42,601 nt of DNA, from assembly GCA_945862465.1 (NCBI GenBank), contig CAMAYO010000015.1, positions 1 through 42,601 of the forward strand. Direction: 5' to 3'. Each line of letters begins with the position of its first letter. The first letter of the stretch is position 1. Shown here one piece after another: positions 1-42,601 of the stretch. Below the pieces are notes generated by a model, which saw only the letters and a list, made by a program, of their open reading frames with translations, made no database searches and was not told the DNA's origin. The stretch is from Pseudorhodobacter antarcticus. Lineage in GTDB: Bacteria > Pseudomonadota > Alphaproteobacteria > Rhodobacterales > Rhodobacteraceae. The position numbers and the translations under genes were made by a program.

Positions 1-69
1 GCCGAAAACCCTGATGCCGACACCGCCACCATGATCCGCGCCGCCCTGAAACTGTTGGCCCCGAAGTAA
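1..69 (+). CDS. ruvA: RuvA C-terminal fragment (Holliday junction branch-migration subunit), 5' end outside window
   Basis: The window opens in a reading frame that gives 22 residues ending ALKLLAPK and then TAA. That ending, and the ATG of ruvB immediately after the stop, match the C-terminal helical domain III of RuvA, the part that contacts RuvB. RuvA binds the four-way junction as a tetramer and loads RuvB rings onto it. Only the tail is visible, so the identity rests mainly on the ruvA-ruvB adjacency and the typical ending. The two genes are surely co-transcribed. Confidence 0.8.
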   Translation, partial: AENPDADTATMIRAALKLLAPK

Positions 70-1095
70 ATGGACAAGAACCGCCCCCTTAGCCCGCAAG
101 AGCAACCCCAAGACCTTGACCGCGCCCTGCGGCCCCAGACGCTTGACGATTTTGTTGGCCAAGCCGAGGCACGCGCCAATCTGCGCGTGTTCATCCAATC
201 GGCCAAAACGCGGGGCGAGGCGATGGATCACACGCTGTTCCACGGCCCCCCCGGCTTGGGCAAAACCACGCTGGCCCAGATTATGGCGCGCGAATTGGGC
301 GTTGGGTTTCGCATGACCTCTGGCCCTGTTTTGGCCAAACCGGGCGATCTGGCGGCGATCTTGACCAACCTTGAACCCAAGGACGTGCTGTTCATCGACG
401 AAATCCACCGCCTGTCGCCCGTGGTAGAGGAAGTGCTTTATCCCGCCCTTGAAGATTTCGCCCTTGATCTGGTGATCGGCGAAGGCCCTGCCGCGCGCAC
501 TGTGCGCATCGAATTGCAGCCTTTTACGCTGGTGGGGGCCACCACGCGGTTGGGTCTTTTGACCACGCCTCTGCGCGACCGATTTGGCATTCCAACCCGC
601 CTAGAATTCTACACCGAAGACGAGCTTGACCTGATCGTTACCCGTGGGGCGCGCCTGTTGGGCGTGTCCTCCGACCCCGAAGGCACGCGCGAAATTGCCC
701 GCCGCGCGCGGGGCACGCCGCGCATCGCAGGCCGTCTGCTGCGCCGAGTGGTCGATTTTGTCACCGTCGAAGGCGATGGCCGCTTGACCCAAGCGATAGC
801 TGACCGCGCCCTGACGCGGCTTGGCGTCGATCATCTGGGGTTGGATGGCAACGACAGGCGCTATCTGACGCTTTTGGCAGAACATTACGGTGGCGGCCCC
901 GTAGGTGTGGAAACCATCGCCGCCGCCCTGTCAGAGGCGCGCGATGCGATTGAAGAAGTGATTGAACCCTTCTTGCTGCAACAGGGCCTGATCCTGCGCA
1001 CTCCACGCGGGCGAATGCTGGGGCAAAAGGCATGGCGGCACTTGGGTCTAGATGCCCCGCGTCTGCCCAGCCAAACGGACCTGTTCGAAGGTTAA
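70..1095 (+). CDS. ruvB: RuvB, Holliday junction branch-migration ATPase
   Basis: RuvB is the AAA+ motor that drives branch migration of Holliday junctions with RuvA, before RuvC cleavage, in recombination and fork repair. The 341-residue product has the usual family length. Walker A (GPPGLGKTT) lies at about residues 59-67 and Walker B with the DEIH box at about 107-113. A sensor segment GATTRLG is near 157 and the arginine-finger segment PLRDRFG near 167-173. The C-terminal third is the winged-helix domain, ending in the typical SQTDLFEG-like tail. The ATG directly follows the ruvA stop. The stop codon overlaps by a few bases the stop of the MFS gene on the other strand, so the two genes converge with no spacer. 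Confidence 0.98.
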
Positions 1096-2249
1096 GCCTT
1101 CACCCCATCAGCCGCTGCCGCTTTGCTGGCCAAGGATGCCACCAGCAACAGCAACAAGGCCACAGCACCATAGGTGAAGCGAAAGCCCACATGCTGGGCG
1201 ACATAGCCAATCACCGAAGGGGCCAAAAGATAGCCCGTATAGCCAAGCATCGTCGTGGTCGCGATGCCAGACCCCGGCGGCAACCCCGGATAATTGCCAG
1301 CAGCCGAGAACATGATGGGCACCATATTGGCCACGCCAATTCCCGCAATGGCAAAGCCCGCAATCGCCAAACCGCTTGTCGGGGCCACAGCCGCCACGAT
1401 CAGCCCAACAGCGCCGAAAATCCCCGAAACCCGCAGCGTTTGCACCGCGCCAAAGCGGTTGCGCACCGCATCGCCCATAAAGCGCACAATCGCCATAGCC
1501 CCCGAAAACAGGCCAAAGGCCAAACCTTGCCGTGTCAGATCAGCGCCCAGTTCGACTTTAACATAAACCGCCGCCCAATCCAGCACAGCGCCCTCTGGCA
1601 CCATGGAAAACAGCGCCATAGCGCCCAGCACATAAAGGATCATCACGCGCGGGAACATTTGCGCTTTGGGTTTTACCGCTGTCTCTTCTTGGGGCGGGTC
1701 GTTCACGATAAAGCGGCTGGCCACGGCCAAAGTCACAGCGCAAATCAGCGCCACGCCCAGCGCTTGTTTGTCATAGCCAAAGGTTGCAATCGCTTGGCCC
1801 CCTAAAGCACCCCCGATAAAGCCGCCTAAGCTCCAAAACCCGTGGGAAGAGGACATAATCGCACGGCCTAGATGGCGTTCAACCGCCACGGCATTGGCGT
1901 TCATCGCCACATCCATGCAACCACCAAAGGCGCCGAACAGGAATAGAAACGGCACGGCCAACCAAGGCGAGGGCGACAGGATCATCAGCGGAAACATTGG
2001 GATAAAGCAGGTGGCAAAGAAAATCACCATGCGGCGCGACCCGTGGCGGGCGATCAGTTTGCCCGCAAAGATCATTGCGGAAACAGCCCCCAGCCCGATC
2101 ATGACGATCAAGACCCCCATGACGCCTGATTTCAGCCCGTGCCGTTCCATCATCTGAGGGATCTGCGGGGCCCATGCACCCATGTTGAACCCGTTGATAA
2201 AGAACAAGGCGGCAACGGCCCAGCGGCCCAAGATCGCGTGTTTGGTCAT
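1092..2249 (-). CDS. Major facilitator superfamily transporter (YbjJ-like)
   Basis: A 385-residue hydrophobic protein with about 12 membrane segments and an MFS-like loop ([11 protein letters not shown]) between helices 2 and 3. The general look ([10 protein letters not shown] near the start, small-residue-rich helices) resembles the YbjJ/fucose-permease-like group, but the substrate cannot be told. I chose the ATG at 2249 ([10 protein letters not shown]) because GGAG lies six bases upstream. An upstream start at 2294 would add 15 residues that do not look like an MFS N-terminus. The gene follows ileS closely on the same strand (47 bases with this start), so read-through is possible. Its 3' end converges on ruvB. 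Confidence 0.85.
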
Positions 2250-2295
2250 GTCTCGCTCCGCTTCGGATGGAATGGGGGTGGGCTTTGCGCCCACC

Positions 2296-5190
2296 TTAGC
2301 CTAGCGCGTCATTGCAGCGTTTGCAGGTGCCGGGATGTTTGTGCGTGCCCACATCGGGCAGCACTTTCCAGCAGCGTTCGCATTTGTGACCAAGGGCCTT
2401 TTCAAACACCACACCTACACCGAGCACTTCGGGCAAGCGAAACGCCTCGGCCGGTTCAGGATCGGCAGTCAGGCTTAGGCCAGATGTAATGCACAGATCG
2501 GCAAAATCAACTGACCGCAACGCTGCCAGCATGGCGGTGTCGGCCACATGCACCACGGGGGCGGCTTCTAGGCTGGCACCAATCACCTTGGCGGTGCGCT
2601 GCACCTCTAGTGCGCCTGTCACAACACGGCGCGCGGTGCGGATTGCATCCCACTTGGTCGACAGGGCGGGGTTCAGCCACGCTTTGGGCGTTTCGGGGAA
2701 ATCTTGCAGATGCAGGCTGCTGTCGTCGCCGGGGTAACGGCACAGCCAGACCTCTTCCATGGTAAAGACCAAGATCGGGGCTAGCCATGTGGTCAAGCGG
2801 TGGAACAGAATATCCAGCACGGTGCGGGCCGAGCGGCGGGTTAGGCTGGAAGGCGCATCGCAATACAGCGCATCTTTGCGGATGTCGAAATACACCGCCG
2901 ACAGATCGGTCGTGGCAAAGGTGAACAGCTTTTGGAACACGCCTTGGAAGTCGTATTTGCCAAAGCCCTCGCGCACTTCGGTATCCAGTTCGGCCAAGCG
3001 GTGCAGCACCCACTGTTCCAGTTCGGGCATATCGGCGGCATCGACCCTTTCCGCTTCCGAGAAGTCTTTCAGGTTGCCCAGCAAAAACCGCATCGTGTTG
3101 CGCAAGCGGCGGTAGCTGTCGGCGACCCCTTTCAGGATCTCTTTGCCAATGCGCAAATCCAGCGTGTAATCGGCCTGCGCCACCCATAGGCGCAGGATAT
3201 CCGCGCCATATTCGTCGATCACAGCTTGCGGGGCGACCGTATTGCCCAAGGACTTGGACATTTTCATGCCCTTTTCGTCCAGCGTGAAGCCATGGGTCAG
3301 CACGCCACGATAAGGCGCGCGGCCCTTGGTGCCGCAAGCTTGCAACAGCGAGGAGTGGAACCAGCCACGGTGCTGGTCGGTGCCCTCTAGATACAGGTCA
3401 GCAATGCCATCGCTGCTGCCATCTTCGCGGTCGCGCAGCACAAAGGCGTGGGTGGAGCCGGAATCGAACCACACATCCAGCACGTCAAACACTTGGGTAT
3501 AGGCGGCGGGATCGACGATGCCGTGCAGCATCTGATCCTTGAAACCATCCTTATACCACACATCCGCCCCATCCGCCTCAAACGCGGCGCGCACGCGGGC
3601 ATTCACTTCGGCGTTGCGCAGAAGGAAGTCGTCGTCGGTGGGCAAGGCGCCAATCTTGGTAAAGCAGGTCAAAGGCACGCCCCAAGCGCGTTGGCGCGAT
3701 AGCACCCAATCGGGCCGTGCTTCGATCATCGCGTGCAGGCGGTTGCGGCCAGACGGCGGCGTCCATGTCACCAGTTGGTTGATGGAATTGAGCGCACGTT
3801 TGCGGATCGTTTCGCCGTAAGTTGAAAGCCCATCCTCCAAACTTTTGTCGATGGCGACAAACCATTGCGGCGTGTTTCGGTAGATCAGCGGCGCTTTAGA
3901 GCGCCACGAATGGGGGTAAGAATGCTTGAGCTTGCCCTTGGCAAACAAAGTGCCCGTAGCCGCCAGCGCCTTGATATTGCTGACGTTGGCAGGGCCTTCT
4001 TTGCCTTCCGGCGTAAGGATCGCTTGCCCCCCGAACAAGGGCAGGTTGGCGCGGTAAGACCCGTCAGCTTCAACGTTATAGGTCATGGGCAAGCCAAACT
4101 TGACGCCCATCTGATAATCGTCGTCACCGTGGCTGGGGGCGGTGTGCACAAACCCCGTGCCCGCATCGTCGGTTACATGGTCACCGGGCAGAAGGGGAAC
4201 GTCAAAGTCCCACTCGCCTTGGCCGCCTTCGATGCCACGGTAGGGGTGGGCGAGCAGAACGCCTGTCATCTCATCCGCCGTCACATCGCGCAGACGGGTG
4301 AAGCCTTCGACACGTGCGGATTTCATCACACCTTCGGCCAAGGCATCGCCTAGCACAAGCAATTCGCCAACCTTGGCGGTGGAGTTTTCGCCCAAGGCAT
4401 CCACGCGGTAGATACCATAAGCCAGCATCGGCCCGAACGACACGGCGCGGTTTTGCGGGATGGTCCAAGGCGTTGTGGTCCAGATCACCACCGCAGCCCC
4501 GTCAAGTGCGCCGTTCTGGGGGGCGAACCGCACCCAAATCGTGTGGCTGGTCAGGTCGTGATATTCCACCTCGGCTTCAGCAAGCGCGGTCTTTTCCACG
4601 GGCGACCACATCACGGGCTTTGAGCCCTGATACAGGCTGCCGTTCATGAGGAACTTCATGAACTCGTCAGCGATCACCGCTTCGGCGTGGTAGTTCATGG
4701 TCAGGTAGGGGTTTTCCCAGTTGCCCGTGATGCCAAGGCGCTTGAATTCGGCGCGTTGCACATCAATCCAGCCTTCGGCAAAGCGGCGGCATTCTTGGCG
4801 GAAATCGACGATGTTCACATCGTCTTTGTTCAGGCCCTTGGCGCGGTATTGCTCTTCGATCTTCCATTCGATCGGCAGGCCGTGGCAATCCCAACCGGGC
4901 ACATAGCGCGCATCTTTGCCCATCATCTGCTGGCTGCGCACCACCATGTCTTTCAGAACTTTGTTCAGCGCATGCCCGATGTGCAAATGGCCGTTGGCAT
5001 AGGGCGGGCCATCGTGCAGCGTGAAATCGGCACGCCCCGCTTTACCGCGTAGGCGGTTATACACACCAATCCGCTCCCACCGCGCCAGCCAATCGGGTTC
5101 GCGCTGGGGCAGGCCCGCGCGCATCGGAAAGTCGGTTTCGGGCAGGAAAACACTGTCGCGGTAGTCGGGGGTCGGCGTGTCAGCGCACAT
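2296..5190 (-). CDS. ileS: Isoleucyl-tRNA synthetase
   Basis: A class I aminoacyl-tRNA synthetase that charges tRNA-Ile and edits mischarged valine. The 964 residues match bacterial IleS length. The HIGH signature is at residues 70-73 (NGHLHIGH) and KMSKS at 643-647. The long CP1 editing insertion lies between them. The C-terminus carries a zinc-ribbon pair, CERC (937-940) and CKRC (956-959), typical of the bacterial type with a zinc finger. The ATG at 5190 has upstream leader RNA of about 130 bases containing a hairpin (5253-5279) and a promoter-like pair at 5324-5352. The MFS gene lies downstream on the same strand. Confidence 0.98.
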   Translation of the reverse strand: MCADTPTPDYRDSVFLPETDFPMRAGLPQREPDWLARWERIGVYNRLRGKAGRADFTLHDGPPYANGHLHIGHALNKVLKDMVVRSQQMMGKDARYVPGWDCHGLPIEWKIEEQYRAKGLNKDDVNIVDFRQECRRFAEGWIDVQRAEFKRLGITGNWENPYLTMNYHAEAVIADEFMKFLMNGSLYQGSKPVMWSPVEKTALAEAEVEYHDLTSHTIWVRFAPQNGALDGAAVVIWTTTPWTIPQNRAVSFGPMLAYGIYRVDALGENSTAKVGELLVLGDALAEGVMKSARVEGFTRLRDVTADEMTGVLLAHPYRGIEGGQGEWDFDVPLLPGDHVTDDAGTGFVHTAPSHGDDDYQMGVKFGLPMTYNVEADGSYRANLPLFGGQAILTPEGKEGPANVSNIKALAATGTLFAKGKLKHSYPHSWRSKAPLIYRNTPQWFVAIDKSLEDGLSTYGETIRKRALNSINQLVTWTPPSGRNRLHAMIEARPDWVLSRQRAWGVPLTCFTKIGALPTDDDFLLRNAEVNARVRAAFEADGADVWYKDGFKDQMLHGIVDPAAYTQVFDVLDVWFDSGSTHAFVLRDREDGSSDGIADLYLEGTDQHRGWFHSSLLQACGTKGRAPYRGVLTHGFTLDEKGMKMSKSLGNTVAPQAVIDEYGADILRLWVAQADYTLDLRIGKEILKGVADSYRRLRNTMRFLLGNLKDFSEAERVDAADMPELEQWVLHRLAELDTEVREGFGKYDFQGVFQKLFTFATTDLSAVYFDIRKDALYCDAPSSLTRRSARTVLDILFHRLTTWLAPILVFTMEEVWLCRYPGDDSSLHLQDFPETPKAWLNPALSTKWDAIRTARRVVTGALEVQRTAKVIGASLEAAPVVHVADTAMLAALRSVDFADLCITSGLSLTADPEPAEAFRLPEVLGVGVVFEKALGHKCERCWKVLPDVGTHKHPGTCKRCNDALG

Positions 5191-5252
5191 CGGGGCAGTC
5201 CTTGCAGGAGAATTGGGCAGGGGAATTTAGGGCGGCGGCAAAGCGCCAAGGT

Positions 5253-5279
5253 CCCGGCGTCTGTCCTCAGAACGCCGGG
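5253..5279 (-). promoter_or_regulatory. Hairpin in the ileS 5' leader
   Basis: Perfect 8-bp inverted repeat, CCCGGCGT at 5253-5260 with ACGCCGGG at 5272-5279, around an 11-base loop. It lies about 60 bases upstream of the ileS ATG and would be inside the transcript if the promoter at 5324-5352 is used. No run of T follows on either strand, so it is not a simple intrinsic terminator. A role in ileS expression is inference. Confidence 0.4.
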
Positions 5280-5323
5280 CCGATAATTCGGGCGATGATC
5301 ACGCATATCAAGCTCATGGCCGC

Positions 5324-5352
5324 CTTATAGAAAAGGGCGCGGCTTGGGTAAA
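5324..5352 (-). promoter_or_regulatory. Candidate promoter of ileS
   Basis: On the minus strand TTTACC (5352-5347) and TATAAG (5329-5324) are separated by 17 bases, a housekeeping-sigma spacing. It lies just beyond the end of the Rieske gene and predicts a leader of about 125 bases for ileS. Visual match only. Confidence 0.4.
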
Positions 5353-5363
5353 GGGGAAGTGCA

Positions 5364-6494
5364 TCAGTCTTGCGTCAAAAGACCAAGCTGATCCAGCACC
5401 CAGACGCCCAGCGCTTGCACCATATCATCGCGCCCTGACAGCGGGCCTGGGCGATACAGGGCCGAGGCGAGTGCCTTTTGCTGCTTTTCCAAGATGCCCA
5501 CATCTTCACGCCCCACCCGCTCCCATCGGTCGTAATAGGGGGCAGCGCGGGTCTCAAAATCGGGCTGCTCTAAGCGGGCGGCGGGAAAGCACCCGCCAAT
5601 CTCTAGCCGCGATTTGCCCGCAGCAATGGGCGTGACGTTCAGCCACCACAGGCAATCTTGCGCCACGGCGAATTGCATCGTGGGCAGGGCAACTGTGAAA
5701 TAGGTGCCCATGCGGGCATCGGCGTCTAACCCGTCGATCTTGTCAAAGGGCGGGATCGTATCTGACAAGGTGGCGACCGATCGGCCCGAGATGACCTGAA
5801 TGCAGATCCAGTTCCCCTTGGTGGCCAGCGTGCGCGAGGTTTGCGCCCCTACCGTGTCGCGGTGCACGATGCCGGTGTGATACGTCTCCATCGCGTTTTC
5901 CAAGATAAGTTTCCAGTTGCAGTCGGGTTCCAGCGTCACCGTCCAAGTGCAGCGCATCTCTTCTGGTTTGTGCGACGCAAGCCTGTCGGGCAGATCGCCC
6001 AAGTGTTCGGCCAAACTGGGGCCATCGGCGGCAAAGCGGGCAAAGACGAAACCGGCCCATGTTTCACACGTCAAAGCCACCATGCCATTTTCGCGGCGGT
6101 CAAAGCCCTCGGCGTCTTTCATGTCGGGGCAGCCATACAAGCGCCCATCGTTCAGATAGCTCCACCCATGATAGGGGCACATCACCTTGCCGCCCGTGTT
6201 GCCCTGCCCTTCCAGCAAGATCGACCCGCGATGGCGGCAGTAATTGGCAAAGACGCGCAAGATGCCGTCCGCCCCGCGCAAAGCGACTATCGGGCCACCG
6301 GGGCTGTCAAAAGCGCGGTAATCGCCGGGGTTGGGCAGCATTTCCTCGCGGCACAAAAAGAACCAATGGCGCAGGAACAGGGCTTCGCGTTCCTGAGCGA
6401 AATGGGCGGGGTCGGTGTAAAACCCCGCTGGCATTGCGCGCGCCTGATGAATCGGGCGGGTGGCTTGCGACAACTCGGTGCTTTTCAGGGCCAC
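5364..6494 (-). CDS. Rieske [2Fe-2S] aromatic-ring-hydroxylating-type oxygenase, alpha subunit family
   Basis: A 376-residue protein with the architecture of a Rieske non-haem iron oxygenase. The Rieske cluster motif is C86-x-H88, 17 residues, C106-x2-H109. The catalytic iron motif is E199-x3-E203-x2-H206-x4-H211, with D331 (GREDVGILE) as the likely third iron ligand. The acidic bridging residue is Glu rather than the more common Asp. The family includes ring hydroxylases and also quaternary-amine demethylases/monooxygenases (choline, betaine, carnitine types). The substrate cannot be read from sequence. No small subunit or ferredoxin reductase gene is adjacent, so an electron donor must come from elsewhere. 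It is divergent from the DUF2237 gene across a 128-base spacer with a palindrome. Confidence 0.88.
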   Translation of the reverse strand: MALKSTELSQATRPIHQARAMPAGFYTDPAHFAQEREALFLRHWFFLCREEMLPNPGDYRAFDSPGGPIVALRGADGILRVFANYCRHRGSILLEGQGNTGGKVMCPYHGWSYLNDGRLYGCPDMKDAEGFDRRENGMVALTCETWAGFVFARFAADGPSLAEHLGDLPDRLASHKPEEMRCTWTVTLEPDCNWKLILENAMETYHTGIVHRDTVGAQTSRTLATKGNWICIQVISGRSVATLSDTIPPFDKIDGLDADARMGTYFTVALPTMQFAVAQDCLWWLNVTPIAAGKSRLEIGGCFPAARLEQPDFETRAAPYYDRWERVGREDVGILEKQQKALASALYRPGPLSGRDDMVQALGVWVLDQLGLLTQD

Positions 6495-6569
6495 GGCATC
6501 CTCCTATTCGTTGCCCCAACCATCGCACGACCACACAACACGTCAAGCACCCGCTGCGGCTGGTTGACC

Positions 6570-6591
6570 TTTGCGCCGACAAAAGCGCAAA
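6570..6591. promoter_or_regulatory. Perfect palindrome between two divergent genes, possible operator
   Basis: TTTGCGC at 6570-6576 and GCGCAAA at 6585-6591 form a perfect 7-bp inverted repeat around 8 bases. It lies 32 bases upstream of the DUF2237 start and about 75 bases upstream of the Rieske start, in their shared control region. A dimeric regulator is the natural candidate reader. The half-site resembles the TTGCGC half-sites in front of the Lrp/AsnC gene at 33061-33089; the link is inference. Confidence 0.4.
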
Positions 6592-6622
6592 CTCAGGTAT
6601 ACCCAAGAAACCGGAGCCCGCG

Positions 6623-6991
6623 ATGCCTGACCCCTCTTTGAACGTGCTGGGCACCGCATTGCAGCCCTGCTCCACCCAACCCATGACCGGCTTTTACCGC
6701 AATGGGTGCTGCGATACGGGGCCAGAAGATCGCGGCCAGCACACCGTTTGCGCTGTGATGACCGCAGAGTTCTTGGCCCTGTCAAAATACCTTGGCAACG
6801 ATCTGTCCACCCCGCACCCTGAATATGGCTTTGTCGGGCTGAAACCCGGCGACCGCTGGTGCCTTTGCGCCAGCCGCTTTCTGCAAGCCCATGACGAGGG
6901 TGCAGCGCCGCAGGTCAACCTTGCCGCCACCCACCGCCGTGCCCTGGACATTGTGCCGCTGGAAGTGTTGCAGGCCAACAGCGCCGAATAG
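6623..6991 (+). CDS. DUF2237 family protein
   Basis: A 122-residue protein recognisable as DUF2237 by NVLGTALQPCS near the start, TGFYRNGCCDTGPEDRGQH (about residues 20-38) and the C-terminal run PGDRWCLCASRFLQA. Members are small cysteine-rich cytosolic proteins of unknown function found widely in bacteria. The ATG at 6623 has GGAG six bases upstream. The longer open frame starting at 6059 is an artefact running through the antisense of the Rieske gene. It is divergent from the Rieske oxygenase and convergent with the next dehydrogenase, only three bases apart. Confidence 0.88.
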   Translation: MPDPSLNVLGTALQPCSTQPMTGFYRNGCCDTGPEDRGQHTVCAVMTAEFLALSKYLGNDLSTPHPEYGFVGLKPGDRWCLCASRFLQAHDEGAAPQVNLAATHRRALDIVPLEVLQANSAE

Positions 6992-6994
6992 ACG

Positions 6995-7660
6995 CTACCA
7001 CGGCACGCTCTTGCCCTGCCAATCATAGAACCCGCCCGTTTGCGCGGGTGTTAATTCATCCAACACTGTCAGCAAATGGGCCGCAGCCTCAGCAGGGGCC
7101 ATGGCGGCATGACCGCCCCGATGATCGCGGGTCAGATTGGTATCGACCGTGCCGGGATGGAGGGTGACCACCACCGACTGCGGGTGGCTGCGCGCCACTT
7201 CTATCGCGGCCGTGTGGATCAACTGGTTCAGCGCCGCTTTGGCCGCGCGGTAGCCATACCAACCGCCCAAGTGGTTGTCACCGATAGAGCCGACCCGCGC
7301 TGAAAGCGCCGCAAATTGCACAGGCACATCGCGCGGCATCAAGCGCAGCGCGTGTTTCAGGACCAACAGCGGACCGGCGGCATTCAGCGCAAATTGGGCG
7401 GCAAAGGCGGATGGGTCGACGGCGCGCAGCGACTTTTCGGGGCGATAGGGGCCAAGTTCCAACGCGCCTGTTGCCACAAAGACGGTGGTGAAGCGGCCAT
7501 CTAGCCGTTCAAGACAGGTTTGCACGCTGGCCTCATCCGTCACATCCAGCCCATCCACGCTGCGCGACAGGCGTGTTACCCCGTAGCCCCGCCCTTCCAA
7601 TGCCAAAGCCACCGCAGCCCCAATGCCGCCCGACGCGCCCACAACCAGTGCCTGTTCCAT
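6995..7660 (-). CDS. Short-chain dehydrogenase/reductase (C-factor-like SDR)
   Basis: A 221-residue NAD(P)-binding Rossmann protein. The cofactor motif GASGGIG is at residues 8-14, the structural Asn at about 93, the catalytic Ser at about 120, and the YxxxK pair at Y137/K141 (YRAAK). The short length and sparse substrate loop resemble the C-factor/YciK-like classical SDRs. The substrate is unknown. I chose the ATG at 7660 (MEQALVVGAS) because GAGGGG precedes it and the Rossmann strand begins there. The open frame to 7879 overlaps the leuA control region and is not credible as coding. Divergent from leuA. Confidence 0.88.
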   Translation of the reverse strand: MEQALVVGASGGIGAAVALALEGRGYGVTRLSRSVDGLDVTDEASVQTCLERLDGRFTTVFVATGALELGPYRPEKSLRAVDPSAFAAQFALNAAGPLLVLKHALRLMPRDVPVQFAALSARVGSIGDNHLGGWYGYRAAKAALNQLIHTAAIEVARSHPQSVVVTLHPGTVDTNLTRDHRGGHAAMAPAEAAAHLLTVLDELTPAQTGGFYDWQGKSVPW

Positions 7661-7732
7661 GATCCCCTCGCTTTGGGCAAAGCTAGCGCCCGCTTGCCAC
7701 CTTCCAAGCCCCGCAAAATCCCCGCTTACCCC

Positions 7733-7761
7733 CTTTTCTTTCGCGCGATCCTGCTTATAGT
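7733..7761 (+). promoter_or_regulatory. Candidate promoter of the leuA leader transcript
   Basis: The -10 TATAGT (7756-7761) is one mismatch from TATAAT. CTTTTC at 7733-7738 lies 17 bases upstream and matches four of six positions of the alphaproteobacterial CTTGAC. A start 6-9 bases after the -10 falls at about 7768-7770, on or next to the ATG of the leucine-rich leader ORF. The leader mRNA would then be leaderless or nearly so, which fits the absence of a Shine-Dalgarno in front of that ATG. Confidence 0.6.
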
Positions 7762-7769
7762 CCGCTTTC

Positions 7770-7868
7770 ATGACCAAGGATATGATCTCAACTGGCATTT
7801 CGCACGGGGCTTTCCCCGTGTTGTCGCTTGTCCTGCCCTTGGGTCTGCTACGTCTTAGCCGCCTCTGA
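7770..7868 (+). CDS. leuL: Leucine-rich leader peptide of leuA (attenuator ORF)
   Basis: A 32-codon ORF from ATG 7770 to TGA 7866-7868. Its last 16 residues, VLSLVLPLGLLRLSRL, hold eight leucines, encoded by TTG, CTT, CTG, TTG, CTG, CTA, CTT and CTC. Such leucine-codon runs upstream of leuA are the hallmark of ribosome-mediated attenuation: ribosome speed over the Leu codons reports charged tRNA-Leu. CTA and CTT look like slow codons in this GC-rich genome. The ORF sits 88 bases upstream of leuA, which makes 2-isopropylmalate, the first step of leucine synthesis. No Shine-Dalgarno precedes the ATG; the promoter position suggests leaderless translation. The gene symbol is by analogy with leuL of enteric bacteria. 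Confidence 0.82.
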   Translation: MTKDMISTGISHGAFPVLSLVLPLGLLRLSRL

Positions 7869-7898
7869 GCGTGCCCCAAGGGTGCGACCGCTCAGAGG
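7803..7898 (+). promoter_or_regulatory. leuA attenuator region with competing RNA pairings
   Basis: Three pairings are visible. CACGGGG (7803-7809) with CCCCGTG (7814-7820) makes a tight hairpin inside the leader ORF. CCTCTGAGCG (7862-7871) with CGCTCAGAGG (7889-7898) makes a perfect 10-bp stem that contains the leader stop codon. CCCTTGGG (7836-7843, in the Leu codons) is fully complementary to CCCAAGGG (7875-7882), which lies in the loop of that stem. The last two pairings are therefore either mutually exclusive or form a pseudoknot. No T-run follows the 10-bp stem, so control may be by Rho or by translation rather than by an intrinsic terminator. Pairings are seen; the switch is inference. 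Confidence 0.65.
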
Positions 7899-7956
7899 TG
7901 ACAGCGCCCAACCATCCGGCACAGCCGCTAAGAACACCGACCAAGGATAGCATCAG

Positions 7957-9528
7957 ATGACCCAAAAGACCGCCCAACCCCGCGTCTTGATTTTCGACAC
8001 TACGCTGCGCGACGGGGAACAATCCCCCGGTGCCACCATGACCCATGATGAAAAGCTGGAAATCGCAGGCCTCTTGGATGAAATGGGCGTGGATATCATC
8101 GAGGCGGGCTTTCCCATCGCTTCAGAAGGTGACTTTGCCGCTGTCAGCGCCATCGCCAAGCGGGCCAAGAATTCTACGGTCTGCGGGCTGGCACGGGCCA
8201 ATTTCAAAGATATCGACCGCTGCTGGGAAGCGGTGAAACATGCCCGTTCGCCGCGCATTCACACATTTATCGGCACCTCGCCCCTGCACCGCGCCATTCC
8301 AAATCTGGACATGGACCAGATGGCCGAACGCATCCACGAAACTGTGACCCATGCGCGCAACCTGTGCGACAATGTGCAGTGGTCGCCCATGGACGCCACG
8401 CGCACCGAACATGATTACCTGTGCCGCACGGTGGAAATCGCCATCAAGGCAGGCGCCACCACGATCAACATTCCCGACACGGTGGGCTACACCTACCCGT
8501 TCGAATCCGCCAAACTGATTGCCATGCTTCTGGAACGCGTGCCGGGCGCTGATAAAGTCACTTTCGCCACCCATTGCCACAACGACCTTGGCATGGCCAC
8601 AGCCAATGCTTTGGCCGCAGTGGAAGCAGGTGCGCGGCAAATTGAATGCACCATCAACGGCTTGGGCGAACGGGCGGGCAACACGGCCTTGGAAGAGGTG
8701 GTTATGGCGATGCGTGTGCGCAACGACATTCTGCCCTATCAAACGGGCATCGACACCTCCAAGATCATGAACCTGTCGCGGCGGGTTTCTTCAGTTTCGG
8801 GCTTTGCGGTGCAGTTCAACAAGGCCATCGTGGGCAAGAACGCCTTCCTGCACGAAAGCGGCATCCACCAAGACGGCGTGCTGAAGAACGTGCAGACCTT
8901 TGAGATTATGCGCCCCGAAGACATCGGTCTGACCGCCACGAACATCGCAATGGGCAAGCATTCGGGCCGTGCGGCGCTGCGCTCGAAGCTGAAAGAGCTG
9001 GGGTTTGATCTGGCGGACAATCAACTCAACGACGTCTTTGTGCGCTTTAAAGCCTTGGCCGATCGCAAGAAAGAGGTCTACGACGAAGACCTGATCGCCC
9101 TTGTCGCCGATGAGGCCACCAGCGACGACAACACCCACCTTCAAGTCAAACGGCTGCGCGTGGTTTGCGGCACCGAAGGCCCCCGCGAGGCAGAGTTGAC
9201 GCTGATGATTGGCGGGGTTGAAACCTCCACCGATGCAACGGGCGATGGGCCGGTAGATGCGGCGTTTAATGCCGTCAATATGCTTTATTCCCACCACGCC
9301 AAGTTGCAACTCTATCAGGTGCATGCCGTGACCGAAGGGACAGACGCGCAGGCGACAGTTTCGGTGCGGCTGGAAGAAGACGGGCGGATCGCCACGGGCA
9401 CCTCGGCCGATACCGACACGGTTGTGGCCAGCGTGAAAGCCTATGTCCACGCGCTGAACCGGCTGATCCAGCGCCGTCAAAAATCAGCGCCAGATTCAGA
9501 TGTGAAGACGATCAGCTACAAGCAGTAA
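7957..9528 (+). CDS. leuA: 2-isopropylmalate synthase
   Basis: Condenses acetyl-CoA with 2-ketoisovalerate, the committed step of leucine synthesis, and is normally feedback-inhibited by leucine. The 523 residues match the LeuA type 1 length. The N-terminal TIM barrel carries LRDGEQSPG (R18, D19) and the metal-binding H206-x-H208 in THCHNDLG, with GLGERAGN soon after. The C-terminal quarter, after about residue 400, is the leucine-binding regulatory domain. The ATG at 7957 follows AAGGA at nine bases. Control by a leader peptide is strongly suggested by the upstream region. A strong hairpin terminator follows the gene. Confidence 0.97.
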   Translation: MTQKTAQPRVLIFDTTLRDGEQSPGATMTHDEKLEIAGLLDEMGVDIIEAGFPIASEGDFAAVSAIAKRAKNSTVCGLARANFKDIDRCWEAVKHARSPRIHTFIGTSPLHRAIPNLDMDQMAERIHETVTHARNLCDNVQWSPMDATRTEHDYLCRTVEIAIKAGATTINIPDTVGYTYPFESAKLIAMLLERVPGADKVTFATHCHNDLGMATANALAAVEAGARQIECTINGLGERAGNTALEEVVMAMRVRNDILPYQTGIDTSKIMNLSRRVSSVSGFAVQFNKAIVGKNAFLHESGIHQDGVLKNVQTFEIMRPEDIGLTATNIAMGKHSGRAALRSKLKELGFDLADNQLNDVFVRFKALADRKKEVYDEDLIALVADEATSDDNTHLQVKRLRVVCGTEGPREAELTLMIGGVETSTDATGDGPVDAAFNAVNMLYSHHAKLQLYQVHAVTEGTDAQATVSVRLEEDGRIATGTSADTDTVVASVKAYVHALNRLIQRRQKSAPDSDVKTISYKQ

Positions 9529-9553
9529 GGCTTGGCGCAAACGCATATCGGCA

Positions 9554-9580
9554 AAAGGCCAAAGCCCCGCTTTGGCCTTT
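9554..9580. terminator. Bidirectional hairpin terminator between leuA and an SDR gene
   Basis: AAAGGCCAAAGC (9554-9565) pairs perfectly with GCTTTGGCCTTT (9569-9580) around a CCC loop: 12 bp with A-rich and T-rich ends. It lies between the convergent ends of leuA and the SDR gene and can serve both. The T-tract is short (three Ts). Confidence 0.75.
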
Positions 9581-9598
9581 GTCAATTGGACCAATGCG

Positions 9599-10366
9599 TC
9601 AGAAGCCACCTGCCCCCTTCATCTCGACCAGTGTATTACCCCCATCCACCACCAACATCGCCCCATTGACATAGCTGGCCCCATGCGAGGCCAAGAACAC
9701 AGCGCAAGCCGCGACTTCGTCTGGCGTGCCAGCGCGACCCACGGGGGTGGCCCGACCAGCGCGAATTTCCTTGGCGCTTGAGGATTTTGTTTGAATCCAC
9801 CCCGGCAGCACCGCATTGCAAGTAATGCCCTCTGCGCCGTATTCTAGGGCCACCGACCGCGTCATCCCGCCAATCGCGGCCTTGGCCGTGGCATAGCCGG
9901 ATGATCCGTCAATCGTCACCAGCGGGCCAGTGACAGAGCCTATATTGACGATCCGCCCATAGCGCGCTGCCTGCATCGCAGGCAAAGCCGCGCGGATGCA
10001 GTGAAACGTCACGCCGATGTTCAAGGCCATATGATGCGCCCAATCGGCATCTGACAATGCGCCCAGCTTGGTGCGTTTGACCGACTTGCCGCTTTGCACC
10101 ATGCCTGCGTTGTTGATCAACACCGCAACAGGGCCCAGTTGCGCGGCAATGGCCGCGAACAACCCCTGCACCTGCGCCGGATCGGTGAGGTCGGCCTTGT
10201 GGGCCATGCACCCCAGTTCTGCCGCGCGGTCAAAGATGCGGTCAGTGGTAGCCGTGATGCACAGCTTTGCGCCCGCTTTTTGCAAGGCCTTTGCTGTGGC
10301 AAAGCCAATCCCCCCGGCGCTGCCAGCACCTGTGACCAAAGCCACGCGATTGGTAAAGTCTTCCAT
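9599..10366 (-). CDS. Short-chain dehydrogenase/reductase (FabG-like SDR)
   Basis: A 255-residue classical SDR. The cofactor loop VTGAGSAGGIG (residues 11-21) is slightly longer than the usual TGxxxGxG. NNAG is at about 85-88 and the YxxxK pair is Y158/K162 (YATAK). The C-terminus ends with YVNGAMLVVDGG, the typical signature of FabG-like 3-oxoacyl or sugar/alcohol SDRs. The substrate is not deducible. The ATG at 10366 (MEDFTNRVAL) has GGGAG five bases upstream; the open frame to 10471 lacks SDR features. Upstream lies an AT-rich spacer with a perfect palindrome (10474-10495) and a possible -10 (TACAAT, complement of 10457-10462). Confidence 0.88.
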   Translation of the reverse strand: MEDFTNRVALVTGAGSAGGIGFATAKALQKAGAKLCITATTDRIFDRAAELGCMAHKADLTDPAQVQGLFAAIAAQLGPVAVLINNAGMVQSGKSVKRTKLGALSDADWAHHMALNIGVTFHCIRAALPAMQAARYGRIVNIGSVTGPLVTIDGSSGYATAKAAIGGMTRSVALEYGAEGITCNAVLPGWIQTKSSSAKEIRAGRATPVGRAGTPDEVAACAVFLASHGASYVNGAMLVVDGGNTLVEMKGAGGF

Positions 10367-11716
<1,350 letters not shown>

Positions 11717-11739
11717 TCCCTTTCGCTCAAGGGGGGCCT

Positions 11740-12753
11740 ATGGCCAAACCTCGGACATACAACAGCGAAGATTTCTCACGCCCGCTGCGTCGGGTTTTGG
11801 TGGGGTTTTCGGTTGTATTGTTCTTGGCCCTCTTTGTGCTGTGGCGCATCGACAGCCCAAGGGTTGAACGCTTTCGCATGGCCCTGATTGACAAGGTCGT
11901 GCCATCTTTTGCTTGGGCCATGGCGCCTGTGACCAAAGTTTCGACCATGGTCGACAATTTTCAGTCCTACGGCCGTCTTTACGAACAAAATCAGCAATTG
12001 CGTGACGAATTACAGCAGATGAAGGCGTGGAAAGAAGCCGCGTTACAGCTAGAACAAAAGAACGCGCGCTTGCTGGATTTGAACAACGTCCGCCTTGACC
12101 CGATGCTTACCCATGTCACGGGCGTGGTTCTGACCGACAGTGGCAGCCCGTTTCGCCAATCGGTTCTGTTGAATGTGGGCACGCGCGACGGCATTCAAGA
12201 CGGCTGGGCCACGATGGATGGTATTGGCCTTGTCGGGCGCATTTCGGGCGTGGGCAACCGCACCAGTCGGGTGATCTTGCTCACCGACAGCTCTAGCCGC
12301 ATTCCGGTGATTGTGCAGCCTTCTGACCAAAAAGCGGTCTTGTCAGGCGACAATTCGATGCTTCCGCCTTTAGATTTTCTCGAACATCCCGACCAGATCC
12401 AGCCGGGGGATCGGGTGGTCAGTACGGGCGATGGCAACGTCTTTCCGGCAGGTCTTTTGGTGGGCCAAGTCGCCATGGGGGCAGATAAGCGCCTGCGCGT
12501 GGTTTTGGCGGCAAATTACGAACGGCTAGAATTTTTGCGCGTCTTGCGCAGTTATGCCAGCGCGCCCATCACCGATACGGGCGCGCTATTGGTGCCGTTG
12601 CCACCCCGCCCCTTGCCAGCCGGCGTGCAGGGCCCTTTGGTGCCCGCAGCCGGTTTGCCCCCTGCAGCGCCGCCCGAAGGGGCAGGCACCGCGCTTGAAA
12701 GCACCGCTTCTCCGGCTGTCCCAGACGGAACGACGGGAGCGCGCAGTGATTAA
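11740..12753 (+). CDS. mreC: Rod shape-determining protein MreC
   Basis: A 337-residue bitopic inner-membrane protein that links MreB to periplasmic PBP2. A single membrane segment lies at about residues 18-37 (VLVGFSVVLFLALFVLW). A coiled coil follows at about 75-110 (LYEQNQQLRDELQQMK), then the two beta-barrel domains with GTRDGIQDGW and a GLVGRI-like strand. The last 60 residues are Pro/Ala-rich and probably disordered. The start is supported by AGGGGGG before the ATG. The end overlaps the GTG start of mreD by eight bases, implying translational coupling. Confidence 0.95.
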   Translation: MAKPRTYNSEDFSRPLRRVLVGFSVVLFLALFVLWRIDSPRVERFRMALIDKVVPSFAWAMAPVTKVSTMVDNFQSYGRLYEQNQQLRDELQQMKAWKEAALQLEQKNARLLDLNNVRLDPMLTHVTGVVLTDSGSPFRQSVLLNVGTRDGIQDGWATMDGIGLVGRISGVGNRTSRVILLTDSSSRIPVIVQPSDQKAVLSGDNSMLPPLDFLEHPDQIQPGDRVVSTGDGNVFPAGLLVGQVAMGADKRLRVVLAANYERLEFLRVLRSYASAPITDTGALLVPLPPRPLPAGVQGPLVPAAGLPPAAPPEGAGTALESTASPAVPDGTTGARSD

Positions 12754-13285
12754 CGCCCTGATCGGACCCGTTTGGCTGCACCGCCTAATTTTTCTGAGCG
12801 TGGCGCTTGGCTTAACCTTTGTACGACTTTTGCCTTTGCAAACGACAGCGGGGCATTTGCCGGGCCCCGATCTCTTGCTGTGCCTGATTTTCGCTTGGAT
12901 GGTGCGGCGGCCAGAATATCTGTCAGCCTTGATGATCGGCGTGGTGATCTTGGCCGAAGATATTTTGCTGATGCGCCCCCCCGGCCTTTGGACGGCGCTG
13001 GTCTTAATCGGGGCCGAATTCATCCGCGCCCGAAGCGCGCTGACCCGCGAACTGAACTTTGGCGTTGAATGGCTGTTGGTGGCGGGCGTGATTTTCGGGG
13101 TGTTCTTTGCCAACCGCACCATCTTGGACATGGCCTTTGTCAACCAACCCGCGTTCGGATTTTCCTTGTTGCAGATCATCTGGTCGGTTGCGGCCTATCC
13201 GGTCGTCGTAGCCCTGTCGCGCTATGGATTGGATTTGTACAAGCCCGCTTTGGGCCAAATTGACTCTTTTGGGAGGCGAATGTGA
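12746..13285 (+). CDS. mreD: Rod shape-determining membrane protein MreD
   Basis: A 179-residue integral membrane protein with about five hydrophobic segments, sized and placed as MreD. Family-like features include FVRLLPLQ near the N-terminus, PGPDLLLCLIFAWMVRRPE, and LALLIGxxxD-like helices. I place the start at GTG 12746 (INALIGPVWLHR), inside the end of mreC, because the open frame further upstream is the out-of-frame shadow of mreC. It ends with TGA overlapping the GTG of mrdA. MreD works with MreC and the PBP2-RodA synthase. Confidence 0.92.
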   Translation: MINALIGPVWLHRLIFLSVALGLTFVRLLPLQTTAGHLPGPDLLLCLIFAWMVRRPEYLSALMIGVVILAEDILLMRPPGLWTALVLIGAEFIRARSALTRELNFGVEWLLVAGVIFGVFFANRTILDMAFVNQPAFGFSLLQIIWSVAAYPVVVALSRYGLDLYKPALGQIDSFGRRM

Positions 13286-15225
13286 GACGCCCCCCTCGCG
13301 ATACCGAAGACAGCGCCCGCCGGATCAACCGCCGCGCTTTGTTTATGGGGGGCTGCATGGCGGCCACGATGGCGGTGCTGGCGGGGCGGATGCGCTATCT
13401 TGGCATTGACCAGTCTGATGCATTTTCGCTTTTGGCCGAACAAAACCGTGTCAATATTCAGCTTTTGCCGCCCGCCCGTGGCCTAATCTTAGACCGCAAC
13501 GGCAAACTTATCGCTGGCAACGAGCAGACCTACCGCGTGGTGATCACGCGCGAAGGGGCGGGGGACGTGGATCTGGTTCTCAACCGCCTCAGCCATCTGA
13601 TCCCCTTGACGCAAGAGGATTTGACGCGCGTGTTAAAGGATATGGCGAAGAACCCCGCTTTCGTGCCGATACCCGTGGCCGATAGGCTCAGTTGGGAAGA
13701 GTTCAGCAGCATCTCCTTGAACGCACCGGCCCTCCCAGGGGTGACGCCGGATGTCGGCCTGTCACGTCTATATCCGCGCGACACCGATTTTGCCCATGTC
13801 GTGGGCTATGTTGGCCCCGTGTCTGAAAAAGATCTTGAGGGCATCGAAAACCCTGACCCCTTGCTGCATATCCCCAAGTTCCAGATCGGCAAAATCGGTG
13901 TGGAAAAGTGGACCGAAGATGTGCTGCGCGGATCAGCCGGCAACCGCAAGATCGAGGTCAACCACGTTGGTCGTATCATGCGCGAACTGGAGCGGGCCGA
14001 GGGGCAATCGGGCGCTGACCTGACGCTGACGCTGGACGCCGATTTGCAAAACTTTTTGCAAGTCCGTCTGGGCGACCAATCTGCCGCCTGTGTGGTGATG
14101 GATGTCCAAAATGGCGACATCATGGGGGCGGTATCGGCCCCCAGCTTTAACCCCAACCTGTTTGTGCGCGGCATTTCCAATGCGGATTACCGCGCCCTGA
14201 TGGACAATGACCACCGCCCCTTAGCCAATAAGGTGGCGCAGGGGGCCTATCCTCCGGGATCAACCTTTAAAATTGTCACAGCCTTGGCTGCCCTGGCTGA
14301 TGGGCAAATTGACACCGACACCACCGTCAGTTGCCCGGGCTACCTGGATTTCGGCGGACGCAAGTTTCATTGCTGGAAGTCGGGCGGTCATGGCAAGGTT
14401 GATTTGGCGCGCGCCTTGGCCGAAAGTTGTGATGTGTTCTTTTACGATGTGGCCCAAAAGGTTGGCATCGAGAAGATATCAGAAATGGGCAAAACCATGG
14501 GTCTTGGGCAACGCCATGATCTGCCCATGTCAGCCATTACCGAGGGTATTTTGCCCACCAAAGAGTGGAAGCAAGCACGCTTTAACCAAGACTGGCGGAT
14601 TGGCGACACGATTAACGCGTCAATCGGGCAAGGCTATGTCTTGGCATCGCCCTTGCAACTGGCCGTTATGACAGCGCGGGTGGCGACGGGTCGATTGGTC
14701 GTGCCGCGCTTGGTGAAGGCTGTCGATGGGGTCGAAGTTGCCATCGCCGAGGCTTTGCCCCTTGGCATGGAAACCTCGCATCTTCAAACGGTTCGCGCGG
14801 GGATGGATCAAGTGGTCAACGGCCAGCACGGCACCTCTTACGCCGCACGGATCGACAATGCGGCGATGCTTATGGCGGGCAAATCGGGCACGTCGCAGGT
14901 GCGCAACATCTCGGCCGCAGAGCGCGAGACAGGCGTTGTCGACAATGTTGATCGGCCGTGGAAAGAACGCGATCACGCCCTGTTTGTCGCCTATGCACCC
15001 GCCGATGCGCCGCGCTATGCGGTGGCTGTGGTGGTGGAACATGGTGGCGGGGGGTCTTTGGCGGCAGCCCCCATTGCGCGCGACGCCTTGCTGCGGGTTA
15101 TGACAGGGGCCTTGCCTGACCCGATGGATTATCCCGAAAGCCAGCGCGCACGTATTGACGCCATGCTGAAAGACCTGCGCCTGCGCCGACCCGACGGCAG
15201 CCAACCCCCAGAAATAAAGGCCTAA
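13282..15225 (+). CDS. mrdA: Penicillin-binding protein 2, elongasome transpeptidase
   Basis: A 647-residue monofunctional class B PBP that cross-links side-wall peptidoglycan with RodA. One N-terminal membrane anchor is at about residues 20-38. The pedestal domain begins with PARGLILDRNGK. The catalytic motifs are S327-TF-K330 (GSTFK), S382-C-D384 and K534-S-G-T537. The start is GTG at 13282, overlapping the mreD stop (GTGA), with a strong GGAGG five bases upstream. rodA follows after five bases, so the two subunits of the synthase are coupled. Confidence 0.97.
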   Translation: MRRPPRDTEDSARRINRRALFMGGCMAATMAVLAGRMRYLGIDQSDAFSLLAEQNRVNIQLLPPARGLILDRNGKLIAGNEQTYRVVITREGAGDVDLVLNRLSHLIPLTQEDLTRVLKDMAKNPAFVPIPVADRLSWEEFSSISLNAPALPGVTPDVGLSRLYPRDTDFAHVVGYVGPVSEKDLEGIENPDPLLHIPKFQIGKIGVEKWTEDVLRGSAGNRKIEVNHVGRIMRELERAEGQSGADLTLTLDADLQNFLQVRLGDQSAACVVMDVQNGDIMGAVSAPSFNPNLFVRGISNADYRALMDNDHRPLANKVAQGAYPPGSTFKIVTALAALADGQIDTDTTVSCPGYLDFGGRKFHCWKSGGHGKVDLARALAESCDVFFYDVAQKVGIEKISEMGKTMGLGQRHDLPMSAITEGILPTKEWKQARFNQDWRIGDTINASIGQGYVLASPLQLAVMTARVATGRLVVPRLVKAVDGVEVAIAEALPLGMETSHLQTVRAGMDQVVNGQHGTSYAARIDNAAMLMAGKSGTSQVRNISAAERETGVVDNVDRPWKERDHALFVAYAPADAPRYAVAVVVEHGGGGSLAAAPIARDALLRVMTGALPDPMDYPESQRARIDAMLKDLRLRRPDGSQPPEIKA

Positions 15226-15230
15226 AGCCC

Positions 15231-16370
15231 ATGAGTTTTCTGGAATACCGCCTCAAATTCGCCCCGACAGGCTTTGCCAAGGTGTTTTACGTCAACTGGA
15301 GCCTGTATCTGCTGATCTGCGCTTGTGCGACGATCGGGTGGCTGATGCTGTATTCGATCTCGGGCGGCGATATGCAGCAATGGGCCGAACCGCAGATGAA
15401 ACGCTTTGGCGTGGGGATGGTTCTGTCACTGGCCATCTGCTTCACGCCGATCTGGTTTTGGCGCAGCATGTCAGCGGCCGCCTATATCGCGACCTTTGCT
15501 TTGTTGCTGGTGGTGTATTTCTTCGGGGCTGTGGGCATGGGGGCACAGCGCTGGATTGATTTGGGATTTATCCGCCTACAACCATCGGAATTCATGAAAG
15601 TCAGCCTGATTATGATGCTGGCGACCTATTACGATTGGCTGGACGATCGCAAAGTCTCGCGTTTGCCTTGGGTGATTTTGCCCGTGGCGATGATTTTGGC
15701 ACCCGCCGTCTTGGTCTTGATGGAGCCGAACTTGGGCACAACCCTGATGCTGGTCGTGGCGGGGGCTTCGGTAATGTTCGCGGCAGGCGTGTCGCTATGG
15801 TATTTTGGCATTGTAATCGGACTGATCGGGGCGGGGGTGGCAGGGGTATTCTTGCTGCGTGGCACGCCCTGGCAGTTTTTGCACGATTATCAGTATAGGC
15901 GGATCGACACGTTCCTAGATCCTTCCGCTGACCCCTTGGGGGCGGGCTATAACATCTTGCAAGCCAAGATCGCTTTGGGCTCAGGCGGCATGGCGGGCAA
16001 GGGCTTTATGCAAGGCACCCAAAGCCGCTTGAACTTTTTGCCAGAAAAACACACAGATTTCATCTTCACCACGTTGGGCGAAGAGTTCGGCTTTGTCGGA
16101 GCGATTTCTTTGCTGACGGTTTACGCCGCAATTTTGATCTTTCTGTTTTGGGCCGCCATGCAGAACAAAGATCGCTTCTCCTCCCTGCTGCTGATTGGCA
16201 TCGCCGCGAATTTCTTTTTGTATCTGGCCGTCAATCTTGCGATGGTGATGGGCATGGCCCCTGTTGTCGGCGTGCCCCTGCCCTTTCTAAGCTACGGCGG
16301 ATCTGCCACGCTCGTGTTGCTTTTAGCTTTTGGACTGGCGCAAAGCGCCATTGTGCATAGGCTGCGCTGA
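15231..16370 (+). CDS. rodA: RodA, SEDS-family peptidoglycan glycosyltransferase
   Basis: A 379-residue polytopic membrane protein of the SEDS family (RodA/FtsW) that polymerises lipid II in complex with PBP2. About ten membrane segments are visible. Recognisable SEDS parts are QRWIDLGFIRLQPSEFMK (about residues 105-122), EPNLGTTL (about 165-172), and PEKHTDFIFTTLGEEFGF (about 272-289) with the C-terminal PLPFLSYGGSA. It follows mrdA by five bases and its stop shares a base with the ATG of the DUF1345 gene (TGATG). Confidence 0.97.
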   Translation: MSFLEYRLKFAPTGFAKVFYVNWSLYLLICACATIGWLMLYSISGGDMQQWAEPQMKRFGVGMVLSLAICFTPIWFWRSMSAAAYIATFALLLVVYFFGAVGMGAQRWIDLGFIRLQPSEFMKVSLIMMLATYYDWLDDRKVSRLPWVILPVAMILAPAVLVLMEPNLGTTLMLVVAGASVMFAAGVSLWYFGIVIGLIGAGVAGVFLLRGTPWQFLHDYQYRRIDTFLDPSADPLGAGYNILQAKIALGSGGMAGKGFMQGTQSRLNFLPEKHTDFIFTTLGEEFGFVGAISLLTVYAAILIFLFWAAMQNKDRFSSLLLIGIAANFFLYLAVNLAMVMGMAPVVGVPLPFLSYGGSATLVLLLAFGLAQSAIVHRLR

Positions 16371-16999
16371 TGTTGGCCCAAGCTTATCATCGCCATTCAA
16401 GATTTCTGGCCGCACTGGTCTTTGGTGGACTGATGTGGGCGGCCAGTCGCGCTTTGCCCGTTGACCCTGTGATGAGCGGCTTGATTGCCATCAACAGCTT
16501 TTTCCTCGGCTACTTGGCCTTGATCCTGACGATGATCCTGCGTTCTACCCCCGAAAAGATGCGCCGCCATTCGGAACAAGATGACGAAGGAGCGGTGCTG
16601 ATCCTTGGCATTGCCCTGCTGGCCGTGGGGATCAGCCTGTCGGCGATCTTTCTGGTGCTGAACCGCGCGAGCACCAGCCCGTTGGAAACAGTCTTTGCGC
16701 TGGCGGCGGCCCCTTTGGGATGGGCCACGTTGCAAGTGCTGGCCGCTTTTCGCTACGCGCATCTTTACCACGCGCCTGAGCCTGACGGCGGGCTGGACTT
16801 TCCGGGCACAGCCAAACCGGGGATCTGGGATTTTGTATATTTCTCTTTCGTGTTGGGCATGACAGCCCAAACCGCCGATGTCGCCATCACAACGACCCAA
16901 ATGCGCCGCGTGGTGCTAACGCATTCCATTGGCGCATTTTTCTTTAACACCGTGATCCTTGCTATGGCGGTAAACGCCGGAATTGCTTTATCACACTGA
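16370..16999 (+). CDS. DUF1345 family membrane protein
   Basis: A 209-residue integral membrane protein with about six hydrophobic segments. The C-terminal half has the DUF1345 hallmark: IWDFVYFSFVLGMTAQTADV (about 156-175) followed by MRRVVLTHSIGAFFFNTVILA. Function is unknown. Its ATG overlaps the rodA stop (TGATG), so it is likely translated with the elongation operon. This may be simple read-through; a link to cell-wall growth is only inference. Confidence 0.85.
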   Translation: MLAQAYHRHSRFLAALVFGGLMWAASRALPVDPVMSGLIAINSFFLGYLALILTMILRSTPEKMRRHSEQDDEGAVLILGIALLAVGISLSAIFLVLNRASTSPLETVFALAAAPLGWATLQVLAAFRYAHLYHAPEPDGGLDFPGTAKPGIWDFVYFSFVLGMTAQTADVAITTTQMRRVVLTHSIGAFFFNTVILAMAVNAGIALSH

Positions 17000-17012
17000 C
17001 CAAGAGGGCTCC

Positions 17013-17939
17013 ATGCTGATCCTTTTCGCCGCTCCAGCCCTTTGGCCCGACTATGCCAAGATCTTGCCACAGGCCTTGGCCGAGGCGGGGCTTTCAGCCC
17101 AGATCGTGACCGAAGCCAGCGATCCGGCCTTGGTTGACTACATCATCTACGCCCCTTCGGCCCCCTTGCAAGATTTCACCCCCTTCACCCGCTGCAAAGC
17201 CGTGCTCAGCCTATGGGCCGGGGTCGAGCGGATTGTTGGCAATGCCACCCTGACCCAACCTTTGGCACGCATGGTGGACCCTTACCTGACGGAAGGGATG
17301 GTGGAATGGGTCGTGGGCCACGCCCTGCGCCATCATCTGGGCATGGACCGCCACATCGTAAACCCCACCCATGTCTGGGACCCAACCTGCCCGCCCCTTG
17401 CCCGCCAACGCCCGGTGGCGATGTTGGGCCTTGGCGCGCTTGGCCTTGCCGCGGCGCGCGCTTTACGATCGCTGAACTTCCCGGTCACGGGGTGGAGCCG
17501 TGCGCCCAAATCTATCGAAGGCCTAACCTGCCTGCACGGTGAGGCGGGCTTGCAACCAGCCCTGTCCAACGCAGCCATCGTCGTCACCCTGCTGCCGCGC
17601 ACGCCGGAAACCGAAAACCTGCTGAACGCGCGTAGCCTGTCTTATCTGCCCCGGGGGGCGTTTATCCTGAACCCAGGACGCGGGCCATTGATCGACGATC
17701 AGGCCCTGCTGGCAGCGCTGGACAGCGGCCAAGTGGCCCATGCCACGCTGGATGTGTTTCGCACTGAACCCCTGCCACAAGACCACCCGTTCTGGGCCCA
17801 TAAGCAGATCACCGTCACCCCGCATATCGCGGCGGATACCAGGCCGCACAGTGCCGCACGGGTTTTGGTAGAAAACATCCGCCGCTCAGAGGCGGGTGCG
17901 CCGTTGCTGCATCTGGTTGACCGCGCCCTTGGCTACTAA
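17013..17939 (+). CDS. D-2-hydroxyacid dehydrogenase, glyoxylate/hydroxypyruvate reductase A type
   Basis: A 308-residue NAD(P)-dependent dehydrogenase of the GhrA branch. The dinucleotide motif GLGALG is at about 140. The catalytic triad appears as Arg in LNPGRGPLIDD, Glu in DVFRTEPLP and His in TPHIAA. LWAGVERI early in the sequence is typical of GhrA-like enzymes. It probably reduces glyoxylate or hydroxypyruvate. The ATG at 17013 (MLILFAAPAL) has GAGGG upstream and starts the first beta strand; the open frame 30 bases upstream lies in the tail of the DUF1345 gene. Confidence 0.88.
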   Translation: MLILFAAPALWPDYAKILPQALAEAGLSAQIVTEASDPALVDYIIYAPSAPLQDFTPFTRCKAVLSLWAGVERIVGNATLTQPLARMVDPYLTEGMVEWVVGHALRHHLGMDRHIVNPTHVWDPTCPPLARQRPVAMLGLGALGLAAARALRSLNFPVTGWSRAPKSIEGLTCLHGEAGLQPALSNAAIVVTLLPRTPETENLLNARSLSYLPRGAFILNPGRGPLIDDQALLAALDSGQVAHATLDVFRTEPLPQDHPFWAHKQITVTPHIAADTRPHSAARVLVENIRRSEAGAPLLHLVDRALGY

Positions 17940-18081
17940 GGTTGCATGGATAGTTGGGCAAGTATGAAAGGGGCAAAGCCACGCCCTGTGCCCGACCTTA
18001 TCTGTCGGTTCTAGAACACCAAAGGCGGCCGCAAATCCCTAGCCTTTGCCCAAGCGGATGCACCAAGGGGCGGTTTCAGCC

Positions 18082-18951
18082 ATGCGATATCTGACAGGCG
18101 CGGGGCTGATTATGTTGGCCGGAGTGGTTTGGTCGATCCAAGGCGTTCTGATCCGCCAATTGGACGAGGCGGGCAGTTGGGCGGTGCTGTTTTGGCGATC
18201 CTCGGGCATGGTGCCCGTGTTGATGCTTTGGATCGGTCCCGGCAACGTTCTACCAGCATTGCGGCAGGTGGGCTGGGCAGGGGTTGTGGGTGGACTTGGG
18301 CTGGTGCTGGCCTTTGGCGGGGCCATTGTGGCACTGCAATCAACCACGGTCGCCAATGCGATGCTGCTCTTTTCTGCCTCGCCCTTTTTCGCCGCTGTGT
18401 TTGGGCGGGTTTTGCTGAAAGAGCCGGTGTCTTTGCCCACATGGGGCGCCATTTTGTTGGCCTTGGTTGGGATTTTGGTGATGGTCGGCGGCATAGGCCA
18501 GATCGGCGGGGGGCAGGTGCTGGGCACGGTGGCAGCATTGATCTCGGCCGCGGGGTTTGCGGCCTTTACCGTGGCTATCCGCTGGGGGCATGTGACCGAT
18601 AGTCTGCCCGTGGTTCTGCTGGGTGGGATCTTTTCCGCTGTCGCGGGGGCTGTCGCCGCATTAATTGCGGGCCAAGTTTTGGTGGTTCCCCCCTTTGAGG
18701 CGGGATTGGCCTTTGGCATGGGCGTCGTGACGCTGACGGGGGGGATGTATCTTTATACCAAGGGCAGCCAAGCCGTGCCCGCCGCCCAAGCCACGCTGCT
18801 GTCTTTGATCGAAGTGCTATTAGCCCCCATCTGGGCGTGGATTTTCTTAAGCGAAACTCTGTCGGCCAACACGGCCCTGGGTGGGGCGGTTTTGCTGGCG
18901 GCGGTTGGCTTGAACGCCGGCTTTGGCCTGCGCGGGGCGCAGCAAAATTAG
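18082..18951 (+). CDS. EamA/DMT-family membrane transporter
   Basis: A 289-residue protein with ten predicted membrane segments in two EamA repeats. The first helix is LTGAGLIMLAGVVWS; the second half holds TLLSLIEVLLAPIWAW and ends near SETLSANTALGGAVLLA, as is typical of drug/metabolite exporters. The substrate is unknown. The start is uncertain: ATG 18082 puts the first helix at the N-terminus, ATG 18058 adds eight residues, and a TTG at 18046 is also open. The 140 bases before it hold no clear gene. It is followed by a small ORF and the glutamine-synthetase-like gene on the same strand. Confidence 0.85.
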   Translation: MRYLTGAGLIMLAGVVWSIQGVLIRQLDEAGSWAVLFWRSSGMVPVLMLWIGPGNVLPALRQVGWAGVVGGLGLVLAFGGAIVALQSTTVANAMLLFSASPFFAAVFGRVLLKEPVSLPTWGAILLALVGILVMVGGIGQIGGGQVLGTVAALISAAGFAAFTVAIRWGHVTDSLPVVLLGGIFSAVAGAVAALIAGQVLVVPPFEAGLAFGMGVVTLTGGMYLYTKGSQAVPAAQATLLSLIEVLLAPIWAWIFLSETLSANTALGGAVLLAAVGLNAGFGLRGAQQN

Positions 18952-19013
18952 AAACAACCTTGACACTTGCCTGCCCAAACGCCAGCCTTTGCGCAAATAA
19001 GGATCACCCGCCC

Positions 19014-19133
19014 ATGGCGCGCCCATTGCCCTTTCCCTCGTCCGGCCCCGTCTTTGCAATTGCAGCGGGCCTTTTGGCCTTGGTGGTGAATATGGGCATG
19101 GTGGAAATTCAGCGTCAGGCCAAGGCGGGCTAG
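19014..19133 (+). CDS. Putative small membrane protein, 39 residues
   Basis: A short ORF from ATG 19014 to TAG 19131-19133 with AAGGA ten bases upstream. It encodes a basic, proline-bearing N-terminus (MARPLPFPSSG), one hydrophobic helix (VFAIAAGLLALVVNMGMV, about residues 13-30) and a charged tail (EIQRQAKAG). This topology is typical of single-pass small membrane proteins. It lies 60 bases before the glutamine-synthetase-like gene in the same direction. I do not recognise a family. It could be a chance ORF in a 240-base gap. Confidence 0.45.
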   Translation: MARPLPFPSSGPVFAIAAGLLALVVNMGMVEIQRQAKAG

Positions 19134-19193
19134 CGCGGCATACCTGGCCCTTGGGCCCCGCCTGCGCAAACCCCCATCAAAAGGAGACCGGAT

Positions 19194-20561
19194 ATGCCCG
19201 GCAATATGACATTTGAAGACCTGAAAAATGCCGTCGACAGCGGCAAGATCGACACCGTTCTGGTGGCCGCCGTGGATATGTGGGGCCGCCTGATGGGCAA
19301 GCGCTTTCACGCAGCGTTCTTTGTGAAAAGTGGCTGGCAAGAAACCCATTGCTGCGACTATCTGCTGACAGTCGACCAAGAGATGAACACCGTTCAAGGC
19401 TACAAAAGCAGCTCCTGGACCACTGGGTACGGCGACTATGTCATGAAACCTGATATGGCCACCCTACGCCTTATCCCGTGGCTGCCGGGCACGGCCTTGG
19501 TGCTGGCCGATCTGGTGGACCACCACACAGGCCAAGAAGTCACCGTCAGCCCGCGCGCCATTTTGAAAAAACAGGTCGCCCGCGCCCGCGCTTTGGGGTT
19601 TGAACCCATGATGGCGTCCGAGTTGGAGTTTTATCTCTTCGAGAATTCCTACGAAAACCTGCGCGATGGCGGGTTGCGGTCGTTGCAACCGGTGTCGTCG
19701 TACAACGAGGATTACCACATCTTCCAAACCACTAAGGAAGAAGACGTTATGCGCGCCGTGCGCAACGGTCTTTATGGCGCGGGCATTCCAGTGGAAAATT
19801 CCAAGGGTGAAGCGGATGCTGGCCAAGAAGAGCTGAACTACAAATATTCTGACGCTTTGGACACCGCTGACAACCACACGATCATCAAAAACGGCATCAA
19901 AGAGATCGCTTGGACCAAAGGGCGCTCGGTGACCTTTATGGCCAAGTATGACCATAAGAAGGCCGGATCTTCCGCTCATATCCACCAAAGCCTGTGGAGC
20001 CTTGATGGCAAGCCCAGCTTTGAAGACCATGACGATGCGCATGGCATGTCAGCGACAATGAAACACTACATCGCCGGCCAATTGGCCCATGCCCGCGATA
20101 TCACGGCCTTTTTGGCCCCCTATGTGAACAGCTACAAACGCTTCACCGTGGGGATGTTTGCTCCCACCAAAGCGGTCTGGAGCGCGGACAACCGCACAGC
20201 CGGCTTTCGCGTCTGCGGTGAGCATACCAAGGCCGTACGGGTGGAATGCCGCATTCCGGGCAGTGATGTGAACCCTTATTTGGCTTGCGCCGCCCTATTG
20301 GCAGCTGGCCTTGACGGGATCGAGAAGAAAATGCCGCTAGAGCCTGAAATGAAGGGCGATATGTACAGCGCGGCGGGCATCCGCGAAATTCCCAAGAACC
20401 TGCGCGATGCGGCAACACTGTTGCACAATTCCACCATGCTGCGTGCGGCCTTTGGCGACGAGGTGGTGGATCACTATCACCACGCTTGTCAGTGGGAGAT
20501 CGCCGAAACGGACCGCGTTGTGACCGACTTTGAGCTGCAACGATTGTTGGAGCGGGCATAA
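19194..20561 (+). CDS. Glutamine synthetase family ligase (gamma-glutamyl-amide synthetase-like)
   Basis: A 455-residue type I glutamine-synthetase fold protein. Metal and substrate motifs are visible: ELEFYLF (about residue 143), a KAGSSAHIHQSLW segment (about 258-270), NRTAGFRVCG and ECRIPGSDVNPYLA. The tail lacks the adenylylation site of housekeeping GlnA. Together with neighbouring aldehyde and alcohol dehydrogenases and an FAD oxidoreductase, this suggests a PuuA/IpuC-like enzyme that glutamylates an amine before its oxidation. The amine cannot be read. AGGAG precedes the ATG at 19194. The stop is followed by an ACAC-rich stretch and the promoter of the toxin-antitoxin pair. Confidence 0.88.
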   Translation: MPGNMTFEDLKNAVDSGKIDTVLVAAVDMWGRLMGKRFHAAFFVKSGWQETHCCDYLLTVDQEMNTVQGYKSSSWTTGYGDYVMKPDMATLRLIPWLPGTALVLADLVDHHTGQEVTVSPRAILKKQVARARALGFEPMMASELEFYLFENSYENLRDGGLRSLQPVSSYNEDYHIFQTTKEEDVMRAVRNGLYGAGIPVENSKGEADAGQEELNYKYSDALDTADNHTIIKNGIKEIAWTKGRSVTFMAKYDHKKAGSSAHIHQSLWSLDGKPSFEDHDDAHGMSATMKHYIAGQLAHARDITAFLAPYVNSYKRFTVGMFAPTKAVWSADNRTAGFRVCGEHTKAVRVECRIPGSDVNPYLACAALLAAGLDGIEKKMPLEPEMKGDMYSAAGIREIPKNLRDAATLLHNSTMLRAAFGDEVVDHYHHACQWEIAETDRVVTDFELQRLLERA

Positions 20562-20579
20562 ACACACACAAACACACAG

Positions 20580-20608
20580 TTGACAAATCAAGGATCAGTG
20601 TGTAGCTT
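20580..20608 (+). promoter_or_regulatory. Candidate promoter of the toxin-antitoxin pair
   Basis: A perfect TTGACA (20580-20585) is followed after 17 bases by TAGCTT (20603-20608), a weak -10. It lies 18 bases after the glutamine-synthetase-like stop and 31 bases before the antitoxin ATG. This gives the pair its own promoter inside the catabolic run. The stretch just upstream (20560-20579) is a low-complexity ACAC repeat. Confidence 0.5.
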
Positions 20609-20639
20609 TGCTGCATATTGATTCTTAAGGTTTAAAACG

Positions 20640-21113
20640 ATGAGCAAATATTCCCCCCTGACCCTGCATCTGCAAGTCTGCCAGCAGGCCCTTGTGCCGA
20701 TGCGGTTTGCCGAGATTGAAGCCATTTTGGGTTTTGCCCTGCCCCCCTCCTCGCGGCAGCATCGGGGCTGGTGGAGCAATAATCCCATCAACAATGTCAT
20801 GACCAAGGCTTGGCTGGCGGCAGGGTTCACCACGCGGAATGTTGATCTTGCAGGGGAGCAGGTGGTCTTTGCCAAGTCTGCTGCTGCTACCGCTCCCGCA
20901 CCTACCTCGGGCTTTGCCGAGGGCGCTGCCCCGATGATCTGGTCAGGAAGGACTGCAAAACTCCCTTTGGGCGATCACCCACTTTTTGGCTGCATGGCTG
21001 GCACGCTGCGGGTCGAGGCGGGGTTTGATCTGACAGCGCCACTTTACGGCGACGCCGAAGTTGACGGCTGGATGAATGAAAAAGCCGTCCAACTTCGGGG
21101 CGCGCCCCTATGA
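20640..21113 (+). CDS. Two-part antitoxin-like protein upstream of a PIN-domain toxin
   Basis: A 157-residue protein in two parts. Residues 1-78 (KYSPLTLHL, MRFAEIEAILGFALPPSSRQ, HRGWW, AWLAAGFTTRNVDLAGEQV) resemble the small domain labelled DUF7662 in recent annotation, thought to act in DNA binding. An Ala/Pro/Thr linker covers about 80-98. The C-terminal part (HPLFGCMAGTLRVEAGFDLT, 113-132) looks like the toxin-wrapping tail seen in antitoxins paired with VapC. The stop overlaps the toxin ATG (ATGA), the usual coupling in type II pairs. The role as antitoxin is inferred from position and the tail motif; the domain name is from memory. Confidence 0.68.
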   Translation: MSKYSPLTLHLQVCQQALVPMRFAEIEAILGFALPPSSRQHRGWWSNNPINNVMTKAWLAAGFTTRNVDLAGEQVVFAKSAAATAPAPTSGFAEGAAPMIWSGRTAKLPLGDHPLFGCMAGTLRVEAGFDLTAPLYGDAEVDGWMNEKAVQLRGAPL

Positions 21114-21523
21114 AAACCCCACTGTTGCTGGATACCTGCGCGTTGATCTGGTCAGCCATGGGCGGCGATCAGCCAAAACTGCGCCAGCATTTGCGGGCGG
21201 CTTATGAAGGGTCGGTTCAAATCTGGATCTCGCCCATCTCTGCCTGGGAAATAGGCCAACTGGTGGCCCTGCGCCGCATTACGCTGGCCCGCCCTGCGCT
21301 GTCGTGGTTTGAACAGGTCGTTGCCCAATCAGGCGCGCGGCTGGCGGATCTGGGGCCAAAGGTGCTGATGGCGTCGTCAGACCTGCCAGACGAATTGCAC
21401 CGAGATCCGGCGGATCGTATCATCATCGCCACAGCGCGCGAATATGGGCTGCGTTTGGTGACGCGCGACCGTAAGATATTGGACTATGCCGAAAAAGGCC
21501 ATCTGATGGCTTTGGAATGTTGA
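21110..21523 (+). CDS. VapC-family PIN-domain ribonuclease toxin
   Basis: A 137-residue PIN-domain protein. The acidic residues that hold the catalytic metal are present: D8 (LLLDTCALIW), E47 (SAWEIG), D99/D102 (RDPADRIIIATA) and D120 (LVTRDRKIL). This is the complete VapC layout, so the enzyme is likely active; VapC toxins cut tRNA or rRNA. It overlaps the upstream antitoxin by four bases. The aldehyde dehydrogenase gene starts 37 bases downstream on the same strand, an unusual neighbour for a toxin. Confidence 0.88.
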   Translation: MKTPLLLDTCALIWSAMGGDQPKLRQHLRAAYEGSVQIWISPISAWEIGQLVALRRITLARPALSWFEQVVAQSGARLADLGPKVLMASSDLPDELHRDPADRIIIATAREYGLRLVTRDRKILDYAEKGHLMALEC

Positions 21524-21560
21524 AAGCTTGGGGCCAAGGCCCCTCTCACGAGGTAATCTG

Positions 21561-22940
21561 ATGACTGCCATCAAACTGATCTCTCCCGTTGACGGTTCGG
21601 TCTATGCCGAACGCACGCCCCTTGCGCCCGATGCCGCCCGCAGCATGGCCGCTCGGGCCAAGGTGGCGCAAAAGGGCTGGGCCGCGCGCCCCTTGCGTGA
21701 GCGCATCGCTTTGGTGCGCCAAGGGGTTGCCAATCTGAACGCGATGAAAGACCGCGTCGTAGAAGAGCTGGCGTGGCAAATGGGCCGCCCCACCCGCTTT
21801 GGCGGTGAGTTTGGCGGGGTGAATGCGCGCACCGATTACATGGCCGAGATTGCCGAGCAAACCTTGGCCCCCGTCATCATCGAAGACAGCGATAAGTTCC
21901 GCCGCTATCTCGCGCGAGAAGCGCTGGGCGTGGTGTTTATCGTGGCCCCTTGGAACTATCCTTATCTCACAGCCCTCAACACCTTGGTGCCAGCCCTTAT
22001 CGCGGGCAACGCGGTGATCTTGAAACACGCCAGCCAAACCCTGCTGGTGGGCGAACGCTTGGCCGATGCGTTCCACGCGGCGGGCGTGCCTGCAGATGTG
22101 TTTCAAAACGTGGTGCTGGATCACGGCGCAACCGAAAGCCTGATTGGCGCGCGGGCTTTTGACTTTGTGAATTTCACCGGCTCTGTTGGCGGCGGGCAGG
22201 CGATGGAGCGCGCGGCTGCCGGCACCTTTACCCCCATGGGGCTGGAACTGGGCGGCAAAGACCCAGGCTATGTGCGCGCTGACGCCAATCTAGAGGCGGC
22301 GGTTGATACGTTGATGGATGGGGCCATGTTCAATTCGGGCCAGTGCTGCTGCGGGATCGAGCGGATCTATGTGCACGAAAGCCTGTTCGATGCCTTTGTG
22401 GAAAAGTCGGTGGCTTGGGTCAACGCGCTGAAACTGGGCAACCCGTTTGACGCGGCATCAACCCTGGGGCCCATGGCCAACAAACGCTTTGCCAAAGTCG
22501 TGCGCGATCAGATCGCCGAAGCCGTGGCCCAAGGTGCTAAACCCCTGATCGACCCGGCCCATTTCCCCGCCGATGACGGCGGTGCTTACCTTGCGCCGCA
22601 AATCTTGGTCAATGTCACCCATGGTATGCGCGTTATGATGGAGGAATCCTTTGGCCCCGTGGTCGGGATTATGAAGGTGTCATCTGACGAAGAAGCCTTG
22701 CGCCTGATGAATGACAGCCCCTATGGGCTGACAGCCTCGATCTGGACGCAAGATTATGACACAGCGGCAGCCCTTGGCGCACAAATTCAAACCGGCACGG
22801 TCTTTATGAACCGCGCCGACTATCTTGACCCCGCCCTATGCTGGACAGGCTGCAAAGACACTGGTCGCGGCGGGTCGCTGTCGTTCCTTGGGTTTCATTC
22901 CGTAACCCGCCCCAAATCTTACCATCTCAAGAAAGTCTGA
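21561..22940 (+). CDS. Aldehyde dehydrogenase (NAD(P)-dependent)
   Basis: A 459-residue ALDH-superfamily enzyme oxidising an aldehyde to an acid. The catalytic Glu is E229 in LELGGKDPG and the nucleophile is C263 in NSGQCCCG, inside an unusual run of three cysteines. The N-terminus PVDGSVYAERTPL and the cofactor segment VAPWNYPYLTALNT are typical. The ATG at 21561 has GAGG seven bases upstream; an open frame 33 bases upstream is spurious. It lies between the toxin gene and the iron-type alcohol dehydrogenase (four bases apart), suggesting sequential alcohol-to-acid oxidation. Confidence 0.93.
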   Translation: MTAIKLISPVDGSVYAERTPLAPDAARSMAARAKVAQKGWAARPLRERIALVRQGVANLNAMKDRVVEELAWQMGRPTRFGGEFGGVNARTDYMAEIAEQTLAPVIIEDSDKFRRYLAREALGVVFIVAPWNYPYLTALNTLVPALIAGNAVILKHASQTLLVGERLADAFHAAGVPADVFQNVVLDHGATESLIGARAFDFVNFTGSVGGGQAMERAAAGTFTPMGLELGGKDPGYVRADANLEAAVDTLMDGAMFNSGQCCCGIERIYVHESLFDAFVEKSVAWVNALKLGNPFDAASTLGPMANKRFAKVVRDQIAEAVAQGAKPLIDPAHFPADDGGAYLAPQILVNVTHGMRVMMEESFGPVVGIMKVSSDEEALRLMNDSPYGLTASIWTQDYDTAAALGAQIQTGTVFMNRADYLDPALCWTGCKDTGRGGSLSFLGFHSVTRPKSYHLKKV

Positions 22941-22944
22941 CGCC

Positions 22945-24102
22945 ATGTCCCATAATGTCCCCAACCGAAACTGGAACTACCCCACCGCCATCAAATTCGG
23001 CGTGGGCCGCATTGCGGAACTGGGCGCACATGTAAAGGCCGCTGGCCTGAAAAAGCCGCTGCTGGTGACAGATAAGGCGCTGGCGGCTTTGCCCATCACA
23101 GCCCAAGCGCTGGATGTGCTGGACGCCGCAGGCCTTGGCCGCGCTGTGTTTTCGGAAGTGGATCCGAACCCCAACGAAAAGAACATGGCTGACGGCATCG
23201 CTGTCTATCTGGCGGGCGGCCATGACGGCGTGGTGGCCTTTGGCGGTGGATCGGGTCTAGACCTTGGCAAGATGATCGCGCTGATGGCTCATCAGCACAA
23301 AGATCTGTCAGTCTGGGATCTGGAAGATGTCGATGATTGGTACACCCGCGCTGATGCCGACAAGATCGCGCCCATCGTGGCTGTGCCCACCACCGCAGGC
23401 ACAGGGTCGGAAGTGGGGCGCGCGGGGGTTTTGACCAATGCGCTGACCCATAAGAAAAAGATCATCTTCCACCCCAAGCTCATGCCCGTGGTCACCCTGT
23501 GCGACCCCGCGCTAACGGTCGGGATGCCGCGCTTTATAACCGCAGGCACCGGTATGGATGCACTGGCCCACTGCCTTGAGGCCTATTCCAGCCCGTTCTA
23601 CCACCCGATGAGCCAAGGTATCGCCTTGGAAGGGATGCGTTTGGTCTTTGAAAACCTGCCCAAGGTTTACGACAATCCAAATGACCTAGACGCCCGCGCC
23701 CATATGATGAGTGCGGCGGCCATGGGGGCTGTGGCCTTCCAAAAGGGCCTGGGGGCGATCCACTCGCTCTCGCACCCGATCGGGGCAGTTTACAACACCC
23801 ACCACGGCACGACCAACGCCGTCGTCATGCCCATGGTGCTGGATTTCAACCGCGCTGTGATTGAAGACCGTATCAACGCTGCCGCCGCCTATCTGGGCCT
23901 CAAAGGCTTTGACGGGTTCAAATCTGCCGTCATGGCGTTGCGCGCCAAATTGGGGATTCCCGCCAACCTGACCGCATTGGGGGTGAAAGCCGCCGATCTG
24001 GATATGCTCACCGATATGGCGCTGGAAGATCCGTCTTGCGGTGGCAATCCGGTGGTTATGACGCGCGAAAACACCCGCGCGCTGTTTGCCGCCTGTATGT
24101 AA
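22945..24102 (+). CDS. Iron-containing alcohol dehydrogenase
   Basis: A 385-residue group III (Fe-type) alcohol dehydrogenase. The NAD-binding GGGSGLDLGK is at about residues 98-107. Metal ligands appear in DALAHCLEAY, AIHSLSHPIGA and NTHHGTTNA (one Asp, three His in the family). It is four bases after the aldehyde dehydrogenase stop, so the two form an alcohol-to-aldehyde-to-acid pair. The substrate is likely an alcohol made in this pathway, for example a gamma-glutamylated amino alcohol; that is inference. Confidence 0.92.
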   Translation: MSHNVPNRNWNYPTAIKFGVGRIAELGAHVKAAGLKKPLLVTDKALAALPITAQALDVLDAAGLGRAVFSEVDPNPNEKNMADGIAVYLAGGHDGVVAFGGGSGLDLGKMIALMAHQHKDLSVWDLEDVDDWYTRADADKIAPIVAVPTTAGTGSEVGRAGVLTNALTHKKKIIFHPKLMPVVTLCDPALTVGMPRFITAGTGMDALAHCLEAYSSPFYHPMSQGIALEGMRLVFENLPKVYDNPNDLDARAHMMSAAAMGAVAFQKGLGAIHSLSHPIGAVYNTHHGTTNAVVMPMVLDFNRAVIEDRINAAAAYLGLKGFDGFKSAVMALRAKLGIPANLTALGVKAADLDMLTDMALEDPSCGGNPVVMTRENTRALFAACM

Positions 24103-24219
24103 GCGGCCCTCACCGCAAAAAGCCTCCCGTCTTTCTGGCCAAATCAGGGCGTCCCTTGATCTGGTTAGAAAGACAGGGCTAAAGCGACGTATCTCTAAAA
24201 GTTAGGTCACAGGCGCACG

Positions 24220-25458
24220 ATGATCCATCATGTTTCCACTGAAATCGCGGTTGTCGGCGCAGGCGTCGTAGGCCTTGCCGTGGCCGAGGCCTTGGTGGCC
24301 CAAGGGCACGAAGTTGTTCTGATCGACCCAGAGCCACCTGGATCAGGCGCAAGCTACGGCAACGCGGGCACGATTGCCGATTATGCCGTGTTGCCCGTGG
24401 GCACACCGGAAGTGCTTAAAAACCTGCCTTCGCTGCTGTTTGACCGCAACTCTCCCTTGGCCATCAGACCCGGCGCCCTGTTTGCGCTTGCCCCCTGGCT
24501 TAGCCGCTTTGCCCTGCAATCGCGGCGCAAAGCGGCAGAGCGCAATGCCATGGCCATTGCCACCCTGCTGTCGGGCGCTCGTGAACTTTGGCAAGATCTG
24601 GCCATACGCTCGGGCGGGGCGGATTGGTTGCAGCAAGAAGGCTGCCTGTATCTGTATGAAACCGAAAAAGCCTTTCACGCCGCACGCGCTGATATGGCTT
24701 TTCGGCGCAGCTTGGGCGTCGCGGTTGACCTGATCGAAGCGCATGAACTGGCCCAACTGGAGCCAAACCTACCGCTTATGGCGGGGGCGGCCTATTTTTC
24801 TGGTGCCGCTTTTCTATCTGATCCAGGCGCCATGATGCACTGCTTGACGGAGACAACGCTGCGCTATGCGGGGCTGTTGAAGAGCAAGGTAGAGCGTTTG
24901 ACCCGGCAATTTGACGGGATCTTGCTGGAAGGCCCGGGCTGCCGCGTGCGCGCCAAAAAGGTGGTCTTGGCCGCAGGTGCGCATTCGCGGGCATTGGCTG
25001 CGATGGCGGGCGACAAAGTGCCCTTGGATACAGAGCGCGGCTATCATTTGGAATGGGATATGCCCGCCCCCTTGCTTAATCGCCCCGCATGCCCCACATC
25101 GCGCGGGTTTTATCTGTGCCCAATGACTGGGCGCTTGCGGGTGGCGGGCACGGTGGAACTGGGCGGGCTGACGGCCCCGCCTTCGCAGCATAGGCTGGAT
25201 CGCCTGTTGGAGGGTGCGCGGCAGATTTTCCCCGACCTGCCCGAACCGACGATGTCTTGGATGGGCTTTCGCCCCTCACTCCCCGACAGCCTACCGGTCA
25301 TTGGGCCCTCGCGCGGGGGCGCAGATGTGATCCACGCCTTTGGCCATGGGCATATCGGGCTGACCTTGGCCCCAATCACAGGCCGGATCGTCGCCGATCT
25401 GGTGCGCGGGACAGAGCCAGAGGTGGATATCACCCCCTATTTGCCCACACGGTTCTAA
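24220..25458 (+). CDS. FAD-dependent amino-acid/amine oxidoreductase (DadA-like)
   Basis: A 412-residue flavoprotein of the DAO/DadA superfamily. The FAD-binding VVGAGVVGLAVAEAL is at about residues 11-25. The C-terminal GHGHIGLTLAPITGR motif matches D-amino-acid dehydrogenases and related amine oxidases. It follows the Fe-alcohol dehydrogenase by 117 bases in the same direction. In the PuuA-PuuB-PuuC route an FAD oxidase acts on the gamma-glutamyl amine, so this could be the PuuB-like step; D-amino-acid dehydrogenase is an equally fair reading. Convergent with the next gene. Confidence 0.88.
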   Translation: MIHHVSTEIAVVGAGVVGLAVAEALVAQGHEVVLIDPEPPGSGASYGNAGTIADYAVLPVGTPEVLKNLPSLLFDRNSPLAIRPGALFALAPWLSRFALQSRRKAAERNAMAIATLLSGARELWQDLAIRSGGADWLQQEGCLYLYETEKAFHAARADMAFRRSLGVAVDLIEAHELAQLEPNLPLMAGAAYFSGAAFLSDPGAMMHCLTETTLRYAGLLKSKVERLTRQFDGILLEGPGCRVRAKKVVLAAGAHSRALAAMAGDKVPLDTERGYHLEWDMPAPLLNRPACPTSRGFYLCPMTGRLRVAGTVELGGLTAPPSQHRLDRLLEGARQIFPDLPEPTMSWMGFRPSLPDSLPVIGPSRGGADVIHAFGHGHIGLTLAPITGRIVADLVRGTEPEVDITPYLPTRF

Positions 25459-25467
25459 CGGCCAACC

Positions 25468-26451
25468 TTACAGCATCCCCGGCACGACCTGATCTGGCGG
25501 CCTATGGCCATCGGCAAAGGTCTTGATGTTGATGATCACCTTCTCGCCCATTTCGATGCGGCCTTCTATCGTCGCTGACCCCATATGGGGCAGCAAGACG
25601 ACATTGGGCAGGTCTTTCAGGCGCGGGTTAACGCGGCCATTTTCGTAAACGTCCAACCCTGCGCCCGCCAACTCTCCGGCGCGCAGGCCGCGTGTCAGGG
25701 CGTTTTCGTCAATCACTTCGCCGCGTGAGGTGTTCACAATCACGGCAGAAGGTTTCATCAACTTCAACCGCCGCGCGTTCATCAGGTGGAAGGTCGATGG
25801 CGTATGTGGGCAGTTGATCGACAAGATGTCCATGCGTGACACCATTTGATCCAAGCTTTCCCAATAGGTTGCCTCTAGATCGGCCTCGACCTCAGGCCGC
25901 AGACGGCGGCGGTTGTGGTAGTGGATCTGGCAGCCAAAAGCGCGGGCGCGGCGGGCCACAGCTTGGCCAATCCGGCCCATCCCCAAAATCCCCAACCTGC
26001 GCCCCGCCAGCCTGCCGCCCAAAAAGGCCATGGGCGACCAGCCCTGCCATTCGCCCGCTTGCATCGCAGCCAAACCTTCGGGAATGCGGCGCGTCAGGCC
26101 CAAGATCAGGGCAATCGTCATATCGGCTGTGTCTTCGGTGGTCACCCCGGGGGTGTTAGAGACCAAAATTCCCCGCGCGCGGGCTGTAGAGACATCAATA
26201 TGGTCTACCCCTGCCCCGTAATTGGCGATCAGTTTCAGCCTAGGGCCCGCTTGGCCGATCAGACCCGCATCAATTCGGTCGCAGATCGTGGGCACCAGCA
26301 CATCGCAGCGCATCATAGCATCAGCCAGTTCTTCACGGCTCATCACCGTGTCAGGGTCGCGCAGCTCGACATCGAACAGTTCTTTCAGCCGCGTTTCCAC
26401 CACAGGCGGCAAATGGCGGGTCACTACAACCAGCAAACGTCCTTGACCCAT
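25468..26451 (-). CDS. D-2-hydroxyacid dehydrogenase (glyoxylate reductase/formate-dehydrogenase-like branch)
   Basis: A 327-residue NAD(P)-dependent D-isomer-specific hydroxyacid dehydrogenase. GMGRIGQAVARRA is the dinucleotide site. The catalytic Arg is in TSRGEVIDENAL, the Glu in LDVYENG and the His in LLPHMGSAT. NYGAGVDHID is typical of the GyaR/glyoxylate reductase group. This is the second hydroxyacid dehydrogenase in the window, of a different branch from the one at 17013. The ATG at 26451 (MGQGRLLVVV) has AAGGA six bases upstream; the open frame to 26592 would overlap the neighbouring gene and looks non-coding. Confidence 0.9.
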   Translation of the reverse strand: MGQGRLLVVVTRHLPPVVETRLKELFDVELRDPDTVMSREELADAMMRCDVLVPTICDRIDAGLIGQAGPRLKLIANYGAGVDHIDVSTARARGILVSNTPGVTTEDTADMTIALILGLTRRIPEGLAAMQAGEWQGWSPMAFLGGRLAGRRLGILGMGRIGQAVARRARAFGCQIHYHNRRRLRPEVEADLEATYWESLDQMVSRMDILSINCPHTPSTFHLMNARRLKLMKPSAVIVNTSRGEVIDENALTRGLRAGELAGAGLDVYENGRVNPRLKDLPNVVLLPHMGSATIEGRIEMGEKVIINIKTFADGHRPPDQVVPGML

Positions 26452-26582
26452 GGCTGTTCCTTCTCTTCCCAAAGCGCCGCTTTGATGGCAAAGTGACGCC
26501 AAGTGCCAAAAGGCACAAGTGCGGAAAGGCTCATGGCCTGCCACACAAGCAACAAGACGCAGGCGCATCGGGCAGAACGGCA

Positions 26583-27182
26583 ATGAAAGCATGGATTTGT
26601 GCAGTAGGGCTTATGGCTTTTGTCATCAGCTTTGGCATCCCAGCACAGGCGCAAGACGGCAGCGCCACGATTGAGGAAAAGGTCGAATCTGCCACCGACC
26701 CCGGCCTGAACGGCGCGGCCCCAGCCGATAAGCCTGCCAAACCACGCGATCCCAACATTGGCGTTGTGACCAATCTGCCGATCCCGCGCTTTGTCAGCCT
26801 GAAAGGGTCAGAGGGCAACGCACGGCGCGGGCCGGGCCTGACCCATATGATTGATTGGGTTTTTACCCATGAAGGTATGCCTTTGAGGGTGACAGCCGAA
26901 TACGAACATTGGCGGCGCGTCGAAGACATCGATGGCGCGGGCGGATGGATCCATTATTCGCTTTTGTCAGGCGTGCGCACGATCTTGGTCAACCAAAACA
27001 TGGCGCAAGCCTTTGCCACACCTGATCTTACTGCGCAGGTGATTTATCAAGCCGAGGTGGGTGTCGTGGGCAAGTTGCTGCAATGCATCCCCGATTGGTG
27101 CCGCGTTTCGATCGAAGGCGAAAAAGGTTGGATGCAGACAACCGCCCTTTGGGGTGTCAAGTCAGCTGAGATTTACCCCTAA
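26583..27182 (+). CDS. Exported SH3-domain protein
   Basis: A 199-residue protein with a clear signal peptide, hydrophobic stretch AVGLMAFVISFGI and a probable cleavage after AQA (about residue 23). A charged, Ala/Pro/Lys-rich linker follows to about 60. The rest looks like two bacterial SH3-type domains (SH3_4-like): RFVSLKGSEGNARRGPG, WRRVED with GWIHYSLLSGVRT, then WCRVSIEGEKGWMQTTALWG. Such proteins are periplasmic and probably bind cell-wall or other periplasmic partners. The ATG at 26583 is chosen because it starts the signal peptide. Divergent from the hydroxyacid dehydrogenase, convergent with purK. Confidence 0.85.
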   Translation: MKAWICAVGLMAFVISFGIPAQAQDGSATIEEKVESATDPGLNGAAPADKPAKPRDPNIGVVTNLPIPRFVSLKGSEGNARRGPGLTHMIDWVFTHEGMPLRVTAEYEHWRRVEDIDGAGGWIHYSLLSGVRTILVNQNMAQAFATPDLTAQVIYQAEVGVVGKLLQCIPDWCRVSIEGEKGWMQTTALWGVKSAEIYP

Positions 27183-27222
27183 GGCGAGCGCTGTAAGCAA
27201 AGCGGGCCCGCAGGTCGCCCTG

Positions 27223-28290
27223 TCATTTGCCTTGCTTCACGCGGTTCACATGGCCCATTTTGCGGCCGGGCCTTGGCGCGCCCTTGCTGTATAGGTGCAA
27301 AGCCGCCCCCGTCTCGCGCGCGATTTTTGGCACGCGCAGGATATCGTCGCCAATCAAGTTTTCCATCACCACATCCGAATGGCGGCTGCCATCGCCCAAG
27401 GGCCAACCCGTGATGGCGCGGATGTGTTGTTCGAACTGGTCCACCGCGCAGCCATTTTGCGTCCAATGGCCCGAGTTATGGACGCGCGGCGCGATCTCGT
27501 TGGCGATCAGGCCTTTGGGGGTGACAAACAGCTCAACCCCCATCACGCCGACATAATCCAAAGCAGTCAGAATGCGCGCGGCCATAAGGACGGCATCGGT
27601 GCGCTGGCTGGCCGTCAGGCGGGCTGGCACGGTGGTGGTGTGCAAAATACCGTCGCGGTGAACATTCTCACCAGGGTCATAACAGGCCACTGACCCATCA
27701 AGCCCCCGCGCCGCGATCACCGAGACTTCGTGGCTAAAGTGGATAAAGCCTTCCAGAACGCTTTCCTGCCGCAACGCCGCCTTGGCTGTGGGCGCGTCCG
27801 AGGGAGACATCAGGCGCATCTGGCCCTTGCCATCATAGCCCAAGCGCGTGGTTTTTAAGATGGCAGGCGTGCCTATTGCGGCAATGGCCCCGTCCAGATC
27901 GCTGGCCTTGGCCACGGGCGCGTAGGGGGCGCAGGCAATGCCAAGGCTGGTCAAGAAATTTTTCTCCAGCAGCCGATCCTGTGCTGTGGCAAGGGCGCGT
28001 CTGTTGGGGCGAATGGGTTTAAGGCTGTCCAGCAAGTCTAAGGTTGCCGTCGGCACATTCTCGAATTCATAGGTGATGACGTCCACCGCTGCAGCAAAGG
28101 CGCGTAGGGCGGCTTGGTCGTCATAAGCCGCGGTGGTCAGCGCATGGGCCACATCCCCCGCAGGCGGGTTGGCCGTTGGCTCATAGATATGGGTGCGAAA
28201 GCCCAAGCGCGCCGCAGCCATAGCCAACATCCGGCCCAACTGCCCGCCGCCAAGAATGCCAATCGTAGCGCCTGACGGAAGCTCACTCAT
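27223..28290 (-). CDS. purK: 5-(carboxyamino)imidazole ribonucleotide synthase, ATPase subunit PurK
   Basis: Carboxylates AIR to N5-CAIR with ATP and bicarbonate in purine synthesis. 355 residues with the ATP-grasp fold. The N-terminal [15 protein letters not shown] (about residues 11-25), YEFENVP, and the ATP-binding [12 protein letters not shown] segment are diagnostic. [13 protein letters not shown] near the end carries the metal and substrate residues. It overlaps purE by eight bases, so the two are translated together, with purE first. Confidence 0.96.
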
Positions 28291-28768
28291 CCTGCGGTTC
28301 CTCGGGGATCGAGGCTGAAAGCGCCGCCCGCCACGCCTCTAGCCTTTGGGCCAAGGCCGCATCTTGCAGCGCCAAAATCCCTGCCGCCAGCAACCCCGCA
28401 TTGGCCGCCCCCGCTGCACCAATGGCCATGGTGGCCACGGGATACCCCTTGGGCATCTGCACGATGGAATACAGACTGTCGACACCGGCCAAAGCCTTGG
28501 TATGGATCGGCACGCCAATCACAGGCACCCGTGTCTTGGACGCCATCATCCCGGGCAAATGTGCCGCACCGCCAGCGCCTGCCACAATCACCTGCAAGCC
28601 ACGGCTCACAGCACTTGTCCCATACTCCCACAAGCGGTCCGGGGTGCGGTGTGCCGAGACGATCTTGACCTCATAGGTCACGCCGAGCTGATCCAGCACT
28701 ACGGCTGCTTCCTGCATGGTGGGCCAGTCTGACTGGCTGCCCATGATGATCCCGACCTGAACGCCCAT
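28283..28768 (-). CDS. purE: N5-CAIR mutase PurE
   Basis: Class I PurE, which converts N5-CAIR to CAIR, the step after PurK. 161 residues. The substrate-binding [10 protein letters not shown] is at about residues 9-18, SAHRTPDRL at about 39-47, and the [11 protein letters not shown] loop at about 65-75. A strong -10 (TATAAT) lies 27 bases upstream of the start, and GGAGGGG precedes the ATG. The purE-purK order and overlap are typical. Confidence 0.97.
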
Positions 28769-28794
28769 AAGCCCCTCCGCTGTTCAAGGCGCGG

Positions 28795-28822
28795 ATTATA
28801 CTGCAGCGCGCAAGGGGGCAAG
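28795..28822 (-). promoter_or_regulatory. Promoter of purE-purK
   Basis: On the minus strand a perfect TATAAT (28800-28795) is preceded after 16 bases by CTTGCC (28822-28817), close to the alphaproteobacterial CTTGAC. The start site would fall near 28788, giving a leader of about 20 bases that contains the ribosome-binding site. Confidence 0.6.
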
Positions 28823-28849
28823 CCACACCTGCCCCTTTCATACGTGCCC

Positions 28850-28869
28850 AAATATCCCCGCCGGAGGCA
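28850..28869. repeat. 20-bp dispersed intergenic repeat, copy A
   Basis: AAATATCCCCGCCGGAGGCA at 28850-28869 recurs exactly, in inverted orientation, at 33726-33745. Both copies lie between genes. A 20-base exact match is far beyond chance in 42 kb, and the core CCGCCGG is itself palindromic. I believe similar GC-rich short motifs are scattered in Rhodobacterales intergenic DNA, but that is from memory. Confidence 0.7.
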
Positions 28870-28907
28870 TGAGCCGCACTGAGTTCAGGCATTTGGCGCG
28901 CAAAACC

Positions 28908-29153
28908 TTAAGCGATAATGTCCGGGATCATGTCGTCTTCGATCTTCACGATCTGGTCTTTCAGCGCCAGCTTTTGCTTTTTCAATCGCCTCAAGCTTAA
29001 CTGATCGGGTCGGCCGGACGCTTCCATATCCTTCACAGCGGCATCCAATTCGCGATGCTCGCGCCGCAACACATCCAGCCGGATGCGCAGCAAGTCCTTA
29101 AAGTTCAGTTCGTTGGAGGCATTCATATCGGCGTCACGAAAGAAGGTTGTCAT
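28908..29153 (-). CDS. DUF465 (YdcH-like) small protein
   Basis: An 81-residue, highly charged helical protein. The middle (LDVLRREHRELDAAVKDMEA) and the following LSLRRLKKQKLALKDQI give the DUF465 pattern of two helices that likely form a hairpin or coiled coil. Function is unknown. The start at 29153 is open to question because AAGGGGG touches the ATG; an in-frame ATG at 29126 is possible but lacks a ribosome-binding site. It is divergent from the heat-shock gene and lies after the purEK promoter region. Confidence 0.85.
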   Translation of the reverse strand: MTTFFRDADMNASNELNFKDLLRIRLDVLRREHRELDAAVKDMEASGRPDQLSLRRLKKQKLALKDQIVKIEDDMIPDIIA

Positions 29154-29259
29154 CCCCCTTCATACAACGATTCGCCCCCTATCGGAAAAAAATCCGCGAC
29201 CATTGCGAAAGATTCTGCGCTGAAGCCCGCTGCGAGCTTTGCCACACGCCTGACAGCCC

Positions 29260-29288
29260 CTTGCAGCCTCACCCCTCCCACCCCATAT
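29260..29288 (+). promoter_or_regulatory. Heat-shock (RpoH, sigma-32) promoter of hsp20
   Basis: CTTG (29260-29263) and CCCCATAT (29281-29288) are separated by exactly 17 bases, matching the sigma-32 consensus (CTTGAAA / CCCCATNT) at its diagnostic positions. It lies about 65 bases upstream of the hsp20 ATG. This predicts heat induction of hsp20 and the DUF1150 gene through RpoH. Confidence 0.75.
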
Positions 29289-29355
29289 TTGGTCAAGGAA
29301 CAGGTGCCTTCGGGGCTTGGGCCTATCAAATGTCGCTTCCCATAAGGACATGACC

Positions 29356-29769
29356 ATGACGAAACTGACTTTTGGCGCCCATCCCTATCTTTTGGGTTTT
29401 GAACAGCTGGAACGCTTGGTGGAACGCACCGCCAAGACCGCGAGTGAGGGGTATCCCCCCTTCAACATCGAAGCCACCTCTGACACCACTTATCGCATCA
29501 CTTTGGCCGTTGCGGGGTTTCGTGAGGATGACTTGCAAATCACCGTCGAAGACCGCCAACTGGTGGTGCGCGGCCGTCAGGCCGAGGATGTGGGCGAGCG
29601 GGTTTATCTGCACCGTGGCATCGCAGCCCGCGCCTTTCAGCGCAGCTTCGTGCTGGCCGATGGGGTCGAGGTGGGCGGAGCCGATCTGGACCATGGCCTG
29701 TTGCATATCGACTTGCGCCGTCAAGCGCCCGAAACCGTGGTTCAAACCATTCGCATTGGAAGGACATAA
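29356..29769 (+). CDS. Small heat-shock protein, Hsp20/IbpA family
   Basis: A 137-residue alpha-crystallin-type holdase chaperone that keeps unfolding proteins soluble. The N-terminus (MTKLTFGAHPYLLGFEQLER) is IbpA-like; the crystallin domain covers about residues 35-125 with FREDDLQITVED and a GERVYLHRGIAARAF segment. The C-terminal IRI is the I-x-I docking motif. ATG 29356 is preferred over ATG 29350 because AAGGA then sits eight bases upstream. A sigma-32-type promoter precedes it, and the DUF1150 gene follows one base after the stop. Confidence 0.93.
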   Translation: MTKLTFGAHPYLLGFEQLERLVERTAKTASEGYPPFNIEATSDTTYRITLAVAGFREDDLQITVEDRQLVVRGRQAEDVGERVYLHRGIAARAFQRSFVLADGVEVGGADLDHGLLHIDLRRQAPETVVQTIRIGRT

Positions 29770-29770
29770 G

Positions 29771-30037
29771 ATGCGCCCAAGTTCAAAGCCGCTAGAACAG
29801 GCCCCCATGCCAGACGCGACCCTTGCTGCAGGGGCGCAGGCTTGGTCCTCGATGGTCTATATTCGGCCCGTGTTGGTGTCCGACCTGTCCGCCGATCTGC
29901 AGCGCGAAGCAGAGGGCATCGAAACCCTTTACTCTGTGCACCGCCCCGATGGTGCGCGCGTGGCACTTGTGGCGGATCGCCGCATGGCCTTTGCACTGGC
30001 GCGCGAGCATGACATGGCGCCGGTTTTTGTACATTAA
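29771..30037 (+). CDS. DUF1150 family protein co-transcribed with hsp20
   Basis: An 88-residue protein. VYIRPVLVSDL, then LYSVHRPDGARVALVADRR, AFALAREHDMAPVFVH to the end, is the DUF1150 pattern. The function is unknown; in this group of bacteria it commonly follows a small heat-shock gene. Its ribosome-binding site (AAGGA, six bases before ATG 29771) lies inside the end of hsp20, so the two are coupled and share the heat-shock promoter. A strong terminator follows at 30061. Confidence 0.88.
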   Translation: MRPSSKPLEQAPMPDATLAAGAQAWSSMVYIRPVLVSDLSADLQREAEGIETLYSVHRPDGARVALVADRRMAFALAREHDMAPVFVH

Positions 30038-30060
30038 GCCAAAAGCCACCGCGGATTGTT

Positions 30061-30090
30061 AAACGCCGCCCCCAATAGGGGCGGCGTTTT
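30061..30090. terminator. Rho-independent terminator after the hsp20 unit, also facing the sulfate gene
   Basis: AAACGCCGCCCC (30061-30072) pairs with GGGGCGGCGTTT (30078-30089) around CAATA: 12 bp followed by a short T-run. It lies between the convergent ends of the DUF1150 gene and the ATP sulfurylase/APS kinase gene and can serve both directions. Confidence 0.85.
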
Positions 30091-30114
30091 GGGTTGCGAT
30101 ACGTGGTTTGGCAA

Positions 30115-31821
30115 TCAAGCTTTGATCAGGCCAAGACTTTCGAGCTTCAAGATCACTTGATGGGCGCAGTGATCGACCTCAACCCCTTGGGTGTCCAGCA
30201 CCAGTTCGGCGGTGGTCGGCGCCTCATAGGGGTCAGAGATGCCGGTAAACTCTTTGATCTTGCCTTCGCGAGCCAGCTTATACAGGCCCTTGCGGTCGCG
30301 CCGTTCGCATTCCTCCAAAGATGTGGCGACATGCACCTCGATAAAGGCGCCGTAGCTTTCAATCATCTCGCGCACGGCACGGCGGGTGGCAGTATAGGGG
30401 GCAATCGGCGCACAGATGGCGATGCCGCCGTTCTTGGTGATTTCCGAGGCGACGTAGCCAATCCGCTTGATGTTGATGTCGCGGTGCTCTTTGGAAAAGC
30501 CTAACTCGCTTGACAGGTGCTTGCGCACCACATCGCCATCCAGCAAGGTCACAGGGCGGCCGCCCATTTCCATCAGTTTGATCATCAACGCATTGGCCAC
30601 AGTGGATTTGCCCGACCCTGACAGGCCGGTGAAAAACACCGTAAACCCCTGCTTGTCGCGCGCCGGAGAGGTTTTGCGCAATTGCGTGACCACTTCGGGG
30701 AACGAGAACCATTCCGGAATATCCAAGCCCTCGCGCAAGCGGCGGCGCAGTTCTGTGCCCGAAATGTCCAAAGTCGTGCAGCCTTCGGGCACTTCGTTGG
30801 CGGGGAAATAGCTGGCGCGTTCTTGCACATAGACCATGTGCTTGAAGTCGACCATTTTCACGCCAATCTCGGCCTCATATTCGGTAAACAGCGTTTGCGC
30901 GTCATAGGGGCCGTAGAAGTCTTGGCCAGCGCTGTTCTTGCCGGGGCCGGCATGGTCGCGGCCCACGATGAAGTGCGTGACACCGTGGTTGCGCCGGATC
31001 AGGCCGTGCCAGACCGCTTCACGCGGGCCCGCCATGCGCATGGCAAGGTTCAACAGGCTCATCGTCGTGGTGGATTGTGGGTATTTGTCCAACACCGCCT
31101 CATAGCAGCGCACGCGGGTGAAGTGGTCAACGTCACCAGGTTTGGTCATGCCGACCACGGGATGGATCAACAGGTTGGCTTGCGCTTCACGCGCGGCGCG
31201 GAAGGTCAATTCTTGGTGGGCGCGGTGCAAAGGGTTGCGGGTTTGAAAGGCCACGACCTTTTCCCAGCCCAGCTTTTTGAAATAGGCGCGCAGTTCATTG
31301 GGCGTGTCGCGGCGGGATTTGAAATCGTAATGAACGGGGGCTTGCAGGCCTTGGATAGGGCCGCCAAGATAGATGGGGCCAGCGATATTGTGCAGGTAGT
31401 TCACGGCCGGATGGGCCAGATCATCGGCGCCAAAGACCTGTGCCGCTTCGTGGGCTTTGTTGGGTGTCCACTTATCCGACACGGTCATGACAGCCAAAAT
31501 CACGCCTTCCGCATCGCGCAGGGCAATGCGTGAGCCGGGGCCAACGCCTTCGGCGAACTTTTCCGATACATCCAGCGTGATCGGCATGGGCCACAAGGTG
31601 CCGTCAGCCAAGCGCATCTTATCCACCACGCCTTCATAGTCGGCTTGGCTGTTGAACCCCTTCAGTGGAGAGAACCCACCGTTCATCAACAGTTCCAAAT
31701 CGCAGGCCTGACGCGCGGTCAAATCCCACGAGGGCATAGAACCAGCTTCAGCCTTCAGAGCTTGAGCCTGATCGGCGGAGACGAAGAGTTCAGGAATGGG
31801 CGAGTGATTGGAAATGGACAT
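30115..31821 (-). CDS. Bifunctional ATP sulfurylase / APS kinase
   Basis: A 568-residue fusion doing both sulfate-activation steps: sulfate + ATP to APS, then APS to PAPS. The N-terminal part is a PUA-like domain plus the ATP sulfurylase core with QTRNPLHRAHQ (QxRNP and HxxH, about residue 195). The C-terminal part, from about 400, is APS kinase with P-loop GLSGSGKST, LLDGDVVRKHL and CAPIAPY. Domain order sulfurylase-kinase is the single-chain Sat-CysC type, unlike CysDN. ATG 31821 (MSISNHSP) is preferred over 31836 or 31863. The 217 bases before it, up to trxB, hold no gene that I can see. Confidence 0.93.
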   Translation of the reverse strand: MSISNHSPIPELFVSADQAQALKAEAGSMPSWDLTARQACDLELLMNGGFSPLKGFNSQADYEGVVDKMRLADGTLWPMPITLDVSEKFAEGVGPGSRIALRDAEGVILAVMTVSDKWTPNKAHEAAQVFGADDLAHPAVNYLHNIAGPIYLGGPIQGLQAPVHYDFKSRRDTPNELRAYFKKLGWEKVVAFQTRNPLHRAHQELTFRAAREAQANLLIHPVVGMTKPGDVDHFTRVRCYEAVLDKYPQSTTTMSLLNLAMRMAGPREAVWHGLIRRNHGVTHFIVGRDHAGPGKNSAGQDFYGPYDAQTLFTEYEAEIGVKMVDFKHMVYVQERASYFPANEVPEGCTTLDISGTELRRRLREGLDIPEWFSFPEVVTQLRKTSPARDKQGFTVFFTGLSGSGKSTVANALMIKLMEMGGRPVTLLDGDVVRKHLSSELGFSKEHRDINIKRIGYVASEITKNGGIAICAPIAPYTATRRAVREMIESYGAFIEVHVATSLEECERRDRKGLYKLAREGKIKEFTGISDPYEAPTTAELVLDTQGVEVDHCAHQVILKLESLGLIKA

Positions 31822-32038
31822 CGGGTTCTCATTCATCAAGAAGGGGCTGCGCGGGCCTTGCATTAGGGTGGCTTTTCGCGCCGGATGGCGGTTTAATCAA
31901 GCGATTGCGCAGTGTTTTTGGGAAAAAGGTCCAAAATGCCCGCATAAATGCGCAAAAGCGGTCGGCTTTTCTGCCAAACCCCCACCTTCAGAAAGCCATT
32001 CCCCGCGCAAGCGCTTGGGCGCGACCCTGTCCTTGACC

Positions 32039-32977
32039 TTAATGCCCCGCCAGCCAGCGTTCGGCATCCAAAGCAGCCATGCAGCCCATACCGGCGCTGG
32101 TAACTGCCTGGCGGTAGACATGATCGGTCAAATCGCCCGCGGCAAAGACCCCCGGAATGGCTGTGCGGGTGCTGCCAGCTTCGACCTGAACATAACCGCC
32201 GTTATGTAGCGGAAGCTGATCTTTGACCAATTCCGACGCAGGGGCATGACCGATGGCGACAAAGAAGCCGTGGCAGGGAATATCGGCCATTTCGCCAGTG
32301 ATCAGGTTGCGGGTGCGCACGCCGCTGACAGAGGTGGGGGCTTCGGTGCCCAAAACCTCGGTCACTTCAGAATTCCACACCATCTGGATTTTGGGATGTT
32401 TGAACAAACGGTCCTGCATGATTTTTTCGGCGCGCAAACTGTCGCGGCGGTGGATCAAGGTCACTTTGGTCGCGAAATTCGTGAGGAACAACGCCTCTTC
32501 CACCGCCGTATTGCCGCCACCTATCACGACGACCTCTTTGCCGCGATAAAAGAACCCATCGCAGGTCGCACAGGCCGAGACGCCAAAGCCTTTGAACTTT
32601 TCCTCTGACGGAAGGCCTAGCCATTTGGCCTGCGCGCCTGTGGCCAAAATGACCGCATCAGCGGTATAAGTGACCCCGCTGTCAGACTGGGCGGTGAAGG
32701 GGCGGTTTTGCAGATCGAGGGTGGTGATATAGTCTGAGATTATCTCTGCCCCCATGGCGCGGGCGTGCTCCTCCATACGCACCATCAAATCGGGACCTTG
32801 AACATGGCTGTCGCCAGGCCAGTTTTCCACCTCGGTCGTAATCGTCAACTGACCGCCGGGGGTCAGGCCCTGCACCAAGATGGGGTTAAGCATGGCACGC
32901 GCCGCATAGACGGCCGCCGTGTAGCCCGCAGGGCCAGAGCCTATGATCAAAACCTTGCTGTGCCGCTGCTCGCCCAT
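32039..32977 (-). CDS. trxB: Thioredoxin reductase
   Basis: NADPH-dependent flavoenzyme that reduces thioredoxin. 312 residues, normal for bacterial TrxB. FAD site GSGPAG at about 13-18, redox pair C136-A-T-C139 (CATCDGFF), and NADPH site [10 protein letters not shown] soon after. The C-terminal [19 protein letters not shown] is the second FAD motif. The ATG at 32977 ([10 protein letters not shown]) is clear; the open frame to 33244 would overlap the Lrp gene. Divergent from the Lrp/AsnC regulator with a promoter-like pair at 33009-33037. Confidence 0.97.
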
Positions 32978-33008
32978 CGGAAACCTGCCTTTTTTGGATG
33001 TACGCACG

Positions 33009-33037
33009 ATATAAGCCTTAGCAGACCGATAGAAAAG
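33009..33037 (-). promoter_or_regulatory. Candidate promoter of trxB
   Basis: On the minus strand CTTTTC (33037-33032) and TTATAT (33014-33009) are 17 bases apart. The same CTTTTC-17 arrangement is seen before the leuA leader. It predicts a leader of about 30 bases for trxB. Confidence 0.42.
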
Positions 33038-33060
33038 GGCTGGCAGCTTGCGACTTTTTC

Positions 33061-33089
33061 TTGCGCGATTGCGAAATATTATTGCGCAA
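33061..33089 (+). promoter_or_regulatory. Inverted repeat over the lrp promoter, likely autoregulatory operator
   Basis: TTGCGC (33061-33066) and GCGCAA (33084-33089) are inverted around 17 bases that include a -10-like TATTAT (33077-33082). A further CGCGCAA half-site lies shortly downstream. Lrp/AsnC regulators often bind such repeats at their own promoter, so autoregulation is the natural reading. The binding protein is inferred from position only. Confidence 0.5.
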
Positions 33090-33132
33090 CGCCCCTCGTG
33101 CGCGTACTGATCGCGCAAAAGAGGAGCATGCC

Positions 33133-33633
33133 ATGCCGGTTTCCAAGCTTGACCCGATTGATCGTAAGATCCTGGCGGAGTTGCAGGCCGATGGGCGCAT
33201 GACCAATGTGGAATTGGCCAGCCGGGTCGGCATTTCCGCCCCACCCTGCCTGCGCCGTGTGCGGACGTTGGAAGAGGCGGGCTATATCAAGGGCTATCAC
33301 GCCGATATCGACGCGCGCGAGATGGGCTTTGAGGTGCAAGTTTTCGCCATGGTGCGGTTGAACAGCCAAGCCGAGGCGGATCTATCAACCTTTGAAGGCC
33401 GCTGCCGCGCATGGCCCTTGGTGCGTGAGTGCCATATGCTGAACGGCGAGATCGACTTTATCTTGAAATGTGTCGCCCCTGACTTATCGACCTTTCAGAA
33501 CTTTCTGACTGAGCAGTTGTTGAAGGCTGAGAATGTGGCCAACGTGAAGACATCTCTTGTCATTCGCTGCGCAAAAGACCAACCCGGATTGCCGTTTGAA
33601 GTGCTGGAAGCGCGTTTGGCCAAACTGGCCTAG
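33133..33633 (+). CDS. Lrp/AsnC family transcriptional regulator
   Basis: A 166-residue feast/famine regulator. The N-terminal helix-turn-helix ([17 protein letters not shown], then [19 protein letters not shown]) is typical. The C-terminal RAM domain senses an amino acid ([16 protein letters not shown]). Which amino acid is not visible; the nearby aminotransferase operon makes a catabolic role possible, but it is convergent and separately promoted. GAGGAG lies six bases before ATG 33133. Its stop codon touches the first arm of a palindromic intergenic element. Confidence 0.92.
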
Positions 33634-33728
33634 CACGATTTTTCTGCGAAAAATCGGATCTTGTGCTTGTCATGTCGGATGCGCGGTTTATGCCGCGTTA
33701 GAGGCGATTTTTCGCAGAAAAAACGTGC
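33633..33728. repeat. Palindromic intergenic element with 24-bp inverted arms
   Basis: The arms at 33633-33656 and 33705-33728 are reverse complements over 24 bases with one mismatch. They start GCACGATTTTTC and end AAAACGTGC. Each arm is itself a small hairpin (CGATTTTT, short loop, AAAAATCG), so the whole can fold as one long stem or two cruciform hairpins around a 48-base centre. It lies between the convergent lrp and TPP-decarboxylase genes and starts at the lrp stop. Likely readings are a bidirectional terminator or a REP/MITE-like mobile repeat. It has no ORF. Confidence 0.7.
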
Positions 33729-33745
33729 CTCCGGCGGGGATATTT
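33726..33745. repeat. 20-bp dispersed intergenic repeat, copy B (inverted)
   Basis: TGCCTCCGGCGGGGATATTT is the exact reverse complement of the sequence at 28850-28869. It overlaps by three bases the right arm of the palindromic element and ends 14 bases before the stop of the decarboxylase gene. See copy A. Confidence 0.7.
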
Positions 33746-33759
33746 ATACACGGATGAAA

Positions 33760-35340
33760 TTACAAAGTGACGCGCACCTCGATCAGGCGCGGTCCTTTGC
33801 ATGGGGCGGACAGAGCCCTGTGCAGTTCTGCGGGGTCTTGCGGGATCGCGGTAAACGGCAGGTCGCAAGCGGCGGCGAAATGAGCCATCTTCAGCGGCGA
33901 GGGGTGGCAACCGATGATTTCAGTATTGGCGCCGCGCATTGCATCCGCGATTTCGCGAAAGGCCGCATTGTTCCAGACCAAAAAGGTGATGGGCAGGTTT
34001 TCATCCACGGCTGTGCGCAATTCTCCGGGAGAGAATTGCAAGCCGCCATCACCAATCAGGCAGACAACCGGCGTGCCGGGGGATGCCACGGCAGCGCCTA
34101 CGGCGGCACCGGGGCCAAAGCCCAGCGCGCCAAAGCCAGTGGCCGCATTAAACCAGCCCCCCGCGCGGTCATGATCGTAGTAAAGATTACCGGCATAGAC
34201 GGGTTGGGTGCTGTCGCCCACGATCAGCGCCTGTGGCAGCGCACTTCGGATGGCTTCGACCATCTCAAGCTGGGCGGGCATGGTGGCTGATAGATCGGCC
34301 AAGGCCGCACGGGCGGCGTTGCGGGTATCGCTGGCCGCTTGGGTGCTGTGGGCGGGCTTTTGGGCCAATTGGGGCGTTAAAGCCGCCATCGTAGCGCCCG
34401 CATCGCCCTGCAACATCAGCGCTGCGGGGTGGCGGGCCAACTGGTCAGCATCGATGTCGATGCGGATCATACCCGCCAAGGATGGCATGCCATCGTCGGC
34501 ATACATATCATAGTCGGTCTGGCCAATCTCAGTTCCAATCGCAAAGATCTGGTCAGAGGCGGCGATAAGGGCGCGCACCGGCAGAAGGCTGGGCGAGGCG
34601 GGGATGCAAAGGGGATGGCCGTGCATCATTCCCCGCGCATTGGTGGTTTGGATCACGGGCGCGTTTAGGACTTGGGCAAGCGCCAAAAGGCTGTCTTCCG
34701 CCCCGCGCGCACCGCCACCTGCCAAGATCACAGGGCGCTTGGCGGCGTTCAGCAAGGCTGCGGCCTTGGTAAGGTTGGCGGCGGGCGGAAGCGCCTTGGC
34801 AGCGGGGGCTGCGGGTTTGGGCAGCGCTGCGCAGGGCAAGGGCATAACATCGGTGGGCACTTCGATATGCACCGGGCCGGGGCGACCCGTGGTCAGGAGC
34901 GCAAAGGCCCAGTCCAGCGAGGGGCCAACTTCTTGCGGGTCGGTGATCTGGCGCGACGGGCAAAGCGCGCGCACCAAGGCCCCTTGGTCGGGCAATTCAT
35001 GCAGCCGCCCCAAGCCGCGCCCCAGACTGTCGCGCCGGTTGACGCCCGAGATGACCAGCACTGGCACAGAATCCTCTCGGCTTTGCGCCATGGCGGTCAG
35101 CGCGTTGGTCAGGCCGGGGCCTGTGATAACAAAGGCCACCCCCGGCTGGCCCGTCACGCGCGCATAGCCATCGGCCATAAAGGCGCAGCCCTGTTCGTGG
35201 CGTGCTGTCACATGGCGCACGGGTGATCCTGACAGGCCGCGGTACAGTTCGACCGTATGCACTCCGGGGATACCGAAAACCACGCGCACACCGCGATCGG
35301 CGAGGCCTTCGACCAAACGCTCTCCAACCGTTTTCATCAT
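33760..35340 (-). CDS. Thiamine-diphosphate decarboxylase, probable 5-guanidino-2-oxopentanoate decarboxylase
   Basis: A 526-residue TPP enzyme of the acetolactate-synthase/decarboxylase family. The catalytic Glu is E49 (RHEQGCAFMADGYAR). The TPP-binding motif is GDGGLQFSPGE through to VWNN near the C-terminus. The overall pattern, and an aminotransferase gene directly upstream, resembles AruI, which decarboxylates 2-ketoarginine to 4-guanidinobutyraldehyde. Acetolactate synthase is unlikely because no regulatory subunit or ilv gene is adjacent. Two ATGs lie at 35340 and 35337; AAAGG sits better for the second. It overlaps the aminotransferase stop by four bases. Confidence 0.75.
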   Translation of the reverse strand: MMKTVGERLVEGLADRGVRVVFGIPGVHTVELYRGLSGSPVRHVTARHEQGCAFMADGYARVTGQPGVAFVITGPGLTNALTAMAQSREDSVPVLVISGVNRRDSLGRGLGRLHELPDQGALVRALCPSRQITDPQEVGPSLDWAFALLTTGRPGPVHIEVPTDVMPLPCAALPKPAAPAAKALPPAANLTKAAALLNAAKRPVILAGGGARGAEDSLLALAQVLNAPVIQTTNARGMMHGHPLCIPASPSLLPVRALIAASDQIFAIGTEIGQTDYDMYADDGMPSLAGMIRIDIDADQLARHPAALMLQGDAGATMAALTPQLAQKPAHSTQAASDTRNAARAALADLSATMPAQLEMVEAIRSALPQALIVGDSTQPVYAGNLYYDHDRAGGWFNAATGFGALGFGPGAAVGAAVASPGTPVVCLIGDGGLQFSPGELRTAVDENLPITFLVWNNAAFREIADAMRGANTEIIGCHPSPLKMAHFAAACDLPFTAIPQDPAELHRALSAPCKGPRLIEVRVTL

Positions 35341-36521
35341 GCACCTTTCAGTTGACGGGCCGCGAAGGCGGACAGGCGGCGGCAGGCCTCGGCCAGTTCG
35401 TCATCTGACCGCGTCAGGCTTAGCCGCAACCAGCCGTTCAACGCGGGGCCAAAACTTTCGCCCGGCATGACAGCAACCTTTTCTTCGTCCAGCAGGCGGC
35501 GGGCGAAGACCTCGCCGCTTAACCCCGTGGCGCGGATGTCGACGACGCTGAACATCCCCGCTGCCGGTTCATGCACGTGGATGGAATTCTTGCCGTGCAG
35601 CGCGTCTTTGATAAGCCGCGCGCGGCGCGCAAAGCGTTCGGCCATGCCGCGTGCGACTTCTGATGGTTTGGCCACGGCTTGGGCTGTCATATCGGCGATG
35701 AAGGGTTGGTTGCCAAAAAGCATCGTCTCTGCCACCGGCAGCAAGGCTGCAACAAACTCTTCCGGCCCCACCGCCCAGCCGGAACGAAAGCCGGGGGCAG
35801 CGTGGGATTTAGAGATCGAGGCGACAGCAACGGTGCGATCGGCGAGATCGGCCACATCAAGCGGAGAGGCGAATTTGCCGTCAGCGAAGATCAGTTCTTC
35901 ATAAACCTCATCGGACAAGATCCACAGATCATGTGCTTTGGCCACACGGCCCAGCGCCAAAATATCCTCGGCCGTCAGCACAGCGCCCGTGGGGTTGTGC
36001 GGGGTGTTGAGCATCAGCACCCTGCTGCGCGGCGTGATGCGGGCCTCGACATCGGCGGCTTGCATCCGAAAGCCGTGCTCGGGGCGCAGCGGCACGGGCA
36101 CCACTTTGGCCCCCGGTGCCATGATGACACCTTCGTAGGTGGCATACATCGGATCGCCGACCAGCACCTCGTCACCGGGGCCAACCAACCCTGTTAGCAC
36201 GGCGAAAAGCGAGGTTTGCGTGCCGGGAAAGGCCATAAATTGTTGCGTGGTGATCGGGCGACCGCGCCGTTCGGTGTAGCGCGCCGACAGAGCAGCCAGC
36301 AAAGCAGGTTCGCCGCGCCCATTAGAGTAGCCAAAGCGCCCTTCGTTCATTGCGGCCTTGGCGGTGTCGATCAGCGCAGAGGGGGGCGGCACATCAGGTT
36401 CGCCGATGGTCAAAAGCAAGACATCCTCGCCCGCAGCGATCATGGCCTTGGCCTTGGCGTGAACCTCCCACTTCGCGCCGCCAAGACCGGCGAGACGTTC
36501 GGTAACTGCTGCGTATTTCAT
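35337..36521 (-). CDS. PLP-dependent aminotransferase, probable arginine:pyruvate transaminase
   Basis: A 394-residue class I/II aminotransferase. The PLP lysine is K238 (ASISKSHAAPGFRSGW), with D204 (LSDEVYEEL), N176 in NTPHNPTG and Arg in GFRSGW. The pattern is close to AruH, which makes 2-ketoarginine from arginine. The next gene downstream is an AruI-like decarboxylase, and a TetR gene lies upstream, each overlapping by four bases. The three therefore form one operon. Other substrates for this broad family are possible. Confidence 0.8.
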   Translation of the reverse strand: MKYAAVTERLAGLGGAKWEVHAKAKAMIAAGEDVLLLTIGEPDVPPPSALIDTAKAAMNEGRFGYSNGRGEPALLAALSARYTERRGRPITTQQFMAFPGTQTSLFAVLTGLVGPGDEVLVGDPMYATYEGVIMAPGAKVVPVPLRPEHGFRMQAADVEARITPRSRVLMLNTPHNPTGAVLTAEDILALGRVAKAHDLWILSDEVYEELIFADGKFASPLDVADLADRTVAVASISKSHAAPGFRSGWAVGPEEFVAALLPVAETMLFGNQPFIADMTAQAVAKPSEVARGMAERFARRARLIKDALHGKNSIHVHEPAAGMFSVVDIRATGLSGEVFARRLLDEEKVAVMPGESFGPALNGWLRLSLTRSDDELAEACRRLSAFAARQLKGA

Positions 36522-37192
36522 GCCTGAACTTCCATGTTTGTCGTCAAAGGTAAGGGGGAGGTCTGCAAGAGGCCTCCCGTAAGGTCCGTGCCCAGTATTG
36601 CGCCCACGGCGCGCAGGCCAAGGTCAACGAGTTCTTCGGGCGCAAAGGCGTTGGGCAAAGCGCAGCCTTCCATCCACAAACCATCAATCACGGCGTTGCA
36701 GGCGATGGCAAGGCGGCGCAGGGCTTGGGCATCGCTGTGCCCAAGCAGGTCAGCGATTAGGCTTTGCAACTGGTCGCGAAAGGCCAGATAGGTTTGCGCG
36801 TGGGTCTGGCGCATGGCCGGATCACGGTGGGTTTCTTGCAGGAAGGCGGCCCATAAAACCAAGGCTTCGCCGTCAACCACGGGCGGGCTTAGGGCTGCGG
36901 TGACAAAGGCCGCAAGGCGCGCCTTTGGATCATGGGGCGCAGTGCGCAGAACGGCGGCGCTGTGGGCTGTCATGCGGTGCATCAGATGGGCATAGGCTGC
37001 GGCCATCAGGTGGTCTTTACTGCTGAAATAGTGCCGGATCAGCCCTGACGTCACCCCCGCCTTGTGCGCAATGGCGCGCACAGTGGCCGCTTGCGCCCCG
37101 CCTTCGGCCACCAGCGCCAAGGTGGCGTTGATCAACGCCTGACGGCGGGTGTCTTCATCCGCGCGGTGATAGGGTTTGCGGTCGGAAGGCAA
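36518..37192 (-). CDS. TetR-family regulator (BetI-like) of the aminotransferase operon
   Basis: A TetR regulator with HTH in TLALVAEGGAQAATVRAIAH / AGVTSGLIRHYFSSKDHLM, the BetI-like form, and a TetR_C-type ligand domain. No ATG is available for the start. TTG 37192 gives 224 residues beginning PSDRKPYHRADEDTRRQAL, where TetR similarity begins, with AAGG nine bases upstream. A TTG at 37264 would add 24 residues that do not look TetR-like. The stop overlaps the ATG of the aminotransferase, so regulator and enzymes are co-transcribed. The inducer may be arginine or a 2-keto acid; this is inference. Confidence 0.85.
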   Translation of the reverse strand: MPSDRKPYHRADEDTRRQALINATLALVAEGGAQAATVRAIAHKAGVTSGLIRHYFSSKDHLMAAAYAHLMHRMTAHSAAVLRTAPHDPKARLAAFVTAALSPPVVDGEALVLWAAFLQETHRDPAMRQTHAQTYLAFRDQLQSLIADLLGHSDAQALRRLAIACNAVIDGLWMEGCALPNAFAPEELVDLGLRAVGAILGTDLTGGLLQTSPLPLTTNMEVQA

Positions 37193-37313
37193 GGGGGCGG
37201 GCCTTATTATGCGGTTGGATAATTGATAGCTTGCCCGATGGGCTGTGGCAAGCGATGTGGGCAAAGATCGCCGCGATTTTGCGCCTTACACACCTGCCCG
37301 CTGATCGCGTACC

Positions 37314-37342
37314 TTGCCATTGCGAAGCCCCATCCGTATACA
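37314..37342 (+). promoter_or_regulatory. Promoter of the FMN riboswitch-ribN transcript
   Basis: TTGCCA (37314-37319) and TATACA (37337-37342) are 17 bases apart. A start near 37349 would place the riboswitch aptamer (37365 on) at the beginning of the RNA, as expected. Confidence 0.6.
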
Positions 37343-37364
37343 TCCAGCGCCGGGGATGTTCCCG

Positions 37365-37489
37365 GTATTCTCAGGGCGGGGTGCAATTCCCCACCGGCGG
37401 TATAGCCCGCGAGCGCCTTTGGCAACGAAGGGTCAGCAGATCCGGTGTAACTCCGGGGCCGACGGTATAGTCCGGATGAAAGAGAATGC
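37365..37489 (+). ncRNA. FMN riboswitch (RFN element)
   Basis: The conserved RFN blocks are all present in order: TTCTCAGGGCGGGGTG, the CCCCACCGGCGGT arm, AGCCCGCGAGCG, GGTCAGCAGATCCGGTG, CTCCGGGGCCGACGGT, AGTCCGGATGAAAGAGAA. The P1 stem ATTCTC (37367-37372) pairs with GAGAAT (37482-37487). FMN binding normally lowers expression of riboflavin synthesis or uptake genes. Here the next gene is an EamA transporter, matching RibN. A terminator hairpin with six Ts follows, so control is probably by transcription termination. Confidence 0.96.
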
Positions 37490-37498
37490 GCAATTTGC

Positions 37499-37520
37499 CT
37501 GCCCGAAAGGGCGGTTTTTT
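37499..37520 (+). terminator. Riboswitch-controlled terminator upstream of ribN
   Basis: CTGCCC-GAAA-GGGCGG (37499-37514) forms a 6-bp stem with one G-U pair, followed directly by six Ts (37515-37520). It is the expression platform of the FMN riboswitch: with FMN bound, the RNA should end here before the ribN start at 37562. Confidence 0.8.
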
Positions 37521-37561
37521 ACGCATATCCCCCTGATTTATGTGGTCGTAAGGAGACACCC

Positions 37562-38449
37562 ATGAATCAGACCAACCTTCTAAAAGGCGCAGCCTTTATG
37601 GTGCTGGCAGGCATTTGTTTTGCCGCAGCCAATGCCATCACCTTTGTGATCACCGCCCAGTTGGGCTTTAAGCCGCAATCTGACACGTTCTGGCAATATG
37701 CCATCGCCACCGCCTTTTCGCTGCCCTTCGTGCTGCGCGAAGGCTTGGGAAAGCTGCGCACGCAACGCCCCATTTTGCACATCATCCGCGTCATTCTATC
37801 GGCGTTGGGCGTTCAGGCCTTTGTGCTAAGCCTCGCATCGGGCACGCCGATTTGGCAGGTGATTGCTTTGGTCATGACCTCACCCATCTTTGTGCTGATT
37901 GGCGCGAAGGTGTTCTTGGGCGAAACCGTCACCCCCGCCCGCTGGATTGCGGCGGTGGTTGGGCTTGGCGGGGCCAGCATCGTTGCCAACCTGTGGACAA
38001 CGGGGCTGACCACAGCGATGTTCTATCCAGTCGCCGCCGCTGTGTTGTGGGCGGCTTCATCACTGTTGACCAAGGTGCTGACCCGCACCGAACAGGCCCC
38101 GACCGTCACGCTGTGGCTGTTGGTTCTGCTGACGCCGATCAATGCGGGGCTGTCGTTACAAGTGGGGTTTGAACTGCCCAGCGCGCAGATCTTGGGCTGG
38201 CTGGTGTTGGGTGGCATCATCATGATGGCGGCCCAATATTTGCTGACTTGGGCCTATGCCGCCAGCGATGCGGCCTTTGTGCAGCCGTTTGATGACCTCA
38301 AGCTGATCAGCAACATTTTGATCTATGGTCTGGCCTTTGGCTATTGGCCCGAGGGGAATATCTGGGCCGGCGTGGCTCTTATTCTAGCGGGCTCGCTCTA
38401 CCTGCTTTGGTCTGGGCGCAGCCAGCAAGGCGTTGCCGTTCCGGCCTAG
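37562..38449 (+). CDS. ribN: Riboflavin/FMN transporter RibN (EamA family)
   Basis: A 295-residue EamA/DMT protein with ten membrane segments. The N-terminal part holds MVLAGICFAAANAITFVI and a PSDTFWQYAI-like loop; the second repeat ends near PEGNIWAGVALILAGSLYLLWSGR. The FMN riboswitch directly upstream marks it as RibN, the flavin importer known from Rhizobium and Vibrio. AAGGAG lies six bases before ATG 37562. The substrate is inferred from riboswitch and family, not from a diagnostic residue. Confidence 0.9.
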   Translation: MNQTNLLKGAAFMVLAGICFAAANAITFVITAQLGFKPQSDTFWQYAIATAFSLPFVLREGLGKLRTQRPILHIIRVILSALGVQAFVLSLASGTPIWQVIALVMTSPIFVLIGAKVFLGETVTPARWIAAVVGLGGASIVANLWTTGLTTAMFYPVAAAVLWAASSLLTKVLTRTEQAPTVTLWLLVLLTPINAGLSLQVGFELPSAQILGWLVLGGIIMMAAQYLLTWAYAASDAAFVQPFDDLKLISNILIYGLAFGYWPEGNIWAGVALILAGSLYLLWSGRSQQGVAVPA

Positions 38450-38459
38450 GGGCTGGACA

Positions 38460-38492
38460 TTCATGCGCCAAGGGATAGCCTTGGCGCATGAA
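38460..38492. promoter_or_regulatory. 14-bp perfect hairpin covering the Nudix start codon
   Basis: TTCATGCGCCAAGG (38460-38473) pairs perfectly with CCTTGGCGCATGAA (38479-38492) around GATAG. The ATG of the Nudix gene (38488-38490) is inside the right arm. No T-run follows, so it is not a clean terminator for ribN. As RNA it would bury the start codon and the bases just before it. Confidence 0.65.
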
Positions 38493-38940
38493 ACCTAAAT
38501 CCCCTCGCCTTGCTGCCCGTGCCTTGATTTTGCAGGACAATGCGCTTCTGCTGGTGAACGCCTTTCCTGACGGGCGGTCTGATCTGTGGTGCGCGCCGGG
38601 GGGCGGGGTGGAAACTGGCGCCTCGTTGCACGACAATCTGATGCGCGAAGTTTATGAGGAAACCGGGCTGCAGGTGGCAGTCGGCACTCCTGCGCTGGTG
38701 AACGAGTTTCACGATCCTGTAAGCGGGTTTCATCAGGTCGAGATTTTCTTTCACTGCACCATCACGGCAGGCGATCTTACCTCCGACTGGCGCGATCCCG
38801 CAAAGGTGGTGACAGAGCGGCGGTTTTTCAGTCAAGTCGATCTGCAAACCCGCAAGATCCGCTTTAAACCTGACAGCCTGCCACAAGTGGCATGGGGCCA
38901 AGGCCTGACCTATGACCCGCTGGAGCGGTTGGTCCGATGA
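38488..38940 (+). CDS. Nudix hydrolase
   Basis: A 150-residue Nudix protein that hydrolyses a nucleoside-diphosphate-linked substrate, unknown here. The Nudix box runs G40 to L61 with R53-E54-V-Y-E57-E58-T-G60-L61 intact. The first Glu of the box (GX5E) is Ala at residue 45. That Glu is mainly structural, so the enzyme may still work. The start ATG lies within a perfect hairpin and has no good ribosome-binding site; coupling to ribN read-through is possible. Its stop overlaps the Gre-like gene (ATGA). Confidence 0.88.
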   Translation: MKPKSPRLAARALILQDNALLLVNAFPDGRSDLWCAPGGGVETGASLHDNLMREVYEETGLQVAVGTPALVNEFHDPVSGFHQVEIFFHCTITAGDLTSDWRDPAKVVTERRFFSQVDLQTRKIRFKPDSLPQVAWGQGLTYDPLERLVR

Positions 38941-39434
38941 GCCGCGCCTTTGTGAAAGAGGGTGATGGCGCGTTAGACCCGCTTCCAGACCTCCCGCTGT
39001 CGACCCATCCAAACTATGTTACCCTGCGCGGCTTGGCCGATTTGCAGGCACGGTTGCAGCAGATGCAAACCACCCTCGCCGCTCTCAAATCCCGTGCCGA
39101 GCGATTGGACAAATTGCCCGAAGCTGCCGCCGAACGCGACATCCGCTATCTTGAGGCGCGACTGCGCAGCGCCATTCCGGTGGACCCCGCCCAGCACGAT
39201 CTTTTGCAGGTGGCCTTTGGCCTATGTGTGCAGGTCTGCGACCCGTTAGGGCGCGAGCAGGTCTATGAAATCACCGGTGAGGACGAGGCCGACCCCACCT
39301 TAGGTCGGATCAGCGCGCATTCGCCGCTGGCACGCGCGCTGATCGGTGCCGAAGTGGGCGATAGCGTGACTTGGAAAAAACCCAACGGTCCCATCGAACT
39401 GAAGATAAGCGCTATCACATGCCCGAAAGACTGA
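38937..39434 (+). CDS. GreA/GreB-family transcription factor, variant coiled-coil tip
   Basis: A 165-residue Gre-family protein. The GreB-like N-terminus (MSRAFVKEGD, HPNYVTLRGLADLQ) leads into a coiled coil at about 28-80. The C-terminal FKBP-like domain has ITGEDEADP, GRISAHSPLARAL and VGDSVTW. Canonical Gre factors carry acidic residues in an SENA-type tip that reach the RNA polymerase active site. Here that place reads LPEAAAERDIRYLEARL, without that motif, so RNA-cleavage stimulation is uncertain and a regulatory role is possible. Four-base overlap with the Nudix gene. Confidence 0.85.
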   Translation: MSRAFVKEGDGALDPLPDLPLSTHPNYVTLRGLADLQARLQQMQTTLAALKSRAERLDKLPEAAAERDIRYLEARLRSAIPVDPAQHDLLQVAFGLCVQVCDPLGREQVYEITGEDEADPTLGRISAHSPLARALIGAEVGDSVTWKKPNGPIELKISAITCPKD

Positions 39435-39907
39435 TCCGCCCGCTTGACCCCGTGCGCGACCGCAATGACATTGCAGTGTTGCTTTTGCAGGCCGCCGACT
39501 ACTACCATCTTTGGCTTGGCCACGACCCAGGACCAGAACAGGTCGACGAGGTGTTCACCGCCTGCCCGCCCAACTGCGATCCAGCACGGTCGCATCGGTT
39601 GGGATTGTTCCTTGATGGCCAACTTGCGGGCGTGGCCGAACTGTCGTTTGGCTTTCCCCTGCCCGAAGACGCCTATCTTGGCCTGATGATCCTCGCCCCT
39701 GAGGCGCGTGACCACGGCCATGGCTCTGCCTTCACATCCCATCTTGAAGCTCTCGCCCACCCCTGCCCGCGCCTTTATCTTGGGGTCTTACAGGCCAACA
39801 CGCGCGGCCGTGCGTTTTGGGCAAGGCAGGGCTTTGTGCCGACCGGAGTTTTGCGCTTTGATGACGAGACGGGCCACACGCTCCACCGTCTTGTGAAACC
39901 GCTGTAA
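39419..39907 (+). CDS. GNAT-family N-acetyltransferase
   Basis: A 162-residue acetyltransferase with the GNAT fold. The acetyl-CoA site is LMILAPEARDHGHGSAF, with the Q/RxxGxG-type loop as RDHGHG, and YLGVLQANTRGRAFWARQGF near the C-terminus gives strands 5-6. The substrate is unknown. ATG 39419 starts inside the Gre-like gene (16-base overlap), implying translational coupling. A strong bidirectional terminator follows, before groEL on the other strand. Confidence 0.85.
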   Translation: MPERLIRPLDPVRDRNDIAVLLLQAADYYHLWLGHDPGPEQVDEVFTACPPNCDPARSHRLGLFLDGQLAGVAELSFGFPLPEDAYLGLMILAPEARDHGHGSAFTSHLEALAHPCPRLYLGVLQANTRGRAFWARQGFVPTGVLRFDDETGHTLHRLVKPL

Positions 39908-39929
39908 CCCAAACCGCTGCCACCAAACA

Positions 39930-39957
39930 AAAAGGGCGCCCAAACGGGCGCCCTTTT
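39930..39957. terminator. Bidirectional Rho-independent terminator between the GNAT gene and groEL
   Basis: AAAAGGGCGCCC (39930-39941) pairs with GGGCGCCCTTTT (39946-39957) around AAAC: 12 bp with A and T tracts on the two sides, so it can end transcripts from either direction. It lies between the convergent GNAT and groEL genes. Confidence 0.9.
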
Positions 39958-39977
39958 CGATCTGCCTTTGGGACAGA

Positions 39978-41717
<1,740 letters not shown>

Positions 41718-41735
41718 ATCGAAAAGACAGGCGAC

Positions 41736-42023
41736 TTAGGAGATGATCCCCATGATGTCGCTTTCTTTCATGATCAGCAGTTCTTCGCCGTCAAGTTTGA
41801 CTTCGGTGCCGGACCATTTGCCAAACAAGATACGGTCGCCAGCTTTAACCGCCGGTGCGATCAGTTCGCCCGAATCCTTGCGAGCGCCTTCACCCACAGA
41901 AATGATCTCGCCCTCAGCGGGCTTTTCCTTGGCGCTTTCCGGAATAATCAGGCCGCCGGTTGTTTTTTCGGTCGAGGCGATACGCTTGACCAGCACGCGG
42001 TCATGCAGAGGTTTGAAAGCCAT
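41736..42023 (-). CDS. groES: GroES co-chaperonin (Hsp10)
   Basis: The lid of the GroEL chamber, 95 residues, normal length. [15 protein letters not shown] (1-15), the mobile loop [17 protein letters not shown] (about 19-35) that binds GroEL, and [27 protein letters not shown] at the end are typical. The ATG at 42023 has GGAG about nine bases upstream; the open frame to 42068 runs into the CIRCE element. First gene of the groESL operon. Confidence 0.99.
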
Positions 42024-42057
42024 CTGGCAACACTCCCTAGGTTCCAGGTTAATCAAG

Positions 42058-42084
42058 TTAGCACTCATATCGGGTGAGTGCTAA
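42058..42084 (-). promoter_or_regulatory. CIRCE element, HrcA operator of groESL
   Basis: TTAGCACTC (42058-42066), nine bases, GAGTGCTAA (42076-42084) is a perfect match to the CIRCE consensus (TTAGCACTC-N9-GAGTGCTAA). HrcA binds it and represses chaperonin genes when unstressed. It sits 34 bases upstream of the groES ATG, just downstream of the candidate promoter. Confidence 0.98.
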
Positions 42085-42092
42085 TGACGGGT

Positions 42093-42121
42093 GAGGTAAG
42101 CGCTGCCCCCCACACTGTCAA
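42093..42121 (-). promoter_or_regulatory. Candidate housekeeping promoter of groESL
   Basis: On the minus strand a perfect TTGACA (42121-42116) is followed after 17 bases by TACCTC (42098-42093), a weak -10. The start would fall near 42086, right beside the CIRCE element, the place where HrcA blocks polymerase. I see no second sigma-32 site here. Confidence 0.5.
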
Positions 42122-42220
42122 CACCTAGGACCGCAGAATCTTGGGGCGCATCGAGAATAGGCAAGATCTCGCGCTGCCCTTACTTGGAGAACTTGTGGCC
42201 AAAAGTTTACACTTTGGCAC

Positions 42221-42242
42221 CCACTCAAAATCATTTGAGTGG
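42221..42242. repeat. 9-bp perfect palindrome between groES and the chloride-channel gene
   Basis: CCACTCAAA (42221-42229) and TTTGAGTGG (42234-42242) are inverted around ATCA. It lies 100 bases upstream of the channel gene start, in a 220-base gap between divergent units. It could be an operator or a hairpin in the channel gene leader; nothing decides between these. Confidence 0.45.
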
Positions 42243-42341
42243 ATGGGTCAGAAAAACCAGCTTTGGGGTTGTGCCAAGGGGCTGCGGACCACAGTTTGAG
42301 CAGGCGCACACCGACTCGAACCGTGGAAGGAACTCCCGCAA

Positions 42342-42601
42342 ATGCAAAACAGCGGCTTTCTGCATCGGGTTCGGCATCTTGGCTTTTTTCGCCGCGCTTC
42401 CGTCTTTGTCGCCAAACCGCGCCTTTGGCGGTCACATGTGGTTTTTTGGCTTGGGGCTTTGGCCACGGGTGTGATCTCGGTGGCTTTTGCCAAGCTGTCT
42501 GACGGGGCTGAGGGGGTTTTTGGGGCCATCACAGGGGGCGGTGGCTGGCACCGTTGGTTGCCGTTGGTCCTGACCCCTGCCGGCATGATCTTTTGCGGCC
42601 T
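42342..42601 (+). CDS. ClC-type chloride channel/antiporter, N-terminal part, runs off the window
   Basis: An ORF of 86 complete codons from ATG 42342 to the window edge with no stop. After a basic N-terminus (HRVRHLGFFRRAS) it shows WRSHVVFWLGALATGVISVA, a first membrane helix typical of ClC/EriC proteins. Then come FAKLSDGAEGVF, a GGGGWHRWLPLVLTPAG segment and the start of the next helix, the same order as bacterial ClC-type channels. AAGGA lies about ten bases upstream. Only about a fifth of the protein is visible, so activity residues cannot be checked. Confidence 0.75.
   Translation, partial: MQNSGFLHRVRHLGFFRRASVFVAKPRLWRSHVVFWLGALATGVISVAFAKLSDGAEGVFGAITGGGGWHRWLPLVLTPAGMIFCG

Follow-up and report, generated by a model that had tools for sequence, protein, structure and literature searches.

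A probable LEU-type leader upstream of leuA in Pseudorhodobacter antarcticus and a proposed switch of leuA translation by ribosomes stalled on leucine codons

How a short, leucine-rich open reading frame (ORF) may influence the expression of leuA is the question raised by a 42,601-nucleotide stretch of DNA from Pseudorhodobacter antarcticus, the whole of which is referred to here as the window. An earlier note, made from the sequence alone, had interpreted this ORF as a leucine version of leader-peptide attenuation on a leaderless transcript. Of that interpretation, the translated Leu leader, the signs of leaderless transcription and the conservation in relatives were upheld, while attenuation by an intrinsic terminator was not. 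Beyond what had been noted before, the 3′ part of the ORF was found to provide one strand of conserved RNA helices which terminate beside the leuA ribosome site. The coding features of the locus are as follows:

7770 to 7868, forward strand: leader ORF of 32 codons (ATG to TGA), encoding the peptide MTKDMISTGISHGAFPVLSLVLPLGLLRLSRL, probably on a leaderless mRNA.
7943 to 7947, forward strand: AAGGA, the Shine-Dalgarno sequence of leuA by inspection, with 9 nt between it and the start codon.
7957 to 9528, forward strand: leuA, encoding 2-isopropylmalate synthase of the TIGR00973 type (671.6 bits versus a cut-off of 598.7) and passing the NCBIfam leuA_bact cut-off.

A short-chain dehydrogenase gene (Pfam adh_short) diverges from the leuA region on the opposite strand, while an FMN riboswitch is located further along the window (37363 to 37491, forward strand; 121.5 bits). 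A second LeuA-like ORF is present in the same genome (G000:C5:53740-55311), its score of 231 bits to TIGR00973 falling below the cut-off.

A search for relatives of LeuA provided 80 loci, mostly from the Rhodobacterales and some from the Rhizobiales and Rhodospirillales, and leaders ending in ..LLLLSRL or variants thereof were identified upstream of most of these. Promoter and codon counts are based on 69 rows (68 loci, including L015 and L009, and the window). The tests of the pseudoknot and of the P0 duplex described below, comprising shuffles, permutations, masked columns, partner swaps and a tree, are based on 67 rows (66 loci and the window), from which L015, L022, L053, L066, L067, L072, L073 and L009 as well as the six Rhizobiales rows L074, L075 and L077 to L080 were left out. 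T-tracts and folding with a placed ribosome were assessed on 67 rows that include L009 and omit L034, the contig of which holds no leader start.

The presence of a 32-codon ORF before leuA, with eight Leu codons among its last 16, is as the earlier note had described it, and among the window's 1114 stop-to-stop frames with 20 codons or more, a single one ends with so many Leu codons. Across the 69 rows, Leu occupies codon -4 in all 69, codon -6 in 65, codon -5 in 62 (the window has Arg at this position) and codon -7 in 56, although these counts are biased by a leader finder which chose the stop by Leu content and P1 stem. The wobble pattern of the Leu codons is independent of those selection criteria: entropy within the Leu run amounts to 1.2 to 1.9 bits at the third codon position versus 0 to 0.81 at positions 1 and 2. 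Translation of the leader in the frame of the Leu run is supported by sequence comparison of this kind. A further feature of the leaders is a His-Ile dipeptide within codons 4 to 10, usually at codons 6 and 7; it is carried by 32 of 68 loci, compared with 0.86 on average after shuffling, and is mostly encoded as CATATC (27 of 32). As its third positions are almost invariant, it may act as a signal in the DNA or RNA and not through the peptide; the window leader carries GATATGATC (7770 to 7800) in its place.

The end of the leader ORF, its stop codon included, and the region between it and leuA contribute the strands of four pairings, all on the forward strand:

7853 to 7859, forward strand: 5′ strand of P0, UCUUAGC, running from the final base of codon -5 through Leu codon -4 and Ser codon -3.
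7862 to 7871, forward strand: 5′ arm of hairpin P1, CCUCUGAGCG, which includes the leader stop UGA (98.6% of cells paired).
7872 to 7875 with 7881 to 7884, forward strand: P2, an alternative pairing within the P1 loop (92.7% of cells paired).
7880 to 7885, forward strand: 5′ strand of the pseudoknot PK, GGGUGC, in the P1 loop, from comparison of loci.
7889 to 7898, forward strand: 3′ arm of P1, CGCUCAGAGG, without a U-tract behind it.
7904 to 7909, forward strand: 3′ strand of PK, GCGCCC, with variation at the middle pair.
7927 to 7933, forward strand: 3′ strand of P0, GCUAAGA, 23 nt upstream of the leuA ATG.

P1 consists of 10 pairs, the above frequency being that of 65 sequences, and 3 of the 10 have changed on both sides. 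Taken together, P1 and PK exceeded all 500 shuffles in cells paired, in cells changed on both sides and in covariation score, and exceeded all slid controls in cells paired; the number of doubly changed pairs, by contrast, was unexceptional (4 versus 2.9, with 113 of 500 shuffles as high). The 3′ half of the P1 loop pairs either with the 5′ half of the loop, forming P2, or with the strand behind P1, forming PK. For the latter, the figures relied on are those of a per-locus strand test over 67 loci and not those of the MAFFT alignment A2, in which the PK counts (79.9% of cells paired) are partly off register because GCGCGCC can be aligned in two ways. In this test, the middle pair of PK is C-G in 52 and U-A in 8 loci. 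Measured against its own shuffles over the 67 loci, PK surpasses 95% or more of them in 40, and the partner strand of the same locus outranks more than 90% of foreign partners in 17. The PK strands are mostly near-invariant, rendering a permutation on distinct strand pairs uninformative (92 of 114 versus 91.8).

P0, which connects the Leu codons to the region before the leuA start, is present together with P1 in the predicted minimum-energy fold of the window, the energy of which was matched by 3 of 200 shuffles. When each column of P0 was masked in turn over the 67 rows, with a register chosen without reference to either the column under test or the partner strand of the locus itself, the wobble base of codon -5 formed Watson-Crick pairs in 37 rows versus a permuted mean of 20.4, and that of codon -4 in 36 versus 24.0, neither value being reached in any of 5000 permutations. 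Position 2 of codon -3 displayed a weak excess (214 of 5000 permutations as high), and the other six columns no clear excess of pairing. With the register taken from the strands of other species, 418 of 603 cells pair (permuted mean, 381; standard deviation, 6.6; maximum, 407 in 2000 permutations). Where close relatives differ on the 5′ strand, their own partner pairs in 36 of 66 and 25 of 50 cells, and the swapped partner in 13 and 8, respectively. Relatedness is controlled only in part for this covariation, since co-changes counted on the branches of a LeuA tree are modestly above chance (7 versus 4.7 and 4 versus 1.9 expected). In individual loci, P0 surpasses at least 95% of plain shuffles in just 20 of 67, while in 32 the partner strand of the same locus outranks more than 90% of foreign partners. 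The 3′ strand of P0 in the window ends 9 nt upstream of the leuA Shine-Dalgarno sequence, and in the Rhodobacterales this base stem is mostly located upstream of that sequence. Elsewhere in the class, P0 was matched at p<=0.05 in 9 of 23 loci (L109, in which the core was not found, was set aside, and L082, L083, L085 and L086 were skipped), and in 7 of these 9 the 3′ strand contains a Shine-Dalgarno-like stretch 5 to 8 nt before the leuA start.

Conservation in relatives had been set beforehand as a test of the leader. A covariance model of the Rhodobacterales element (R1, built on 65 rows) matched 195 of 196 genomes of the order and all 88 genera, with one match in each, many of these genomes being probably close to sequences inside the model. 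Outside the model, 14 of 15 loci with upstream sequence matched at E<=0.0015, L066 being the exception; L067, for which upstream sequence was lacking and which was used only in this comparison, gave no match. Carriers include Rhodobacter and Paracoccus species (L003, L063, L009 and L016), and in the genome of P. antarcticus itself the window's copy alone reached E<=0.01. R1 matched 34 of 385 genomes of the class and a broader model, R2, 104 of the same 385, a lower bound as the strict filters used in large searches lose weak matches; in the phylum, R2 matched 71 of 398 genomes, 70 of them within the class and the outsider a partial match. Of 60 fetched loci, 59 (29 of 30, including the window copy, and 30 of 30) have a LeuA-encoding gene downstream in the same orientation, the sole exception being L108, itself a partial match, and the distance from match to LeuA is within 160 nt in 56 loci and approximately 375 to 390 nt in three.

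In L015, L022 and L053, the leader lies approximately 0.4 to 0.45 kb upstream of leuA, and in L015 a small Cupin_2 gene (1126 to 1479) occupies the interval. The gaps of about 0.4 kb in L022, L053, L082, L086 and L263 suggest that a gene of this kind intervenes there likewise, in which case the leader would control both it and leuA. No Rfam family was detected in the leader at gathering score, a single minus-strand match (E 5.8) being returned at E values up to 10, and a blastn search of plasmids yielded no match. A 16-base core was encountered in 110 stretches of viral contigs, none of which matched R1 at E<=0.01, so the short core alone is attributed to chance.

The anatomy described above is closest to that of the actinobacterial LEU element and not to that of the Sinorhizobium trp leader, which the earlier note had mentioned. 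As described by Seliverstov et al. (2005; PMC1262725), the LEU element combines a Leu leader with a pseudoknot and with a base stem in which Leu codons pair with the leuA Shine-Dalgarno sequence, its mechanism being given as unknown. The LEU element shares with the window a leader peptide with a Leu run, a pseudoknot with an alternative hairpin, a Leu-codon base stem, the absence of a named terminator and leuA downstream; the P1 pairs are not the same, and the base stem lies at the leuA Shine-Dalgarno sequence rather than upstream of it (PMC1262725). A LEU-type leader was recognized in five of eight fetched actinobacterial LeuA-family loci (L231 to L235), with P1 and a PK candidate in all five (in L234 by eye only) and a clear P0 opposite the leuA ribosome site in three (L231, L234 and L235). 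The stop codon, which is situated within P1 in the window, is behind the 5′ arm of P1 in the actinobacterial loci examined, and LeuA, among the two proteins typed per side, is of the TIGR00973 type in the window and L103 and of the TIGR00970 type in L231 and L234. Among seven actinobacterial loci, R1 and R2 each matched two, Nonomuraea (E 1e-4 and 5e-5, respectively) and Microbacterium (E 0.05 and 0.02). Homology with the actinobacterial leaders by sequence alone was rejected, as the match is lost once the Leu codons are omitted: R3, a model without them, found none of these leaders. In its arrangement the window element thus resembles the LEU element and may work like it, descent from the latter being a possibility. 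By reading, no such leader was found upstream of the Streptomyces plasmid leuA copies L236 and L237, and L119 was put aside as a probable paralog. No report of the element in Alphaproteobacteria was found among the literature matches listed, although Vitreschak 2004 and Lopatovskaya 2010 may mention such leaders.

With moderate confidence, we propose that the window harbors an alphaproteobacterial LEU-type leader in which stalling of the ribosome on Leu codons frees leuA translation from P0. Transcription would begin at the leader ATG or no more than one to two bases away from it, and a ribosome would translate the leader up to the UGA inside P1. When leucine is sufficient, this ribosome would complete the leader and depart. 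P1 would then form together with one of two alternatives, the P2 hairpin or the pseudoknot, and the Leu codons would be paired through P0 with the strand beside the leuA ribosome site, keeping leuA translation low. When charged leucyl-tRNA is scarce, the ribosome would stall on the Leu codons and cover the 5′ strand of P0, thereby allowing leuA to be translated. Comparison of loci supports P1, PK and P0 as well as the coding leader, its promoter spacing and its association with leuA; the stalling, the direction of the switch and the control of translation rather than of transcript length are inferred. Translational control appears the simplest reading in view of the missing terminator and of a P0 that pairs the sensor codons to the leuA start region. 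That confidence is no more than moderate reflects a folding test (nested folds only) which is weak and, in the window, contrary: placing a ribosome on the Leu codons raised the mean openness of the leuA start from 0.545 to 0.587 (higher in 31 and lower in 18 of 67 loci; p=0.025), but the start region of the window itself closed, from 0.53 to 0.40. The leaders from outside the Rhodobacterales (L087 to L111) have L-R-L at codons -6 to -4 in 13 of 23 cases, and their consequently fewer Leu codons are counted against the stalling model, as are the codon mutants of Streptomyces, cited in PMC1262725, which were at odds with attenuation. Their nucleotide core, CUUAG..GCCCCUGAGCG, is largely retained (L084, which is the window, and L108 were excluded from this comparison).

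A protein or small molecule which binds the P1/pseudoknot RNA and controls leuA, with the leader ORF being secondary, is an unlikely alternative. P1 and its loop are conserved in sequence beyond what pairing needs, the invariant columns including UGAG, and Seliverstov et al. (PMC1262725) preferred a protein factor for the actinobacterial element, the Streptomyces codon mutants cited there being at odds with attenuation. Against such a factor, the Leu codons keep their frame while their wobble bases vary, partly with compensation in P0. The candidate protein, ML1624, for which homologs at that strength are reported only in Actinobacteria (PMC1262725), cannot by itself explain an alphaproteobacterial element. 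Less probable still is Rho-dependent termination, whereby departure of the ribosome from the leader, when leucine is plentiful, would allow Rho to terminate transcription in the untranslated stretch before leuA; an absent intrinsic terminator and a translated leader are compatible with it, but the covariation of the Leu codons with the strand beside the leuA ribosome site is left unexplained.

The stalling model places the transcription start at the leader itself, and the promoter elements are located as follows:

7733 to 7738, forward strand: -35-like element CTTTTC, not TTGACA-like, with a 17-nt spacer to the -10 element.
7756 to 7761, forward strand: -10 element TATAGT, the commonest -10 in the leaders (26 of 68).

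The position of TATAGT, 8 nt ahead of the leader ATG, is as claimed earlier, and no Shine-Dalgarno-like 4-mer is present from -16 to -4 before that ATG. A simple sigma-70 scan of the window did not return the leader promoter among its predictions. Upstream of the -10 element, TTT[TC]C recurs in 50 of 68 leaders, 37 of which have the window's spacing (shuffled mean, 1.3; maximum, 7). With the -10 element picked blind to frame, 63 of 69 rows have an ATG at a distance of 3 to 13 nt behind it, invariably in the frame of the Leu run; in 56 of these rows the gap measures 7 to 8 nt (36 with 7 nt, 20 with 8 nt). Just 1 of 68 loci has a Shine-Dalgarno-like 4-mer ahead of the leader ATG, whereas leuA is preceded by one in 27 of 69. 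Spacing, frame and scarcity of Shine-Dalgarno sequences are indirect signs of the leaderless transcript which the earlier note had suggested, and the window leader is very probably of this kind. That the principal start site instead lies further upstream is improbable given the recurrent -35/-10/ATG geometry and the lack of a Shine-Dalgarno sequence before the leader ATG, although leaders of other alphaproteobacteria lend it some support: among 35 such loci, of which L240 and L264 yielded no core, leaderless spacing was not evident in the remaining 33 leaders, bar L109 and L110, in which -10-like hexamers precede an ATG and a GTG, respectively, and each of the 33 has an open frame of 38 codons or more ahead of the leader stop. 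By eye, a -10-like hexamer is located 6 to 10 nt before the leader ATG in four of the five actinobacterial leaders. According to PMC8079986, leuL1 of Streptomyces lividans, MRFGLLLLSCRGEGL, is leaderless, as the window leader probably is, and without a typical terminator; its GLLLLSC also occurs in the leaders of L023 and L074, while it belongs to another phylum and has residues after the Leu run which are missing from the alphaproteobacterial leaders. The Sinorhizobium trpL/peTrpL is likewise a leaderless leader-peptide ORF in an alphaproteobacterium, concerned with Trp and described in PMC10117765 as a tryptophan attenuator.

Classical transcription attenuation, in which P1 would be an intrinsic terminator and another helix the antiterminator, is most improbable. 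In its favor are the Leu leader, a stable hairpin, alternative pairings and, in 7 of 67 loci, five or more T within 8 nt somewhere between P1 and leuA. Such a tract lies directly behind P1 in only 1 of 67, however, the longest T run between P1 and leuA is 1 to 3 in 59 of 67, and the leader stop codon sits inside the P1 hairpin; an intrinsic terminator before leuA was rejected for lack of a U-tract. The attenuator of the enterobacterial leu operon also has a Leu-rich leader peptide before leuA, as does the window, and uses an intrinsic terminator, which the window lacks.

The mechanism of the LEU element was left open in 2005 by Seliverstov et al. (PMC1262725), and its alphaproteobacterial counterpart is present in almost every genome of one order and offers numerous natural variants with compensating changes. 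As the RNA duplex can be kept while the codons are changed, the ideas of peptide sensing and protein binding are separable, and a protein confined to Actinobacteria would seem unable to serve as the general factor. Tentatively, a single RNA design, in which the sensing codons are at the same time the blocking strand, may serve in two distant phyla as a translational leucine switch distinct from terminator attenuation; standing before two different LeuA families in these phyla, such a design would be either mobile or very old. For the cell, ribosomes reading Leu codons are probably the means by which the amount of the leuA enzyme is set.
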